Part shown: in pieces, positions 1-64,000 of the stretch
Layout: each line of letters opens with the position of its first letter
Numbering within the stretch: the first letter of the stretch is position 1
NCBI GenBank assembly: GCA_026225415.1
Contig: JAMFSS010000001.1
Span: 62,001 to 126,000 of the forward strand
DNA: 64,000 nt
Source of the DNA: Alphaproteobacteria bacterium
GTDB taxonomy: Bacteria; Pseudomonadota; Alphaproteobacteria; UBA9219
Reading direction: 5' to 3'
Translations under genes and position numbers: made by a program
Notes under the pieces: generated by a model
Told to the model about the DNA's origin: nothing
Databases searched by the model: none
Seen by the model: the letters and a program-made list of their open reading frames with translations, nothing else

Positions 1-312
1 GCGCGCGAAACATTCCAACGACTCATAGCCGAGGCAGTAAAAACCGGGCATCCTGACGCCATTCTCGAAGTCAACGAAACGGCGCGAATGACGCTTTACA
101 GAAATGGCGTTTCCATGGGGAATAAAGATTATAAGTACGATCTTATTCTCAAAAATATGGAAGGAAAAAAAATGTGGATGGCGCAACTTGATGTCAAGCT
201 GCACCTCGCTGATGATAATGGCTATGCCGGTGTTGTTATGGCGAATGACACGGTAACAAAAATGCTTCAAGACGGGGTCATATCTGGCTGCCCCATAACT
301 GTTTCGGAATGA
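1..312 (+). CDS. Hypothetical protein, 5'-truncated, upstream of nuoH
   Basis: The frame is open from the first base of the window to a TGA at 310-312, giving at least 103 residues, so the start lies outside. I do not recognise the family. The visible part is soluble and mixed alpha/beta in character, with no membrane segment. It is AT-richer than the adjoining complex I genes. Its stop overlaps or nearly touches the start region of nuoH, so it is probably co-transcribed as an extra gene inside the nuo operon. NuoG normally precedes NuoH and this is not NuoG. It resembles the other AT-rich ORFans in this operon in placement, not in sequence. Confidence 0.6.
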
Positions 313-323
313 ATGGCGTTCAC

Positions 324-1331
324 ATGATGCAATTCTTTATAGACAATATCTGGCCGCTGCTCTGGATCGTCATCAAAATCGTGGCCATTATCCTGCCGCT
401 GCTCGGCGCGTTTGCATATCTTACCTATGCCGAACGCAAAATTATGGCCGCGATGCAAATGCGCCGCGGGCCCAATGTCGTGGGGCCTTTCGGTTTGTTG
501 CAACCCATCGCCGACGGTATCAAGCTGCTCAGCAAGGAAACCATCATCCCGACCGGCGCGAACAAAGTTTTGTTTATCATGGCTCCCATGTTGACTATGA
601 CCTTGGCCATGTTGGCCTGGGCGGTTATCCCGTTTCAGGCGGGTGTGGTTCTGGCCGATATCAATGTCGGCGTGCTTTATCTATTCGCGATATCGTCGCT
701 GTCTGTTTATGGCATCATCATCGCGGGTTGGGCGTCCAATTCCAAATATTCCTTCCTCGGCGCGTTGCGCTCTGCCGCGCAGATGGTGTCTTACGAAGTT
801 TCCATCGGGCTTGTCATCATCACCGTGTTGCTGCGCGTCGGTTCGTTAAACCTGTCGGCGATTGTCGAAGCCCAACGTGATGGCTGGTACGCCTTCGGCC
901 TGCTATTTCCGATGTTCATCGTGTTTTTCATCTCGGCGCTGGCGGAAACCAACCGCCACCCATTCGATCTGCCCGAAGGCGAATCCGAACTTGTCGGCGG
1001 GTTCAATACCGAATATTCATCCATGACTTTCGCCCTGTTTTTCATCGGCGAATATATGAATATGATCTTGCTGTCGGCCATGACATCCATCTTCTTCCTT
1101 GGCGGCTGGCTGGCGCCCATCGATGCGCTGGATTTCATTCCCGGTATTTTGTGGTTCTTTGCCAAAATTGCCGCGTGCCTGTTTGTTTTCATCTGGGTTC
1201 GTGCCACGCTGCCGCGCTATCGCTATGACCAACTTATGCGTATCGGCTGGAAAATCTTCCTGCCGCTTTCGCTTGTGTGGGTCGTGGTCACGGCGGGATA
1301 TCTTGTTTACTTCGATAAATTGCCGCATTAG
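324..1331 (+). CDS. nuoH: NADH-quinone oxidoreductase subunit H
   Basis: Membrane subunit of respiratory complex I that lines the quinone-binding chamber where the peripheral and membrane arms meet. The protein has about eight membrane segments and the conserved family sequences [17 protein letters not shown] near the N-terminus and [18 protein letters not shown] in the middle, the latter carrying the conserved acidic loop residues. I place the start at ATG 324 (MMQFF); an ATG at 309 would add five residues and overlap the upstream stop. About 335 residues is the normal family length. It is followed after 12 bases by nuoI. Confidence 0.95.
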
Positions 1332-1343
1332 GAACCCAGAAAA

Positions 1344-1829
1344 ATGTCACTTTCCCGTTCCATCCGAACCATCACGCTGTATGAAATCGCGCGCGGCCTT
1401 GCGCTCACTTTCATCTATATGTTCAAACGTAAAGTCACGTTGAACTATCCCTATGAAAAGGGGCCGCTGTCGCCCCGTTTCCGCGGCGAACATGCGCTGC
1501 GCCGTTACCCCAGCGGCGAAGAGCGTTGCATCGCCTGCAAACTGTGCGAAGCCATTTGCCCCGCGCAAGCGATAACGATCGAAGCCGAACCGCGCGAAGA
1601 TGGCTCACGTCGCACCACGCGTTACGATATCGACATGACCAAATGCATCTATTGCGGGTTGTGTCAGGAAGCTTGCCCTGTGGATGCCATCGTCGAAGGC
1701 CCCAATTTCGAATTCGCGACGCAAACCCACGAAGAATTGCTGTTCAATAAAGAACGGCTTTTGGCCAATGGCGACAGGTGGGAAGCGGAAATCGCCGCCA
1801 ACCTGGCCGCCGATTCAAAATACCGGTGA
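1344..1829 (+). CDS. nuoI: NADH-quinone oxidoreductase subunit I, 4Fe-4S protein
   Basis: Peripheral-arm subunit of complex I that carries iron-sulfur clusters N6a and N6b and passes electrons towards N2. Two classic ferredoxin motifs are visible, [12 protein letters not shown] and [12 protein letters not shown], each with the final Cys-Pro. The 161-residue length and N-terminal amphipathic region fit the alphaproteobacterial/mitochondrial TYKY type. Only four bases separate its stop from the nuoJ start at 1834. Confidence 0.96.
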
Positions 1830-1833
1830 TATC

Positions 1834-2445
1834 ATGATCGCATCCTTGCTCTTTTACCTTTTCTCCGCCGTCATGCTGACCTCCGCCGTTATGGTCATCG
1901 CGGCACGCAATCCTGTGCATGCCGTTCTGTTTCTTATCCTCGCTTTCTTTAACGCGGCAGGCTTGTTCTTGCTGATGGGCGCGGAATTCCTCGCCTTCAT
2001 CCTCGTCATCGTCTATGTCGGCGCGGTCGCTGTCTTGTTCCTGTTCGTCGTCATGATGCTCGATATCAATTTCCGCGCCATGCGTCAGGGTTTCCAACGC
2101 TATCTGCCCGTCGGTGGCGCCGTGGCGCTCGTGCTGCTCTCGCAATTGGTCTTGGTGACCAGCGCATGGGTGGTCAACCCCAACGCGCTGTCCACCACCA
2201 CCAGCCAAACGACGGGATTGGTCGAAAATACCCGCGCCATTGGCCGTGTTCTCTATACCGATTATTTCTATCCGTTTCAGGTGTCGGGGCTCATCCTGCT
2301 GGTCGCTATGGTGGGCGCTATTGTCCTTACGCTGCGCGACCGCAAAGACTCGCTGCGCCAAAAAGTTTCGCAACAACTTAACCGCCCCATCGCCGACATT
2401 CTTGAAATCAAGAAAGTCGTATCGGGGCAAGGGGTGGATTTATGA
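1834..2445 (+). CDS. nuoJ: NADH-quinone oxidoreductase subunit J
   Basis: Small antiporter-associated membrane subunit of complex I with five predicted membrane helices. The start is ATG 1834 (MIASLLFYLF). The same frame is open further upstream, but that part overlaps nuoI and is not coding. The family segment AEFLAFILVIVYVGAVAVLF, which contains the conserved pi-bulge helix, is present. The TGA stop at 2443-2445 overlaps the ATG of the next ORF by four bases, which suggests translational coupling to an ORFan rather than directly to nuoK. Confidence 0.94.
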   Translation: MIASLLFYLFSAVMLTSAVMVIAARNPVHAVLFLILAFFNAAGLFLLMGAEFLAFILVIVYVGAVAVLFLFVVMMLDINFRAMRQGFQRYLPVGGAVALVLLSQLVLVTSAWVVNPNALSTTTSQTTGLVENTRAIGRVLYTDYFYPFQVSGLILLVAMVGAIVLTLRDRKDSLRQKVSQQLNRPIADILEIKKVVSGQGVDL

Positions 2446-2840
2446 TTACCACAAAACACATCACGTTTTTTTCGTTGCTCGCGTTTTTGATTTGTATGAC
2501 GGTGCTGCCCGCACAGGCGCAAACGGTTATCACGACTCAAAACCCGGTCATCACGCCGCAGTTTAATCAGCCGCAACCCAATCAACTGCCTATGGGTACA
2601 GATTGGGAAGCCGTCATTAATGTCATCCAACCCGGCTTGCAGCCCGCGCTGATTTTGCGGTTGACCCAAAAAGTCGGCAGCTGCGTTCCCTCACCGCCCG
2701 ATAATCACCACCCGGGGGACACTATTTCCATCAACATTCCGCCGGCACAAATGTCGCATTTTCTGGCAGGCACCAAGGTTCATGTCTGGCTTGCCCAATA
2801 CGCGACCCTGTTAAACCAACCCGTTTGCCAATATCACTAA
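2442..2840 (+). CDS. Secreted hypothetical protein between nuoJ and nuoK
   Basis: A 132-residue protein with a clear N-terminal signal peptide: charged start MITTKH, a hydrophobic core, then an AQAQ-type cleavage region near residue 27. The mature part is rich in Pro, Gln and Asn, with two Cys residues (in VGSCVPS and PVCQYH) that could form a disulfide in the periplasm. I do not recognise a domain. It starts in an ATGA overlap with nuoJ, so it is translated as part of the complex I operon. This position normally holds no gene. A role in complex I is possible but nothing in the sequence shows it; passive insertion is equally likely. Confidence 0.75.
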   Translation: MITTKHITFFSLLAFLICMTVLPAQAQTVITTQNPVITPQFNQPQPNQLPMGTDWEAVINVIQPGLQPALILRLTQKVGSCVPSPPDNHHPGDTISINIPPAQMSHFLAGTKVHVWLAQYATLLNQPVCQYH

Positions 2841-2849
2841 GGGAATAAA

Positions 2850-3497
2850 ATGATCATCGGCTTACCCCATTTTCTCTGTGTCCTTCTCTTTTGCTTTGTA
2901 GTTTTTGCGGGCGAAGAGATGGCTATGGCTGATGATGTTGCACCACAAACTCATGATGCAGAGAGTGCGCAATATGCCCATAGCATCTTGTCTCATGAAA
3001 ATGATAAGACTCATATCAGCTATGATGAGAAGGTTCATGCCAGCTTTATGAGGGGGGCGGGGAAGCTAGCGCTTATATGTGAATCTGGGGCTTCTACTAT
3101 TAATCCTGGAGCTGAACAAACAGTAAGTGTAATTTGCCGAAAAGACATTGCGCCAACTGTTTCTGAACATTTAAGCGAGTGTGATCAGGAGGAGGTAAAT
3201 ATTTTGACTTCATCTTTTTCTAAGGAAGATTTAAATCTCCTTGCAATGCTGATAAATCACCAATTGCCATCAGAATTGCCGCAACCCACTCTCGAGAGAT
3301 TAAAATCGATAGACCAGAGATTTCACTCTGGCGTGATGGACTCAATATCGTCAGCAGATGATGCATGTATAAAGCATTTAGTTTATGATTACGCCTATCC
3401 GAAAACTGTAGCTGACTTGAAGGCGCTTCATCTGCGAGTAACTCAAGATCTCATAATGGAGCCAGATTTTGCAGCACATTCGGAGACTCAAAAATGA
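2850..3497 (+). CDS. AT-rich ORFan that begins with a duplicate of the nuoK start
   Basis: A 215-residue protein of unknown function. Its first nine residues, MIIGLPHFL, and the underlying DNA (about 29 bases from 2847, one mismatch) are a copy of the start of nuoK at 3494. After the shared part the sequence diverges into a hydrophobic stretch that ends near residue 20, so the fused head looks like a signal peptide. The remainder is hydrophilic, has four Cys residues (ICESG, VICRK, SECDQ, DACIK), is visibly AT-rich and has codon use unlike the nuo genes. The TGA overlaps the real nuoK ATG by four bases, which keeps coupling. No known domain recognised. Confidence 0.75.
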
Positions 3498-3802
3498 TCA
3501 TCGGCTTGCCCCATTTTCTTGTCGTCGCCGCGCTGTTATTCACCATCGGCGTTTTCGGCATTTTTGTTAATCGCCGGAACATCATTGTCATCTTGATGGC
3601 GATCGAACTGATGCTGCTCGCGGTCAATATCAATTTCGTTGCATTCTCGACCTATCAAAACAATATGGTCGGGCAAATCTTCACAATGATCATCCTGACG
3701 GTCGCCGCCGCCGAAGCCGCGATTGGCCTCGCCATTCTGGTGGTTTATTTCCGCAATCGCGGCGATATCGAAGTTGAACATGCCAATATGATGAAGGGCT
3801 AA
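3494..3802 (+). CDS. nuoK: NADH-quinone oxidoreductase subunit K
   Basis: Small membrane subunit of complex I, 102 residues with three transmembrane helices. Conserved membrane glutamates of the proton path are visible in [10 protein letters not shown] and [11 protein letters not shown]. The start is ATG 3494, with a GGAG sequence about eight bases upstream inside the tail of the inserted ORFan, so the insertion has supplied or preserved a ribosome site. Family length is normal. It is followed after two bases by nuoL. Confidence 0.95.
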
Positions 3803-3804
3803 AC

Positions 3805-5748
3805 ATGCTGGATATCGCCGTCGTCTTCCTTCCCTTACTGGGCGCAATCATCGCCGGTCTTTTTGGCCGCATCATTGGCGACCGCGCCTCGCAAATCGTA
3901 ACCTGCGCGGGCGTGTTAACCGCCGCCGCCATTTCCATTTATTTATTCAACGATGTCGCGTTAAACGGTAACGCGACCGACCGCGTTTTGCTGGACTGGA
4001 TTCAATCTGGCACTTTCTCCGTCAATTGGGGCATCAAAATCGACACGCTGACCGCCGTGATGCTGGTCGTGGTCAACGGCGTGTCATCCATGGTGCATGT
4101 CTATTCCGTCGGCTATATGAGCCACGATAAATCCATCCCCCGTTTCATGGCCTATCTCAGCCTGTTCACATTTTTCATGTTGATGCTGATTACCTCACCC
4201 AATTTGCTGCAAATGTTTTTCGGTTGGGAGGGGGTTGGCTTGGCGTCATACCTGCTCATCAATTTCTGGTATGAAAAACCTTCCGCCAATAACGCGTCGA
4301 TCAAAGCCTTCCTCGTCAACCGTGTCGCCGATGTCGGCTTTGCGCTGGGTATCTTTGGCGTCTTTATGTTGTTTGGTTCCGTGACCTACAGCGAAATGTT
4401 CCCCAAAGCCGCAGACCTCGCCACCATGGATTGGATATTGTTCGGCCACACTTTCCCCGCGCTCACCTCCGTTTGTCTGCTTCTGTTCATCGGTGCCATG
4501 GGCAAATCGGCACAGCTCGGGTTGCACACATGGCTGCCCGACGCGATGGAAGGCCCCACACCCGTATCCGCGCTCATCCATGCCGCAACCATGGTCACGG
4601 CGGGCGTCTTTATGGTCGCGCGTTTGTCGCCCGTGTTTGAATATGCGCCGAACGCCTTGCATGTCGTCGCTATTGTCGGCGCGCTGACCTGTATCACGGC
4701 GGCGTCTATCGGCCTGACGCAATTCGATATCAAACGTGTCATCGCTTATTCAACTATGTCGCAACTTGGCTATATGTTTTTTGCGCTTGGCGTGTCGGCC
4801 TATTCCGCCGCCATTTTCCACCTCATGACGCATGCGTTTTTCAAAGCCTTGCTATTCTTGGGCGCGGGCTCTGTTATCCACGCTATGTCGGGCGAACAGG
4901 ATATGCGCAAAATGGGCGGCATCTGGCGCAAAATTCCCATCACCTATGCATTGATGTGGATTGGTTCGCTGGCACTCGCCGGTATCGGTATCGATGGGCT
5001 GTTCGGCTTTGCCGGTTTCTATTCCAAGGATTTGATTTTGGAATCCGCCATCGCCACCGGCGGCACCATCGGCACCTTCTGTTATGTGCTGGGGCTTATC
5101 GCCGCCTTTATGACCGCATTTTATTCATGGCGTCTGATTATCCTGACCTTCCACGGCAAACCACGCGCCGATCATCACACGATGGAACATGTGCATGAAT
5201 CGCCCTGGATTATGCTGGCTCCCTTAATGCCTTTGGCTCTGGGAGCCATCTTCGCCGGTTGGTATGCGTTCGATTGGTTCGGCGGCGAGGGTAGGGCGGA
5301 ATTCTGGAAAGACGCAATCTTCCATCTGCCGTCGCATGATCCCATTGCGCTTGCCGAACGCGTACCGGAATATGAAAAATGGCTGCCGCTTGGCGTTGCC
5401 TTGCCGGGTATTATCTTGGCCTATATTTTCTATGTCCTTAAACCCACATGGCCGGGTAAAGTTACCATGGCGCTCGGCGGATTGTATCGCCTTGTTTACA
5501 ATAAATATTATTTCGATGAGCTGTATAATTTCCTGTTCGTGCGACCCGCGCGCAAACTGGGCGAATTTTTGTGGCACAAGGGCGACGATGCAACCATCGA
5601 TGGCCTCGGCCCCGATGGTATCGCCGCGCTTTCGCTGCGCATCGCGCAACGCGTAAGTGCTGTCGAAAGCGGTTACATCTATCACTATGCCTTTGCGATG
5701 GTTATCGGCGTCGCGGTATTCACCACCTGGTTCTGCCTCAAGGGTTAA
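3805..5748 (+). CDS. nuoL: NADH-quinone oxidoreductase subunit L
   Basis: Largest antiporter-like proton-pumping subunit of complex I. The 647-residue protein has about sixteen membrane helices and the long lateral amphipathic helix near the C-terminus. Family markers include FFGWEGVGLASYLLI, with the conserved glutamate of the channel, GKSAQLGLHTWLPDAMEGPT with its conserved lysine, and ALIHAATMVTAGVFM. It lies directly between nuoK and nuoM in the standard order. Confidence 0.96.
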   Translation: MLDIAVVFLPLLGAIIAGLFGRIIGDRASQIVTCAGVLTAAAISIYLFNDVALNGNATDRVLLDWIQSGTFSVNWGIKIDTLTAVMLVVVNGVSSMVHVYSVGYMSHDKSIPRFMAYLSLFTFFMLMLITSPNLLQMFFGWEGVGLASYLLINFWYEKPSANNASIKAFLVNRVADVGFALGIFGVFMLFGSVTYSEMFPKAADLATMDWILFGHTFPALTSVCLLLFIGAMGKSAQLGLHTWLPDAMEGPTPVSALIHAATMVTAGVFMVARLSPVFEYAPNALHVVAIVGALTCITAASIGLTQFDIKRVIAYSTMSQLGYMFFALGVSAYSAAIFHLMTHAFFKALLFLGAGSVIHAMSGEQDMRKMGGIWRKIPITYALMWIGSLALAGIGIDGLFGFAGFYSKDLILESAIATGGTIGTFCYVLGLIAAFMTAFYSWRLIILTFHGKPRADHHTMEHVHESPWIMLAPLMPLALGAIFAGWYAFDWFGGEGRAEFWKDAIFHLPSHDPIALAERVPEYEKWLPLGVALPGIILAYIFYVLKPTWPGKVTMALGGLYRLVYNKYYFDELYNFLFVRPARKLGEFLWHKGDDATIDGLGPDGIAALSLRIAQRVSAVESGYIYHYAFAMVIGVAVFTTWFCLKG

Positions 5749-5751
5749 ACA

Positions 5752-7269
5752 ATGACTTCCTTTCCTATCCTATCCGCCGTTACCTTTGTGCCATTGCTGG
5801 GCGCGTTGCTTATCGCTTTGTTTGTGGGCAAGGATAACAACAAACTGGCGCAGAATATCGCGTTGTTCATCTCGCTCGTCACCTTCGCGCTGTCTTGCTG
5901 GATGTTGCAACAATTTGATGTCGCGCAAACCGCGTTCCAGCTTGTCGAACGCTTCGTCTGGATCCCCACTTTCAACATCGCCTATATCAAGGGCATCGAC
6001 GGAATCTCCGTCTGGTTCGTGATGATCTCGACGCTGCTCACGCCCATCTGTATTTTGTCCGGCATCGGCGGCGTGCATAAGCGCGTCAAGGAATTCATGA
6101 TCGCCTTGCTGGTGCTCGAAAGCATGATGATCGGCGTTTTCACCACACTTGATTTCGTTCTGTTCTACCTGTTTTTCGAAGGCATCCTTATCCCCATGTT
6201 CCTCATCATCGGCATCTGGGGCGGCGAAAAGCGCACCTATGCCGCGTATAAATTCTTTCTCTATACGTTCCTCGGCTCTGTCCTCATGCTGGTCGCGATA
6301 TTCGCGATGGTCATTCAGGTCGGCACCACGGATATGACCGCGATGATCGGCTATAAATTCCCGCCGCAAATGGCGATGTGGCTGTTCCTTGCTTTCTTCG
6401 CTTCCTTCGCCGTCAAAACCCCCATGTTTCCGTTCCATACATGGTTGCCCTACGCCCATGTCGAAGCGCCCACGGCGGGTTCGGTTATCCTTGCCGGTGT
6501 GTTGTTGAAAATGGGCGGGTACGGTTTTATCCGTATCGCCATCCAGATGTTGCCGCAAGCCAGCCATACTTTTGCGCCGCTGGTCATCGGCCTCAGCCTG
6601 ATCGGCATTATCTACACCTCGCTGGTGGCGTTGGCGCAAACCGACATGAAGAAACTAATTGCCTATTCTTCCGTGGCCCATATGGGTTATGTCACGCTCG
6701 GTATTTTCAGCTTTAACGAACAAGGTTTCGATGGCGCCATGATGGTTATGCTGTCTCATACTTTTGTCGCCGCCGCTTTGTTCCTGTGCGTCGGCGTCGT
6801 CTATGACCGCATGCACACACGTGAAATCGCCCGTTATGGGGGCATGGCAACCAATATGCCGAAATATGCGCTTGTATTCATGCTGTTCATGCTGGCCTCT
6901 GTCGGCCTTCCCGGCACCTCCGGTTTTGTCGGCGAGTTCCTGGCGATGCAGGGCGCGTTTCTTGCCAACAGCTGGTACGGTCTCATCGCGGCGCTCGGCA
7001 TGGTTTTGGGCGCGGCTTATATGCTGTGGCTGTATCGCCGCTTGTTCTATGGCACGCTCGACAAGGACGATGTTCGCGCCATGCCAGACTTAAACGCGCG
7101 CGAAATAACTATGTTTGCGCCGTTGCTTATTCTGGTGCTGTGGATCGGCATCCATCCTTCCACTTTCCGTTCCATCTACGCGCCCACGCTGGAAAAAGCG
7201 CTGTCTGATTTCCAGGTACAAACCGGCGACCAATCCCAAAATGCCCAATTCCAAGGTGACACCCCATGA
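5752..7269 (+). CDS. nuoM: NADH-quinone oxidoreductase subunit M
   Basis: Antiporter-like membrane subunit of complex I, 505 residues with about fourteen helices. Diagnostic segments are FYLFFEGILIPMFLIIGIWG, with the channel glutamate, VKTPMFPFHTWLPYAHVEAP and KKLIAYSSVAHMGYVTLGIF. The start three bases after nuoL gives the usual family length. Its TGA overlaps the nuoN ATG by four bases. Confidence 0.96.
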   Translation: MTSFPILSAVTFVPLLGALLIALFVGKDNNKLAQNIALFISLVTFALSCWMLQQFDVAQTAFQLVERFVWIPTFNIAYIKGIDGISVWFVMISTLLTPICILSGIGGVHKRVKEFMIALLVLESMMIGVFTTLDFVLFYLFFEGILIPMFLIIGIWGGEKRTYAAYKFFLYTFLGSVLMLVAIFAMVIQVGTTDMTAMIGYKFPPQMAMWLFLAFFASFAVKTPMFPFHTWLPYAHVEAPTAGSVILAGVLLKMGGYGFIRIAIQMLPQASHTFAPLVIGLSLIGIIYTSLVALAQTDMKKLIAYSSVAHMGYVTLGIFSFNEQGFDGAMMVMLSHTFVAAALFLCVGVVYDRMHTREIARYGGMATNMPKYALVFMLFMLASVGLPGTSGFVGEFLAMQGAFLANSWYGLIAALGMVLGAAYMLWLYRRLFYGTLDKDDVRAMPDLNAREITMFAPLLILVLWIGIHPSTFRSIYAPTLEKALSDFQVQTGDQSQNAQFQGDTP

Positions 7270-8732
7270 TCAACCCGCAAACTTTTATGGTTGCGTTGCC
7301 GGAAATCCTCATCGCCCTTATGGGGCTTCTGTGCCTTATCCTGGCTGCCGCCTGTGGCCCGCGCGTCACGCGCCACATTGGCATTCTTGCCATTGCCACC
7401 TTCGCGCTTGCCGGGTTTTTGCTGTTCTGCCATTTTCGTATGCGGTTTCTGCTTAACGGCGCGTTGCCCGTCTATGGTTTCGGCACGCAATTCGTCGATG
7501 ACAGTTTCGCCCGTTATGTCAAAGCGGTCATCCTCGGCGCATCGGCGCTCTCGCTCTTGCTGTCATGGAGCTATTTTGAAAAAGACGGCGATCACCGCCC
7601 CGAATATCCCGTCCTTATCATTTTCGCGACACTCGGCATGATGCTTATGGCATCGGCCAGCAATTTCATCTCGCTCTATGTCGGGCTCGAACTGCAAAGC
7701 CTGCCGCTTTATGTGCTGGCGGCCTTCCGCCGCGACACGTTGAAATCCAGCGAAGCCGGTTTGAAATATTTCGCCCTCGGCGCCCTGTCATCCGGCTTGC
7801 TGCTCTATGGCGTTTCCCTTATTTACGGTTTTGCCGGCACGACCGATTTTGTCTCGCTCGCCATTGGCTTCCGCGATCATACGCTCATCCATCCGGGCGT
7901 TGTCGTCGGCATGGTTTTCGTCTGCGCCGCGCTGGCGTTTAAATTATCCGGCGTGCCGTTCCACATGTGGGCGCCCGATGTTTACGAAGGCGCGCCTACA
8001 CCTGTCACGGCGTTCTTTGCCTCGGCACCCAAACTGGCGGCGCTCGCGCTCTTCACGCGCTTTTTGCTCGAACCCATGAACGGCCTGGCATCACAGTGGC
8101 ACCAGATTGTCTTCTTTATCTCGGTCGCCTCCATGTTGTGGGGCGCATTCGCGGGGCTTGTGCAAAGCAACCTGAAACGCCTTCTGGCTTACAGCTCTAT
8201 CGCCAATGTCGGTTATTTATTGGTGGGGATATTGGTCGGCGGCAAAGCGGGTGTGCAGGTCATTTTGATTTATTTCACCATCTATGCGCTGAACACGCTG
8301 GGCGCATTCGCGGTTATTTTGTGCCTGCGCCGCAACGGCAAATCGACCGAAGAAATAACAGATCTATCCGGCCTGTCGAAAACCAATCCTGTCGTCGCCT
8401 TGGTCATGACCGTCTTGATGTTCTCGATGGCGGGCGTGCCGCCCATGGCGGGCTTCTTCGGCAAATATTTTGTCTTTCTGTCGGCCATCGATGCCGGTTT
8501 GGTGCCGTTGACCATCATCGGCGTGCTGTCCAGTGTGGTGACCGCCTATTATTATTTGCGTATCGTCAAGGTTATGTATTTCGATGAACCGATCGGCGTG
8601 CTTGACCCGCTGCCCGATTGGGGCGTGAAAACCGTCATGGCCATATCATCGCTGTCCATGATCGGCATCACCATAATGCCGTCACCCCTCATCGACCAAA
8701 CATTGAAAGCCGCGCGGGGCTTCATCGGCTAA
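7266..8732 (+). CDS. nuoN: NADH-quinone oxidoreductase subunit N
   Basis: Third antiporter-like subunit of complex I, 488 residues with about fourteen helices. Family segments include LYVGLELQSLPLYVLAAF, KLSGVPFHMWAPDVYEGAPT and KRLLAYSSIANVGYLLVG. The stop TAA (8730-8732) shares its last base with the ATG of birA, a common coupling in alphaproteobacteria, so the complex I operon reads straight into biotin ligase. Confidence 0.96.
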   Translation: MINPQTFMVALPEILIALMGLLCLILAAACGPRVTRHIGILAIATFALAGFLLFCHFRMRFLLNGALPVYGFGTQFVDDSFARYVKAVILGASALSLLLSWSYFEKDGDHRPEYPVLIIFATLGMMLMASASNFISLYVGLELQSLPLYVLAAFRRDTLKSSEAGLKYFALGALSSGLLLYGVSLIYGFAGTTDFVSLAIGFRDHTLIHPGVVVGMVFVCAALAFKLSGVPFHMWAPDVYEGAPTPVTAFFASAPKLAALALFTRFLLEPMNGLASQWHQIVFFISVASMLWGAFAGLVQSNLKRLLAYSSIANVGYLLVGILVGGKAGVQVILIYFTIYALNTLGAFAVILCLRRNGKSTEEITDLSGLSKTNPVVALVMTVLMFSMAGVPPMAGFFGKYFVFLSAIDAGLVPLTIIGVLSSVVTAYYYLRIVKVMYFDEPIGVLDPLPDWGVKTVMAISSLSMIGITIMPSPLIDQTLKAARGFIG

Positions 8733-9424
8733 TGCAATTCGACATTCGCCGCGTTGATGATACCGCCAGCACCAACGACGATGCCAAAGAAGCGGCCGCG
8801 CAAAATGCGCCCGAAGGCACTGTCCTCTGGGCCTTGCAACAAAGCGCGGGCAGGGGACGATATGGCCGCCAATGGCAATCGCCGCTCGGCAATCTCTATT
8901 TCTCTGTTGTTCTGCGCCCCAAAAATAATTTTGCCTGTTACAGCTTTATCGCCTCGCTGGCGATTGCCGAGGCCATCCGCAAAATCTTGCCCAAAACGAA
9001 CATCGAACTCAAATGGCCAAACGATGTGTTGGTGGGGGGCAAAAAAATCTCCGGCATCCTGCTCGAAGCCGCTGATGATGCCCTTATCATAGGCATCGGC
9101 GTCAATGTCGCCGTCACTCCCGAAAACCCGCTCTATCCGGTCACCAGCCTCGCGCTCGAAACCCCCATACCGCCAACGCTTGAAACGCTGCTTAATGACA
9201 TCCTCCATTCGCTCGCCGTCTGGTGTGCCACAGCGGATGCCCAAGGCTTCGCCCCCATCCGCACAGCATGGCTCGCTCAAGCACGCAAAGGCGCGATGCG
9301 CGTCAAACTGTCCAGCGGCGAAATCCACGGCGACTTTGTCGATTTGGACGAAACCGGCAATTTACGCCTGATTTTGGCAGATAAAACTATTAAAACCGTT
9401 GCCGCAGGCGACGTTTTTTTCTAG
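8732..9424 (+). CDS. birA: Biotin--[acetyl-CoA-carboxylase] ligase
   Basis: Attaches biotin to carboxylase carrier proteins through biotinyl-AMP. The protein of 230 residues is a class I ligase without the N-terminal DNA-binding domain. The catalytic loop GRGRYGRQW at residues 46-54 and the family segments LKWPNDVLVGGKKISGIL and ALIIGIGVNV are present. The start ATG 8732 sits in a TAATG overlap with nuoN. A nuoN-birA pair is typical of alphaproteobacteria. The C-terminal SH3-like domain is present (GEIHGDFVDLDETGNL). Confidence 0.93.
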   Translation: MQFDIRRVDDTASTNDDAKEAAAQNAPEGTVLWALQQSAGRGRYGRQWQSPLGNLYFSVVLRPKNNFACYSFIASLAIAEAIRKILPKTNIELKWPNDVLVGGKKISGILLEAADDALIIGIGVNVAVTPENPLYPVTSLALETPIPPTLETLLNDILHSLAVWCATADAQGFAPIRTAWLAQARKGAMRVKLSSGEIHGDFVDLDETGNLRLILADKTIKTVAAGDVFF

Positions 9425-9476
9425 GCCACAGCGCCGTTTTTCGTCTATAAAAACCCCTCGAAACCCAGAGGTATTT

Positions 9477-11681
9477 ATGACCGCCACCGCCCGCAAAATT
9501 TCTGAAGAAAAAACCACCGTTGATCAGTTGCTTGCCGAACATGGTATGATCCGCGAAGAATACGCGACCCTCCTGAAAATTCTGGGGCGCGAGCCAACCC
9601 TGGCCGAATTTGGCGTGATCGCCGCCATGTGGTCGGAACATTGTTCCTATAAATCCACCCGCGTCTGGTTGAAAACTTTGCCGACCAAGGCACCCTGGGT
9701 CATCTGCGGCCCCGGCGAAAATGCGGGCGTGATCGATATCGGTGACGGGCTGGCCGCCATTTTCAAAATGGAAAGCCACAACCATCCGTCCTACATCGAA
9801 CCCTATCAAGGTGCCGCCACAGGCGTTGGCGGGATTATGCGCGATGTTTTCACAATGGGCGCGCGCCCTATCGCCAACCTCAACGCCTTGCGTTTCGGCG
9901 AACCGAAACACCCCAAAACAAAATCACTGGTCGCGGGCATTGTGTCCGGCATTGGCGGTTATGGCAATTGCATGGGCGTGCCAACCGTCGGCGGCGAAAC
10001 CAATTTCCACGCCAGCTATAACGGCAATTGTCTGGTCAATGCCATGACGGTCGGCGTTGCCCCCGCCAACAATATTTTCTATTCCGCCGCGGCGGGCATC
10101 GGCAATTCCGTCGTTTATGTCGGCTCCAAAACCGGCCGCGACGGTATCAAAGGCGCCACCATGTCGTCGGGCGAATTTAACGAAGATTCCGAAAGCAAAC
10201 GCCCAACGGTACAGGTTGGCGACCCGTTCACCGAAAAATTGCTGCTCGAAGCCTGCCTCGAACTCATGCAAACCGACGCCATTATTGCGATTCAGGATAT
10301 GGGCGCGGCGGGTCTAACATCCTCCGCCGTTGAAATGGCCTCCAAAGGCAATCTCGGCATCCTCCTCAATCTCGACAAAGTGCCCTTGCGCGAAGAGGGC
10401 ATGAGCGCGTACGAAATCATGCTGTCCGAAAGCCAGGAACGCATGTTAATGGTTCTGAAACCGGGCCGCGAAGCCGAAGCCGAAAAAATCTTCCAGAAAT
10501 GGGAGTTGGATTTCGCGATCATCGGCATGCTGACCGACACTGGCCACATCGTCTGTATGCGTAACGGCCAAAAAGAAATCGATATCAAGGTCGAACCCTT
10601 GGTCGAAGCGTCACCTGTTTATAACCGCCCGTGGGAACCAACACCTGCGCAACCTGAAATCCCCGCTGGATCCTATCCACTACCCAATGGCGAAACCGTT
10701 CTCACTATTTTACAAAAACTGGTGGCAACGCCGGATTTGTGTTCGCGCCGCTGGATCTGGGAACAATACGACTCGCTGGTTCGCGCCAACACCGCGCAAG
10801 GGCCGGGCGGCGATGCCGCCGTTGTGCGTCTGGATAATTCCACCAAAGCCTTGGCGATGACGGTCGATGTATCGCCGCGTTATTGCGCCGCCGATCCTGT
10901 TATGGGCGGCATGCAAGCTGTCGCCGAAACATGGCGCAACATTTGCGCTGTTGGCGCAAAACCACTGGCCATCACCGACAACATGAATTTCGGCAACCCC
11001 GAAAAAGCGCGCATCATGGGACAATTTGTGGGCGCTATCGAAGGCATTAAACAAGCCTGCCTCGCGCTCGACTATCCGGTCGTGTCGGGTAATTGCAGCC
11101 TGTATAACGAAACCAGCGGCAATCCGATTCTGCCCGCACCCGCCATCGGCGGCGTCGGTCTTATGGCCGATGTCACCAAGGCCGTTGGCATTGCCTTCCG
11201 CAATGAAGGTGAAACCATCTTCGTCATCGGCGAAACAAAATCACATATCGGGCAATCTTTGTACTTGCGCGAAATCTTCGCCAAGGAAGAAGGCACCCCG
11301 CCGCCGGTTGATCTTGCTGCCGAACGCAAACATGGCGAATTCGTGCGCGACCTCATCGACCGGCGTCTTATCACTTCCTGTCACGATGTTTCCGATGGCG
11401 GCTTGCTGGTCGCGCTTGCCGAAATGGCCATGCCGCGCGGCATCGGCGCGACAATCACTCAAACCGGCGATGCCGGTTTCTGGTTCGGCGAAGATCAGGC
11501 GCGTTACGTCATCGCCACATCGAAACCCGACGACATCATCGCCAAGGCCAAAGCCGCCAATATCCCGCTTACCAAACTCGGCCAGACGGGAGGCAAGGAA
11601 ATTAACCTTGAATCCAAATCCATTCCGGTCGATGCTTTACGCACAGCCCACGAAAAATGGCTACCTGAATTTATGAACTAA
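9477..11681 (+). CDS. purL: Phosphoribosylformylglycinamidine synthase subunit PurL
   Basis: Catalyses the ATP-dependent amidation of FGAR to FGAM in purine synthesis, together with PurQ and PurS. At 734 residues this is the small-PurL type that needs those partners, unlike the single-chain enzyme of gammaproteobacteria. Motifs include MWSEHCSYKSTR near the N-terminus, MESHNHPSYIEPYQGAATGVGG and HDVSDGGL near the C-terminus. I chose ATG 9477, preceded by an AGAGG ribosome site; the frame is open upstream but overlaps birA. It heads a purL-bolA-grxD neighbourhood. Confidence 0.95.
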   Translation: MTATARKISEEKTTVDQLLAEHGMIREEYATLLKILGREPTLAEFGVIAAMWSEHCSYKSTRVWLKTLPTKAPWVICGPGENAGVIDIGDGLAAIFKMESHNHPSYIEPYQGAATGVGGIMRDVFTMGARPIANLNALRFGEPKHPKTKSLVAGIVSGIGGYGNCMGVPTVGGETNFHASYNGNCLVNAMTVGVAPANNIFYSAAAGIGNSVVYVGSKTGRDGIKGATMSSGEFNEDSESKRPTVQVGDPFTEKLLLEACLELMQTDAIIAIQDMGAAGLTSSAVEMASKGNLGILLNLDKVPLREEGMSAYEIMLSESQERMLMVLKPGREAEAEKIFQKWELDFAIIGMLTDTGHIVCMRNGQKEIDIKVEPLVEASPVYNRPWEPTPAQPEIPAGSYPLPNGETVLTILQKLVATPDLCSRRWIWEQYDSLVRANTAQGPGGDAAVVRLDNSTKALAMTVDVSPRYCAADPVMGGMQAVAETWRNICAVGAKPLAITDNMNFGNPEKARIMGQFVGAIEGIKQACLALDYPVVSGNCSLYNETSGNPILPAPAIGGVGLMADVTKAVGIAFRNEGETIFVIGETKSHIGQSLYLREIFAKEEGTPPPVDLAAERKHGEFVRDLIDRRLITSCHDVSDGGLLVALAEMAMPRGIGATITQTGDAGFWFGEDQARYVIATSKPDDIIAKAKAANIPLTKLGQTGGKEINLESKSIPVDALRTAHEKWLPEFMN

Positions 11682-11699
11682 TTTTAAAAGGAGGAATAA

Positions 11700-12251
11700 A
11701 TGAAAGTCATTACGCAAAGTAAAATGATTAGAGAATTTAATAGCCCCTATTATGAAAAGCTGAACGAGCATTTCCTATCGGACGATTTTAAATTGTCAGG
11801 GGCTCTTGATAAACAAAAAATCTTTTCCGATGCAAATTGTCAGGGTAATGCCGATCCGATGATATCCTTTGTCTTCGATAACAGAGATGCAGAAGACATC
11901 AGCTGGATTGACCGTATGGATTTTGCTCGTTTTATCGGACATCTTTATGCGGGCACTTCCGTTAAACTGTACCCTGTGGCTTTGAGTGTGACTAATGGCA
12001 AAAAGGTGGAATTGACAGTTTCCTGTGGCGAACTAGTTGTTAATATGGCGGGATATGGTAAAGGTAAAAAATCAACTGTTAATGAAAAACACAATGATTT
12101 ACGAAATCTTTTTAAGACCTCTACATATCAGGGCTTTTTTGAACAATATGGTATTACATCCATAGAATTCAAAAACTTCCCCCTGCCATTTAAGTCTGAC
12201 CATCCTAAAGCCATTCAATATATCAACGCTGGAAACACCCCATGCCCATGA
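11700..12251 (+). CDS. AT-rich hypothetical protein between purL and bolA
   Basis: A 183-residue soluble protein with no signal peptide, membrane helix or domain I recognise. It is strikingly AT-rich and uses AT-ending codons, unlike purL and bolA on either side. A strong AGGAGG ribosome site precedes the ATG, and the stop overlaps the start of bolA by ten bases, so it is embedded in the operon. In other alphaproteobacteria bolA follows purL closely, so this looks like a recent insertion. Function unknown. Confidence 0.7.
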   Translation: MKVITQSKMIREFNSPYYEKLNEHFLSDDFKLSGALDKQKIFSDANCQGNADPMISFVFDNRDAEDISWIDRMDFARFIGHLYAGTSVKLYPVALSVTNGKKVELTVSCGELVVNMAGYGKGKKSTVNEKHNDLRNLFKTSTYQGFFEQYGITSIEFKNFPLPFKSDHPKAIQYINAGNTPCP

Positions 12252-12481
12252 CATCCGAAGAAATCATCCGCCTGATCAAAGACGCGCTTCCCGACGCGCA
12301 AATCGATCTTAAAGATCTGCGCGGCGATAACGACCATTATCAGGCGACGGTCGAAAGCCGCGCCTTTGTCGGCAAGACGCGCGTCCAACAACATCAAATG
12401 GTTTATGATGCGCTTCAGGGCAGGGTGGGCGGCGTTCTTCACGCGCTGGCGCTCAGCACCGCAGTCCCGCAAAAATCATAA
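12242..12481 (+). CDS. bolA: BolA family protein
   Basis: A 79-residue BolA/IbaG-type protein. Family members form a [2Fe-2S]-bridged heterodimer with a CGFS monothiol glutaredoxin, and that partner gene (12968) lies just downstream. The helix-strand order and the conserved RVQQHQMVYDAL helix, with its His, are visible, together with the ligand-loop region GDNDHYQ. Two starts are possible, ATG 12242 or ATG 12248; the first overlaps the upstream ORFan by ten bases. Confidence 0.9.
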   Translation: MPMTSEEIIRLIKDALPDAQIDLKDLRGDNDHYQATVESRAFVGKTRVQQHQMVYDALQGRVGGVLHALALSTAVPQKS

Positions 12482-12512
12482 TTGTTTGAAAGAGCAAATC
12501 ATGCCGCGCGCT

Positions 12513-12596
12513 CCTCTCCCATAGGGAGAGGAAGCAAAAACTTAGGCTTATGCCCTTGAAGCGTGAGTCTTAGTTTTTGCAGGTGAGGGGTAACGC
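12513..12596 (+). repeat. Dispersed double-hairpin repeat, family A copy 1
   Basis: A short hairpin CCTCTCCC-atag-GGAGAGG is joined to a longer imperfect inverted repeat that begins AAGCAAAAACTTAGGC and ends GTCTTAGTTTTTGCAGGTG. Three more copies lie at 16490, 29019 and, reversed, 63745. It sits directly behind bolA. Confidence 0.85.
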
Positions 12597-12604
12597 AGTC
12601 GCCT

Positions 12605-12820
12605 CTAATCCGTCGAACAAGATCCAAAACCCGTTAATCCGGTTCCACCCGGCGATGCCCGGCAATTCAACGCTTTTTCCGGTGGGCTCATTTGCACCAA
12701 CATATAAATCGCGCCCAGACCCAACAACACAAAAATCCACGGCAAAATCTGTCTGATAAGGCTGACCTCATCACCGGATTTCTTTTTAACGACAGGCTTT
12801 TTGGGCGGCACAGGCGGCAT
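12605..12820 (-). CDS. Small single-helix membrane protein
   Basis: A 71-residue protein on the minus strand, read from ATG 12820 (MPPVPPKKP). It has a Pro/Lys-rich cytoplasmic-looking N-terminus, one hydrophobic helix (QILPWIFVLLGLGAIYMLVQ) around residues 24-43, and a short tail with two Cys residues. An AAGG sequence lies at a usable distance before the ATG, which is why I prefer it over an upstream in-frame ATG at 12940 that would overlap the grxD promoter region. No family recognised. It interrupts the bolA-grxD pair in the opposite orientation. Confidence 0.5.
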   Translation of the reverse strand: MPPVPPKKPVVKKKSGDEVSLIRQILPWIFVLLGLGAIYMLVQMSPPEKALNCRASPGGTGLTGFGSCSTD

Positions 12821-12967
12821 AAAACCTTGGCTGGTAAAGAGGTTATGATGCGCTATTAAATAAAACTCTGGGTTGTTTGTCAATAAGCCTCCCACCACCC
12901 CGCGCGGCTTGAAACGCAGCCCCCAAACGCCTATATACAATGCTGAAACGCCCCACAGGAGAATAAC

Positions 12968-13315
12968 ATGACCGACCCGAATGTAGCCGAACGTATCCGC
13001 TCCGATATCACATCAAACGATGTTGTGTTGTATATGAAGGGTACGCCCGTGTTCCCGCAATGCGGTTTTTCGGCACAGGCCACGCAAATTCTGTCGATGC
13101 TGGGTGTCACATTCAAAGGCGTCGATATTCTGGCCGACCCCAGCCTGCGTCAGGGCATCAAGGATTTCAGCAATTGGCCAACTATTCCGCAACTCTATAT
13201 CAAGGGTGAATTTGTCGGCGGCTGCGACATCATGCGTGAAATGTTGCAATCGGGCGAGTTGCAGAAAACGCTCACCGAAAAAGGCGTACCGTTTGAAAAC
13301 CGTCAGGTTGGATAA
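12968..13315 (+). CDS. grxD: Monothiol glutaredoxin, Grx4 type
   Basis: A CGFS-type glutaredoxin of 115 residues that carries or delivers [2Fe-2S] clusters rather than reducing disulfides. The active-site segment PQCGFS has the single Cys at residue 32. The glutathione-binding sequences WPTIPQLYIKGEFVGGCDI are complete. A clear AGGAG site lies before ATG 12968. It is near bolA, its usual partner in cluster trafficking and iron sensing. Confidence 0.95.
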   Translation: MTDPNVAERIRSDITSNDVVLYMKGTPVFPQCGFSAQATQILSMLGVTFKGVDILADPSLRQGIKDFSNWPTIPQLYIKGEFVGGCDIMREMLQSGELQKTLTEKGVPFENRQVG

Positions 13316-13486
13316 TTACGCCGACTGCTTTTCGCGTTCCGCATAATAAAAACTATTATTGCTGACGCCATTAATGCGCAAAGGCATCACCATAATTACG
13401 CCCGATAAAGGTTGTGCCGCCGCAATCTCGCCGATATGCGTCGTGTCTTTTGTTTCCGTGTGGGGCATTGCGTTTATGTCAGGCAT
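13316..13486 (-). CDS. Possible small hypothetical protein
   Basis: A hydrophilic minus-strand reading frame of about 56 residues from ATG 13486 (MPDINAMPH), ending directly next to the grxD stop. It could start at 13534 (72 residues). No strong ribosome site and no recognisable family. The plus strand over the same bases is also open, so coding is uncertain. I favour the minus strand only because its product has a more protein-like composition. Confidence 0.25.
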   Translation of the reverse strand: MPDINAMPHTETKDTTHIGEIAAAQPLSGVIMVMPLRINGVSNNSFYYAEREKQSA

Positions 13487-13550
13487 GGGGATGTTCTTTC
13501 GCTGTGGGGCGCATAAAATGCTGCGCCGCATCATTCACGCAGATATGTAA

Positions 13551-13870
13551 CCTCAAATTCACAAAAAAGACATATTTTTCTTCTGCTTCAAAAATACATA
13601 TTCTTATTATATATCAATATATTAGAAAATAATGCCGATTCGGTTGGCACCTTTATTTCACCTGTGTGATTTTTGTGCTGCACCGCAACAGGCAATTTGT
13701 TTCCCATTTTAAACAAACGACATTTCCACCCGCCCAAAAATCACAAAGCTTTCCTTTTTCCCGGCAATACTCTATCTAGTTGTTCCAGCCAAAAACAAAG
13801 ATTCCCAACCCAAGCCAAACAGCCCAAGCGATTGGCCACGCGTGATTTTTGTTTTTTCGATTCTGTATAT
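13551..13870. other. Gene-free AT-rich interval before secG
   Basis: About 320 bases with no convincing gene, tRNA or strong terminator. It is AT-rich in its first third. In-frame codons upstream of secG are open, but the translated sequence is low complexity and not SecG-like. The secG promoter presumably lies here; I cannot pick its boxes. Confidence 0.4.
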
Positions 13871-13885
13871 ATGAGGTTTTTTTCG

Positions 13886-14227
13886 ATGCAAAATGTCCTT
13901 CTCGTTGTCCAGCTTCTCATCGCCGTCGCGCTCGTCGCGGTCATTCTCATCCAACGCACCGCCCAAGACGGCGGCGGCCTGACGGGCGGAGGCAGCACGA
14001 TGGGCGGCCTGTTCACCGCGCGCGGTTCGGCCAATCTGCTCACCCGCACCACGGCCATTTTGGCGACGCTCTTCATCGTCAACAGCCTTGCGCTGGGCGC
14101 CATGGCTAGCCGCCAACATGCGTCATCCAGCCTTATCGACCAGATCGCGCCTGTGACAACACCGGCTCCTGCAGCAGACAAAGCACCAGAAACACCGGCA
14201 GAGCCAGAAGTGCCTTTGGCGAAATAA
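13886..14227 (+). CDS. secG: Protein translocase subunit SecG
   Basis: Auxiliary subunit of the SecYEG channel. Two hydrophobic helices are separated by the family's Gly-rich loop (GGGLTGGGSTMGGLF), and the conserved glutamine-containing end of helix 1 (VILIQR) is present. The C-terminal tail is Ala/Pro-rich and extended, as in other alphaproteobacteria. ATG 13886 (MQNVLL) matches the family start; ATG 13871 would add five residues. secG is normally followed by pyrG; here two small genes lie between them. Confidence 0.9.
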   Translation: MQNVLLVVQLLIAVALVAVILIQRTAQDGGGLTGGGSTMGGLFTARGSANLLTRTTAILATLFIVNSLALGAMASRQHASSSLIDQIAPVTTPAPAADKAPETPAEPEVPLAK

Positions 14228-14239
14228 AGGAAGTCATAA

Positions 14240-14497
14240 ATGCCGACGATCAGTTCCTTTTATGGTATTCTTATCCAGATGTTTTGGAATGATCACGCGC
14301 CAACTCATTCCCATGTCAGGTATAATGAATATAAAGCTGTCATAGAAATTGAGGGTTTGACTATCACGCGTGGTAAGCTCCCACCCCAAGCGCAAATAAT
14401 GGTCAAAGAGTGGGCGCAATTGCATAAAGGAAGAGTTATTAGAAGATTGGAATCTTTGTGTGGCGTCGCAACCGCCCAAGCCAATCAATCCTCTTGA
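14240..14497 (+). CDS. DUF4160 family protein
   Basis: An 85-residue protein of the DUF4160 family, recognised by its MPTISSFYGI start and the FWNDHAPTHSHVRY segment with conserved histidines. Function unproven. Family members are regularly encoded directly upstream of a DUF2442 gene, as here, and the pair is often called toxin-antitoxin-like; that label is inference. The codon use is AT-rich relative to secG and pyrG, and the pair interrupts the secG-pyrG neighbourhood in the same orientation. Confidence 0.85.
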   Translation: MPTISSFYGILIQMFWNDHAPTHSHVRYNEYKAVIEIEGLTITRGKLPPQAQIMVKEWAQLHKGRVIRRLESLCGVATAQANQSS

Positions 14498-14511
14498 TTA
14501 AGGAAAGCACT

Positions 14512-14778
14512 ATGAATACGGATTGGGAAGATGTTGTTGAAGTGAATCCTGAATCTACACCGCTTACCCTATCGGTTCGTTTTGCCGATGGGTTGAGAGG
14601 AAGAATTCGGTTTGAGCCAACGCATCTACACGGTGTTTTTGAAAAGCTAAAGAATGCCGTTCTTTTTAATCAAGCCTATGTCGAACATGGGACGGTAACA
14701 TGGCCGGGCGAACTCGATCTTGCGCCCGACGCGATGTATGACGAAATCAAGAAAAACGGCGAGTGGATTCTAAAATAA
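14512..14778 (+). CDS. DUF2442 family protein
   Basis: An 88-residue protein of the DUF2442 family, with typical segments [17 protein letters not shown] and the C-terminal [19 protein letters not shown]. It starts at ATG 14512 behind an AAGGAAAG site and follows the DUF4160 gene after 14 bases. The two probably form a functional pair. It ends 13 bases before pyrG. Confidence 0.87.
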
Positions 14779-14791
14779 CAGGGTTGTGTTG

Positions 14792-16420
14792 ATGACGCGT
14801 TTCATTTTTATCACCGGTGGTGTTGTTTCCTCGCTCGGAAAGGGCATCGCATCATCGGCGCTTGGCGCGTTGTTGCAAGCGCATGGCTACAAAGTCCGCC
14901 TGCGCAAACTCGACCCGTATCTGAATGTCGATCCCGGCACCATGTCGCCCACGCAACATGGCGAAGTCTATGTCACCGATGACGGCGCGGAAACCGATCT
15001 CGATCTGGGGCATTACGAACGCTTCACCGGCGTGGCATCGCGCCAAAGCGATAACGTAACTTCCGGCAAAATCTATTCTTCCGTCATCGCCAAAGAACGC
15101 CGCGGCGATTATCTGGGCGCAACGGTTCAGGTTATCCCGCACGTCACCGACGCTATCAAAGATTTTATCCGCGCCGATTTAACGGACGAAGATTTCTGCC
15201 TGTGCGAAATCGGCGGCACCGTCGGCGATATCGAAAGCCTGCCCTTCCTCGAAGCCATCCGCCAATTGCGCAATGATGTTGGCGTGGAAAATTGCTGTTT
15301 TATCCATGTCACGTTGCTGCCTTACATCAAATCGGCGGGCGAACTCAAAACCAAACCGACCCAACATTCGGTTAAGGAGCTGCTCAGCTTCGGCATCCAA
15401 CCCGAAATTTTGCTGTGCCGGGCAGAACGCCCGATTCCCGAAGGCGAACGCAAAAAAATCGCTCTGTTCTGTAACATTAAACCCGAACGCGTGATCGAAG
15501 CGTTGGATGTCGACACCATCTATAACGTGCCGGTGAAATATCACGAACAGGGTTTCGACGAACAAGTGTTGCGCTATTTCAACCTGCCGGTCGAAAAGAA
15601 ACCGAACCTGACACCGTGGAAAAACATCGTGCAACGCGTGCGCGAACCCGAAGGCGAAGTGACCATCGCGGTGGTCGGCAAATACACAACGCTGCTCGAC
15701 AGCTATAAATCCCTGTCCGAAGCATTGGCACATGGCGGTATCGCCAATAATGTGCGCGTCAATCTGCGCTGGCTCGACAGCCAGGTTTTCGAAGGCCCCG
15801 ACACCATGCATCATCTGGATGGCGTCAACGGTATTCTGGTGCCGGGCGGTTTCGGCGAACGTGGCACAGAAGGCAAAATCCGCGCCGCGACCTTCGCGCG
15901 CGAAAAGAAAATCCCCTATTTCGGCATCTGCTTCGGCATGCAAATGGCGGTCATCGAAGCCGCGCGCAATCTGGCCGGCATGCCCCTTGCGACATCGTCC
16001 GAATTCGGCGACAGCAAAAACGCGGTGGTCGGCCTGATGACCGAATGGGTCAAAGGCAACCAGCTGGAAACACGCAAATCCGACGGCGATCTGGGCGGCA
16101 CAATGCGCCTCGGCGCCTATCCGTGTGACTTGGCCAAAGACAGCAAGGTGCGCGAAATTTACGGCACCGACCGCATCATGGAACGCCACCGCCACCGTTA
16201 CGAAGTCAATGTCAATTTCCGCGCTGCACTCGAAAAGGCTGGACTTAGTTTCTGTGGTCTGTCACCCGATGGACAACTTCCCGAAATGGTCGAACGCAAA
16301 GACCATCCTTGGTTTATCGGCGTGCAATTTCACCCTGAACTCAAATCCAAACCACTCGACCCGCATCCACTGTTCCGTTCCTTCATAGGTGCGGCAACAC
16401 AACAAGCGCGTTTGGTCTAA
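14792..16420 (+). CDS. pyrG: CTP synthase
   Basis: Converts UTP to CTP with glutamine or ammonia. The N-terminal synthetase domain starts [19 protein letters not shown] and includes the P-loop. The C-terminal glutamine amidotransferase domain has the nucleophile in FGICFGMQ and the His/Glu of the triad in VQFHPELKS. The total of 542 residues is normal. I chose ATG 14792 over GTG 14786 and TTG 14789 immediately before it. Confidence 0.97.
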
Positions 16421-16489
16421 CGCGTAATCGCGTCTGTTGGGTGCCCTTCGCTTTCCCAAAAAGTCACAATCCAAACCAAAAAAAGAATG

Positions 16490-16596
16490 CCTCCCCCTTT
16501 ATGGGGGAGGAAGCAAAAACCAATTTGCTTGCAAATTGTACCCGCGAAAGCGGGTATCCAATCAATGCGTAAGTCTTAGTTTTTGCAGGTGTGGGT
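16490..16596 (+). repeat. Dispersed double-hairpin repeat, family A copy 2
   Basis: Shares the ends of family A (GGAAGCAAAAAC and TCTTAGTTTTTGCAGGTG) but its middle holds two other hairpins, CAATTTGC-tt-GCAAATTG and ACCCGCGAAAGCGGGT. It sits directly behind pyrG. Confidence 0.8.
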
Positions 16597-16655
16597 GGTA
16601 TTTATTATTAGAATTATCCAAAAATAATAAATTCCACAAACATGTGAAATATCCA

Positions 16656-16826
16656 TTGACACAGGAATAATCCCATGTTACAACATCCCCGCATCCTCAA
16701 AAAAGGGATGTCTGATGAAACCGGCTTCCCCGCCAGCCATGGATGAAGGGGAAGCGCAGGCCATCAGGGTTGTTGACGTACATCCTGCCTTACACAGGAT
16801 GCCTGCAGGGACTGCCATTTTGTAAC
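16656..16826 (+). ncRNA. Candidate structured RNA or palindromic element between pyrG and ribD
   Basis: About 150 bases closed by GTTACAA (16677-16683) and TTGTAAC (16820-16826). Inside are three perfect stems: CATCC/GGATG (16692-16710), a long central arm with TGATG/CATCA and GCTTCCCC/GGGGAAGC (16713-16766), and CATCCTG/CAGGATG (16781-16801). A TTGACA lies at 16656. The layout is cloverleaf-like. No gene follows on the plus strand before the convergent ribD end, so it is not an obvious riboswitch. I do not recognise the family; a mobile palindrome is the alternative. Confidence 0.4.
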
Positions 16827-16847
16827 GAGGGGAACGAGGGGAGAAAT

Positions 16848-17825
16848 TTAGAAAAGAAGTTCAGACAAACCAACGCCCCGTATATCAAACCCTATATTTT
16901 GATTAGGGTTAAACGCGACATGAATTCTGTCCGGCGTGCCTTTATGGATATCCACGCGCATGACCCATTGCCCGGATGCCAAAATGGCGTCGCATAAACA
17001 CGCGCCTGCCTCCACCAAAATATCCCGCGCGCCACGCGCCGCCAGATTCCGCAAACAAAAATCGATATCCGTGTAAATAACAGGCTCCAATCCACTATCC
17101 CGAGCCTGCTGCAAATAACTTTGCGGCACACGCCCCCGCCGATCGAGAATAGCCAGAACGCGCCGCTTGCCCGCATGGTCTGCCACATGCCGTACCGTGA
17201 ACAAAGGCGCGTCGGCCAAAACCGTCCCGCTGCCCGTCACAATCGCATCGGCCTTGCGCCGTAACCTATGCGCCGCGACCAACGACTCTGGCGACGCGAA
17301 AACCTTCTGCCCCACGGGCGGTATCATCGAACCCGTTTCATCAAACGCGCGTTTTACTACGACAAAAGCCCGTCCCGTCGCGGCATAAAACGCAAAGGGC
17401 GCAATCAACCGGCGGCACAACTCATTCTCAACGCCTTCAACAATTTCAATCCCCGCCTGCCTCAAACGCGCGGCACCACCGCCCGCCACATGCGGGTTGG
17501 GGTCGTTAGCGCCGATAACAACGCGCCGAATGCCAGCCGCAATAATCGCCTCGCTGCAAGGTGGCGTGCGGCCCGTGTGATTACACGGCTCCAACGTCAC
17601 GCATAAAGTATCAATATCACCCAAAATATTTTGCGCGCGGCAAATGTCCAACAACGCCGCTTCGGCATGCGCGCGGCCTGCGCGTTGATGCGCGGCAACG
17701 GCAATCACATTGCCCGTTTTATCCAAAGCCACAGCACCCACCGGCGGATTGGGCGCGGTTGCGCCTGCCCACACAGCGGCCTCAACAATCGCGCGGCGCA
17801 TAGCGACAGAAAAAATATCAGACAT
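16848..17825 (-). CDS. ribD: Bifunctional riboflavin biosynthesis deaminase/reductase
   Basis: Catalyses the second and third steps of riboflavin synthesis from the GTP cyclohydrolase II product. The N-terminal deaminase has the zinc site HAE (residues 53-55) and the PC(N)HTGRTPPC motif with Cys 81 and 90. The C-terminal reductase domain follows from about residue 145. Length 325 is slightly short of the usual 360. It overlaps the end of ribA by eight bases, so the two are co-transcribed. No FMN riboswitch is visible upstream. Confidence 0.93.
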   Translation of the reverse strand: MSDIFSVAMRRAIVEAAVWAGATAPNPPVGAVALDKTGNVIAVAAHQRAGRAHAEAALLDICRAQNILGDIDTLCVTLEPCNHTGRTPPCSEAIIAAGIRRVVIGANDPNPHVAGGGAARLRQAGIEIVEGVENELCRRLIAPFAFYAATGRAFVVVKRAFDETGSMIPPVGQKVFASPESLVAAHRLRRKADAIVTGSGTVLADAPLFTVRHVADHAGKRRVLAILDRRGRVPQSYLQQARDSGLEPVIYTDIDFCLRNLAARGARDILVEAGACLCDAILASGQWVMRVDIHKGTPDRIHVAFNPNQNIGFDIRGVGLSELLF

Positions 17826-18381
17826 GTTTCATGCGCGCGCGCTTCGTCGCGATATAATCCGCATTATGCGGGTTGGTCGCAACCCACAAGGGAAGGGCAT
17901 GCGCCTCAATCCCGGCCTGTGCCAACGCTTCGCTCTTGCCCGGATTATTGGTCAATAATCGAATTTTGCTTAACCCGAAATGCCGCAAAACCTCTATCGC
18001 GGCGCCATAATCACGGCCATCCGCATCGAAACCCAAATGGATGTTGGCATCCACAGTATCCATACCTTGTTCCTGCAAAGCATAGGCGCGAATTTTATTG
18101 GCCAACCCAATGCCGCGCCCTTCATGCCCGCGCAGATAAACCAGCAAGCCGGACTCTTCCGCAGCGATGCGCTCCAACGCTGTTTCCAACTGATCCCGGC
18201 AATCGCAACGCAACGACCCCAAAATATCGCCCGTGGCACATTCCGAATGAATACGAACCAAACACCCGTCAGCAGGCACACCCTTGGCCAACGCCAGATG
18301 CTCAATGCCATCCGCTCCGGTAAAAACATGCACGACAAAATCGCCGTAACGCGTGGGCAATTTGGCGTGTGGTGTGTGCAC
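17818..18381 (-). CDS. ribA: GTP cyclohydrolase II
   Basis: Opens the imidazole ring of GTP in the first step of riboflavin synthesis. The zinc ligands Cys 48, 59 and 61 are visible in ECATGDILGSLRCDC, and the active-site segment YLRGHEGRGIGL is intact. The protein is 187 residues, a stand-alone enzyme without a RibB domain. It begins with GTG directly against the stop of the aspartate aminotransferase gene, so it depends on the upstream transcript. Confidence 0.94.
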   Translation of the reverse strand: MHTPHAKLPTRYGDFVVHVFTGADGIEHLALAKGVPADGCLVRIHSECATGDILGSLRCDCRDQLETALERIAAEESGLLVYLRGHEGRGIGLANKIRAYALQEQGMDTVDANIHLGFDADGRDYGAAIEVLRHFGLSKIRLLTNNPGKSEALAQAGIEAHALPLWVATNPHNADYIATKRARMKHV

Positions 18382-19665
<1,284 letters not shown>

Positions 19666-19787
19666 TTAACGAGGAACAAGAGGCATGAAAACATTCAAAT
19701 AACTGGAAAAAGTGATTGTTTAATGATACAAATATGGCCATTCAATTTTAGAGTGTTGTTTTAACTTTAATCGGTTTTGAAAGAATT

Positions 19788-20720
19788 ATGTCTCATTTCG
19801 CACAAACTCAACTGGCCACAAAAACACGCAAAACTGCCAGTGATATAAAAATCGGTTTTGCCGACACTTTTCCCCCAACCCAATATGATCTGGTTCTGGG
19901 AAAAGAAGGCGAGCCCGCTCATCCTGCTTTATTAAGTTACCTTGAAAAAGCAAAAACTGAATTTACCGATTGTACCGAAATTCACCTGACCGTAACCGGC
20001 GTCAATTCGCGTAATGGCACATTTGCCGACACGCCCGAACAAGTCAGAAGCCTCAGCGCCAATATCCGCGTTAAACAACAAGATGGCAGATGGGACGGCC
20101 GCGCCGTTTTCATCGGCGGCAATGAGCCAACACCTTTAATTCTTCTGGAAATCATCCCTCAATCGCCCGAACCCAATACACAACAAGCGCAATCGCATTT
20201 TTTAATGTTCCGCCGCCGCGTGCTTGGCTATCCCGAACAAAGCGCTTTTTATCCTGTTGAGGGACGCATTACGAAGGCAGAAGATGGCCGTTATCAAGTC
20301 AAAATTCCTTACAAAAATATTCAGGAAGTCTTGACGAATTTTGATCTGTGGAAGACATCTGAACGCATTGGCCTGCCCGTACATCCAACTTGCCCCACGA
20401 CTTATGATGAAATGCGCGAATATTCGGCAGCACGCATCACGATGACACCGGAAGTTTTTACAGGATTTAAGGGAGCCATTGAATCTTTGAAATATACGGA
20501 TGTGCGCACATCGCACATCGTCCCGGCTTCGGATATTATCGGTGAAATCAGACAAGGAAAATTGACCTCGGAAACACTGTCAGGGCTTCAGTCGCTCGCA
20601 AATCAACATCTTATGGATTGCTGGCGGTCAGCGGCGACAGAGGTCTACGCCGTAACACCTAAGCTACCTCCGATCTGGGTTAAAGAGCTGGCAGCGTTAA
20701 ATAATTGCGGCCCGACCTAA
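19788..20720 (+). CDS. Hypothetical protein
   Basis: A 310-residue soluble protein with no signal peptide or membrane helix and no family I recognise. The N-terminal third is Thr/Lys-rich. The middle contains MFRRRVLGYPEQ and a Tyr/Pro-rich stretch. It is moderately AT-rich with an AT-rich upstream region. Its stop overlaps the convergent rarA stop by four bases. The long, uninterrupted frame supports coding; function unknown. Confidence 0.7.
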   Translation: MSHFAQTQLATKTRKTASDIKIGFADTFPPTQYDLVLGKEGEPAHPALLSYLEKAKTEFTDCTEIHLTVTGVNSRNGTFADTPEQVRSLSANIRVKQQDGRWDGRAVFIGGNEPTPLILLEIIPQSPEPNTQQAQSHFLMFRRRVLGYPEQSAFYPVEGRITKAEDGRYQVKIPYKNIQEVLTNFDLWKTSERIGLPVHPTCPTTYDEMREYSAARITMTPEVFTGFKGAIESLKYTDVRTSHIVPASDIIGEIRQGKLTSETLSGLQSLANQHLMDCWRSAATEVYAVTPKLPPIWVKELAALNNCGPT

Positions 20721-22015
20721 TCCTTTTTTCGCCGCAACTCCGCCCAGTAATCCAATCGTTTCTTGACCTCGCGTTCAAACCCGCGCTCGACAGGCGTGTA
20801 AAATTCCTGCCGCTTCATCTCGTCGGGGAAATAATTCTGGCCGGAAAAACCGTCGGCGCTGTCATGGTCATATTCGTAGCCCGAACCATACCCAATATCC
20901 TTCATCAATTTAGTCGGCGCGTTCAAAATATGTTTGGGCGGCATCAGGGAACCATATTGCTGTGCCGCGCGTTTCGCCGCGCCAAACGCGACATAGGCCG
21001 CATTGGATTTCGGCGCGGTCGCCAGATAAATCACCAATTCCGCCAGCGCCAATTCGCCTTCGGGGCTGCCCATGCGCTCATACGCTTCCCATGCCGCCAG
21101 CGCCTTTGGCAAAGCCTGTGGATCGGCGAGCCCTATATCTTCGGATGCAAAACGCGTCAGCCGACGCGCGATATAACGCGGTTCTTCGCCGCCACCCAAC
21201 ATCCGCGCAAACCAATAGAGTGCCGCATCGCAATCGGAACCGCGTAAGGATTTATGCAACGCGCTGATCAGATTATAATGGCTCTCCTGCGCCTTGTCAT
21301 AAAGCGGTCTGCGTTTTTGCACAAATTCCGCCAGTTGCGCCGCATCCAACATACGGTCTTTGGCGATGCCGAAAATCTCTTCTGTCATCACAAGCAAATA
21401 ACGCCCGTCGCCATCGGCCATCGCCTTCAACGCATCGCGCGCATCGGCGCTTAACGGCAAAGCGCGTTCATATAATTTTTCGGCCTTCTGCAACAATAAA
21501 TCCAATGCCGCATCATCCAACCGTTTCAAAACCAGAACCTGACAGCGCGACAACAAAGCGCCGTTCAGCTCAAACGATGGATTTTCAGTCGTCGCACCAA
21601 CCAAAGTCACGGTGCCATCTTCGACATAGGGCAGCAAAACATCTTGTTGGGCGCGATTGAAACGATGGATTTCATCAACGAACAACAAGGTGCTTTGCCC
21701 CGTCGCACGACGCCCCGATGCCGCTTCGAAAATTTTGCGCATTTCGGCAACGCCGGATGCCACGGCAGACACAGGCTCAAAATACATGCCGACGGCATCG
21801 GCCAGCAATCGCGCAATGGTGGTTTTGCCGCAACCGGGTGTGCCCCACAAAATCAACGAAGCCAATCTTTTGGCGGCAACCATCCGGCCAATCGGCGCAT
21901 CGGGATTCAGTAAATGATCTTGCCCCGCAACATCCGCCAACACGCGCGGACGCAACCGGTCGGCCAAGGGGCGTGCGGTCTGGTCTTCGAACAGAGAAGG
22001 GGAGGGGCGTGACAT
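20717..22015 (-). CDS. rarA: Replication-associated recombination protein A, AAA+ ATPase
   Basis: A RarA/MgsA clamp-loader-like ATPase that acts at stalled replication forks. Walker A GTPGCGKTT at residues 58-66, Walker B LLFVDEIHRFN and sensor 1 VGATTENPSFELN are complete, followed by the C-terminal tetramerisation domain with the conserved YEYDHDS segment. Length 432 is normal for the family. Single gene, probably with its own promoter in the 54 bases before it or further upstream. Confidence 0.94.
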   Translation of the reverse strand: MSRPSPSLFEDQTARPLADRLRPRVLADVAGQDHLLNPDAPIGRMVAAKRLASLILWGTPGCGKTTIARLLADAVGMYFEPVSAVASGVAEMRKIFEAASGRRATGQSTLLFVDEIHRFNRAQQDVLLPYVEDGTVTLVGATTENPSFELNGALLSRCQVLVLKRLDDAALDLLLQKAEKLYERALPLSADARDALKAMADGDGRYLLVMTEEIFGIAKDRMLDAAQLAEFVQKRRPLYDKAQESHYNLISALHKSLRGSDCDAALYWFARMLGGGEEPRYIARRLTRFASEDIGLADPQALPKALAAWEAYERMGSPEGELALAELVIYLATAPKSNAAYVAFGAAKRAAQQYGSLMPPKHILNAPTKLMKDIGYGSGYEYDHDSADGFSGQNYFPDEMKRQEFYTPVERGFEREVKKRLDYWAELRRKKD

Positions 22016-22069
22016 GGGGATATTATACGCCCCCTGTCAACCCCCGTCACTAACGAAGCCTTTATAACA

Positions 22070-22465
22070 TTAGGCGGTAAGAATGGGTTGTTTAAACGCG
22101 TTGGTCGTTGGCTGTGCGCCCCTGACCTGAACCGTTTTGCCTTGCGCGACAGGTGTCGCCGGTTTTTTAAGGGTGGCGTCAAACGCGGCATCAAATTTGG
22201 CATCAGGGTTTGTCTTCAACGCCTGACGCACGATCTGCCCAGAATCGCCATTATTCGCTTGGCCTTTATGCGCATCTTCCCATTTCTTTTCCGCCAGATT
22301 GGTGGCGGCCAGTTCGGCGCTACCGGCGACAACGGCGCCGGGCTTTACAGCGCTATGGGCGGCTTTGATTTTGTGATGTTGATGGCGGCCATGATGCACT
22401 TTGGTTTTGGTGGCGTGCTTGGCGGCGGCTTTGGTGTCTGGGTTTGGCGTTGAAGGGGCGACCAT
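22070..22465 (-). CDS. Lys/His/Ala-rich hypothetical protein
   Basis: A 131-residue hydrophilic protein with low-complexity N-terminus rich in Ala, Lys and His (KVHHGRHQHHK) and no signal peptide. No recognised domain. It may be disordered. The start at 22465 fits an AAGGAAAAA sequence just upstream on the minus strand. Function unknown. Confidence 0.55.
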   Translation of the reverse strand: MVAPSTPNPDTKAAAKHATKTKVHHGRHQHHKIKAAHSAVKPGAVVAGSAELAATNLAEKKWEDAHKGQANNGDSGQIVRQALKTNPDAKFDAAFDATLKKPATPVAQGKTVQVRGAQPTTNAFKQPILTA

Positions 22466-22575
22466 ATTTTTTCCTTATAAATAAGTTGGGTAAATTGTTT
22501 CTTTTCAGAACCCACCCAGAATAAAGCCTTATGTTTAAAACAGCGTTAATTCAATAACCCCTTTGTTTATAAGGA

Positions 22576-22917
22576 TTAAAGGCTCACCACTTTGCCCGGA
22601 AACCACACACGGCCTTGTTTATCTTCAATTTCAATCAACCACGCATCGGGGTCGATCTCGCCTTGGCGTGTCATATATTCATCCGCGTCGCGTTCCGGCA
22701 TAGGGTCTTGGCGCGTCGCGGGTGTCCATACGCGGGCATCGTCAAACCGCGCTTCGACCAACATGCGCGCAGTGCCGTTAAGCAAATTTATTTTCAATAT
22801 CATCGTGCCGCTGGACGCATCGCCGCGCCGCAACACCATCATCGGCACATTGGCTTGCGCGGCCTGCCGCACATGGGCGCTGACATAGAGGTCAGTAGAC
22901 AACCGCCCGTCACTCAT
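22576..22917 (-). CDS. DUF1491 family protein
   Basis: A 113-residue protein of the alphaproteobacterial DUF1491 family, with segments LYVSAHVRQA, MVLRRGDASSGTMIL and RDADEYMTRQGEIDPDAW. Function unknown. It overlaps the surE stop by four bases and is the last gene of a GT2-surE-DUF1491 operon. Confidence 0.85.
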   Translation of the reverse strand: MSDGRLSTDLYVSAHVRQAAQANVPMMVLRRGDASSGTMILKINLLNGTARMLVEARFDDARVWTPATRQDPMPERDADEYMTRQGEIDPDAWLIEIEDKQGRVWFPGKVVSL

Positions 22918-23696
22918 TCGTCATTCGCCGTTTTGCGCCCCAAGGGTGCTGCAATCACGCTCACACTACGATCAAGCGTAAGCGCCGAAATGGAAATCTG
23001 CCCCCGCGCCAAGGCCGCCACATCGCTGTTAGGGTCGGCGTGGCTTTCGTCGCTGTTGGGGTATAGCCAGAAATAATCCTTCTCGCGCAAATCTTCGCGT
23101 TGCTGAATCGTGAAGGATGTCATGGTGTGATGCGCGGGATGTGTCCAGCAAATGCCCTTGATCTCATCGGCAGGCAAATCGGGCAGGTTGATGGACAGGC
23201 AATGATTTTTATCCCAGCCTTCGCGCAATAGGCTGGCCAAAATCTCCGGCAAAACCTCGCGCGCCATATCCCACCGCGCCACCTTGCGCGACGCGCAATC
23301 CAGACTGATGCCCATTGACGGCACCCCTAGCATAACGCCGGTAAAGGCCGCGCCCAAGGTGCCCGACACATTAATATCATCACCGGTATTGCTGCCCACA
23401 TTCACGCCCGACAAAATCAAATCGGGCGGGGTGTCGCGCATCACATGCGACAACCCCATAATCACGCAATCTGACGGCGTGCCCGATATGTCCCATTGTC
23501 TGTCGCCGCGTTGTGTGACGCGGAGTGGATTGTTGATGGTAAAGCTTTGCCCGGTTCCGCTTTGGTCCAGATGGGGCGCTATCACCCACACTTCTTCCGA
23601 GATTTTTTGCGCCGCGTCAATCAGGGCGGCAATGCCGGGGGCATCAAACCCATCATCATTGGTGATAAGGATGCGCTTATGCTTCGCGGCGCTCAT
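22914..23696 (-). CDS. surE: 5'/3'-nucleotidase SurE
   Basis: Divalent-metal-dependent nucleoside monophosphatase, linked to stationary-phase survival. The N-terminal ILITNDDGFDAPG carries the two metal-binding aspartates (14 and 15), and ILSGVNVGSNTGDDINVSGT supplies further ligands. Length 260 is normal. It is coupled by ATGA overlaps to the glycosyltransferase upstream and DUF1491 downstream. surE is more often next to pcm in other bacteria. Confidence 0.95.
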   Translation of the reverse strand: MSAAKHKRILITNDDGFDAPGIAALIDAAQKISEEVWVIAPHLDQSGTGQSFTINNPLRVTQRGDRQWDISGTPSDCVIMGLSHVMRDTPPDLILSGVNVGSNTGDDINVSGTLGAAFTGVMLGVPSMGISLDCASRKVARWDMAREVLPEILASLLREGWDKNHCLSINLPDLPADEIKGICWTHPAHHTMTSFTIQQREDLREKDYFWLYPNSDESHADPNSDVAALARGQISISALTLDRSVSVIAAPLGRKTANDE

Positions 23697-24622
23697 TCAA
23701 AACCAACGCGGTCGGCAACAAAATACAAAGGCCGCGCTTTTACTTCGGTAAAAATCCGCGCCATATATTCGCCAATCACGCCGAGGCTAAGCAATTGCAA
23801 GCCGCCAAGGAATAAAATGCCGACCATGATCGACGCGTAACCCGGCACATCAATGCCGAACACAATCGTATCGAAAATCAGATAGATGGCATAGGCCATG
23901 GCGACGAATGACACCGCCGCACCCCACCATGTCCAGATGCGCAATGGCAATGTGCTGAATGCCGATAAACCATCGAACGCAAAACGCACCAGACGGAAAA
24001 AATTCCAATGGGTCGTGCCGCTTTCGCGCGCTTCGACCGTGAAAGGCACTGTGCCCTGACGGAATCCAACCCAGGCGGTCAAACCCTTCATGAAACGGTT
24101 GCGTTCCGGCATCGCGTTAATCGCGTCAATCGCCTTGCGGTCGAACAGACAGAAATCGCCCGCGCCTTCCGGCATTTTAATATCGGCAATCGTGCGGAAC
24201 ACGGCATAGAAACTGCGCGAAAAAAGCTGACGTAATTTGCCGTCGGTGTCGCGCGACAACCGTGTGGCGTAAACCAGCTCGAACCCTTCGCGCCATTTGG
24301 CGATAAGGTCGGGGATAATTTCAGGCGGGTGTTGCAAATCGCTGTCCATCGTCACGGCGATTTTGCCTTTGGCCATTTGCAGGCCACAGGTCAACGCCGC
24401 CTCCTTGCCGAAATTGCGGGCGAAACGCACGATCTTTAAACGCTGATCGAATTCGCGTTCATGCGTCAGATTTTCAAATGTGCTGTCTGTGCTGCCATCA
24501 TCGATACAGATGATCTCATAGCTGAGCCCGGTCGCGCCCAACACAGGATAAAGCCTGTGAAAAAGATTCCGCAGGCCAACAGATTCATTATGGAAGGGAA
24601 GGATGATAGAGAGTTCGGTCAT
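23693..24622 (-). CDS. Family 2 glycosyltransferase, GtrB/DPMS-like
   Basis: A 309-residue GT2 enzyme with the catalytic domain first: SIILPFHNES, EIICIDDGSTDST and TMDSDLQHPPE (the DxD motif). It ends with two membrane helices (about residues 230-255 and 265-290). This layout is typical of enzymes that transfer a sugar to a polyprenyl phosphate at the inner membrane (GtrB, ArnC). The donor and acceptor cannot be told from the sequence. First gene of an operon with surE and DUF1491. Confidence 0.88.
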   Translation of the reverse strand: MTELSIILPFHNESVGLRNLFHRLYPVLGATGLSYEIICIDDGSTDSTFENLTHEREFDQRLKIVRFARNFGKEAALTCGLQMAKGKIAVTMDSDLQHPPEIIPDLIAKWREGFELVYATRLSRDTDGKLRQLFSRSFYAVFRTIADIKMPEGAGDFCLFDRKAIDAINAMPERNRFMKGLTAWVGFRQGTVPFTVEARESGTTHWNFFRLVRFAFDGLSAFSTLPLRIWTWWGAAVSFVAMAYAIYLIFDTIVFGIDVPGYASIMVGILFLGGLQLLSLGVIGEYMARIFTEVKARPLYFVADRVGFE

Positions 24623-24632
24623 TGAGAAGGGA

Positions 24633-24720
24633 AGGGGTTGGAGAAAAGAAGAGGGGCTAGAGAGAAGGATGTAAGCAGAGTCTCATCTCCATTAATACCC
24701 TCTATCTTTCTCCAACCCCT
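24633..24720. repeat. Purine/pyrimidine inverted repeat, family B copy 1
   Basis: A perfect 14-bp inverted repeat, AGGGGTTGGAGAAA (24633-24646) and TTTCTCCAACCCCT (24707-24720), within longer purine-rich and pyrimidine-rich flanks. It separates rpsU from the glycosyltransferase gene. Confidence 0.75.
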
Positions 24721-24730
24721 AACCTCTCTC

Positions 24731-24934
24731 TTAAAAACCTTCGCGTTCCTTGCGCTTGCGCTCAACTTTGCGTTGGCGGCGGACAGATTCGGCTTTCTCA
24801 CGCGCCTTGCGTTCGCTGGGCTTTTCGTAATTCTTGCGCAGCTTCATTTCACGGAAAACGCCTTCGCGTTGTAATTTCTTCTTCAAGGCGCGCAGCGCCT
24901 GATCAACATTATTATCACGAACGAGAACTTGCAC
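24731..24934 (-). CDS. rpsU: 30S ribosomal protein S21
   Basis: A 67-residue, very basic ribosomal protein. The N-terminal [20 protein letters not shown] is the family signature and the tail is Arg/Lys/Glu-rich. It starts with GTG at 24934, with an AGGAGG ribosome site nine bases upstream. It is divergent from the COQ9-family gene, an arrangement conserved in alphaproteobacteria. Confidence 0.96.
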
Positions 24935-25123
24935 GAAGCATCCCTCCTCAGGGAGTAAAAGGTGAAAACAATCCTCCGGGCCGCGACTCGTCCGCTGCCC
25001 AAGAGTGCTGTCGATAACATAATCAATAGCTTAGGGCAATGAATTAGAAAGCAGTCCAAACAATCGGGCGGGGTCTATATTTTTCAATGGGTTATGGCGC
25101 GGGACTCATGTTAAAAATCGCAC

Positions 25124-25750
25124 ATGACAAACAAATCCACAAAAGCCCTCGAATCCATCCTCGCGCAAATCCCATCCCACGGCTGGACGGCACAGGCGAT
25201 AGAGCAGGGCGCAAAGACCGCCAAAATTTCTGTCTCTGATATCCGCCGCTTTTTTCCAAACGGTATTTCGGATGTCGTGGCGGCGTTTCACCAATCGATT
25301 GATGACGCTATGTTGGACGCGATTAAGAAAAACCGGCGCTTTGCCGCCATGCGGGTGCGCGACAAAATCACCTTTGCTATACATGCGCGATTAGAAGCGA
25401 TCGCGCCGCACCGTGAAGCGATGCAACGGCTTCTGGCGTGGGGCATTATGCCGCGCCATATCGGCGCATCGGCAAAATATATCTGGGATGCGGCGGATAG
25501 TATTTGGGATGCGGCGGGCGATACATCGACCGATTACAACCGCTATACCAAACGCCTTCTTCTGATCGCGGTGATGAAATCAACTTTGTCGTTTTGGCTG
25601 AATGACACTTCGCGCGGTCATGCCGAAACCTGGGCGTTCCTCGACCGCCGCATTGCCGATGTGATGAAAATTGGCAAAGGCATCAGCGTCGCCAAAACCG
25701 TCGGCATAACGGATATCGTTTCGTTTGTGCGCGGGCGTTTGGCGGCTTAA
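25124..25750 (+). CDS. COQ9 family / RpsU-divergently transcribed protein
   Basis: A 208-residue member of the COQ9 family, which has a TetR-like all-helical fold with a lipid-binding C-terminus and acts in ubiquinone synthesis in mitochondria. Family segments are VSDIRRFFPNG near residue 37 and the C-terminal SFWLNDTSRGHAETWAFLDRRI. Bacterial members are named for being divergent from rpsU, exactly as here. A role in ubiquinone synthesis is inferred from the family. Its stop overlaps the convergent flp pilin stop. Confidence 0.88.
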   Translation: MTNKSTKALESILAQIPSHGWTAQAIEQGAKTAKISVSDIRRFFPNGISDVVAAFHQSIDDAMLDAIKKNRRFAAMRVRDKITFAIHARLEAIAPHREAMQRLLAWGIMPRHIGASAKYIWDAADSIWDAAGDTSTDYNRYTKRLLLIAVMKSTLSFWLNDTSRGHAETWAFLDRRIADVMKIGKGISVAKTVGITDIVSFVRGRLAA

Positions 25751-25911
25751 AATAAATTGGCGATGCCGGTATACAGGGTGGTGGAAACGCCGTTACCCAA
25801 CGCCACAATGGCACCAATAATCACAACAACGATCAGGGCCGCGATCAGCCCATATTCAATCGCTGTGGTGCCGCCTTCTTGGCGTAAAAATTTTTGCATG
25901 GCTATCGACAT
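25747..25911 (-). CDS. Flp family type IVb pilin
   Basis: A 54-residue protein on the minus strand (MSIAMQKFL start) that has all the Flp pilin features: a short basic leader, a Gly-Gly processing site followed by TTAIEYGLIAALIVV with Glu at +5 and Tyr at +6 of the mature protein, and one hydrophobic helix. Its stop overlaps the COQ9 stop by two bases. A perfect TATAAT (25945-25950) and an AAGGTGG ribosome site precede it. No tad/cpa genes are in the window, so assembly would depend on genes elsewhere. Confidence 0.88.
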   Translation of the reverse strand: MSIAMQKFLRQEGGTTAIEYGLIAALIVVVIIGAIVALGNGVSTTLYTGIANLF

Positions 25912-25944
25912 GCTTGCTGTTCCCACCTTGGTTGCCAGAACCCC

Positions 25945-25950
25945 ATTATA
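25945..25950 (-). promoter_or_regulatory. -10 box of the Flp pilin gene
   Basis: A perfect TATAAT on the minus strand, 34 bases before the pilin ATG. The -35 region is poor by consensus, so an activator or alternative sigma factor may help. Confidence 0.55.
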
Positions 25951-26084
25951 TACCAGTATGGATAAGGAAGCATTTAGAAATCAGGGTTAAATTTCGTTAG
26001 GGATAATCTGGGCAAAGAAAAACCCGGCATCCTGATTGTTTTTCACAGAAGAAGGGCGGGGTTATTGGGTATTCAATTTATAAC

Positions 26085-26723
26085 TTAGACAGGGGCCGGT
26101 GCCGCAGGTGCAGCGCCTGGCTTGGCTGCTGCCGCAGCGGGTGCAACGGGAGCAGCTTCTGCCTGTGCAGTTTGAGCCGGATCAATTGTTGATACGACTT
26201 TGTCATTGATTGTGAAAGTCGGCATGACAACAGGATACCCATCATAAGCAAGCAACTTGCCGGTTGAGTGTAGTTCAGTGATTATTTTTTCAATTTTTTC
26301 CATTTGTTCTGGCGTGGCGTTCTCAATCTTCAGATCGGTGCCATGCATTTGCACAGCCAGAATAAGCGAATGTTTAAGGATGTTGTCATCATCAGGTGCG
26401 TGAAGGGTGACGCCATCGGGCATCACGGTCATGGCTTTCACAGGTGGCGTGCTTGTTGTGTGTAGGATAAAGCCCGCATGCACATTGGCGGGATCTATTT
26501 CCTCACAGGTGAATTCTTTGCCGAATAATTCCAAAAATTTTTCTTTGGCTTTCAGATGATGGGGCTTGAATTGCAGCTCTTCTTTTTTGTCTGCACCGCT
26601 GATCTTTACATCTGGCGAGCCGGTGTCATCAGCCGTATCTTTTTCAGCTGTACCATTGGCTTCGGCAATTTGTTTGGCCAATTGCTCTTGCCTTTCGTCA
26701 AAATGTGAACCCGATGCACCCAT
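26085..26723 (-). CDS. Hypothetical protein with Ala/Pro-rich tail
   Basis: A 212-residue protein from ATG 26723 (MGASGSHFDE). A TTG four codons upstream is also in frame. The N-terminal 50 residues are acidic and hydrophilic, the middle 110 look folded, and the last 35 are an Ala/Pro low-complexity tail. No signal peptide. No domain recognised. Confidence 0.6.
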   Translation of the reverse strand: MGASGSHFDERQEQLAKQIAEANGTAEKDTADDTGSPDVKISGADKKEELQFKPHHLKAKEKFLELFGKEFTCEEIDPANVHAGFILHTTSTPPVKAMTVMPDGVTLHAPDDDNILKHSLILAVQMHGTDLKIENATPEQMEKIEKIITELHSTGKLLAYDGYPVVMPTFTINDKVVSTIDPAQTAQAEAAPVAPAAAAAKPGAAPAAPAPV

Positions 26724-26826
26724 AATTTTTCCCAACCTTTTTTGTGGTTTATGTGGTGCTATTTTAGAGGAAAGCCGCCGAAAGTAAAAACACTTTTATG
26801 GTTAATTTGCCTTTATTATCAGGCAA

Positions 26827-28434
26827 TCACGCCACAGCCTTGTTTTGTTCACGCGTTTTAACGAAGCGGATCTCAGGGTTTTCTTCCTGGGCGCGGTTCA
26901 GGTGCCACGCATTACGGGCAAGGAAAACCAAAGCCCCATCATGATCTTCGGCCAACGCGCCGCGATTGGCATCGGTAAATTTTTTCAACGCAACCGCATC
27001 ATCACATTCCACCCAACGCGCGGCCTGAATCCCCGCATCTTCAAATTTCGCGGGCAAGCCATATTCGGCTTCGATCCGCGCGGCCAGAACTTCAAACTGT
27101 AACGCGCCCACAACGCCCACCACCCATTCGCTGCCCAACATGGGTTTGAAAACCTGTGATGCGCCTTCTTCGGCAAAATGCTCCAACGCCTTGCGCAAAT
27201 GCTTCACCTTCATTGGGTCGCCGATATGCACGCGTTGCAAAAGTTCGGGCGCGAAACTCGGCACGCCAAGGAAACGGATATTCTCGCCCTCGGTCAGCGT
27301 ATCGCCAATGCGTAAGGTGCCGTGGTTGGGGATGCCCATAATGTCGCCGGCATAGGCGTCTTCGGCCAATTCGCGGTCACGCGCCAGAAACAACACGGCG
27401 TTATTGACCGCAATCTGTTTGTCGCTGCGCAGATGGGTTAATTTCATGCCACGTTTAAAATGGCCGGAACACAAACGCACAAACGCAATGCGGTCGCGGT
27501 GGTTGGGGTCCATATTCGCCTGAACCTTAAACACAAAGCCGGTGACTTTCTTTTCGTTTGGCTGTACTTCGCGCGTCGCAGCTTTTTGTGGGCGGGGCGA
27601 GGGCGCGTAGTCGGCCAAACCCAGCAACAATTCGCGCACGCCGAAATTATTGACGGCAGAACCGAAATAGACGGGGGTCATGTGTCCGGCGCGATAGGCT
27701 TCGGCATCGAAAGGGGGGCATAACCCGCGCACCATTGCCACATCTTCGCGTAATTTCTGCGCGAATTCATCGCCGATTAATTCGGCAATTTTCGGGTCAT
27801 CCAACCCTTTGCATTGCACACTGTCGGTCAATGTCGCGCCGCCTTTAACACGGTCGATCAATATCAACTGGTCGCGGATAAGATCGTAACAGCCTTTAAA
27901 TTCACGCCCCATACCAATCGGCCAGCTGGCGGGTGTAACATCCAACGCCAAGGCTTCTTCAATCTCGCTCATCAAATCGAACGGGTCGCGGGCTTCGCGG
28001 TCCATCTTGTTGATGAATGTCGCAATCGGCACATCACGCAAACGACACACTTCGAACAATTTACGCGTCTGGCTTTCAATACCCTTGGCGGCGTCGATAA
28101 CCATCACCGCGCTGTCAACGGCGGTCAGGGTGCGGTAGGTGTCTTCGGAAAAATCTTCATGGCCGGGCGTGTCGACCAGATTAAAACTGCAATCGGCATA
28201 ATCGAAAGACATCACTGACGCAGACACGGAAATGCCGCGCTCGCGTTCGACCTTCATCCAATCCGACCGCGCGCGCCGCGCATCGCCGCGCGCCTTTACG
28301 GCACCCGCCATCTGGATAGCGCCGCCGAACAGCAACAGCTTTTCCGTCAGCGTCGTCTTACCCGCATCGGGATGCGCGATAATCGCGAAGGTGCGTCGTC
28401 GGGCGACGATTGTTTCTAAAGATTCAATGCTCAT
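26827..28434 (-). CDS. prfC: Peptide chain release factor 3
   Basis: GTPase that recycles class I release factors from the ribosome. The G1 motif AHPDAGKTTLTEKLL, the G3 region VDTPGHEDFSEDTYRTL and G4 INKMDREARDP are complete. The C-terminal RF3 domains follow. Length 535 is typical and distinguishes it from EF-G. Single minus-strand gene, divergent from dps across about 110 bases. Confidence 0.95.
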   Translation of the reverse strand: MSIESLETIVARRRTFAIIAHPDAGKTTLTEKLLLFGGAIQMAGAVKARGDARRARSDWMKVERERGISVSASVMSFDYADCSFNLVDTPGHEDFSEDTYRTLTAVDSAVMVIDAAKGIESQTRKLFEVCRLRDVPIATFINKMDREARDPFDLMSEIEEALALDVTPASWPIGMGREFKGCYDLIRDQLILIDRVKGGATLTDSVQCKGLDDPKIAELIGDEFAQKLREDVAMVRGLCPPFDAEAYRAGHMTPVYFGSAVNNFGVRELLLGLADYAPSPRPQKAATREVQPNEKKVTGFVFKVQANMDPNHRDRIAFVRLCSGHFKRGMKLTHLRSDKQIAVNNAVLFLARDRELAEDAYAGDIMGIPNHGTLRIGDTLTEGENIRFLGVPSFAPELLQRVHIGDPMKVKHLRKALEHFAEEGASQVFKPMLGSEWVVGVVGALQFEVLAARIEAEYGLPAKFEDAGIQAARWVECDDAVALKKFTDANRGALAEDHDGALVFLARNAWHLNRAQEENPEIRFVKTREQNKAVA

Positions 28435-28508
28435 AGGGGTTACATAGCGGGTGGTGGCGTTTTTGTCAGCATTTATGTTATACGCCCCTTTACGAACGCG
28501 TCATACAG

Positions 28509-28527
28509 GTTTAGAATGTTTCTAAAC
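28509..28527 (+). promoter_or_regulatory. ICE box, predicted Irr operator of dps
   Basis: GTTTAGAATGTTTCTAAAC is a perfect 8-bp inverted repeat with a 3-base centre and matches the alphaproteobacterial iron-control element TTTAGAA-N3-TTCTAAA bound by Irr. It lies 20 bases before the dps ATG. Confidence 0.8.
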
Positions 28528-28547
28528 AAACCCACAGGAGTATTGTC

Positions 28548-29009
28548 ATGGCCAAAGCCCCCGCAAAAAATTCCGCCGCCCAAGTCGCCAAGCAACTTTC
28601 CTGGGTATTGTCCGATACCTATGTCTTGCTGGTCAAAACGCACGCCTATCATTGGAATGTGACCGGCGAACTGTTCCCGCAACTGCATACGCTTTTTGAA
28701 ACACAATATAACGAATTATTCACCGCCGCCGATGACATCGCCGAACGTATCCGCGCGTTGAATGTCGCGGCGCCGGTCAGCATGGACTCGTTCCTCAACC
28801 ACACTTCGATCAAGGAAACGACATCGGTGCCGAACGCCAAAGCGATGATCAAGGATTTGATCAGTGCAAATGAAAATATCCGCACACGAATTGTCGATGC
28901 GTGCGAATTGGCGGGCGAAGTTGGCGACAAGGGCAGCGAAGACACCTTGATTATCCGCCTGAAGGCGCATGACAAAGCTTTGTGGATGTTGCGGGCATTG
29001 GTTGACTAA
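28548..29009 (+). CDS. dps: Dps family ferritin-like DNA-protection protein
   Basis: A 153-residue dodecameric mini-ferritin that oxidises and stores iron. The intersubunit ferroxidase ligands are in KTHAYHWNVTG (His) and the DDIAERIR helix (Asp/Glu). The N-terminus is Lys/Ala-rich, which in some family members binds DNA. A CACAGGAG ribosome site and an Irr operator precede it, so expression should respond to iron through Irr. Confidence 0.93.
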   Translation: MAKAPAKNSAAQVAKQLSWVLSDTYVLLVKTHAYHWNVTGELFPQLHTLFETQYNELFTAADDIAERIRALNVAAPVSMDSFLNHTSIKETTSVPNAKAMIKDLISANENIRTRIVDACELAGEVGDKGSEDTLIIRLKAHDKALWMLRALVD

Positions 29010-29018
29010 GAAAGAACT

Positions 29019-29100
29019 CCCTCCCCCCTTGTGGGAGAGGAAGCAAAAACTTGGGTTTGCGCTCTTGAGGCGCAAGCCCTTAGTTTTTGCAGGTGGGGGG
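29019..29100 (+). repeat. Dispersed double-hairpin repeat, family A copy 3
   Basis: Hairpin of CCTCCCCCC against GGGAGAGG, followed by the GCAAAAACTTGGG...CCCTTAGTTTTTGC inverted repeat and AGGTGGGG. It lies between dps and mnmA and is in the same orientation as copies 1 and 2. Confidence 0.85.
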
Positions 29101-29133
29101 ATTTTTTATTTTAATAAAACAGAAACGTAATCG

Positions 29134-30243
29134 ATGAACAGTCTCGGCTTTGATAAAGATCCCAAAGAAACGCGCATTGTCGTCGCCATGTCGGGCGGCG
29201 TCGACAGCTCGGTCACGGCTGCCTTGTTAGCGGAACAAGGTTACGATGTCGTCGGCGTGACATTGCAATTGTACGATCACGGCATGGCGGTGCAACGCAA
29301 AGGCGCATGTTGCGCGGGACAGGATATTTACGACGCGCGGCAGGTCGCCGAAAAAATCGGCATCCCGCATTATATCCTCGATTACGAAAATAAATTCTCG
29401 CAATCCGTGATGGATGATTTCGCCGACAGCTATATGCGCGGCGAAACGCCCATTCCCTGTGTGCGGTGTAACCAACGCGTCAAATTCCGCGACATGCTGG
29501 ATATGGCGAAAGATTTAGGCGCGGAAGCCATGGCGACCGGCCATTATGTGCAACGGGTTATGGGCAAGGGCGGCGCGGAATTGCACCGCGCCAGTGATGA
29601 TAGCAAAGACCAAAGCTATTTCCTGTTCACCACCACGCAACCGCAACTCGATTTTCTGCGCTTTCCCTTAGGCGGCATGAACAGCAAGACGGAAACCCGC
29701 GCGCTCGCCGAACGGTTTAATCTGCCCGTGGCCGCCAAGCCCGACAGTCAGGATATCTGTTTCGTACCGAATGGCGATTACGCATCGGTCGTCGCCAAAT
29801 TGCGGCCGGGTGGCATTGATGCCGGGGATATCGTTGATGAAAGCGGCGCGGTGTTAGGGCGGCATGATGGCATCATTCATTTCACCATCGGCCAACGCAA
29901 AGGCATCAATCTGACGCGCAGCGGCGAAAATAACGAACCGCTTTATGTGTTGCGTCTGGATGCCGATAAACACCAAGTGGTGGTGGGGCCGAAGGAAGCG
30001 CTGGCGCAACGCGAAATTCGCCTGCGCGAAATCAACTGGCTGGCGGACGATGTTCCGGTGGGCGGCATTGCCGTCACAGCCAAACTCCGTTCGGCGCAAC
30101 CGCCCGTCGCTGCAAATTTTTCAATGCAAGACGGGCAGGGGGTTCTAACACTTGCCGAACCTGTCTTCGGCATCGCACCCGGCCAAGCCGGCGTTATCTA
30201 TGACGGTGCCCGCGTTTTGGGCGGTGGGTGGATTTCTATTTAA
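29134..30243 (+). CDS. mnmA: tRNA-specific 2-thiouridylase MnmA
   Basis: Thiolates U34 of tRNA-Lys, -Glu and -Gln. The PP-loop MSGGVDSSV is at residues 19-27. The catalytic pair is Cys 109 (in IPCVRCN) and Cys 209 (in [11 protein letters not shown]). The tRNA-binding C-terminal beta domain is present. Length 369 is normal. Followed after 24 bases by a small ORFan. Confidence 0.96.
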
Positions 30244-30267
30244 TTAGGCCTTAAATCGGAGGATTAA

Positions 30268-30543
30268 ATGAGTCCCATAAAAATAGCATTTGTTTCGTCA
30301 TTTACAACAGGTGCGGTTATTGTTGTTGGCACACCTTTTGTAAATGCTTTTATGCAAAATAGAGCCGAACAGACTCTCGCAAAACAAACCGATTTAGTAG
30401 TGGATCCACAAAATATTAAAATAGGGATTGATGGAGATACCTATTACATCGACATTGAGGACAATGGTAAGCACTGCTTAGTCAAGCCGAGTAAGCCCAA
30501 TAAGAAAACGCAATCCACGTTTATAAACTGCAAGATACTTTGA
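30268..30543 (+). CDS. Small hypothetical protein with an N-terminal membrane segment
   Basis: A 91-residue AT-rich ORF behind a TCGGAGG ribosome site. The first 25 residues form one hydrophobic helix or signal anchor (IAFVSSFTTGAVIVVGTPFV); the rest is hydrophilic, with two Cys residues (HCLVK, NCKIL) that could pair outside the membrane. No family recognised. The base composition differs from mnmA, as with the other AT-rich ORFans of this window. Confidence 0.6.
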   Translation: MSPIKIAFVSSFTTGAVIVVGTPFVNAFMQNRAEQTLAKQTDLVVDPQNIKIGIDGDTYYIDIEDNGKHCLVKPSKPNKKTQSTFINCKIL

Positions 30544-30556
30544 TCGCAGGATTGAG

Positions 30557-31546
30557 CTAACAATACCCCTCCGCCTTAAACCACGAAATGGCATCTGCAA
30601 TTGCCTCACGCGCGGGGCGGGCGGTGTAACCCAATTCGCGTTCGGCTTTGGCCGTGGAAAAATACATTTTCTTTTTCGACATGCGGAGCGCGTCAATCGT
30701 CACCATCGGCTCCCACCCTGTCAATCGCGCGGCGATTTCCATGCCGAACGCAACAGGATAAATTGCGGCGCGAGGCAATTTAATCGTGGGGGCAGGGCGG
30801 CCAACAATATCCGCGATAATCGCCAGAATATCGCTAAGCGACAAATTCTCGCCGCCAAGGATATAACGCTCGCCCACTTTGCCGCGTTCAAACGCCAACC
30901 AATGACCCATCGCCACATCTTCGACATGCGCGATGTTTAATCCGGTATCAACATAGGCGGGCATCCGGCCCCGCGCGGCATCGACAATAATCCGCCCCGT
31001 CGGCGTCGGCTTGATATCGCGCGGCCCAATCGGTGTGGACGGGTTCACAATCACCGCCGGTAATTTATGGGTTGAGACAAGCCGCGCAACTTCCTGTTCC
31101 GCCAGATATTTCGATTGTTTGTAAATGCCGACCATATCGGCATAAGTCACGGGCGAAAGCTCATTCGCGGGTGTGAAATCCTTATGGATGCCCAACGCCG
31201 CCACAGAACTGGTATAAACAATCCGCCCCACACCGGCATCCAACGCCGCCAACATCAATGCCCGCGTGCCGTCGATATTAATGCGATGCATCGCCGCCGC
31301 ATCCGGCACCCAAATGCGGTAATCGGCGGCGACATGAAACAAATTATCGCAACCTTTTAATGCCGCGCGATAAGTATCCGCATTGCCCAAATCGCCTTCG
31401 ACAATTTCGATATCCAACCCTTGCAAATTCCGGCGGTCATTATTCGGGCGCGACAAAGCGCGAACGCGATGCCCTTTGGCGATCAGCAACCGCGCAACAG
31501 AGGCGCCGACAAATCCGGTGGCACCGGTAAGGAAAGTAGTGGTCAT
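30557..31546 (-). CDS. hpnA: Hopanoid-associated sugar epimerase HpnA
   Basis: An extended short-chain dehydrogenase of 329 residues. The NAD(P)-binding TGATGFVG motif is at residues 8-15, the catalytic Tyr/Lys pair is in YKQSKYLAEQ. The stretch VNPSTPIGPRDIKPTPTGRI and AYVDTGLNIAHVEDVA are characteristic of HpnA, a gene usually found with hopanoid synthesis genes. No other hpn genes are in the window, so a hopanoid role is inference from the family. Confidence 0.88.
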   Translation of the reverse strand: MTTTFLTGATGFVGASVARLLIAKGHRVRALSRPNNDRRNLQGLDIEIVEGDLGNADTYRAALKGCDNLFHVAADYRIWVPDAAAMHRINIDGTRALMLAALDAGVGRIVYTSSVAALGIHKDFTPANELSPVTYADMVGIYKQSKYLAEQEVARLVSTHKLPAVIVNPSTPIGPRDIKPTPTGRIIVDAARGRMPAYVDTGLNIAHVEDVAMGHWLAFERGKVGERYILGGENLSLSDILAIIADIVGRPAPTIKLPRAAIYPVAFGMEIAARLTGWEPMVTIDALRMSKKKMYFSTAKAERELGYTARPAREAIADAISWFKAEGYC

Positions 31547-31706
31547 AGGGAGGCACAGGGGGTAAATGTTCAGGGGTTAACCAAGAAACTACAGGAACCC
31601 GTTCAAAACCTCAATGCCCGCACACAGATTAACCATGTATATAATAGTGAAACTATTGTCGGGATGATATTCTCTGTTGGTCGTTTTTGATTAAGGAATT
31701 AAGCAA

Positions 31707-32984
31707 ATGGATATTTTCAGGCTTCAGGCAATAGGGATTACAACGCCCGATTATGTGGCTCTTGCCAGTGATGCGAGTGTCATGCTGTCAAAGCTGTGGA
31801 GCGATCCATCCTTGATCGACCCTTTGCTGGAAATGGCGGATCAGCTTTCGTGCCAATCCGGCTATGCCACCGATGCCATGGATATCTTCACCGATGTCGC
31901 CCAGAATTCGCATAGCGATAGAACCACGAAACAGCGCTGCATCGATGGGTTTAACAAAAGCGCCCAATCCATTTCCGATGATGGGGATCGCGTTGAGGCT
32001 TTTATCAAGGCCGGTCAAAACGCGCATGAAGGCGAGATAAAATGGCATATCGCCGCGGGTATTTTATGGGGCGCGCGTACCCTGTCCGGGTTGCAAAAGG
32101 CAAAGGCGCTTTTGGTGGCGGAAAAACATGCGCCCAAGGATAGCGCGCTTGAAAGACAGGTAATAGAAAATGTTTTGCTTGCCGGCGACGCGCTTGCCCT
32201 GCCCAAGGAAGCCATCGATTTTTTTGCCGCGGCTGCTGCAGCCGCCGCGCCCGGAAGCCTGCTGGAAGAAAAAGCCGTCGATGCATTTGTGCGCCATGTC
32301 GAAGTGCTGCCCGATGTGCGGGACCGCATTCGCTTTTATACCGTGGCTACGGCCGCGCGCAGGGGCAGTGTGATGGAGCAGGCAGCCATTGAAGGCATCT
32401 TGCGAAATGCGGTTGATGTCCCGAATATCGAATCCGTAAGGGCTTTCCATTTTGTCCATCGCCATGCCGTGGCCCAAAGGGATGAACGACTCCAGAAGAA
32501 AACGCTTACAGCCTTCATCGCGCATATAGGGCAAGTCATTGACGCCGATCTTATGGACGGCATGAAAATGTTTGTTTTTGCCGCGCAGACCTCGCCACAG
32601 AACAGCGATATCAAGCTGCGGATGGTCGAAGGAATCTTGCGGCATGTCGATGATGTGCCGGATATTTATGGCCGCATCGATTTTCTCATAACGGCGGCTG
32701 TGAATGCGCCGACGGGCAGTGTGGCGGAAAGAGCGGCCATTGCGCGTTTGATAATGAACGTAAATACCATTTCCGATATTCCGGAACGCATAAGGCAATT
32801 AGATAAAGCCATCGATTCTACCTATGCGGGTTCGCTTCGCAATGAAGCGCGGGAACAAAAGAAGCGATTGATAAATGATCAGGACCCTTCGTTCACGGCG
32901 GAACTATACAGGCCTGCTTCACGGAAGGTCATACAGGGAAATTTTGGCAGACGCGGCGCATCGATGGCAAAGCCGACCCCGTAA
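31707..32984 (+). CDS. Alpha-helical repeat protein of unknown function
   Basis: A 425-residue soluble protein. From about residue 190 a unit of about 38-40 residues recurs, each with a VPDI-xx-RI-x-F core (VLPDVRDRIRF, VPNIESVRAF, VIDADLMDGMKMF, VPDIYGRIDF, ISDIPERIRQ) followed by two predicted helices. This looks like a helical solenoid used for protein binding. The N-terminal half is more divergent and contains an alanine run (residues 174-182). No signal peptide. No named family recognised. Its stop nearly abuts the convergent exporter gene. Confidence 0.8.
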   Translation: MDIFRLQAIGITTPDYVALASDASVMLSKLWSDPSLIDPLLEMADQLSCQSGYATDAMDIFTDVAQNSHSDRTTKQRCIDGFNKSAQSISDDGDRVEAFIKAGQNAHEGEIKWHIAAGILWGARTLSGLQKAKALLVAEKHAPKDSALERQVIENVLLAGDALALPKEAIDFFAAAAAAAAPGSLLEEKAVDAFVRHVEVLPDVRDRIRFYTVATAARRGSVMEQAAIEGILRNAVDVPNIESVRAFHFVHRHAVAQRDERLQKKTLTAFIAHIGQVIDADLMDGMKMFVFAAQTSPQNSDIKLRMVEGILRHVDDVPDIYGRIDFLITAAVNAPTGSVAERAAIARLIMNVNTISDIPERIRQLDKAIDSTYAGSLRNEAREQKKRLINDQDPSFTAELYRPASRKVIQGNFGRRGASMAKPTP

Positions 32985-32985
32985 G

Positions 32986-33867
32986 CTAAAGCACAATCAG
33001 CGGCACGCCGACGCAAATAATCCCGATGCCGATCAAGCGCGGCGTGGTCAGCCGTTCGCGGAACAGGAAATAGGCGATGATCAGCGCCAGAACCTGGCTC
33101 ACCACGCGCTTGATCGCCTCAAACGACCCCGCATGAATATGCTGAAGCGCGAACAATTGCAAAATATCCGCCGATGCGCCCGCCGCGCCCGTGGCCGCGA
33201 CGACGCCCCAGAAATGCCGCGGTATCGGCGCTGTCTTCCATTCATTGCGCAGGCTTAGCCACACAAAAAGAAACAACACCAAGCCCGAGAAAACAAACAA
33301 AGCGTGAAAAGGCGGATCGGCATAACGCAACGCATATCTGTCCATCGGCGCGCTGAGCGACCAGGCTAAGGCCGACAAGGCCATACTGACTGCGCCGCGC
33401 TCGCGGAAAAATTGCGGCCAGAACGAAAACACCGCCCACGGCCTGTCTTCGGGCGCGTACAACCACAACACGCCCAAGACAGCTAACACAATACCCATCC
33501 ATTGTGTCATGCTCGGCCATTCTTGCAACAATGGAATACCGATCAGGCTGCTGAACACGGGGCTCAAGCTCATCACCGGGATCATCAAACTGAACGGCGA
33601 CAACGACAAGGCGCGTATCGCCAAAAAATTTCCGGTAATGGTCAAGGCCAACACGCCAATGCCCGGCAACAGATATCCCCATGACGCATGCAACGGATAT
33701 TTGACGGCGCCCCAGAAAATCAAGGGCGGCAAATGCGCCACGAAAATCCAGAAAATAATCTGCAAGGGGCTGCCCGCCACCGTGACCTTTTTATTAAGCG
33801 TGTAATAACAGGCCAGCGCGATGCCGGTTGCGAAACTGAACAGAAGGCCGGTGAGAGATTGTTGCAT
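32986..33867 (-). CDS. DMT superfamily (EamA) transporter
   Basis: A 293-residue protein with ten predicted membrane helices made of two EamA repeats, the usual drug/metabolite-exporter fold of the inner membrane. The start ATG 33867 (MQQSLTGLLF) begins directly in the first helix; a longer frame to 33942 reads through a purine-rich repeat and is unlikely to be translated. Substrate not predictable from sequence. Confidence 0.87.
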   Translation of the reverse strand: MQQSLTGLLFSFATGIALACYYTLNKKVTVAGSPLQIIFWIFVAHLPPLIFWGAVKYPLHASWGYLLPGIGVLALTITGNFLAIRALSLSPFSLMIPVMSLSPVFSSLIGIPLLQEWPSMTQWMGIVLAVLGVLWLYAPEDRPWAVFSFWPQFFRERGAVSMALSALAWSLSAPMDRYALRYADPPFHALFVFSGLVLFLFVWLSLRNEWKTAPIPRHFWGVVAATGAAGASADILQLFALQHIHAGSFEAIKRVVSQVLALIIAYFLFRERLTTPRLIGIGIICVGVPLIVL

Positions 33868-34012
33868 AGGGGAGGAGGGGGAGCGAGGAAGAAAAAGGAG
33901 GAGGGGGGGAGGTAAGGAGGGGGAAAAGGGGGCATTTCTCAATTTTTCTCAATCTTACTCCCCCTTCCTCCCCTTTGCTCTCCCTTCTCTTTACCCCCTC
34001 TTTCTTAAAATC
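33868..34012. repeat. Purine/pyrimidine inverted repeat, family B copy 2
   Basis: About 60 bases of almost pure purine (33868-33930) face about 55 bases of almost pure pyrimidine (33956-34012) across a short spacer, forming a long imperfect palindrome between the exporter and the pilus operon. Confidence 0.7.
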
Positions 34013-34030
34013 AGTTAACGAAATTTAAAC

Positions 34031-34072
34031 CCCCTATAAACGATGATTAACATACATACATCTCTATAGGGG
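34031..34072 (+). promoter_or_regulatory. Inverted repeat upstream of the pilus operon
   Basis: CCCCTATA (34031-34038) and TATAGGGG (34065-34072) form a perfect 8-bp inverted repeat with a 26-base spacer, about 60 bases before the secretin GTG. It could be an operator or leader hairpin; the left arm also contains a TATAAA-like -10. Confidence 0.4.
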
Positions 34073-34133
34073 TGTGTCGTGCGTCGCCCAGCCCTTCCGC
34101 TTCATCCGATTTCGTCTCACAAGAGGCTTCAGA

Positions 34134-35958
34134 GTGCCAGATTTATTATCGACATATCGCCGCCAGTTTTTCGCGCCTTTTATCGCGCTCGCTCTGTTGC
34201 TGACGGTAATGGCGTGTTCGGCCAGTAATCTTCCTTTGGCAAAATCGACAACGGGGCGCGATCCGACCGTGGCCGAAGTGCCGGACAAGGATGAAACGGT
34301 ACGCGGACAGGAGGAGCCTGCCATTGTCACATTGGATCTCAGCACATCGCTGCATGAACATCGTTTGACGATGGCCGATGAATTGCCGACGCATTATTAT
34401 CCCGACCACCAATTTAAACGCGGTGCCCGTGACGGCGGCGTTACAGGCGGTTTTATCCGGCACCGATGTTTCCCTGTCATGGAACACCAAAACATTCGGC
34501 ACGCGCCTTGTGACCGTGATGAACCTCAGCGGCCCCTTGCCGAAAGTGGTCGAAAAAATCTGTTCCGCCGCGCGCGTGTTTTGTGATTATCGCCATGGCT
34601 CTCTGGAATTATCGGACAAGGAAACTTTTGTTGTCGCGTTGCCGCCTGTCGCTAAGGCAGTCGCCAGCACGTCGGCCACAACAACCTCGGGCGGCAGCAG
34701 CTCGCCTTCGCCTATCGGCAGTTCCGGCGCAGGCAACAGCATGGTCGATGCCATCGATCAGCTTTTGGGCAGCGACAACAAGGCGCAGATCGATGAGCAG
34801 GGCGGTAACATCGTCTATACCACCAATGTCGATGGCGAAGACCGCGTGGCGCAATATCTGACCGAACTGCGCACCGGGCGCCCGCTGGTCGTTTTGCAAA
34901 TGTATATTTGGGAAGTGACCCTGACGCGTGAAAATGCCCAGGGCATTAACTGGTCGCAATTGAATATTAATACGGGCGACAAAAGCATAGCGGCCTCTGG
35001 CACGAATGTTCTGAATTCGGTGGCGACGACAGCGGGCAGCGTCAGTCTGGGCGCCGTAACATCGGGCATTATTTCCGCCAGCGCTGTGGCATCCTTCCTC
35101 GCCACCAAAGGCCGCGTGCAGACGATCAGTAATCCGCAAATCACTTTCGTGTCCGGGACATCGGCATCGCTGAAGGTCGGCGGCACGCAACGCTATATCT
35201 CGCAGGTGGGGTCCTTGACCGGCACCACCAATGTAAGCGGCACCAACACCAGCGCCAATTCCAACACCAATGCCAGCACCAACACCGTCAGTACCGACAG
35301 CATCGACACAGGTTTGAATATCGCCGTCGCGGGCAGTTATGAAAACGGCATCGTCTTTGCGAATATGGAAATGTCGTTGCGCAATCTTGTCAGCCTCAAC
35401 CCGACCAACAGCGGCGGCGGCACGATCGATTTGCCGCAAACGACGGACGAAAAAATGGATACCGTCCTGCGCGTCCGTCCGGGCGACTCTCTGGTTATGG
35501 CTGGCCTTGTGTCTTCCGCCGATACGCAATCATCGCAGGGGCTGCCGTTGGGTGACGATACCGCGTTGCCTTTCTATGGCGACAATCAACGCAACAATCA
35601 CGAACTTGTGATTATCGTCAAGCCGTCGATTGTTTTGTTTGCCGACAAATCCGCCACCGAAGAAGCGCAGAAAAAGGAAACATCCAAACCTTTGCCGGAC
35701 GCGGTGGTGATCGATAAGGATGGCTCGCGCACTTTGGCGTTGCCGCAACCAATCCAGGCGCCGCAAACTTTGCCCGCACCTGCGCCTGTTGCCACGCGGC
35801 AACCTGAATTGATGATGCCGGCGGCGGATATATCACCCTTGCCGACAGTGGCGGGATCGCCCGGCGATGACATCGCGCCTGTCGATAAAACTTTGATGCA
35901 GCGTGGATTTTCTCATGCTTTCGATCAAATGCTCCAACCTGCGGGGAGCGGTTTATGA
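34134..35958 (+). CDS. Type IVb pilus/T2SS secretin lipoprotein, apparent frameshift
   Basis: Outer-membrane channel of the pilus/secretion system, PilN-like. It starts at GTG 34134 behind AAGAGG, with a signal peptide and lipobox VMAC near residue 24. That frame runs as coding to about 34400. From 34369 the next frame is open and continues to 35958 with the N-terminal domain (VTAALQAVLSGTDVSL), a Thr/Asn/Ser-rich loop and the secretin core (SNPQITFVSGTSASLKVGG, LRVRPGDSLVMAGLVS). One base must be skipped near 34390-34420 to join the halves. The cause could be a sequencing error, mutation or programmed shift. Stop overlaps the next ATG. Confidence 0.75.
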
Positions 35959-37205
35959 AACCGGTTTTAATGCGCATAGTTATTCTCATTTTGTTTAGCG
36001 CGTTGATAACGGGTGCGGCATCGGCGCGTGACGCCGCCTTTCTCGATCCGGGCAGCACAAGCGGCAGCGGATCGGAAGCCGTCAAAGTCGACCCCAAAGC
36101 CGAAGTGGATGTCGGCGACACGGTATTGGGCGTCGCCAAACGCACATCGATTTTCTTCGTCAACCAAACCAATCTGCCGGTCAAGATCGAAAAGGTCGTC
36201 GTCAATAACGACTCCAACGTCACGGCGGAAGCCACCGCGAATGACTGCACCAAGCAGGGCGTGATAGCACCGCAAAGCCGGTGCAGTGTCGAAATTTCCG
36301 CGACGCCCACCAGCTCGGGCTCATGGAGCATCGATGTGTTGATGACGCATGACGGCGCGGGGCGCATCACACGCGCCAAATTAACCGGCAAGACCAGCGG
36401 TTCGGGCAGCGGCGAAAAAAGCACCGGCCTGTCGGTCAACACCAAGGAAATCAAACCGGTCGATTTCGGCGATGTTGCCATCGGCGACGGCAAAATCGTG
36501 CGTTCGACCTTGATGATCAATGACAGCGCCGAACCGATCACCATTTTTTCGATTGATGTGATCGAAGCCGATAACGGCTTGCAACGTCTGGATCAGGGCT
36601 GCGCGGTTGATATGGAACTTGCGCCCGGTGCGTCTTGTCCCGTGACGCTTGTGTGGTCGCCCAAAAATAACGGCGCGGTATCGACCGATCTGATTATCCG
36701 CCACAGCGGCAAATTGGGTTTTGCCGTTATCCCCATCCGTGGTTCCGCCAAAGGCGGTTCCAACGCGCCGGAAGAAGCCAGCGGAAAATCGGGCGGCAAG
36801 CATGATGTCGTTCCCCTGCCGCCAACCGCGCAGGATCTGGAAAAAGAAATGGCCGGTAAAATCGCGCCTGTGCCGGATGCAGCTCTGGGCCGCGGCGCCA
36901 GCGGTGCCGGTAACGGCACAACGCAACTCATCGGCACCGTGGGCGAAAAGGCCTTGATCCTGAAAAGTGACGGCGACACCGAAGTCGTGCCGATGGGCGG
37001 CGAATTCGATGCGGGCGGAAAAACCGCCAAGATCGTCGCGATTACCGCGCGGTCTATCGATATCGTTGTCGAAGGTAAACGTAAAACGCTGGTGCTGCAT
37101 GCCGCGCAATCGCTGGTGTCGCAAGCGGCGGATGATGCCGCGAAAAATGCGCCCCAACAGACACCGCAAAAAGATTTCTCCATCAGCGGCGGGGGCAAGA
37201 GATGA
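35955..37205 (+). CDS. Periplasmic PilP/GspC-like protein with two HYDIN-like domains
   Basis: A 416-residue exported protein. After a signal peptide (cleavage near ASARD, residue 25) come two beta-sandwich domains of the HYDIN/ASPM type, residues about 45-150 and 165-268, each with a Cys pair (NDCTKQ/SRCSVE and QGCAVD/ASCPVT). A Gly/Pro linker leads to a C-terminal domain (about 325-385, IGTVGEKALILKSDGDTEVVPM) resembling the PilP/GspC homology region that contacts secretins. It is translationally coupled to the secretin and ATPase. The domain combination is unusual; the HYDIN and PilP calls rest on pattern only. Confidence 0.65.
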   Translation: MKPVLMRIVILILFSALITGAASARDAAFLDPGSTSGSGSEAVKVDPKAEVDVGDTVLGVAKRTSIFFVNQTNLPVKIEKVVVNNDSNVTAEATANDCTKQGVIAPQSRCSVEISATPTSSGSWSIDVLMTHDGAGRITRAKLTGKTSGSGSGEKSTGLSVNTKEIKPVDFGDVAIGDGKIVRSTLMINDSAEPITIFSIDVIEADNGLQRLDQGCAVDMELAPGASCPVTLVWSPKNNGAVSTDLIIRHSGKLGFAVIPIRGSAKGGSNAPEEASGKSGGKHDVVPLPPTAQDLEKEMAGKIAPVPDAALGRGASGAGNGTTQLIGTVGEKALILKSDGDTEVVPMGGEFDAGGKTAKIVAITARSIDIVVEGKRKTLVLHAAQSLVSQAADDAAKNAPQQTPQKDFSISGGGKR

Positions 37206-38956
37206 GCGAACTTCCCACCTCATCAACCGATATGATGCGGGCGCAGGCCGAGGCGCTCAAGGTCAAGCCGAAGCATTATGAATTGGCTTTGGCCGAACAG
37301 GCGATGCGCCGCACCAATGGCCGCCTGATGTCGATTGAAGAAATTCTGCACCGTAACGGTTTCGCATCCGGCGCGCGCGACGCGTCAAAAAACAAGGGCG
37401 GCGGCAACGAAGACATGACCATGCAGGCGCTGCGTTTGTATGTGCCGTCCGCCACGCAGGCCGCCATGGGTTTGTGCTTGCTGGAATTGCGCAACGGCGT
37501 TTTACGCATTGCGGTGGGCGACCGCGTCGATGATGCGGATTTATTGCGTATCTCGACATCGCTGGCGCGCGCCAACCACAAAGTGGTGACGGTGGAAGCC
37601 GAACCCTGGGACCGCGCCGAACTGGCGCGGCTGATGCGCGAACAAAGCGAAATGGCCGGTGACAGGTTGCTGCGTATTCTGGTGGCGCTGTCGCGCGACC
37701 CGGATGACGCAATGATGATCGAACAGGCGGTGCATGATATTCTGGCCGAAGCGTTGCAAAGCCGTACATCGGATATTCATTTATCGTTACAGGAAGATGA
37801 TGCGCGTTGCTGGATCCGCTACCGCGTTGACGGCGATCTTGTATACAAACATTTATTGCCGCATCGCGTGATGGCGCCAATCGTCACCCGTATCAAAACC
37901 GATGCCAAAATGGATGCGGCAGACAGACAGCATCCGCAAGATGGCCGTTTGGCGTTTGAATGGCAGGGGCGTATGATCGACGTTCGTTGTGCCGCTTTGC
38001 CTGTTGCGCCTTCCGGCGAAAAACTCACGCTTCGTTTGCTCGATCGTGAAAATTTGCGCTCGTTTGAAGAATTGTTTTTACATGCGCCCGTCGTTGCCGA
38101 CCGGTTGCGCAAATCCATTCACGGCCATACCAAAGACGGCGGCTTGATTGTGGTGTCGGGGCCAACCGGTTCCGGTAAATCCACAACTTTGTACGGTATT
38201 ATTCAGGATATCGACCGCGCATCCCGCGCCGTCTATTCGGTCGAAGCGCCTGTCGAATATGACATGCCCTTGGTCGACCAAACATCGGTGACCGACGGCA
38301 CCACCAATAATTCCATCGCTGATATTATTCGTGCCCTCATGCGTCATGATCCCGACGTTATCATCGTCGGCGAAATGCGTGACGGCGATACGGTCGAAGC
38401 CGCTTTGCGTGCCACGGAATCCGGCCATATGGTTATCACCACGGTTCACTCTGTCGATGCTTTGCACACGCTTGACCGTATCGACGGGTTCCTCAGTTCC
38501 GCTTACCGCACCAGCGGTCTGTATATTTTGGGTCACGCGCTTATCGCCAGCCTGTCGCAGCGGTTGGTGAAAACGGTTTGCCCCGCCTGCCACAAAAAAG
38601 AAAAAGCATCGGTGGTGTTCGACAGCATCGAACGTTGTAGCGAAATCAGTATCGATCCTGACGCGCCTTTGGCGCTAGCCCTCAAAGAAGGGTGCGATTT
38701 ATGTAACCATAGCGGATTTTTGGGTCGTACGCTGGCATTGGAGGCGATGTTTCCGCCCGAAGACCAAGCCAGCCGCCGCGCGATTACCGAAATGATGGTT
38801 TCCAACGTCACCAATTCTATCGTCGATGTGCCGGGCACCATTTACATGCCGCGCCGCCAATCCATTCTCGACCTTATCCGCCGCAACGCCATCGATGCCA
38901 ATATGGGCGCGGCGATGTTGATCGAAGAATCCGCCTCCGGACATGGTCGGGGGTAG
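37202..38956 (+). CDS. GspE/PilB/PilQ family assembly ATPase
   Basis: Cytoplasmic hexameric ATPase that drives pilus assembly or secretion. A 584-residue protein with an N-terminal GspE-N-like region (about 40-150), Walker A GPTGSGKST at 320-328, Walker B region DPDVIIVGEMRD with the catalytic Glu (383-394), a His box HMVITTVHSVDA, and a CPAC...CDLC zinc-binding region (460-505). Starts in an ATGA overlap with the previous gene. Most like the type IVb (R64 PilQ) branch by operon context. Confidence 0.9.
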   Translation: MSELPTSSTDMMRAQAEALKVKPKHYELALAEQAMRRTNGRLMSIEEILHRNGFASGARDASKNKGGGNEDMTMQALRLYVPSATQAAMGLCLLELRNGVLRIAVGDRVDDADLLRISTSLARANHKVVTVEAEPWDRAELARLMREQSEMAGDRLLRILVALSRDPDDAMMIEQAVHDILAEALQSRTSDIHLSLQEDDARCWIRYRVDGDLVYKHLLPHRVMAPIVTRIKTDAKMDAADRQHPQDGRLAFEWQGRMIDVRCAALPVAPSGEKLTLRLLDRENLRSFEELFLHAPVVADRLRKSIHGHTKDGGLIVVSGPTGSGKSTTLYGIIQDIDRASRAVYSVEAPVEYDMPLVDQTSVTDGTTNNSIADIIRALMRHDPDVIIVGEMRDGDTVEAALRATESGHMVITTVHSVDALHTLDRIDGFLSSAYRTSGLYILGHALIASLSQRLVKTVCPACHKKEKASVVFDSIERCSEISIDPDAPLALALKEGCDLCNHSGFLGRTLALEAMFPPEDQASRRAITEMMVSNVTNSIVDVPGTIYMPRRQSILDLIRRNAIDANMGAAMLIEESASGHGRG

Positions 38957-38962
38957 GGCGCG

Positions 38963-39079
38963 ATGAAACTTTTCCACGCCAAATACGCCCAGATGAGACA
39001 CGGTTCGCGATCGTTTCAAATTCTTCATTTGAAGCGTGAATCGCCGAACCAAAAATATAAAAAAGCCGGGGCGCGATGA
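38963..39079 (+). CDS. 38-residue mini-ORF, first duplicate of the PilR start
   Basis: Begins six bases after the ATPase stop, at the position where the PilR gene would be expected. The first 14 residues, MKLFHAKYAQMRHG, are those of the PilR protein; the next 24 come from the inserted hairpin DNA and are basic (Arg/Lys-rich). The TGA at 39077-39079 overlaps the ATG of the second mini-ORF. It may be a translated relay or simply a by-product of the duplication. Confidence 0.45.
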   Translation: MKLFHAKYAQMRHGSRSFQILHLKRESPNQKYKKAGAR

Positions 39080-39192
39080 AACTTTTTCACGCCAAATACG
39101 CCCAGATGCGCCACGGTTCGCGATCGTTTCAAATTCTTCATTTGAAACGTGAATCGCCGAACCAAAAATATAAAAAAGCCGGGGCGCGATGA
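39076..39192 (+). CDS. 38-residue mini-ORF, second duplicate of the PilR start
   Basis: Encodes the same 38-residue peptide as the first mini-ORF. Its TGA (39190-39192) overlaps the ATG of the real PilR gene at 39189, so a ribosome could pass from ATPase to mini-ORF 1, mini-ORF 2 and PilR by successive reinitiation. Protein function is doubtful; the conserved frame suggests either recent origin or use in coupling. Confidence 0.45.
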   Translation: MKLFHAKYAQMRHGSRSFQILHLKRESPNQKYKKAGAR

Positions 39193-40409
39193 AACTTTTT
39201 CACGCCAAATACGCCCAGATGCGCCACGGCACAGTGAATGTGATGGAGGAAGATTTTTATCTTCCCGATCAACATTCGGTGCGGCGTCAACTGCGCAATA
39301 ACGGTTTCTTCCCCATCAATATCCGCGAACAAAAACCGCCCTTGTTCGAATGGGCCGATGTGCGGTCACGCGCATGGCAGGTTCAACTTTTGCGTGCCTT
39401 GCGGTTTCAGGGCGCGACGGCCTCCGCTGGTACCGCGTTATTGAACATCATCGAGGGCGAAAGCGACCCCAAACGGCGTATCGCTTTTCTGCCGACGCGT
39501 ACCGTGTTGAAAGGCGGCGGTTCTTTCTCCGAAGCCTTGCGCGCCTTGCGGTTGCTGGATGCCGCCACGATGGCGATCATCACGGCGGGCGAACGCGCCG
39601 GCGATCTGAAAGGCGTTATCCAACACGCCATCGAACACACCGAAGAAAAAGGCAAACAGACCAAAATCATCATCACAGCGCTCAGCTGGCTGTCATTCGA
39701 TATCGTCAATATCATCGGCACCGTGTGGGGGGCGCAATTCGGCTTTATCCCTTATCTGAAAAGCCAGGGCACCAAGGCGACCGACCCGCAGGCCATCGAA
39801 AAATTCAACCACGCCATTACGATTGCGACATGGGTGAATATGACCCTGTTGGTGGTGATATCGGCCATTGCCTTTGGCGGCGCGTCGTTCGCGGCCATGT
39901 ATTGGTTTAACCGGCAAAACCCGTATCATTTCACATCGAAATGGATGATGAAAATGCCGATCATGTCGGCCTATCTGCGGAATATCAGCATGAAGGAAAG
40001 CAGCAAGCTGGTTCAGCGTTTGCTGAACGGCAAAGTGCCGCTGGCCGATGCGCTCGATATTATCATCGAGTCGGTTTACGAACCGGCCTCGCGCCTGTAC
40101 TGGACGGAAAGCAAGGCGCGCATTATGGCGGGTATGGACCCGTCGCGCGCTTTGTCGCGCTGGCCGTTGGTCAAGGGCGAACGCGACCAGATTATGACCA
40201 TCCAATCGGTCGACCAATTGGCCGAAGTGTATCAGGCGATTGCCGATGAACGCGGACTTATGGCAAAATCCGACCAACGGCGTCTGGCTTTGTTGGGTAT
40301 GATGACAATGATGGGGTTGGCGGGCGCCACCATTTTGGTCATGATCTATTTGTTGATGGTTCAAAATGACAGCTTCCTCGACAGTCTCAAAGGACTCCGT
40401 GGGGGCTAA
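39189..40409 (+). CDS. GspF/PilC/PilR family inner-membrane platform protein
   Basis: Inner-membrane platform of the pilus/secretion machine, 406 residues. Two cytoplasmic GspF domains are separated by a pair of membrane helices (about 160-185 and 212-240), and a third helix lies near 375-395. Family features include ITAGERAGDL in the first repeat and the SVDQLAEVYQ segment in the second. It starts at the third copy of a duplicated start region. Followed by the PilO-like gene after 40 bases. Confidence 0.85.
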   Translation: MKLFHAKYAQMRHGTVNVMEEDFYLPDQHSVRRQLRNNGFFPINIREQKPPLFEWADVRSRAWQVQLLRALRFQGATASAGTALLNIIEGESDPKRRIAFLPTRTVLKGGGSFSEALRALRLLDAATMAIITAGERAGDLKGVIQHAIEHTEEKGKQTKIIITALSWLSFDIVNIIGTVWGAQFGFIPYLKSQGTKATDPQAIEKFNHAITIATWVNMTLLVVISAIAFGGASFAAMYWFNRQNPYHFTSKWMMKMPIMSAYLRNISMKESSKLVQRLLNGKVPLADALDIIIESVYEPASRLYWTESKARIMAGMDPSRALSRWPLVKGERDQIMTIQSVDQLAEVYQAIADERGLMAKSDQRRLALLGMMTMMGLAGATILVMIYLLMVQNDSFLDSLKGLRGG

Positions 40410-40449
40410 GCCTGAAAAGATTCCGCGTGGGTTTAGAAGTGGGTGACGA

Positions 40450-41532
40450 ATGGCGATAGGCGATCATATCAAGCGGATGCAATCCGCCTTTACCGAAACC
40501 CTCAAAGTTAAGGGGGGCGGCAAGGAAAGCGAAACCGCGCCGGATGCAAAAACGGCGAGGCTGCCAAACGGCGAAATCGTTTCAGGGTCTTCCAATGAAA
40601 TGATCCGCGCCCTTATCGGGCCCATCGATAATGTCGGCGATTTTTATTTCCCGCCCGACCTTATCGGCGGCACCTGTCCGCGCATTGTCGGCGAGGAAGA
40701 AGAAATCGTGTGGAATGCCGCGGCAGAAGCCTGCGACACCGAACGCGTGCATGTCGTGTGGCAATCGGCCGGTAACCGCATCTGGTATCTGGCGGTGCGT
40801 TCTTCCGATCTGGCGTCGAACACCGGCGCGTGGTGCCCTTTGGCGGCGTTGTTGCCGACCGACAAGGATTTGGGCGATCTGCCGGTTTGTTACACCTATT
40901 TCGGTGATGAAATCGCCGTGTTGATGGTTGTGGGCGCCGAAGAACTCCATGTGTTCCGCGGAACGGGCCCCGTGGTGCGCGCCAAGGCCGAACGAACGGC
41001 GCGTGAAATGAATAACGCCAAAGTCATCAATATCGATTTGTTCCGCATCGGCCAGATGGCGCCGGTGCCGTGGTATTCCGCGACTTTGTTCGAAGACCGC
41101 GCGCGGCGCATTCTGGCGGCGGTGTCGGTTCTGGTTTCCTTGACCATCATCGGTTTTTCGTTCGTCGTCTGGCTGTTGGCCAGTATGACGATGATCACGA
41201 CGCGCCACGATCTGGCCGAAGCGTTGGACAACACCCAGACCAAATCGATGGAGTTGATGCGTCAGGTCGAAGCCATGCGCGTCAGCCCGATCCGCGACCA
41301 GATCGAACGGTTTTTGAACATCAATGACGGGTTGATCAACCTCAACGGGTTTTTGAACGTCTATGAAATCAAGGAAAAATCGACCCGTTGGCGCGCCACG
41401 GTGCCGCCCAGCGCGACTGCAGACCGTATTTCCGCGCTCGGCGGCAAGAATATCGAATCCACCGATCAGGGGGTTGCCATCGGCAATGACACCGAAATCC
41501 AGTTCGAAGCGACCGCGAAAAGGAAGCCGTAA
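40450..41532 (+). CDS. PilO-like bitopic pilus accessory protein
   Basis: A 360-residue protein with a large N-terminal cytoplasmic part (about 1-218), one membrane helix (about 221-246, VSVLVSLTIIGFSFVVWLLA), a coiled coil and a periplasmic C-terminal domain. This layout matches PilO accessory proteins of type IVb pili and the GspL role in T2SS. The assignment rests on layout and operon position, not on a diagnostic motif. The stop TAA overlaps the next ATG by one base. Confidence 0.6.
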   Translation: MAIGDHIKRMQSAFTETLKVKGGGKESETAPDAKTARLPNGEIVSGSSNEMIRALIGPIDNVGDFYFPPDLIGGTCPRIVGEEEEIVWNAAAEACDTERVHVVWQSAGNRIWYLAVRSSDLASNTGAWCPLAALLPTDKDLGDLPVCYTYFGDEIAVLMVVGAEELHVFRGTGPVVRAKAERTAREMNNAKVINIDLFRIGQMAPVPWYSATLFEDRARRILAAVSVLVSLTIIGFSFVVWLLASMTMITTRHDLAEALDNTQTKSMELMRQVEAMRVSPIRDQIERFLNINDGLINLNGFLNVYEIKEKSTRWRATVPPSATADRISALGGKNIESTDQGVAIGNDTEIQFEATAKRKP

Positions 41533-42035
41533 TGAACAACAAACTTATGCTTAAAATCTTCTCGCCGCGCATTGTCGCCAAGGCGGTCATGGCCATGGAT
41601 AAATCGACCGCCGTGATCATCAGCGCATTCTGGCTGGCGGCGCTGGTTACTTTGATTTTGGCCGTGTTCGCGGTGCATGGCGCTGTGTCATCCAAGAAGG
41701 AAGCGGCAGATGCCAAGGTGGCGGAACCGGTTTTGCCGGTTATTTCCAACACATCGCTCAGCCCCGTCGATATCCAGAAAATCATGGACCGGATGCAGCA
41801 CCAGTTTCCCGATGTTAAATTCGACACAGGCGCCAACCAGACCATCATCATACGCAGCAATGACGGCAGCAAATTCCACCAATGGATAACGGCGCTCAGC
41901 TATGTCGACACGATGGAACCGCAATACAGGTGGATGATTAACGATTTTTGCGTTGGCACATGTGGCAATCAGGATATGATGAAGGCGACGGTTACGGGGC
42001 ATAAGGTCGTGTTTTCGCTGCCTCAGCATTCTTAG
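41532..42035 (+). CDS. Small bitopic protein of the pilus operon, GspM/PilO-type layout
   Basis: A 167-residue protein with a 23-residue cytoplasmic N-terminus, one membrane helix (about 28-50) and a periplasmic domain (about 75-167) that ends with two nearby Cys residues (DFCVGTCGN). The size and layout fit the GspM-type partner of the preceding PilO/GspL-like protein. No family motif recognised. Last gene before the pilin promoter. Confidence 0.6.
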   Translation: MNNKLMLKIFSPRIVAKAVMAMDKSTAVIISAFWLAALVTLILAVFAVHGAVSSKKEAADAKVAEPVLPVISNTSLSPVDIQKIMDRMQHQFPDVKFDTGANQTIIIRSNDGSKFHQWITALSYVDTMEPQYRWMINDFCVGTCGNQDMMKATVTGHKVVFSLPQHS

Positions 42036-42071
42036 GGAATCAGTTTTTATAACAATAATTGCGGCCTTTTC

Positions 42072-42100
42072 TTGACATGAGGGCGTGAAAACGCTTTTAT
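42072..42100 (+). promoter_or_regulatory. Strong sigma-70-type promoter of the pilin gene
   Basis: TTGACA (42072-42077), a 17-base spacer and TTTTAT running into TATAAG (42095-42103). It gives the pilin-like gene its own transcript with a leader of about 80 bases, as expected for a major subunit needed in excess. Confidence 0.65.
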
Positions 42101-42189
42101 ATAAGGAATCAGGATATCTGTTTTTCTTTCTTTTTCATGGCCTTGTCCGAGGTTGTGGCTTCCTACTAAACCTAGAGTGGAGTATCGGC

Positions 42190-42852
42190 ATGATAGCAAG
42201 GCAACGCGGCGGCAATCGGATGCGATCCGATGCGGGTATTGCGATTGGCCCTATCCTTTTCATCATCGCTATTCTGGCCATTCTGGCGGCCGCCATTGCG
42301 GCGGGCAGCGGCAGTTTTACATCAGGAACAACATCGGAAAGCGACCGCACGAAATCATCGGCGCTTGTTCAAATCGGTGAAAATCTGAAAATCGGCATGG
42401 ATCGAATCACGATGGAAGGCGGCCTGACGGCTACCACCGTTGACACCAATGTGATGGATACATCCGAAACCAACGCCTTGTTCTCGCCAACGGGCGGCGG
42501 CATTTCGCCACCTTCCGTCGGCATGGCCGCCGATCCTTTACATGATAAATGGTATTTTGTTTCCGGGCCCATTCAAGGTCTTGGCACAGGCGCCGCCGAT
42601 GTTGTTGCGGTTCTGCCTGTAACGGCTGGCGTTTGCGCGCAAGTCAATGGCCGTACCGTTGGTTCTGCTGTTGCGCCCGGCGCCGAGGCTTTGGGTGATT
42701 TCGTGGCGGGCACTTTGACGGGAAGCACATGGCCGTCCACGCCGCCCTTGGTCGGGGTCTCAACCGGGTGTGTATATAACAGCGATGTCACCGCTTCGCC
42801 CAGCGGTCCCACGACGCAGTATTTCTTCTATCAAATCCTGTCTATCCAATAA
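42190..42852 (+). CDS. Pilin-like protein of the type IVb pilus operon
   Basis: A 220-residue protein from ATG 42190 behind a GTGGAG site. A short basic leader (MIARQRGGNRMRSD) precedes a long hydrophobic helix (GIAIGPILFIIAILAILAAAIAAGSG), then an extracellular domain rich in Gly, Thr, Ser and Pro with two Cys residues (AGVCAQV, STGCVYN) that may pair, as in pilins. The usual Glu at +5 after the cleavage Gly is absent; small residues fill that stretch. Function as major or minor subunit is inferred from position and the dedicated promoter. A terminator follows. Confidence 0.65.
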   Translation: MIARQRGGNRMRSDAGIAIGPILFIIAILAILAAAIAAGSGSFTSGTTSESDRTKSSALVQIGENLKIGMDRITMEGGLTATTVDTNVMDTSETNALFSPTGGGISPPSVGMAADPLHDKWYFVSGPIQGLGTGAADVVAVLPVTAGVCAQVNGRTVGSAVAPGAEALGDFVAGTLTGSTWPSTPPLVGVSTGCVYNSDVTASPSGPTTQYFFYQILSIQ

Positions 42853-42877
42853 TTTTGGATAGCGCCGGGTAAAGATA

Positions 42878-42915
42878 AAGGCGGCAATCGAAAGATTGCC
42901 GCCTTATTTATTTTT
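42878..42915. terminator. Bidirectional terminator, pilin/EAL regulator
   Basis: AAGGCGGCAATC-GAAA-GATTGCCGCCTT is a perfect 12-bp stem with a GAAA tetraloop, followed by a T-rich tract on the plus side, between two convergent genes. Confidence 0.9.
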
Positions 42916-42921
42916 AGAATT

Positions 42922-44067
42922 TCAGGATTGGCCGCGCCATTTTTCGATCCAGATATCCAGATCGGATGCTGTCATCGGATGGCCGATAAAAAATCCTTGC
43001 GCATAGTCGCACCCTTTGTCGCGCATCAAATCCCATGTCGCCTCGTCTTCTATGCCTTCGGCGATAATGCGAAGCCCCAGATTATGCCCCAGATCGATCA
43101 TTGACGCGACGATCACGGCGGCATCGGCGCTTTTTGTGCTGTCGGATATAAAGTTACGGTCGATTTTCAATTCGCTGAACGGCATGCGTTGCAATTCGCG
43201 CAACGATGAATGGCCTGTCCCGAAATCATCGATCGAAATGCCGATATTGCGCAAACGCATGCGCAACAAAACATCCATGGTGCGGGTGACGTCGCGCATC
43301 GCTTCGGTTTCGGTCACTTCAAGGATAAGCCGGTCATGCGGCACATTATATTTATTGCACATGTCGGCAATTTTATCGGGCATCGACAGATCGAGCAGGG
43401 AAGATGCCGATACATTGATGGACAAGGTCAGCTTGTGGCCCGCCTTGTCCCACACGCCGGCCTGTTTAATGGCCGATGCGATAACAAAATCGGTCAAAGC
43501 CTGCATCAGGCCGCCATTGGTGATTTTGTCCAAAAATTTATCGGGCATGAGAACGCCGCGTTCGGGATGTTGCCACCGCGCCAAAGCCTCGACGCCTTTA
43601 ATCGCCCGCGTCTTTAAATCGACGATCGGCTGGTAATAAAGCATGAACTGGCCGTTGGCCAGCGCATGGCCGTGATTATCGCCGTCTGCCGGACGCGCTG
43701 TGCTGACGGCCTGTTTAAAAAACTCATCCAATGTCTGGATGCTTAATGGTTTTTCAAGCGCGGCGATAACATCCAACCCATGCGCGCTGCCCAAACGGCG
43801 CGCGCTGTTCAACACGCGCGAATCGCTTCCACTGATAAGGCATAATTTGGCCTGTTTGGATTTTTCGGACAAAAGCCGCAACAGCTCGACCCCATCGATG
43901 CCCGGCATCATCAAATCCATCATGATGATATCGGGGATGAAATCCGACAGGATGCCGGACACATTTTCGGCGTCGCTTATGGTGCGCGTTTCCAAATCGT
44001 GGCGTGCGGCGATTTCCGCGATGAGATCGCAGATATCTTCTTCGTCATCGATAATCAGCAAACGCAT
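42922..44067 (-). CDS. REC-EAL response regulator, cyclic-di-GMP phosphodiesterase
   Basis: Response regulator of 381 residues. The receiver domain has phospho-acceptor Asp 51 (IIMMDLMMPG), acidic Asp 7-8 and Lys 106. The EAL domain (about 135-375) has all catalytic and metal residues: EAL at 160-162, LEVTETE, DDFGTGHSS, KIDRNFI, AEGIED and GCDYAQGFFIG. It should hydrolyse cyclic-di-GMP. It follows the hybrid kinase by 16 bases in the same operon and is the likely output; the neighbouring pilus locus is an obvious candidate target (inference). Confidence 0.92.
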   Translation of the reverse strand: MRLLIIDDEEDICDLIAEIAARHDLETRTISDAENVSGILSDFIPDIIMMDLMMPGIDGVELLRLLSEKSKQAKLCLISGSDSRVLNSARRLGSAHGLDVIAALEKPLSIQTLDEFFKQAVSTARPADGDNHGHALANGQFMLYYQPIVDLKTRAIKGVEALARWQHPERGVLMPDKFLDKITNGGLMQALTDFVIASAIKQAGVWDKAGHKLTLSINVSASSLLDLSMPDKIADMCNKYNVPHDRLILEVTETEAMRDVTRTMDVLLRMRLRNIGISIDDFGTGHSSLRELQRMPFSELKIDRNFISDSTKSADAAVIVASMIDLGHNLGLRIIAEGIEDEATWDLMRDKGCDYAQGFFIGHPMTASDLDIWIEKWRGQS

Positions 44068-44083
44068 TTTTTACCTGTTGGGT

Positions 44084-46786
44084 CTAGCCCCTGGGGGGTG
44101 TTTTATGAAGCAGATCGATCAAGGCGCGACGGATATCCTTAAGGCGATAAGGCTTTTCGACAAGGGGAACGGGATTGTTGCCCAGGAATTCCTGAACATG
44201 GGTCGAAAGCGTATCGCCTGTCACATAAATAATCCGGTTTAGGTAAGAAGGCAACTCGCGTTGCAGCGCAGCATACAAAGCGGGGCCATCCATGACCGGC
44301 ATGCGCAAATCGCTGATAATCGCGTCATAGGTATTGTGGTGCAGCTTGTCCAATGCAATCGCGCCATTGATGGCGATGTCGATATGATGCCCTTCCGGTT
44401 CCAGCAAATCGGCCAAAGTCTGCGCCAATTCAATTTCATCATCGACCAGCAACAACCGGCTGATGGGGAGGGTAAGTTTGGCGTCGCCCGCCGACGCATC
44501 TTCCTCGCCGCCAACAGTGTCTGCCGAAGGCAAACGGATGGTAAAGGTGGCGCCTCCGCCCGGCGTATCGCCCAACAGCAATTCGCCGCCATGCGCCGCG
44601 ACGATATTGATGCAAAGGGCGAGGCCAACGCCGGTGCCGCCCTTGCTGCCCTTGGTGGTAAAGAACGGTTCAAAAATGCGCGACCGGATTTCGGGCGGAA
44701 TACCGGGACCCGTATCCGCTATCATCAAAAGGATGTGTTTTTCCTGATCCACGGCGCTGGACAGGGTAATGCGATGCTGCCCTTGCCAGCCTTCCAACGC
44801 CTGTGCCGCATTCAAAACCAGATTGGTGATGACTTGGGTTAACTGATCGCCGTCGCCAATAACATGCGGCAAGGCGGCATCAAGATGGGATTGCAGGTCA
44901 ATTTCATTGGTTTTCAATTGATAACCAAGGAGTTCGAGCGAAGACCGCACAATCTGGTTGAGGTCGACCGGCTTGCGTTCCGGCGGTTTGCGCCGCGCCA
45001 GCGCCAGAAAGCTTTTGACGATGCGCGAACAACGGTCGGCGGCCTTGAAAATCTTTTCGGCGCGGCTGGCGACTTTGGGCTCGGGCGACCCTTCCATCAA
45101 CAAGGTCGCTTGCCCCACCACAACCGATAACGGGTTGTTCAATTCATGCGCCACACCGGCCAACAAACCGCCCAGCGCCGCCATTTTCTCGCTTTGTTGC
45201 AGGGCTTCCTGCTGCATCGCGATTTGCTCCTGCGCTTTTTTACGTTCGGTTAAATCATACAGGCCGACCACCATCGCGTCCTGATCCTGATAGCTGATAC
45301 GGCGGGCGGAAATGGCGGCGGCGACATGGCTTTGGTCGTCGCGGATAATATCGGTTTCCAGCAAATCCACCGGATGATTGTCGGTGATGCTTTGCCAGAT
45401 TTGCCGCCATATTTCCTTATCGGGCAAAAACCGTTCGATATATTCTTTTTGGATGGCTTCCTGCTTCATGCCCAGCAAGCCTTCCGCCCCCGGCGTTGCA
45501 TAAAAAATCGCGCCGCTGGTCAGGCTGACAATCAGAACGGGGACAGGATGCGCCTCGGTAATGCTGCGGAAACGCGTTTCGCTGGCGCGCAAGGCGACTT
45601 CGCTTTGTTTGCGCACCGTCACATCGCTGGTCGATCCTACCAGACGCAAAATTTTATTGGTGTTCTTGTCGCGCATGGCGACCGCTTTGGAATGCAGCCA
45701 GCGTTTATCGCCATTGCTGTGGATAATGCGGTATTCGACATTTAATGTGCTGGTTTTGGCATTGCGGCGGAAACGGCGCACAGCGTCGCTGACAATCCGG
45801 CGGTCGCTGGGCAACATCATGCGCAGCCATCTTTTCATACCATCGGCGCCGTTAACGATGCGCACCCCCAGAATTTTGCGGAACTGGTCGGAAAAGAAAA
45901 TTTCGCCGGTGGCGATGTTCCAATCGAATAAACCTTCATTCGCGCCGCGCGTCGCCAGCATGAAACGCTCGTTGCTTATCGCCAGCGCCTTTTCTTTTTC
46001 TTCCTGCCGTCCTGCAAACTGGCTGGCCACGACAATCGCGAACATCATCGCCGACAAAGCAAAGGCGATATAGGTGGTGTTATGCTGGCCGCCCGGCGTT
46101 TTGATATAGCCAAGGATATAGGCGGGTTCCGCCAAGGTGCCGGTCAAAAAACAGGTGAAGGCAAAAATATGCACCAGAGAGCCGCTGGTGCCGTTGCGCA
46201 CACCCGCCAACCCTGCGACCAGAATGGTGGATATGGTGACAATGCCAACGCAGGGTAACAAAACCCGCGCCGACACCAGATTAAACATCGAATAAACAAG
46301 AATCCCGATAAGGAAAAACGCCATCAACACGAACGGGATTCTAAAGCCGGGGTTATTGATATCGAGTTCAAGAAAGTAATAAGTGAAGAACAGGCCAAAA
46401 ATCCATGACAGGATGGTGCTGAAATTAATCAGCAACTCGCGCACCACAGAACCATAAAGGCCGATATGGGTCATAAGAAGGTCGTTGGTGCCGATAATAT
46501 TCGCGCCAATCGACAACAGGAACAGCATAAGAAAAATCTGGCCGCGGTCGCGTATCGCTGCCCAGATGAAAAACAGATAGGCGGCGGCGGCCAGAACCAC
46601 GCCGATCAGGGCGCCAAAAAACATGCTGGCCATCTGGTCGTCGCCGCTTGCGGCCAACGCCGCCGTTTGGGCAAGCGTCACCGATGGCAACAGGGACAGA
46701 ATCGCCGCAATCCATGTTGCGCTGCGGCATCGGCGGAAGAGGGAGGAAAGACCTGTCACGATGACCAAAGATTCGGGGAAAGACAC
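44084..46786 (-). CDS. Hybrid sensor histidine kinase, 7TM-PAS-PAS-HisKA-HATPase-REC
   Basis: A 900-residue inner-membrane kinase. An N-terminal signal-like region is followed by about seven membrane helices (about 55-260, a 7TMR-DISM-like module), two PAS domains (about 280-395 and 405-520), a HisKA domain with the phospho-His in GVAHELNNPL, a HATPase domain (NLVLNAAQAL, DTGPGIPPEIRSRIFEPFFTTK) and a C-terminal receiver with Asp in IISDLRMPVMDG. It is the first gene of a pair with the REC-EAL regulator. Signal unknown. Confidence 0.92.
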   Translation of the reverse strand: MSFPESLVIVTGLSSLFRRCRSATWIAAILSLLPSVTLAQTAALAASGDDQMASMFFGALIGVVLAAAAYLFFIWAAIRDRGQIFLMLFLLSIGANIIGTNDLLMTHIGLYGSVVRELLINFSTILSWIFGLFFTYYFLELDINNPGFRIPFVLMAFFLIGILVYSMFNLVSARVLLPCVGIVTISTILVAGLAGVRNGTSGSLVHIFAFTCFLTGTLAEPAYILGYIKTPGGQHNTTYIAFALSAMMFAIVVASQFAGRQEEKEKALAISNERFMLATRGANEGLFDWNIATGEIFFSDQFRKILGVRIVNGADGMKRWLRMMLPSDRRIVSDAVRRFRRNAKTSTLNVEYRIIHSNGDKRWLHSKAVAMRDKNTNKILRLVGSTSDVTVRKQSEVALRASETRFRSITEAHPVPVLIVSLTSGAIFYATPGAEGLLGMKQEAIQKEYIERFLPDKEIWRQIWQSITDNHPVDLLETDIIRDDQSHVAAAISARRISYQDQDAMVVGLYDLTERKKAQEQIAMQQEALQQSEKMAALGGLLAGVAHELNNPLSVVVGQATLLMEGSPEPKVASRAEKIFKAADRCSRIVKSFLALARRKPPERKPVDLNQIVRSSLELLGYQLKTNEIDLQSHLDAALPHVIGDGDQLTQVITNLVLNAAQALEGWQGQHRITLSSAVDQEKHILLMIADTGPGIPPEIRSRIFEPFFTTKGSKGGTGVGLALCINIVAAHGGELLLGDTPGGGATFTIRLPSADTVGGEEDASAGDAKLTLPISRLLLVDDEIELAQTLADLLEPEGHHIDIAINGAIALDKLHHNTYDAIISDLRMPVMDGPALYAALQRELPSYLNRIIYVTGDTLSTHVQEFLGNNPVPLVEKPYRLKDIRRALIDLLHKTPPRG

Positions 46787-46902
46787 TCTGCACTTTATAC
46801 TTAACCAAGAGGATTTAAAATTTTTTAACTTTTGGTTGATTTTGGTGGCAAGAGAGGAAATAAGAAGGGGTCATTCCATCAAACCTCAGCCAACAGCCCC
46901 AA

Positions 46903-49170
46903 ATGTCAAAAACACCAGAAACACGCGTCACCGACGACGAAGCCCTTGCCTTCCATGCGCAGGGCCGCCCCGGCAAGCTTCAGATAACGCCGACCAAACC
47001 TTTGGTGACGCAACGGGATCTGTCCCTGGCCTATTCGCCCGGCGTCGCCGCCCCTTGTTTGCGCATCGCGGAAAACCCGGAAACGGCTTATGACTATACC
47101 GCGCGTGGCAATCTGGTCGCTGTTATCTCCAACGGCACCGCCGTTCTGGGGTTGGGCGATCTGGGTGCCTTGGCGTCCAAGCCGGTGATGGAAGGCAAGG
47201 CGGTTTTGTTCAAACGCTTTGCCGATGTCGATGGCATCGATCTGGAAGTCGACACCAGGGATGTCGAAGAATTTATTAATTGCGTGCGTTTCCTCGGCCC
47301 TTCGTTCGGCGGCATCAATCTGGAAGATATCAAATCGCCCGAATGTTTCATTATCGAACAACGTTTGCGCGAAGTTATGGATATCCCGGTTTTCCATGAT
47401 GACCAGCATGGCACCGCGATTATCACCGTGGCCGGTTTTATCAATGCGCTGGATCTGACAGGCCGCAACATTAAAGATGTGACGATTGTGGTCAACGGGG
47501 CAGGGGCTGCGGCTATTGCCTGTGTCGAATTGATCAAGGCGCTCGGCGTACCGCATCAAAATGTGACGATGTGCGATTTGACCGGCGTGATTTACAAAGG
47601 CCGCACCGAAGGTATGAACCAGTGGAAATCCGCGCATGCGGTTGAAACAAAGGCGCGCACCCTTACCGAAGCGCTGAAGGGCGCGGATATGTTTATGGGG
47701 CTGTCGGCCAAGGGCTGCGTGACCGGTGAAATGGTCAAGAACATGGCCAAGAAACCGATTATCTTTGCGATGGCCAACCCCGACCCCGAAATTACGCCCG
47801 AAGAAGTGCATGCGGTGCGTCAGGACGCGATTATGGCGACGGGTCGTTCCGACTATCCCAATCAGGTTAATAATGTTCTGGGCTTCCCTTATATTTTCCG
47901 TGGGGCGCTTGATGTTCGCGCCTCTACGATCAATGACGAGATGAAGCTGGCCGCCGCCCGCGCTTTGGCGGCGCTGGCGCGTGAAGATGTGCCCGATGAA
48001 GTGGGCGCGGCCTATGGCGGTCGCCGTTTGCGTTATGGCCCCGAATATATCATTCCCGCGCCGTTCGACCCGCGTTTGATCGTGCGGATTCCCGTTGCCG
48101 TGGCGCAAGCCGCAATGGACACCGGCGTTGCCCGCAAACCGATTGAAGACATCGAGGCCTATCGCCGCACCTTGCGCGCGCGTTTGGATACCACCGCCGA
48201 CAGCCTCGAACTGATTTTCGACTCCGTCAAACGCGAACCGCGCCGCGTGGTGTTTGCCGAAGGCGAAGAAGAACGGGTCATCCGCGCCGCCTTGCAATTC
48301 AAGGCCGCCGGTTACGGTACGCCCGTGTTGGTGGGCCGCGAAGAAGTCATTCGCGCCCAATTGACCGAAATGAAAATCGACAGCGACATTGGTTTGGAAA
48401 TCCACAATGCCCGTCTGTCGCGCCATAATGACAAGTACAAGGATTATTTATACAGCCGCCTGCAACGTAGCGGTTACATGCAACGCGATTGCCAGCGCAT
48501 GATTAACCAGAACCGCAACGCTTTTGCCGCGACCATGGTGGCGACTGGTGATGCCGATGCGATGGTCACCGGCCTGACACGCAGCTTTATCGTCAATTAC
48601 GACGATATCCGCCGCATCATTGATATCAACGGCCCTTCGGGTGCATTTGGGTTGTCGGTGGCGATTGCGCAAGACCGTACGGTGTTTCTGGCCGATACGG
48701 CTGTGCATGTCGAACCGTCGCCCGAACGTCTGGCGGAAATCGCAATTGGCGCCGCCGAATGGGCGAAACGCATGGGGCATAAACCGCGCGTGGCCTTGTT
48801 GTCGTTCGCCAGCTTTGGCCAGCCGCAACGCGATCATGCCGATCATGTCAAACGCGCTGTGCAAATCCTTGATGAAAAGAAAGTCGGCTTTGAATATGAA
48901 GGCGAACTCGCCGCCGATGTCGCGTTGGATTATGATTTGATGAAACGCCTGTATCCGTTCAGCCGTTTGACCGGATCGGCCAATGTGTTGGTGATGCCGA
49001 ATTTACAGGCCGCCAATATCTCGGCCAAGCTGGTTCAGCATATCGGCAATGTCACTTTGTTGGGGCCGATCATGAATGGTTTTGCCAAACCGGCACAGAT
49101 CGTGCGGATGGGCGCGACCGTTTCCGATATTGTCACCACGGCGGTTCTGGCTGCTTATCAGGTGAGTTGA
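46903..49170 (+). CDS. maeB: NADP-dependent malic enzyme with phosphotransacetylase-like domain
   Basis: Decarboxylates malate to pyruvate. A 755-residue two-domain enzyme: malic enzyme domain (1 to about 430, with VFHDDQHGTAIIT and the NADP fold VVNGAGAAAIA) and a C-terminal phosphotransacetylase-like domain (about 435-755) that in this family is regulatory rather than catalytic. The start MSKTPETRVTDDEAL is typical. Single gene divergent from the histidine kinase. Confidence 0.95.
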   Translation: MSKTPETRVTDDEALAFHAQGRPGKLQITPTKPLVTQRDLSLAYSPGVAAPCLRIAENPETAYDYTARGNLVAVISNGTAVLGLGDLGALASKPVMEGKAVLFKRFADVDGIDLEVDTRDVEEFINCVRFLGPSFGGINLEDIKSPECFIIEQRLREVMDIPVFHDDQHGTAIITVAGFINALDLTGRNIKDVTIVVNGAGAAAIACVELIKALGVPHQNVTMCDLTGVIYKGRTEGMNQWKSAHAVETKARTLTEALKGADMFMGLSAKGCVTGEMVKNMAKKPIIFAMANPDPEITPEEVHAVRQDAIMATGRSDYPNQVNNVLGFPYIFRGALDVRASTINDEMKLAAARALAALAREDVPDEVGAAYGGRRLRYGPEYIIPAPFDPRLIVRIPVAVAQAAMDTGVARKPIEDIEAYRRTLRARLDTTADSLELIFDSVKREPRRVVFAEGEEERVIRAALQFKAAGYGTPVLVGREEVIRAQLTEMKIDSDIGLEIHNARLSRHNDKYKDYLYSRLQRSGYMQRDCQRMINQNRNAFAATMVATGDADAMVTGLTRSFIVNYDDIRRIIDINGPSGAFGLSVAIAQDRTVFLADTAVHVEPSPERLAEIAIGAAEWAKRMGHKPRVALLSFASFGQPQRDHADHVKRAVQILDEKKVGFEYEGELAADVALDYDLMKRLYPFSRLTGSANVLVMPNLQAANISAKLVQHIGNVTLLGPIMNGFAKPAQIVRMGATVSDIVTTAVLAAYQVS

Positions 49171-49178
49171 AGGAGGGC

Positions 49179-49279
49179 GGAAGAGCGATAGGGGAGCAAA
49201 GACGGGCAACTTGCCATAAAGCTTTTCCTTTTGTAAATTTTGCTCATCCTTTCTCTTCTTTTCTCCTCTATCGCTCTCC
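49179..49279. repeat. Purine/pyrimidine inverted repeat, family B copy 3
   Basis: Left arm GGAAGAGCGATAGGGGAG (49179-49196) pairs with CTCCTCTATCGCTCTCC (49263-49279) with a couple of mismatches. Between them lies a small hairpin GGGCAA-c-TTGCC. It separates maeB from the glycosyltransferase. Confidence 0.75.
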
Positions 49280-49302
49280 TTTCCTCTAACCCCTCCCTTC
49301 CC

Positions 49303-50064
49303 ATGTCCAAACCCTTCATCCTCATCGGTACGCCTTGTTATGGGGGGCAGGTTTTTCAGGGTTTTATGGAATCCATCATTCAATTGATGGGCTATGCGTC
49401 GCGTAATGATTTCGATGTCAGTCTGGCTTTGCTGGGCGGCGATTCGCTGATCACGCGCAGCCGCAACAAGCTGGTCGCGACTTTTCTGGATATGAAACAG
49501 GCTACGCATCTGATGTTTATCGATGCGGATATCGCGTTTCAACCCGAAGACGTGCATCGCATGTTGAAATTCGATCACGAAGTGGTCGCGGGGCTGTATC
49601 CCATCAAGAATTTCGATTGGGAAAAGTTTAAAAACAAAGCCAGCCTTGATATGCCCGCCACCAAATTGGCGGAAGCCGGATTGCATTATGTTGGTATGCC
49701 GTCGCCCGAAAAAGAACGCGAAGAACGCAATGGTTTTGTTACCGGCACCTATGCCGGAACCGGTTTCATGCTGATGCGCCGGTCATGCCTCGAGAGGATG
49801 GTGTTCGCCTATCCACAAACCAAATATGCGCTGGCGCATACTTATCCGGTGGTGAAAGAGCAAAGCCAGAACCAATATGCCTTGTTCGATTGCATGATCG
49901 AACCGGACACGCATATCTATCTGAGCGAGGATTTCACCTTCTGCCGCCGCTGGCGTGATATTGGCGGCAAGATATGGCTCGATCCGCAAAGCCGTTTGTC
50001 GCATTACGGCCAATGGCGGTTTCAGGGCACGCCGGAAATCAGCCTGACTGCTTTACCCAAATAA
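49303..50064 (+). CDS. Glycosyltransferase-like protein
   Basis: A 253-residue soluble protein from ATG 49303 (MSKPFILIGTP). A nucleotide-sugar-binding fold is suggested by IGTPCYGG at the start, SRNKLVATFL, and the DxD-type metal motif in MFIDADIAFQ near residue 75. The C-terminal half contains GTYAGTGFMLMRR and EDFTFCRRW. It resembles the Anp1/GT2-like group. The acceptor is unknown. A longer in-frame start at 49240 would read through the repeat and is unlikely. Ends before a terminator hairpin. Confidence 0.75.
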   Translation: MSKPFILIGTPCYGGQVFQGFMESIIQLMGYASRNDFDVSLALLGGDSLITRSRNKLVATFLDMKQATHLMFIDADIAFQPEDVHRMLKFDHEVVAGLYPIKNFDWEKFKNKASLDMPATKLAEAGLHYVGMPSPEKEREERNGFVTGTYAGTGFMLMRRSCLERMVFAYPQTKYALAHTYPVVKEQSQNQYALFDCMIEPDTHIYLSEDFTFCRRWRDIGGKIWLDPQSRLSHYGQWRFQGTPEISLTALPK

Positions 50065-50068
50065 CAAA

Positions 50069-50098
50069 AAACCCCTTTGCCGAAGCAAAGGGGTTTCT
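50069..50098. terminator. Bidirectional terminator
   Basis: AAACCCCTTTGC-CGAA-GCAAAGGGGTTT, a perfect 12-bp stem; the minus-strand side ends in six Ts, so it mainly serves the minus-strand gene at 50116. Confidence 0.88.
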
Positions 50099-50115
50099 GT
50101 TTCTGCTCTAGGAAA

Positions 50116-50448
50116 TTATTTGGTCGCAGGCGTTGTCACGCTGTTGCTGACGCTGCTTGTGGCTTCGTCAACCTTGCCGCTGGCTTTAATTTTCGTATCT
50201 TCCTTTTTGGCGATAACGATACCTTTGGTTTCGTTTTTCTTCGCTGTTACGCTCTTCGACGCGTTATCTTTCTTGGCGACAATGCCTTGCTGAACATTGG
50301 CCTTTGTGGTGTCAACGCTTGCCGTGGTTGCAGGGGCTAATGTCGCCGTAGGCGTTGCAACAGGCGTGATAACACCGGTGGTGTCGGCATGCGCCGCACC
50401 GGCGATTGTAAGAGCAATAAGGGCGGTGGTGGCGAGCAGCTTGTTCAT
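50116..50448 (-). CDS. Periplasmic hypothetical protein, Thr/Lys-rich
   Basis: A 110-residue exported protein from ATG 50448 (MNKLLATTALIALTIAGAAHA), with an AHA-type cleavage site at residue 21. The mature part is low complexity: a Thr/Ala/Val-rich stretch, then repeated AKK-(D/N)-type units (VAKKDNA, TAKKNET, IAKKEDT). No Cys. Probably unfolded or envelope-binding; function unknown. Flanked by strong terminators on both sides. Confidence 0.7.
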   Translation of the reverse strand: MNKLLATTALIALTIAGAAHADTTGVITPVATPTATLAPATTASVDTTKANVQQGIVAKKDNASKSVTAKKNETKGIVIAKKEDTKIKASGKVDEATSSVSNSVTTPATK

Positions 50449-50566
50449 GGAAGTCTCCGTTGTTAGAGGTGAAGTGTCGATAGAGACAGCATCGCCTTTA
50501 TCCATGTTTTATTTCTGTCACGATGGTGGCGAAGTGATGAAAAAATATGGTTTCTTTACGACGAAA

Positions 50567-50598
50567 AAAACCCTCTTGCCGAAGCAAGAGGGTTTTTC
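50567..50598. terminator. Bidirectional terminator
   Basis: AACCCTCTTGC-CGAA-GCAAGAGGGTT followed by Ts on both strands. It uses the same CGAA loop as the terminator at 50069. Confidence 0.9.
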
Positions 50599-50615
50599 GT
50601 CAGGCGGCTTATGTC

Positions 50616-50981
50616 TTATTGGGCGGCAGGTTGTTCAGGCGCTGCGTCAGAAGCCGCAGGCGCTTGGGCATGTTCATGGTTTTGGTCGTGATGCCAGTGA
50701 TGGTGATGATGGTGGTGGTGGTGGTGTCCGTGATGATGGCCGCAATGATGATGGTGGTGCATGCAATGGCCGCCATGTTCATGCTTCCATTCGCCGTGAT
50801 GTTCGCCATCCGCGCCGGGCTGTTCATCGCCGGGCGTGCTTGGGTTGCCGTTGATACGGTCGATCTCGGCCTTGTTTAAATCGTGGGTGCTTTGGGTGTC
50901 TGTTGACTGGGCATGAGCGATGCCGGGCATGCCAAGGGCAAGCAGGGCGACAAAGGCGGTTGAGGCGATAAGTTTTTTCAT
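50616..50981 (-). CDS. Secreted histidine-rich protein, probable metal binder
   Basis: A 121-residue exported protein from ATG 50981 (MKKLIASTAFVALLALG), with cleavage after AHA near residue 24. The mature part has a short acidic region, then about 45 residues dominated by His, with runs of five and ten consecutive His and two Cys (HCMHHHHHCGHHHG), and an Ala/Pro/Gln tail. Such tracts bind Ni, Zn or Cu; which metal is not shown. No transporter or sensor gene is adjacent. It could instead buffer metal in the periplasm. Confidence 0.75.
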   Translation of the reverse strand: MKKLIASTAFVALLALGMPGIAHAQSTDTQSTHDLNKAEIDRINGNPSTPGDEQPGADGEHHGEWKHEHGGHCMHHHHHCGHHHGHHHHHHHHHHWHHDQNHEHAQAPAASDAAPEQPAAQ

Positions 50982-51071
50982 AGATATCTCCATAGATTGA
51001 GGGAAGGGCGATAGCGTACTTTCCCCCCATCTTGTGGCTTATCTATGACAAAAAAGCGCCAGACTCACGAT

Positions 51072-51704
51072 TTATAGGGCGACCGTAAAGGCGGCCTCGG
51101 TCTTGGCTGTAATTTCTTCAACTGTCACGCCGGGCGCGAGGGCGATGAGGTTTAATCCGTTCTCCCGAAACTCGAACTCGCCCAAATCGCTGATAATCTT
51201 GTTAACAACTTTGGAGCCGGTCAGCGGCAGGCTGCATTTTTTAACCAGCTTGGCTTCGTCCTTGGCCGTGTGTTCCATCAGCACTATCACGCGTTTGACG
51301 CCCGCGACCAAATCCATCGCGCCGCCCATGCCTTTGACCATTTTGCCCGGAATCATCCAGTTGGCGATATCGCCGGTTTCAGAAACCTGCATCGCGCCCA
51401 AAATCGCCAGATCGACATGGCCGCCGCGTATCATGGCGAATGACTGCGCGCTGTCGAAATAGCTTGATGACGCCAGTTCGGTCACGGTCTGTTTGCCCGC
51501 ATTGATAAGGTCTGGGTCGACTTCGGTTTCGGTGGGGAAGGGGCCAATGCCCAGCATGCCGTTTTCGCTTTGCAAAACCACATTCATTCCGTCGGGAATG
51601 TAATTGGCGACCAAGGTAGGGATGCCGATGCCCAGATTGATGTAAAAACCTTCTTGCAGTTCTTTTGCGGCGTGTGCCGCCATTTCTTCGCGTGTCCAGG
51701 GCAT
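51072..51704 (-). CDS. scoB: 3-oxoacid CoA-transferase subunit B
   Basis: Beta subunit of succinyl-CoA:3-ketoacid CoA-transferase, used to activate acetoacetate. The catalytic Glu is in [10 protein letters not shown], and the [20 protein letters not shown] segment is diagnostic. Length 210 is normal. The start lies one base after the scoA stop, so the subunits are made from one transcript. Confidence 0.94.
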
Positions 51705-51705
51705 A

Positions 51706-52407
51706 TTATACTGCCTTTCTTAAAGTGCGTTGCTCAATGCGTTTTTCAAAATGCTCGCCTTTGAACAAACGCTGAATGAAAATGCCTTGGGTGTGGATGC
51801 TGTCGGCACCCAGCGTGCCGACCGGCACAATCTCTTCGACTTCGGCAATAGTCACCTTGCCGCACATGGCGGCCAGCGGGTTAAAGTTGCGGGCTGTCCG
51901 GTGGTAAACCAGATTGCCTTCGCTGTCGCCCTTTTGCGCTTTGATAATTGCAAGGTCGCACACAATGCCGCGTTCCAAAATATAAGTGTGACCGTCGAAA
52001 TCGCGCGCTTCCTTGCCTTCGGCGACAATCGTGCCGACGCCGGTTTTGGTATAGAAACCGGCAATGCCTGCGCCGCCGGCGCGCATGCGTTCGGCCAAGG
52101 TGCCTTGCGGGTTGAATTCGACTTCCAATTTGCCCGACAGGAACAATTCGGCGAACAGCTTGTTTTCACCGACATAGGACGAGATCATTTTCTTGATCTG
52201 GCCTTTTTCCATCAGCTTGCCGAGGCCGAACCCATCCACGCCCGCATTGTTGCTAACAATTGTCAGGCCGGTAACGCCGGATTGTTTGATGGCCTCGATA
52301 CAATGTTCTGGTATACCGCACAGGCCAAAACCGCCCGCCGCAATCGTCATATTGTCTTTAAGCAAGCCAGCCAAGGATTCGGCAGCATTTTGGTAGATTT
52401 TACCCAT
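51706..52407 (-). CDS. scoA: 3-oxoacid CoA-transferase subunit A
   Basis: Alpha subunit of the same CoA-transferase, 233 residues. The start ATG 52407 ([11 protein letters not shown]) matches the family; a longer frame to 52503 is upstream leader. The CoA-binding glycine-rich segment [13 protein letters not shown] and the [12 protein letters not shown] motif are present. With scoB it supports growth on ketone bodies or polyhydroxybutyrate turnover (family knowledge). Confidence 0.94.
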
Positions 52408-52550
52408 GAAAATTCTCCGGTTCGATTCGGCGCCTATCATTCGGCAAGGGGCGTGAAGCGTCAAGTTTATTAGACAAAATGCGGTGGCTGGCAATTTTCG
52501 CAAGGCACCTTATATATAGAAGGCATATTCCCTTTGTTTAAGGACAGACC

Positions 52551-53528
52551 ATGGCGACCACGCATACCACCAAAACCCTGATCATCGGCGCGGGCCCCGC
52601 AGGATACACCGCAGCCATTTATGCGGCGCGCGCCAATATGAAACCCATTCTGGTGCAAGGCATGCAGCCGGGCGGGCAATTGACCATAACATCTGATGTC
52701 GAAAATTATCCCGGCTTTGCCGATGCGGTGCAGGGGCCGTGGTTGATGGAACAAATGTCGGCACAGGCCGAACGCGTGGGCACGCAAAATATTTTCGACA
52801 CGATTGCCTCGGTGGATTTCAGCAAACGACCTTTTGTATGCAAAGCGGACAGCGGCGATGTATTTATCGCCGACACGGTGATTATCGCAACCGGCGCACA
52901 GGCGCGTTGGTTGGGATTGGATTCGGAAAAGAAGTTTCAGGGTTTCGGCGTTTCGGGTTGCGCGACTTGCGACGGGTTTTTCTTCAAGAACAAGGAAATC
53001 GCCGTAGTCGGCGGCGGCAATACCGCAATGGAAGAGGCGTTGTATCTGACGCATCACGCCAGCAAGGTGACATTGATCCACCGCCGCGATTCTTTCCGTG
53101 GTGAAAAGATTATGCAGGACCGCGTTATGAACCACCCGAAAATCACTGTGGTGTGGGATTCGGTGGTTGAAGAAATCGTGGGTGACGAAACGCCTGTGCT
53201 GTCTGTGACCGGCGTGCGGATTCGCAATGTGAAAACCAATGCCGAAACCACCTTGCCAATCTCCGGCCTGTTCACCGCCATTGGCCATGACCCCGCTACC
53301 AAGATTTTCAAAGGGCAGGTTGATTGCGACGCCGAAGGGTACATTTTGACCAAGCCCGATAGCACCGCCACCAATATCGAAGGGGTGTATGCCGCTGGCG
53401 ATGTGAAGGATAAAATCTTCCGTCAGGCCGTAACCGCCGCCGGTATGGGGTGTATGGCGGCGTTGGAAGCCGAGAAATTTCTGGCGGCTTTGGAAGATTC
53501 GGCGCATGTTTTGAAGGCGGCGTCATAA
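52551..53528 (+). CDS. trxB: Thioredoxin reductase
   Basis: FAD enzyme that reduces thioredoxin with NADPH, 325 residues. FAD-binding GAGPAGYTAAIYAARA near the start, redox-active Cys 137 and Cys 140 in CATCDG, NADPH-binding GGGNTAMEEALYL, and the second FAD motif GVYAAGDVKD are intact. It is divergent from scoAB and followed by a small PH-domain gene after 34 bases. Confidence 0.96.
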   Translation: MATTHTTKTLIIGAGPAGYTAAIYAARANMKPILVQGMQPGGQLTITSDVENYPGFADAVQGPWLMEQMSAQAERVGTQNIFDTIASVDFSKRPFVCKADSGDVFIADTVIIATGAQARWLGLDSEKKFQGFGVSGCATCDGFFFKNKEIAVVGGGNTAMEEALYLTHHASKVTLIHRRDSFRGEKIMQDRVMNHPKITVVWDSVVEEIVGDETPVLSVTGVRIRNVKTNAETTLPISGLFTAIGHDPATKIFKGQVDCDAEGYILTKPDSTATNIEGVYAAGDVKDKIFRQAVTAAGMGCMAALEAEKFLAALEDSAHVLKAAS

Positions 53529-53562
53529 ATTATAGCTAACAAATTATAACCAACGCGGGGCG

Positions 53563-54072
53563 ATGATGAGTTATCTGACCAAAATGTTGTTACCGGATGA
53601 GCGCATCGTTCATATCGCGACTTTGCATTGGATAATCTTTGTGCCCGGCATGGCCTTGACGGCGGTGGGCGGCATTGGCGGGTTGTACAGCTATGACATT
53701 GTCGGCTTTCTTCTGGGGTCGAATATCGCGCCTTTGCTGGGACGGATTGTGGCGGGCATATCCTTGGTGTTCGCTTTGGCGGGGTTGGGGTTGTTGATGG
53801 GGGCTTTGGTGCGCCAGTCCTCCACCGAACTGGCCATCACCAATCGCCGCCTGATTGCCAAATATGGTTTTATCTCGCGCTCGACTTTTGAAATTTTGAT
53901 CAACCGCGTCACCGGCGTGAATTTCGACCAGACGATTACCGGACGATTGCTGGGGTACGGTACGGTTCTGGTTCACGGGGCAGGCGGCGACATCTCGCCT
54001 TTCGACGGGGTGACGAATCCGCAACTTTTCCAACGCGCCTTGATGGATGCGTTGACGCATGGGCAGGGATGA
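53563..54072 (+). CDS. Membrane protein with bacterial PH domain
   Basis: A 169-residue protein with two membrane helices in the N-terminal half (about 25-45 and 60-85) and a C-terminal bacterial PH-like domain starting at TELAITNRRLIAKYGFISRS and ending GAGGDISPFDGV. The pattern matches the bPH2 (YdbS/YdbT) type. Function unknown. Starts 34 bases behind trxB and is probably co-transcribed. Confidence 0.8.
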   Translation: MMSYLTKMLLPDERIVHIATLHWIIFVPGMALTAVGGIGGLYSYDIVGFLLGSNIAPLLGRIVAGISLVFALAGLGLLMGALVRQSSTELAITNRRLIAKYGFISRSTFEILINRVTGVNFDQTITGRLLGYGTVLVHGAGGDISPFDGVTNPQLFQRALMDALTHGQG

Positions 54073-54117
54073 GGGCGCTTTAAATTCTGCGGGCAAATCG
54101 GCAAAGAAGGATGTGTT

Positions 54118-54618
54118 ATGGATTCCAGAAATGATATGCCTTCGGAAAGCGAGCGGCTTTCAGCGCTTTATCGGTGCCATGTCCTGGATACGCCGCCCGA
54201 AAAATCATACGACCAGATCACACGGCTTGCCAAAACGGCGTTGCAAATGCCCATCTCTCTGTTGACCCTTATTGATAAAGACAGGCAGTGGTTTAAATCC
54301 GCGCAAGGCACAGACATACAGGAAACCCCTTCGGATATTTCCTTTTGCGCCTATGCCATTAAGCGGGACAACCCGACAATCATCGAAGATTTACAGCGCG
54401 ACGATCATTTCGCCAAGAACCCCCTTGTGACGGATGGGCCGCGTATTCGTTTCTATGCGGGGGTTCCCTTGCGGATAATGGGTAAATATAATCTGGGGAC
54501 GCTTTGCGTTATGGATAAACAGCCGCGCAAGCTGACTTTGGATCAAATGTTGATCCTGACCGATCTGGCGGGGTTGGCGATTGACCGGTTGGAATTGCGC
54601 ATGTCGCAGTCCGGATAA
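54118..54618 (+). CDS. GAF domain protein
   Basis: A 166-residue protein that is essentially one GAF domain: SERLSALYRCHVLDTPPEKSY start, SLLTLIDKDRQWFKSAQG, the F/Y-Cys segment SFCAYAI, and the C-terminal GTLCVMDKQPRKL. These stand-alone GAF proteins often precede histidine kinase or GGDEF domains; here none is attached. Signal or cofactor unknown. Confidence 0.87.
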   Translation: MDSRNDMPSESERLSALYRCHVLDTPPEKSYDQITRLAKTALQMPISLLTLIDKDRQWFKSAQGTDIQETPSDISFCAYAIKRDNPTIIEDLQRDDHFAKNPLVTDGPRIRFYAGVPLRIMGKYNLGTLCVMDKQPRKLTLDQMLILTDLAGLAIDRLELRMSQSG

Positions 54619-54639
54619 AGCGCGGAATAGTTTTACGGG

Positions 54640-54743
54640 GGATGGCGTGCCATCCGTAGCCTCTTGTCATCCGAAGCCTTGGCGTAGGAGGATGGCGAAG
54701 GGTGGCTGCGCCATCCATAGCTTGCGAAGCAAGCGTAGGATGG
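54640..54743. repeat. Palindromic CATCC/GGATG repeat cluster next to tRNA
   Basis: Three overlapping palindromes between the GAF gene and the tRNA: GGATGGC-gt-GCCATCC (54640-54655), a larger GCCATCC...GGATGGC, and a hairpin whose arms are CCATCC + GCTTGC and GCAAGC + GGATGG (54711-54743). The final GG-T-GG overlaps the tRNA CCA end. Confidence 0.75.
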
Positions 54744-54817
54744 TGGGCCCGGTAGGACTTGAACCTACGACCAATCCGTTATGAGCGGACCGCTCTAACC
54801 AGCTGAGCTACAGGCCC
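54741..54817 (-). tRNA. tRNA with CAU anticodon, probably tRNA-Ile2
   Basis: A complete cloverleaf on the minus strand: acceptor GGGCCTG with CGGGCCC, D arm GCTCAGCTGGTTAGAGC, anticodon loop CTCATAA (CAU), T arm with TTCAAGT, discriminator A and encoded CCA. The body resembles isoleucine tRNAs, so the C34 is probably modified to lysidine; elongator methionine is the alternative. Confidence 0.93.
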
Positions 54818-54819
54818 TT

Positions 54820-55413
54820 GCGGTGCAAACCAACAAGTTGGCGTAGGTGATAACAAATATAATTACCTGCGTCCAAGACTTTGAGAAGGACGGCTTAATG
54901 GCGTGTTTGCAGGCTTGTGCAGTAAGTTTTGGCGCAAGTGAAGCCTCGCCCCACGAACCATTTGAATAAGGGGTGGATGGTTTGTTCCCCGCTCCGGGCG
55001 AGCGGGAGAGGGGAAGTTCCATCGCTCTTCGCATAGGCAAGAAACAAAATGCTTGGGTCATGCGTCGCGTACGTTCTCAATCTTCGGCAGACGAATCCTG
55101 TGATGGCATTCTCAACGCATGGTCATCATCCAATGTCACACATCACGCGCCCACGAATCCGCGCCGCGCGATATTCATAATTCGTTAGGAATTGTCGCGC
55201 ATACATAATCAGACATAGGGCGCGTCGATTCGGTTTTTGTTTTTCCGCTTCGCGTTTTTCTACTTATCCTGACGTGCATCGTAGTTGATGCGCGCAGGAT
55301 TTTTTTTATCCGCCGATGAAAAACAGATGCGCGACGGAAAAAATGTTGCTCACTTGCAACGCATTTGCGTCACGCGAAACAAAATGAATCAAAATGGATG
55401 GGGGCGTGAAAAA
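54820..55413. other. Long gene-poor interval, possible small RNA
   Basis: About 600 bases without a convincing protein gene. Both strands carry short open frames with repeat-like composition that I reject. The only clear element is a terminator hairpin at 55266. Confidence 0.5.
55266..55308 (+). terminator. Orphan intrinsic terminator
   Basis: ATCCTG-a-CGTGCATC-gtagtt-GATGCGCG-CAGGAT followed by eight Ts. No plus-strand gene ends nearby, so it may end an unrecognised small RNA. Confidence 0.75.
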
Positions 55414-55474
55414 TAGTGTTGACTATTTTTTGCGGTCGACACAACATCATCACACTCTACTCTAGTCAACACTA
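55414..55474 (+). promoter_or_regulatory. Promoter with 12-bp inverted repeat, Lys/Ala peptide gene
   Basis: TTGACT (55419-55424), a 17-base spacer and CAACAT form a promoter. The -35 lies inside TAGTGTTGACTA (55414-55425), which recurs as the perfect inverted copy TAGTCAACACTA at 55463-55474 in the leader. This looks like a two-site operator. Confidence 0.55.
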
Positions 55475-55495
55475 ACTACTAACGAGGAGGTCACT

Positions 55496-55579
55496 ATGGC
55501 TGCTAAGAAAAAAGCTGTTAAGAAGACAGTAAAGAAGGCTGCACCAAAGAAGAAGGTTGCTGCCAAGAAGAAGAAGTAA
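55496..55579 (+). CDS. 27-residue Lys/Ala-rich histone-H1-like peptide
   Basis: An ATG behind a perfect GAGGAGGT ribosome site opens a 27-codon frame made almost entirely of Lys (15), Ala and Val, with KKTVKKAAPKKK in the middle, like the tails of H1-type histones and bacterial Hc1/AlgP proteins. A promoter lies upstream and a strong terminator downstream, so it is a complete small gene rather than a chance frame. A role in nucleic-acid binding is inferred from composition. Confidence 0.75.
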   Translation: MAAKKKAVKKTVKKAAPKKKVAAKKKK

Positions 55580-55614
55580 TCATTCGTCGCCGTAAGGCGA
55601 TGAATTGACTTCAA

Positions 55615-55668
55615 CCCCCGTTCGGTATGCTACGCGATCGCTGGCACGCCGAACGGGGGTTTTCTTTT
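55615..55668 (+). terminator. Terminator of the Lys/Ala peptide gene
   Basis: CCCCCGTTCGG and CCGAACGGGGG form an 11-bp stem, followed by TTTTCTTTT; 36 bases after the stop. Confidence 0.9.
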
Positions 55669-55805
55669 GCCTTTTTTCCTGTTGGCCGTGTTAGGCGCGT
55701 TTTTTAAATAAGCCTTATATATAAGGTATTGCAGTAGATTTTACGAACAGGTTGACGCCGCAGCGTTTCCGGCTATATTCGCGCCTCATCTTATCCCTTC
55801 TGGAA

Positions 55806-55890
55806 GCCCCAGTGGTGGAATCGGTAGACGCGGTAGACTCAAAATCTATTATCTTCGGATGTGGGGGTTCAAGTCCCTCCTGGGGCACCA
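55806..55890 (+). tRNA. tRNA-Leu(CAA)
   Basis: An 85-base class II tRNA: acceptor GCCCCAG with CTGGGGC, anticodon loop CTCAAAA (CAA), a long variable arm (TATCTTCGGATG), T loop TTCAAGT and encoded CCA. Independent gene with its own terminator after 16 bases. Confidence 0.96.
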
Positions 55891-55906
55891 CAAGAATCGC
55901 AGAACA

Positions 55907-55935
55907 AAAGGCCGGATCACACCGGCCTTTTTCTT
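55907..55935 (+). terminator. Terminator of tRNA-Leu
   Basis: AAAGGCCGG-atcaca-CCGGCCTTT followed by TTCTTT. Confidence 0.9.
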
Positions 55936-56101
55936 TGCGCGGACGGATACGCCGCCAACGCGAATCGTCCCCTCGATTCGATGTGGCGCACAGGCCTGTC
56001 ATTGGGGGCGCCCCCTAAAACCCCCTCTTTGCATCGCAGCAATTTGTGCTATCCCTATTGGGCAACTTATTGTCCGCGATTTAAAAATTTAGGGATGCCC
56101 C

Positions 56102-58768
56102 ATGACCAAGACGCTTGCCGATATTCGTTCGACCTTTCTTGATTATTTTGCAGCCCAGGGTCACACCAAAGTCGACTCCAGCCCCTTGGTTCCCCGCAAC
56201 GACCCGACCCTGATGTTCACCAATTCGGGCATGGTTCAGTTCAAGAATGTTTTTACCGGCGCGGAAAACCGTCCTTATACACGCGCGACCTCGGCACAAA
56301 AGTCGGTGCGGGCAGGCGGCAAGCATAACGACCTTGAAAATGTCGGTTATACCGCGCGTCACCATACCTTCTTTGAAATGCTGGGCAATTTTTCTTTTGG
56401 CGATTATTTCAAGCCGGAAGCGATCGAATTCGCGTGGGAGCTGATCACCAAACATTTCGGGTTGAACAAGGAACGCTTGCTGGTCACCGTCTATCACGAA
56501 GACGAACAGGCGGCGGAATTATGGAAGAAAATCGCCGGCTTCCCCGACAGCAAGATTTTGCGCATCAAGACCAACGATAATTTCTGGCGCATGGGCGATG
56601 TGGGGCCTTGCGGACCCTGTACCGAAATTTTTATTGATCAGGGCGACAAGTTGCAAGGTGGCCCCCCCGGAAGCCCGGATGAAGACGGCGACCGTTTCCT
56701 TGAATTCTGGAACCTTGTTTTCATGCAATTTGAAGAACAGCCGGGTGGCGGACGCATTGCCTTGCCCAAGCCTTCGGTCGATACCGGCATGGGGCTGGAA
56801 CGTATGGCCGCCATTATGCAGGGTGTCACATCCAATTATGATATCGATTTGTTCCGCGCCCTTATTGGCGCGATTGCCGAATTGGTGAAGATCGATCCCG
56901 AAGGCGCCCAGAAACCATCCTTCCGCGTTATTGCCGACCATTTACGCGCCACAGCGTTTTTGATTGCCGATGGCGTGTTGCCCAGCAATGAAGGGCGCGG
57001 TTATGTTCTGCGCCGCATTATGCGCCGCGCCATGCGTCATGCGCATCTGTTGGGCGCGCGCGAGCCGGTTATTTACCGTCTGGTGGCGGAATTGGTCAAA
57101 CAAATGGGCGCGGCCTATCCCGAATTGGTGCGCGCGCAAAATTTAATCACCGAAACATTGAAACTGGAAGAAACGCGTTTCAAATCGATGTTGGATCGCG
57201 GGTTAAAATTACTGGATGAGGAAACCCAGAAGATTAATGGCGACAAGCCTTTGCCGGGCGAAGTTGCGTTCAAGCTTTATGACACTTTTGGATTTCCTTT
57301 GGATTTGACGCAAGATGTTTTGCGCGGTCAGGGCAAACAGGTGGATACCGTCGCGTTCGATGCCGCGATGCAGAAGCAGAAAGAGACAGCGCGGGCGTCA
57401 TGGTCGGGCGCGGGCGGGACAGGCACCGCGAAAATCTGGTTCGAGCTTAAGGAAGAGTTCGGCTCGACCGAGTTCCTGGGCTACAACACCGAAAAAGCCG
57501 AAGGGCAAATTACGGCGTTGGTCAAAGAGGGCGCGCGCGTCAAAGAAGCCGCCACAGGTGATGAGGTTTTTGTCATCGTCAACCAGACGCCTTTCTACGG
57601 CGAATCTGGCGGCCAGATGGGCGATACGGGTATTATCCAAACGGCAGGCGGTGCGGTGGTCGATATCACCGACACGCAAAAAGAAGTCGACGGCGTTTTT
57701 GTGCATGTCGGCAAACTGACCAAAGGCACCGTTAAAATTGGCGATATGGCCGTGTTGGAAGTGAACGGTGACAGGCGCTCGGCGTTACGCGCGCATCATT
57801 CGGCGACCCATTTGCTGCATGAAGCTTTGCGCCGCGAACTGGGTGAGCATGTTTCGCAAAAGGGTTCGTTGGTGGCGGCAGATCGTTTGCGGTTTGATTT
57901 TACCCAGCCGACACCCATTGCGCCCGAAGCGCTGGCGCGGATTGAAGCGGAAGTGAACCGCCGCATCCGCATGAATGACAAGGTGGAAACGCGTTTGATG
58001 ACGCCCAAGGAAGCGGTTGATCAGGGCGCGATGGCCTTATTTGGCGAAAAATACGGCGACGAAGTGCGCGTGTTGTTTATGGGCGGCAAGGAAGAACGCT
58101 TGCCCAGCGGTAAAGAGTTTTTTTCTGTGGAACTGTGTGGCGGGACGCATGCCAAACGCACCGGCGATATTGGTTTGTTCAAAGTCACCGCGGACAGCGC
58201 AGTGTCGGCGGGCGTGCGTCGTATCGAAGCGGTCACGGGTGCTGCGGCGCTGGCGTGGGTGGATGCGCAGGGCAAATTATTGCGCGAGGCGGCGGATGCC
58301 GTGAAAGTCTCGGCTGCTGATTTGCCGGCGCGTGTTTCGCAATTGCTGGATGATCGCAAAAAACTGGAACGCGAAGTGGCGGATTTGCGCAAGCAGGTCG
58401 CGCTGGGTGGCGGTGGGGGCGGTTCATCGGAAGCGCCCGCTGTTATTAATGGCATCAATTTTATTGGCCGCGTTTTGTCGGATGTGCCCGCCAAGGATTT
58501 AAAACCGATGGCCGACGCGTTTAAACAACAGGTGAAATCGGGCATCGTCGCGCTGGCTTCCAGCTTTGAAGGCAAGGTGTCGTTGGTGGTCGCCGTGACG
58601 GATGATTTAACCGGTAAAATCAGCGCGGTTGATTTGGTGAAAGTTGCCGCTGAACAATTGGGCGGCAAAGGCGGCGGTGGCCGCCCCGATATGGCGCAGG
58701 CCGGTGGTGCCGATCCCGCCGCAATGCCCAAGGCGATTGCCGCGATTGAGAAGGCTTTGGCGGCGTGA
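56102..58768 (+). CDS. alaS: Alanyl-tRNA synthetase
   Basis: Charges tRNA-Ala. An 888-residue enzyme with all domains: class II catalytic core ([31 protein letters not shown]), the editing domain with HHSATHLLH and the [13 protein letters not shown] zinc/metal segment, and the C-terminal DHHA1 domain with a Gly-rich end. The start ATG 56102 gives the standard N-terminus. The upstream interval of about 165 bases has no clear leader element. Its TGA overlaps the next ATG. Confidence 0.97.
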
Positions 58769-59109
58769 TGACAGAACCGATGCAAGAGATAGCGGATGCC
58801 TTAAAGCATGCTGGCCGCGATGGGCTTTTCGATATCGCAAAGAAATTGGAAAAAGATTATCTGAACCGGGCCGCAGACATGCCTGATATTATCGTCACTG
58901 GCGGACATGTTAATAAACAAGCCTTGAGTGCCGCGCATGCGTTGGGGGAAATCTCCACAGCAGTATTATTGGTTAAGGCCGAAATTGCGCATCGTGATAA
59001 TGCGCCTTTGTCGCCAGCTGAAAGATTGCTTGAAAGGCGCAAGAAGCTTCCCACGCATTTGCAATCATTGCCCGTTTTTGTTTCGGATTACAAACCTTCC
59101 TATGATTAA
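58768..59109 (+). CDS. Hypothetical protein coupled to alaS
   Basis: A 113-residue soluble protein that starts at ATG 58768, overlapping the alaS stop by one base. Segments include DIIVTGGHVNKQALSAAHALGE and a Lys/Arg-rich C-terminal helix (AERLLERRKKLPTH). No recognised domain. The coupling suggests co-expression with alanyl-tRNA synthetase, but no functional link is shown. Confidence 0.65.
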   Translation: MTEPMQEIADALKHAGRDGLFDIAKKLEKDYLNRAADMPDIIVTGGHVNKQALSAAHALGEISTAVLLVKAEIAHRDNAPLSPAERLLERRKKLPTHLQSLPVFVSDYKPSYD

Positions 59110-59140
59110 CGGGCGCTTTTTTATAGCGCAAGGTGCAAAC

Positions 59141-59335
59141 CCCTCTCCGCCCGTTCTTACGGGGGGAGAGGGGAGATATCGCAGTTGATACAAAAGCACA
59201 AGAAAAGGGGGTGAGGTGGGTTTCTCAATAATCTGAATGTTGGGTTATTGAGAAGCCCACCTCACCCTTCACTACATTTTCTTCTTATGGATAATGCGGG
59301 CTTCTCCCTCTCCCCCCGCAAGCGGGCGGAGAGGG
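59141..59335. repeat. Nested 195-bp palindrome
   Basis: A central inverted repeat (59209-59231 and 59245-59267, 23-bp arms with one mismatch, sharing GGGTGAGGTGGG) is flanked by two outer hairpins (59141-59172 and 59306-59335) that are themselves near-perfect inverted copies of each other. It lies between the alaS operon and psiF. Confidence 0.85.
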
Positions 59336-59373
59336 AAAGCAACCGTAGTTCTTATATAAAACAAGAAGCACAA

Positions 59374-59406
59374 AAAAAGCGGCACAGTTTCCTGTGCCGC
59401 TTTTTC
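59374..59406. terminator. Terminator of psiF, bidirectional
   Basis: AAAGCGGCACAG-tttc-CTGTGCCGCTTT, a 12-bp stem with T/A tracts on both sides. Confidence 0.9.
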
Positions 59407-59420
59407 GTTTCAGCCCAAAA

Positions 59421-59849
59421 TTAGTTACTCAGGCAGGTTTTCATAAACGCCTTGCGGGCATCGCCGGTCAGGCTTTGCGTTTTGGCGTTGTCGTTGCAGC
59501 TTTTCATTTTGCTGGTTTGCGAAACGGCTGCTGCTGGCGCTGCAGCTACAGGCGCCACGGCTGCTGCTGCCGGTGCGGCTGCTGTTTTCGCCGCCGTTGT
59601 GGCAGATGGAATGGCGACCGTTGCAGGGTCGGCGCCGGTTTTCAAACATGCGCTCATAAACGCGCGATATTGCGATTTATCGATTTTGTGCGTGTGGTAG
59701 GCTGCGGCGCATTGCTTCATTTTGCTTTCCTGCGCCGAAGGCGCGGCGGGTGCCGTTGGTGCCGTGGGCGCTACGGGGGCTGTTGCGGCTTGTGCCTGTG
59801 CGCAAGACAAAGCGACGAAAGCGGCAAGGAAAAGCGTGAGTTTTTTCAT
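59421..59849 (-). CDS. PsiF repeat protein, exported
   Basis: A 142-residue periplasmic protein. Signal peptide MKKLTLFLAAFVALSCAQAQA, an Ala/Pro-rich linker, a first partial PsiF-type repeat (SKMKQCAAAYHTHKIDKSQ) and a complete C-terminal repeat (SKMKSCNDNAKTQSLTGDAR...CLSN). PsiF proteins are phosphate-starvation-inducible in enterobacteria; their function is unknown. Two Cys per repeat probably pair. Confidence 0.85.
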   Translation of the reverse strand: MKKLTLFLAAFVALSCAQAQAATAPVAPTAPTAPAAPSAQESKMKQCAAAYHTHKIDKSQYRAFMSACLKTGADPATVAIPSATTAAKTAAAPAAAAVAPVAAAPAAAVSQTSKMKSCNDNAKTQSLTGDARKAFMKTCLSN

Positions 59850-59953
59850 GGGTGGCTCCTGAGAGGTGAGTGGATTTTTTATTTTTTGTAGGCGGGCAGG
59901 AAGTGCTACATCTAGGCACAGACCAAGGAAATTGCCAAGCCCATAGGAGAGCC

Positions 59954-60265
59954 ATGATTAAATCCACAGCGCCCGTCGAACTAAAGCAATGGCTGGAATC
60001 CGGCGACGCCGTTCTGGTCGATGTGCGCGAAGATAGCGAATGGGCGGCGGGGCATATTGCGGGCGCGGCGCATGTGCCGTTGGCTGGTGTTTCGCTCGAT
60101 AAAATGCCGGATTTCGCGGGTAAAAAACTGGTCATGCAATGCAAGATGGGCGGGCGCAGTCATACCGCCTGCGCGATGCTGTTGCGGGAAGATCCTGCTT
60201 TGGACATCTATAATCTCGAAGGCGGCATTATGGGATGGGCGCAAGAAGGTTTCGATATTTCTTGA
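59954..60265 (+). CDS. Rhodanese-like sulfurtransferase
   Basis: A 103-residue single rhodanese domain. VLVDVREDSEWAAGHIAGA is the first conserved segment, and the active-site loop CKMGGRS carries the catalytic Cys at residue 63. Start ATG 59954 behind AGGAG. It could supply persulfide sulfur, or act in cyanide or thiol chemistry; substrate not predictable. Followed by a radical SAM gene after 55 bases. Confidence 0.9.
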   Translation: MIKSTAPVELKQWLESGDAVLVDVREDSEWAAGHIAGAAHVPLAGVSLDKMPDFAGKKLVMQCKMGGRSHTACAMLLREDPALDIYNLEGGIMGWAQEGFDIS

Positions 60266-60320
60266 TAATCGTTCTTGTTTTGTTCTTTACATTTTCGATT
60301 TGTTTGGATAGGGTGCGGGT

Positions 60321-61412
60321 ATGGATATTCCCTTGCCCAATAGCCCATACAATAAGAACGCCAATGGCCGTGGCGCCGCAAGCGCGCCTGCCGGGCGGTT
60401 TGAGCGTTTGGAAACGAATGCGGTTGATGATGGATGGTTTGGCGAGGAAGACGCGCCGAAATTACTGACGCGGCTGCATAAAGACACAACGCGCACCGTC
60501 ATCAATTACATCGACAGCCCCGATCTGCCCTGGTCGCGATCCATCAATCCGTATCGCGGGTGCGAACATGGGTGCATTTATTGTTATGCGCGGCCTTCGC
60601 ATTCGTTTTTGGGTTTTTCGGCGGGTCTGGATTTTGAGAGCGAGATTTTCCACAAACCCGACGCGCCCGATATTCTGCGCCGCGAATTGTCGGCCAAAAA
60701 TTATAAACCCGCGACGGTTATTTTGGGCAGCAATACGGATTGTTATCAACCAGTCGAACGGGAATTGAAATTGACGCGGGCGATTATCGCCGTGTTGGCT
60801 GAAAGCCAGCATCCTTTGAACATCATCACCAAATCGGCATTGGTGTTGCGCGATATGGATTATCTGGCGCCAATGGCCGAACGTCGTCTGGCGCGGGTCA
60901 ATATTTCCATCACCACTTTGGATGCCGGTTTGGCGCGGGCGATGGAACCACGCGCCGCCGCACCTTATAAACGGTTGAAGGCTATCGAGGCTTTGGCCAA
61001 GGCGGGCATTCCGGTCACGGTGATGGCGGCGCCGATGATACCGGGGTTGAACGATATGGAGATGGAACGGATTATGCAGTCAGCCGCCGATGCCGGGGCA
61101 GGCAAGGCGCATTATACCTTGGTGCGTTTGCCGTACGAACTGAAAACTTTGTTTGAGGAATGGCTGCGGATAAATTATCCCGACCGCGCCGAAAAAGTGT
61201 TGGCGCATATCACCGAAATGCATGGCGGCAAATTGTATAATCCCACATTCGGCGTGCGGGGGCGGGGCATCGGCGTGGTTGCCGAATTAATGAAACAACG
61301 GTTTGAATTGGCGCGGAAACGTTACGGCCTGGATGTTGAACGCCCGCCCTTGCGCAGCGATTTGTTTCGCGCCCCCGCGCATGAGGGGCAGCAATTTGCT
61401 TTGGCGGTTTAA
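60321..61412 (+). CDS. Radical SAM protein, PA0069/SplB-like family
   Basis: A 363-residue radical SAM enzyme with the 4Fe-4S motif CEHGCIYCYAR (Cys at about 81, 85, 88). The N-terminal SPYNKNANGRGAASAPAGRFE is characteristic of the PA0069 family, which is related to spore photoproduct lyase SplB by its TLDAGLARAMEPRAA and TVMAAPMIPGLND segments. The actual substrate is unknown; a DNA-repair role is family inference only. Confidence 0.88.
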   Translation: MDIPLPNSPYNKNANGRGAASAPAGRFERLETNAVDDGWFGEEDAPKLLTRLHKDTTRTVINYIDSPDLPWSRSINPYRGCEHGCIYCYARPSHSFLGFSAGLDFESEIFHKPDAPDILRRELSAKNYKPATVILGSNTDCYQPVERELKLTRAIIAVLAESQHPLNIITKSALVLRDMDYLAPMAERRLARVNISITTLDAGLARAMEPRAAAPYKRLKAIEALAKAGIPVTVMAAPMIPGLNDMEMERIMQSAADAGAGKAHYTLVRLPYELKTLFEEWLRINYPDRAEKVLAHITEMHGGKLYNPTFGVRGRGIGVVAELMKQRFELARKRYGLDVERPPLRSDLFRAPAHEGQQFALAV

Positions 61413-61520
61413 AAATTAACTATAACGATGTTTTTGACAAGAAACTAAAATAGATAGTTTGCTCTATACTGAGTAATGATAATATCACGTATTGTTCGAT
61501 CCAAGTTTAAGGAATTTACG

Positions 61521-62216
61521 ATGACAAAAAGCATAATCAAGCCATTCGCAAATTTACGCAATGTTGGCATCATGGATGTTAAAAACACGGTTTCTGATTG
61601 GGAAGCCGTATTTAATCCCGGCACTTTCGGTGAACACCCCCTTGTCCCAACGGCTGCAGGCATTGTTTTCTTTCGCTGGATAAACTCGTCGTTTTTTCCA
61701 CGTGATGTTGTGGCTAATGAAATTCGCTATTTCGCTTCTTTGCATGAGCAACTATCCGTAAATGGTGGGCGGGGGTTGGATGCCGTCGTCGTTTTTGGTC
61801 GCGGTATGTTTAGGGAAATTGAAGAATCCCTGATTATCGCCGAAGGCGTCAAAGCTATTGATCGAAAAATTCTAGTTACGGCGGTTGCAAAAAAAGAAGG
61901 CGAGTTTAACGCGGCAAAAGCCGAGGGGCTTGTCGATGTTATCTTAGATGGGACTTTCAGTAGCCGGTCTAATGCGTCCTTATTTCAGGCGTTGGGGTTA
62001 CCAGTAAAAGAAAATGATTACAGCAGCAGCTTTTTTATGTCCGATGAATCTTATGCTGTCGAAGCATTATACAATACAACCTTCCCCGACCTTTTTAGTT
62101 GCAAAAGGCCACGGGATTATCCGCGGCTTGATCCACAAAAGATAGCGAATATGGTGCCCGAACTGCCAGCGGGAAAACGCCTTATGATTTGGCAGCAAAG
62201 TTTTGACCATCACTAA
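61521..62216 (+). CDS. Hypothetical protein, AT-rich
   Basis: A 231-residue soluble protein from ATG 61521 (MTKSIIKPFANLR) with a GGAA site before it; an ATG at 61476 is also in frame. The segment AVVVFGRGMFREIEE, the acidic ESLIIAEGVKAIDRKI, and a C-terminal region with RPRDYPRLDP are the most distinctive. No family recognised with confidence. AT-rich codon use differs from purB. Last plus-strand gene before convergent purB. Confidence 0.65.
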   Translation: MTKSIIKPFANLRNVGIMDVKNTVSDWEAVFNPGTFGEHPLVPTAAGIVFFRWINSSFFPRDVVANEIRYFASLHEQLSVNGGRGLDAVVVFGRGMFREIEESLIIAEGVKAIDRKILVTAVAKKEGEFNAAKAEGLVDVILDGTFSSRSNASLFQALGLPVKENDYSSSFFMSDESYAVEALYNTTFPDLFSCKRPRDYPRLDPQKIANMVPELPAGKRLMIWQQSFDHH

Positions 62217-62222
62217 CTAAAT

Positions 62223-63533
62223 TTAAGCCGCCAAAACCCGTTTCCAAACTTTATGCGCGTGACGGATATAGAATTTTTCGTCGAAGCAGGCGTTCAACGC
62301 TTTGGGCGTCAGATGTTTGGCGACAACCGCGTTGGAGGACAGTTTTTCCTTCAACGTCACCTTCTTGCCTTTTTGCAAAGCGTGCCACACTTCCATCGCG
62401 TTGGATTGCACCAGATGATAGGAATCTTCGCGGCTCAATCCCGCCTGTGTTAACGCCAGCAAAACCCGTTGCGAGAAATGCAGCCCACCCAGCGAGTTTA
62501 GATTTTCTGCAATCCGTTCGTGGTAAATACTCATGCCGTCGATCATGCCGGCCAGACGCGACAGAGCGAAATCCAGCGCAATCGTGGCATCCGGCCCAAA
62601 TACGCGCTCGACAGCCGAATGCGAAATATCGCGTTCATGCCACAGCGCGACATTTTCAAGGGCAGGGGTGACAGACGCGCGGACGATACGCGCCAACCCC
62701 GTAAGATTTTCCGACAAAATAGGATTGCGTTTATGGGGCATCGCGCTTGAACCTTTTTGGCCTTTGGCGAAGGGTTCTTCGGCTTCGCGCACTTCGCTGC
62801 GTTGCAGATGCCTCATTTCAATCGCAAAATTTTCAATGGATGATGCGATCACGCCCAGCGTCGCAAAAAACATCGCGTGGCGATCACGCGGGATAACTTG
62901 CGTTGAAATGGGTTCAACCGACAGCCCCAATTTTTTCGCCACATGTGCTTCCACGCGGGGGTCGACGGTTGCGAAACTGCCGACTGGTCCCGAAATGGCG
63001 CAGGTCGCCACATCGTCACGCGCCGTTTCCAAACGTTTTTTGGCGCGGGCAAACGCGGCGTAATGCGAGGCAAGTTTAATGCCGAAACTGGTCGGTTCGG
63101 CATGGATGCCGTGGCTGCGGCCAATCGTGACGACATCCAGATTTTCTTCGACGCGTTTTTTCAAAACTTTTAAAACGCCGTCGATGCCCTTCAACAATAA
63201 ATCTGCCGATTGTTTTAACTGAACGGAAAAAGCGGTGTCCAGCACATCGCTGGATGTCATGCCTTGATGCACGAAACGCGCATCGGGCCCGACATGTTTG
63301 GCCAGATTGGTGAGGAAGGCCAAAACATCATGGCGCGTGACTTTTTCGATTTCATCGATCCGCGCGATATCCCATTTGCCTTTTTTCCACACATTCTTGG
63401 CGGCCGATGCCGGTATGACGCCCAGCTTGGCCAACGCGTCGCACGCATGCGCTTCGATTTCAAACCAGATGCGGAAACGGTTTTCGGCTGTCCAGATGGC
63501 GGTCATTTCGGGGCGGGAGTAGCGGGGGATCAT
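62223..63533 (-). CDS. purB: Adenylosuccinate lyase
   Basis: Cleaves SAICAR and adenylosuccinate in purine synthesis. A 436-residue homotetrameric enzyme of the fumarase/aspartase superfamily. The signature loop KGSSAMPHKRNP is intact, with the catalytic Ser in that flexible loop; the TSSDVLDTAFS and GRSHGIHAEPTSFG segments supply active-site residues. The start MIPRYSRPEMTAIW is typical. Single minus-strand gene. Confidence 0.96.
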   Translation of the reverse strand: MIPRYSRPEMTAIWTAENRFRIWFEIEAHACDALAKLGVIPASAAKNVWKKGKWDIARIDEIEKVTRHDVLAFLTNLAKHVGPDARFVHQGMTSSDVLDTAFSVQLKQSADLLLKGIDGVLKVLKKRVEENLDVVTIGRSHGIHAEPTSFGIKLASHYAAFARAKKRLETARDDVATCAISGPVGSFATVDPRVEAHVAKKLGLSVEPISTQVIPRDRHAMFFATLGVIASSIENFAIEMRHLQRSEVREAEEPFAKGQKGSSAMPHKRNPILSENLTGLARIVRASVTPALENVALWHERDISHSAVERVFGPDATIALDFALSRLAGMIDGMSIYHERIAENLNSLGGLHFSQRVLLALTQAGLSREDSYHLVQSNAMEVWHALQKGKKVTLKEKLSSNAVVAKHLTPKALNACFDEKFYIRHAHKVWKRVLAA

Positions 63534-63558
63534 GTTTGTTCCTTGTTAGTGGTTTTTC

Positions 63559-63712
63559 AGAGCCTGTTTATGATTTTTGTGCCGGAGGCACAAAGCATAA
63601 ATATCTAAAGATATTTATGCACCCCGCCCCTAACCCCTCCCTCAAGGGGAGGGGAATCACAGCAGGATTGTTGCATCATTCTGCTGATAAAACGAGATCG
63701 TAAACAGGTTCT
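63559..63712. repeat. MITE-like hairpin string with terminal inverted repeats
   Basis: Ends are AGAGCCTGTTTATGAT (63559-63574) and the inverted ATCGTAAACAGGTTCT (63697-63712), matching at 14 of 16 positions. Between them are three hairpins: TTTGTGCC/GGCACAAA, a perfect 12-bp GCATAAATATCT/AGATATTTATGC (63595-63620) and CCCCTCCC/GGGAGGGG. No coding capacity; no clear target duplication. Confidence 0.6.
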
Positions 63713-63744
63713 TAGAAGATGTTAGATGAGAATAAACACGATTT

Positions 63745-63828
63745 GCGTTACCCCTCACCTGCAAAAACTAAGACTTATGCCTCAAGAGCATAAGCCTAAG
63801 TTTTTGCTTCCTCTCCCACAGGGAGAGG
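63745..63828 (-). repeat. Dispersed double-hairpin repeat, family A copy 4
   Basis: The reverse complement of the family A element, sharing GGTAACGC at its 3' end with copy 1. It lies upstream of the gene that starts at 63961. Confidence 0.85.
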
Positions 63829-63960
63829 AAATCGTTTCTTGAATTAAAAGGCATCAATTCTTTATATTTATATGCTTACAAATATCTGGCGTGTTTTGCA
63901 ATCTCGGCCTAGATTAGGCTCCGCCCTAGCACAACCAACCCCTCAATCAGGAGACACTCA

Positions 63961-64000
63961 TGCGTAAATCTTCAGGACTCATTCTGGCCGCTTGCTTGCT
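63961..64000 (+). CDS. Start of an exported protein, truncated by the window end
   Basis: An ATG behind a strong AGGAGA site opens MRKSSGLILAACL, the beginning of a signal peptide (or lipoprotein signal). Only 13 codons are inside the window, so no identity can be given. Confidence 0.6.

Follow-up and report, generated by a model that had tools for sequence, protein, structure and literature searches.

Small dispersed palindromes are common in alphaproteobacteria. The Rhizobium intergenic mosaic elements (RIMEs), reportedly described by Osteras in 1995, are said to be short palindromic mosaic repeats of alphaproteobacteria, and integrative islands, such as those at the 5' end of dusA, reportedly bring a foreign gene end that restores their target while a remnant copy is left behind. 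The CIRs are the Caulobacter CcrM-associated intergenic repeats (Chen and Shapiro 2003, as reviewed in PMC2229807), and for the GTAG REPs it is reported that the element edge often provides the stop codon of the preceding gene (PMC3733652).

The locus analyzed here lies in the window, i.e., the whole stretch of 64,000 nucleotides under study, and consists of copies of the start of a pilR gene placed around two hairpin inserts. The architecture of the inserted element (a hairpin arm, an A-rich linker and sometimes a second arm) appears similar to that of CIRs and RIMEs, and the second arm, AGAGCATGAT...ATCATGCTCT, resembles RIMEs. The element acts like, and may belong with, the CIR, RIME and REP repeats, the comparison with CIRs and RIMEs being one of descriptions. 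As in the dusA-type islands, an incoming gene end would restore the target gene and a remnant would stay in place; unlike these islands, the unit measures about 110 bp and carries no integrase.

With CIRs as described in PMC2229807, the element shares the alphaproteobacterial host, the dispersal, a linker between the hairpin arms of those copies that have two, the GANTC in the fixed part and the mostly intergenic position; unlike CIRs, which are said there to be absent from genes, the window copy is single-armed and lies inside mini-ORFs, and diverged gene-end copies do not feature in the description of CIRs used here. A palindrome within alphaproteobacterial coding sequence also recalls the Rickettsia palindromic elements (RPEs), but RPEs are translated in frame as a piece of the host protein (PMC2229807), whereas here the frame ends and a further start copy restores the gene; the PilR protein itself is without insert, the mini-ORFs stopping at the next ATG. 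Two features are in common with the GTAG/CGTC-tagged REPs and REPINs, as presented in PMC3733652, namely dispersed palindromes that form pairs in opposite orientation (about 13 nt apart, in several distant genomes) and an element edge that coincides with the stop codon of the preceding same-strand ORF (13 of the 75 rows in our list of copies); unlike REPs and REPINs, the element has a longer stem, shows no GTAG/CGTC tag by eye and is not accompanied by a RAYT gene in the genomes G000, G002 and G007. A literature search, thin on subscription journals, returned no matching report of gene-end copies at palindromes. The distinctive trait of the element is its repeated association with diverged gene-end copies.

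The array at the ATPase-pilR junction

The name PilR is the label given by the earlier note to a T2SSF-domain gene located downstream of a T2SSE ATPase gene and a secretin gene (Pfam); GspF/PilC-type models of NCBIfam match its product, all below their cut-offs. At the junction with the ATPase gene, TRF detects a sole tandem array (38956-39229, period 113, 2.4 copies, 97% matches), in which three pilR start segments (S, 48-49 bp) and two hairpin inserts (I, 64-65 bp, at about 39004-39068 and 39117-39181) follow one another in the order S1-I1-S2-I2-S3, the placement of the S/I junctions being ambiguous by one base. Each S segment covers the first 14 codons of pilR (Table 1).

Table 1. Features of the ATPase-pilR junction (positions in the window; limits of the S segments are approximate)
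Feature	Position	Strand	Basis
Pilus/secretion ATPase, T2SSE domain	37202..38956	+	ORF; Pfam T2SSE 5.2e-81; TAG stop abuts S1
S1, first pilR start copy, oldest	38956..39003	+	TRF, sequence, copy comparison
Mini-ORF 1, 38 aa, ends in ATGA	38963..39079	+	ORF
Hairpin 1, single-arm member of dispersed repeat family	39002..39050	+	Fold z -4.55; model R1 61.3 bits
A-rich linker 1	39051..39068	+	Sequence; A-rich linker present in other family copies too
S2, second pilR start copy	39069..39116	+	TRF, sequence
Mini-ORF 2, same 38 aa, ends in ATGA at real start	39076..39192	+	ORF
Hairpin 2	39115..39163	+	Fold z -5.30; model R1 64.7 bits
A-rich linker 2	39164..39181	+	Sequence
S3, start segment joined to working gene	39182..39229	+	TRF, sequence
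PilR-like inner-membrane platform protein, T2SSF domain, 406 aa	39189..40409	+	ORF; Pfam T2SSF 1.3e-15

This arrangement confirms what the earlier note had described, that is, a start segment present three times around two hairpin inserts with a period of 113, and 38-codon ORFs chained into pilR by TGA/ATG overlaps. The two mini-ORFs encode an identical peptide, and each of them stops at the TGA contained in the ATGA of the following start, after which the full gene begins. The same note held copy 1 to be older, and the copies bear this out: S2 and S3 are identical, while S1 differs from both by 3 nt, all silent, and I1 differs from I2 by 1 nt. When the two mini-ORFs are compared at the DNA level, 4 nt differ in 3 of the 38 codons, two of them in a single codon, and every change is silent. 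Both hairpins have a predicted folding energy of -22.7 kcal/mol, and none of 200 shuffled sequences folded as well.

Relatives of pilR were found by protein search in 30 of 39 genomes, own included; the named ones among them are uncultured Alphaproteobacteria MAGs, and one genome per species was compared. Once four weak matches judged non-orthologous (L028-L031) had been dropped, 25 loci (L003-L027) were kept. In all 25 of these orthologous loci pilR has a single start, the distance to the upstream stop codon being between -4 and 29 nt, and none of them carries the array. The ATPase and pilR genes overlap by ATGA in seven of the 25, so that the chain in the window may preserve a coupling already present at this junction in relatives.

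A dispersed hairpin repeat family

The earlier note had proposed a search of the genome for the 64-bp insert. No other near-identical copy exists there, yet ten other members of the same family do. In a DNA search of 59 genomes, the closest match to the insert (92% over 53 nt) is found in G005, a genome of the same genus, between two ORFs that we take to be rplJ and rplL, and the weaker matches have the same core, which is fixed, while their inner stem varies. In an alignment of 14 copies, paired cells amount to 96.0% and 48 both-side changes are counted vs. 11.9 in shuffled alignments (0 of 500 as high), a signal that is abolished by shifting the pairing register; the hairpin structure was derived from the same 14 copies, which introduces some bias in its favour, but the surplus above the shuffled alignments remains large. 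The family of which the insert is a member is a dispersed hairpin repeat, and its compensatory covariation is strong. A GAATC (GANTC site) is invariant in all 14 aligned copies.

The covariance model places the element at 12 positions of its own genome, including the two in the window, and has matches in 11 of the 59 genomes searched (the own one counted). With strands merged, the sister genomes G005, G002 and G007 hold 34, about 11 and 10 copies, respectively; among five further genomes of the genus, four (G003, G004, G006 and G008) have none and G009 has one weak match. A class-wide search with stricter filters matched 12 of 385 genomes, own included. A second arm follows the A-rich linker behind 17 of the 75 copies, and the copies in the window are without it.

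No Rfam family reaches its gathering score in the eight sources carrying the element; a match to nrdJ RNA in the window region (E 0.76) lies below the gathering score and was taken as chance. The exact pattern of the hairpin core was not found in viral contigs. A terminator was ruled out from the sequence, neither strand having a T-run after the hairpin. As to a possible mobilizer, no RAYT (Y1_Tnp) gene occurs in the repeat-rich genomes G000, G002 and G007, one weak match occurs in G005, and any such match is present in 4 of 16 repeat-bearing genomes; RAYT was rejected in this role, since its presence is uncorrelated with that of the repeat.

Gene-end copies around the hairpin at other loci

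Six loci, distributed over three genomes of the genus, have the hairpin between copies of a single gene end, namely pilR in the own genome (G000), miaB in G005 and miaB, frr, a TonB receptor and mlaF in G002, which alone holds four of the six. The names miaB, frr, TonB receptor, mlaF and fabH (see below) are our own assignments from the protein sequences. Six of the 75 rows have direct repeats across the element that score 53-122; they correspond to four loci (pilR in the window, TonB and miaB in G002, miaB in G005). The other 69 rows score 23 or less. In a second test on 50 elements, of which the other 49 come from distant families, the frr start of G002 was the sole case (next score 25). Duplication is therefore not the usual outcome, given that 69 of 75 rows and 49 of 50 elements of the second test have no flanking copy. 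For the mlaF 3' end we infer the same pattern from two contig ends sharing a 57-bp hairpin array and the gene end.

The six loci are built in a similar way. Both miaB loci have copies of the gene start, and the TonB-receptor 3' end is present in three copies with a period of 110. The coding part of the repeat measures 39-45 nt at five of the six loci (69 nt at G005 miaB), and at five of six no more than a few bases separate the left copy from the hairpin, frr having 28 extra nt. A MITE with a short target duplication would have identical short direct repeats at its two ends; the flanking repeats, compared at lengths of about 12 nt and more, comprise 39-69 coding nt at the six loci and are mostly diverged. 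At pilR, TonB, mlaF and the two miaB loci the copies cease to be homologous 0-7 nt away from the start or stop codon, as would fit alleles that can be aligned in coding sequence only; at frr the homology extends into the ribosome-binding region. Among the four 5'-end loci, the upstream ORF ends at the real start codon in two (pilR and G005 miaB) and fails to do so in the other two, the upstream ORFs of G002 miaB and frr being cut short.

The differences between the copies are given here as silent/replacement codons. The counts are 3/0 at pilR, 1/0 at mlaF, 8/1 at G005 miaB and, at TonB, 6/0 (S1-S3), 4/0 (S2-S3) and 8/0 (S1-S2), while at G002 miaB (2/3) and frr (3/2) the changes are not confined to silent ones. 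Under random change, such silence would have a chance of 1e-5 to 4e-5 at TonB S1-S2, of 8e-6 to 5e-5 at G005 miaB and of 0.002 to 0.005 at pilR, the last value resting on 4 nt; these probabilities were computed after the fact, and changes in the working copies of pilR and miaB would be silent anyway. The almost purely silent differences at TonB, G005 miaB and pilR make the copies look like diverged alleles. S1 and S2 of TonB are both situated behind a stop codon, so that selection on translation fails to explain their silence. The left start of G005 miaB is 9 nt away from its own working copy and 7, 8, 12 and 13 nt away from the miaB of G002, G006, G004 and G000, respectively. Finally, over 65 nt there is no difference between the two TonB inserts, unlike the gene ends around them, which implies that inserts and gene ends have separate histories.

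A model-free scan for direct repeats (50-300 bp spacing, 1.6 Mb of stretches plus the window, followed by an ORF check) retrieved one repeat in the window, 10 in G000 outside it, 8 in G002, 5 in G005, 5 in G003, 3 in G010 and 2 in G024. Those not contained within one ORF are six of eight in G002, one of ten in G000, one of five in G003 and none in G005 (0/5), G010 (0/3) and G024 (0/2). The single G000 case resembles small pilin paralogues, judging from its sequence. The six of G002 are frr, miaB, the mlaF array, TonB, fabH, where the last 11 codons plus stop are present four times (spacing 98, 98 and 100), and a tRNA-Ser whose 5' half is duplicated. Neither the fabH nor the tRNA-Ser inserts match the hairpin model, which weakens the case for the hairpin as agent; it may be a passenger. 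Gene-end copies are a feature of G002 that reaches beyond the hairpin.

Origin of the gene-end copies

A question concerns the process that might have produced these structures. The return of the same arrangement at several unrelated genes of sister species speaks for genome rearrangement of a recurring kind, and less for a dial built for pilR alone. In the scenario that we put forward, and to which we would give an even chance, a segment comprising the hairpin, the linker and a pilR start, derived from a diverged allele, would have recombined into the native ATPase-pilR junction near codon 14. S1, the native start, would have stayed upstream as a truncated remnant, the imported start becoming the working one, and one 113-bp unit would then have been doubled through slippage or an unequal exchange. 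The identity of the native copy, the role of recombination in the joining and the later duplication of the unit are inferred. The mini-ORFs are probably by-products that happen to remain coupled. No donor allele was found. The divergence at G002 miaB and frr, which is not silent-only, speaks against an import, and so do the concentration of four of the six loci in G002 and the identical TonB inserts within differing gene ends, which a simple one-step import leaves unexplained.

Other explanations have been considered. A mobile hairpin element might insert with a target duplication of about 40-50 bp, the unused copy then decaying neutrally; the narrow length range of the coding repeat and the proximity of the left copy to the hairpin, each at five of six loci, are in agreement with this idea, and G002 miaB resembles such a decay. 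We nevertheless regard it as rather unlikely, since the divergence is silent-only (with one replacement at G005 miaB) at G005 miaB and at TonB, of whose three copies two are placed after the stop codon, since a homology edge so close to start or stop codons at five loci would be unexpected from a random cut, and since RAYT is missing from the three genomes mentioned above. Less probable still is a local duplication of pilR whose upstream copies were kept by selection on a translated 38-aa leader. The silence of all four nucleotide differences between the mini-ORFs would support such a selection, but the TonB copies behind a stop codon are equally silent, in conflict with selection on a mini-ORF peptide as a general cause, the interrupted upstream ORFs of G002 miaB and frr argue in the same direction, and the four differences may have arisen in the working copy.

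The earlier note had read the array as a phase-variable rheostat, in which a chain of coupled mini-ORFs with hairpins would tune the amount of PilR relative to the ATPase through changes in copy number. Several observations are those expected from such a device, including the exact ATGA chain, the ATGA overlap in some relatives, the perfect hairpins in the predicted fold of the transcript and the identity of S2 and S3, as expected after a recent duplication of the unit. A rheostat specific to PilR was, however, not borne out: the insert belongs to a dispersed family, and the copy-hairpin-copy pattern recurs at miaB, frr, TonB and mlaF. At two of these loci the copies are of 3' gene ends and cannot serve for coupling to a start codon, two of the four 5' loci are uncoupled, and no relative has the array. 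Moreover, 42% of 5000 shuffled inserts of the same length stay open to the next ATGA, which, multiplied by about one third for the frame, gives an ATGA chain in about one in seven such inserts, making the chain alone weak evidence. We hold the rheostat to be improbable, even if the hairpins may have an effect on pilR mRNA or translation. An assembly artefact, which a short tandem repeat might suggest, is extremely unlikely: the copies differ at 4 positions, the assembly of 2.02 Mb consists of 11 contigs, with a completeness of 100 and a contamination of 0.47, and the same architecture is found at other loci and in other genomes.

The import of a diverged gene end might be extended, quite speculatively, to a mobile unit of about 110-125 bp whose right half is a fixed-length slot measured from the hairpin. 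The slot would usually be taken by a second arm, and at pilR, G002 miaB, TonB and mlaF by a captured gene end of nearly equal total length. Units of this kind would pass from one species to another and, through homology, enter the corresponding gene; each such event would provide a fresh gene end, with the previous one remaining as a dated remnant. We consider this extension doubtful. In 14 of 17 two-arm copies, linker plus second arm measure 59-64 nt, and linker plus gene-end copy measure 66 nt at pilR, 62 at G002 miaB, 60-64 at TonB and 63 at mlaF, a regularity that was spotted after the fact and to which G005 miaB (97 nt) and frr (about 103 nt), i.e., two of the six loci, do not conform.

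The case also cautions against inferring gene-specific regulation from such arrays in one genome. The palindromes described here would be tied to a repeated, allele-level exchange of gene ends, and their junctions can be compared with one another and ordered in time; each remnant copy would record an earlier or a foreign allele. If the pattern holds, short palindromes would be linked to recombination between species at gene boundaries, and their mode of spread would become testable.

Genes around the pilus operon

Neighbouring features in the window
Feature	Positions	Strand	Remark
Protein with ASH/HYDIN-like Ig domains (PF15780)	35955-37205		gene located between secretin and pilus ATPase
ORF resembling an EAL-type-domain response regulator	42922-44067	-	recognized by eye; adjoins the pilus operon

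Repeats and contig starts in a sister genome

In G002, a genome of the same genus as the source, the 3' end of fabH is present in four copies (L259:15854-16200, contig C11; spacing 98, 98, and 100), which differ in an allele-like manner (V/I, A/S, TAG/TAA) and whose repeat inserts of 62-64 bp are dissimilar to the hairpin family found between the pilR start copies. The 5' half of tRNA-Ser(TGA), together with its upstream region, is present again ahead of the intact gene (L267:7985-8268, contig C14), the partial copy breaking off close to the anticodon.

Contigs C55 (L066:1-130) and C14 (L067:1-140) both start within one hairpin array of 57-bp period and share the mlaF 3' end there; thus, they probably adjoin in the genome.

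Two-arm elements in another family

The complete genome G060, from another family, carries 13 near-identical two-arm hairpin elements (L209-L221), which represent suitable material for studying recent movement.
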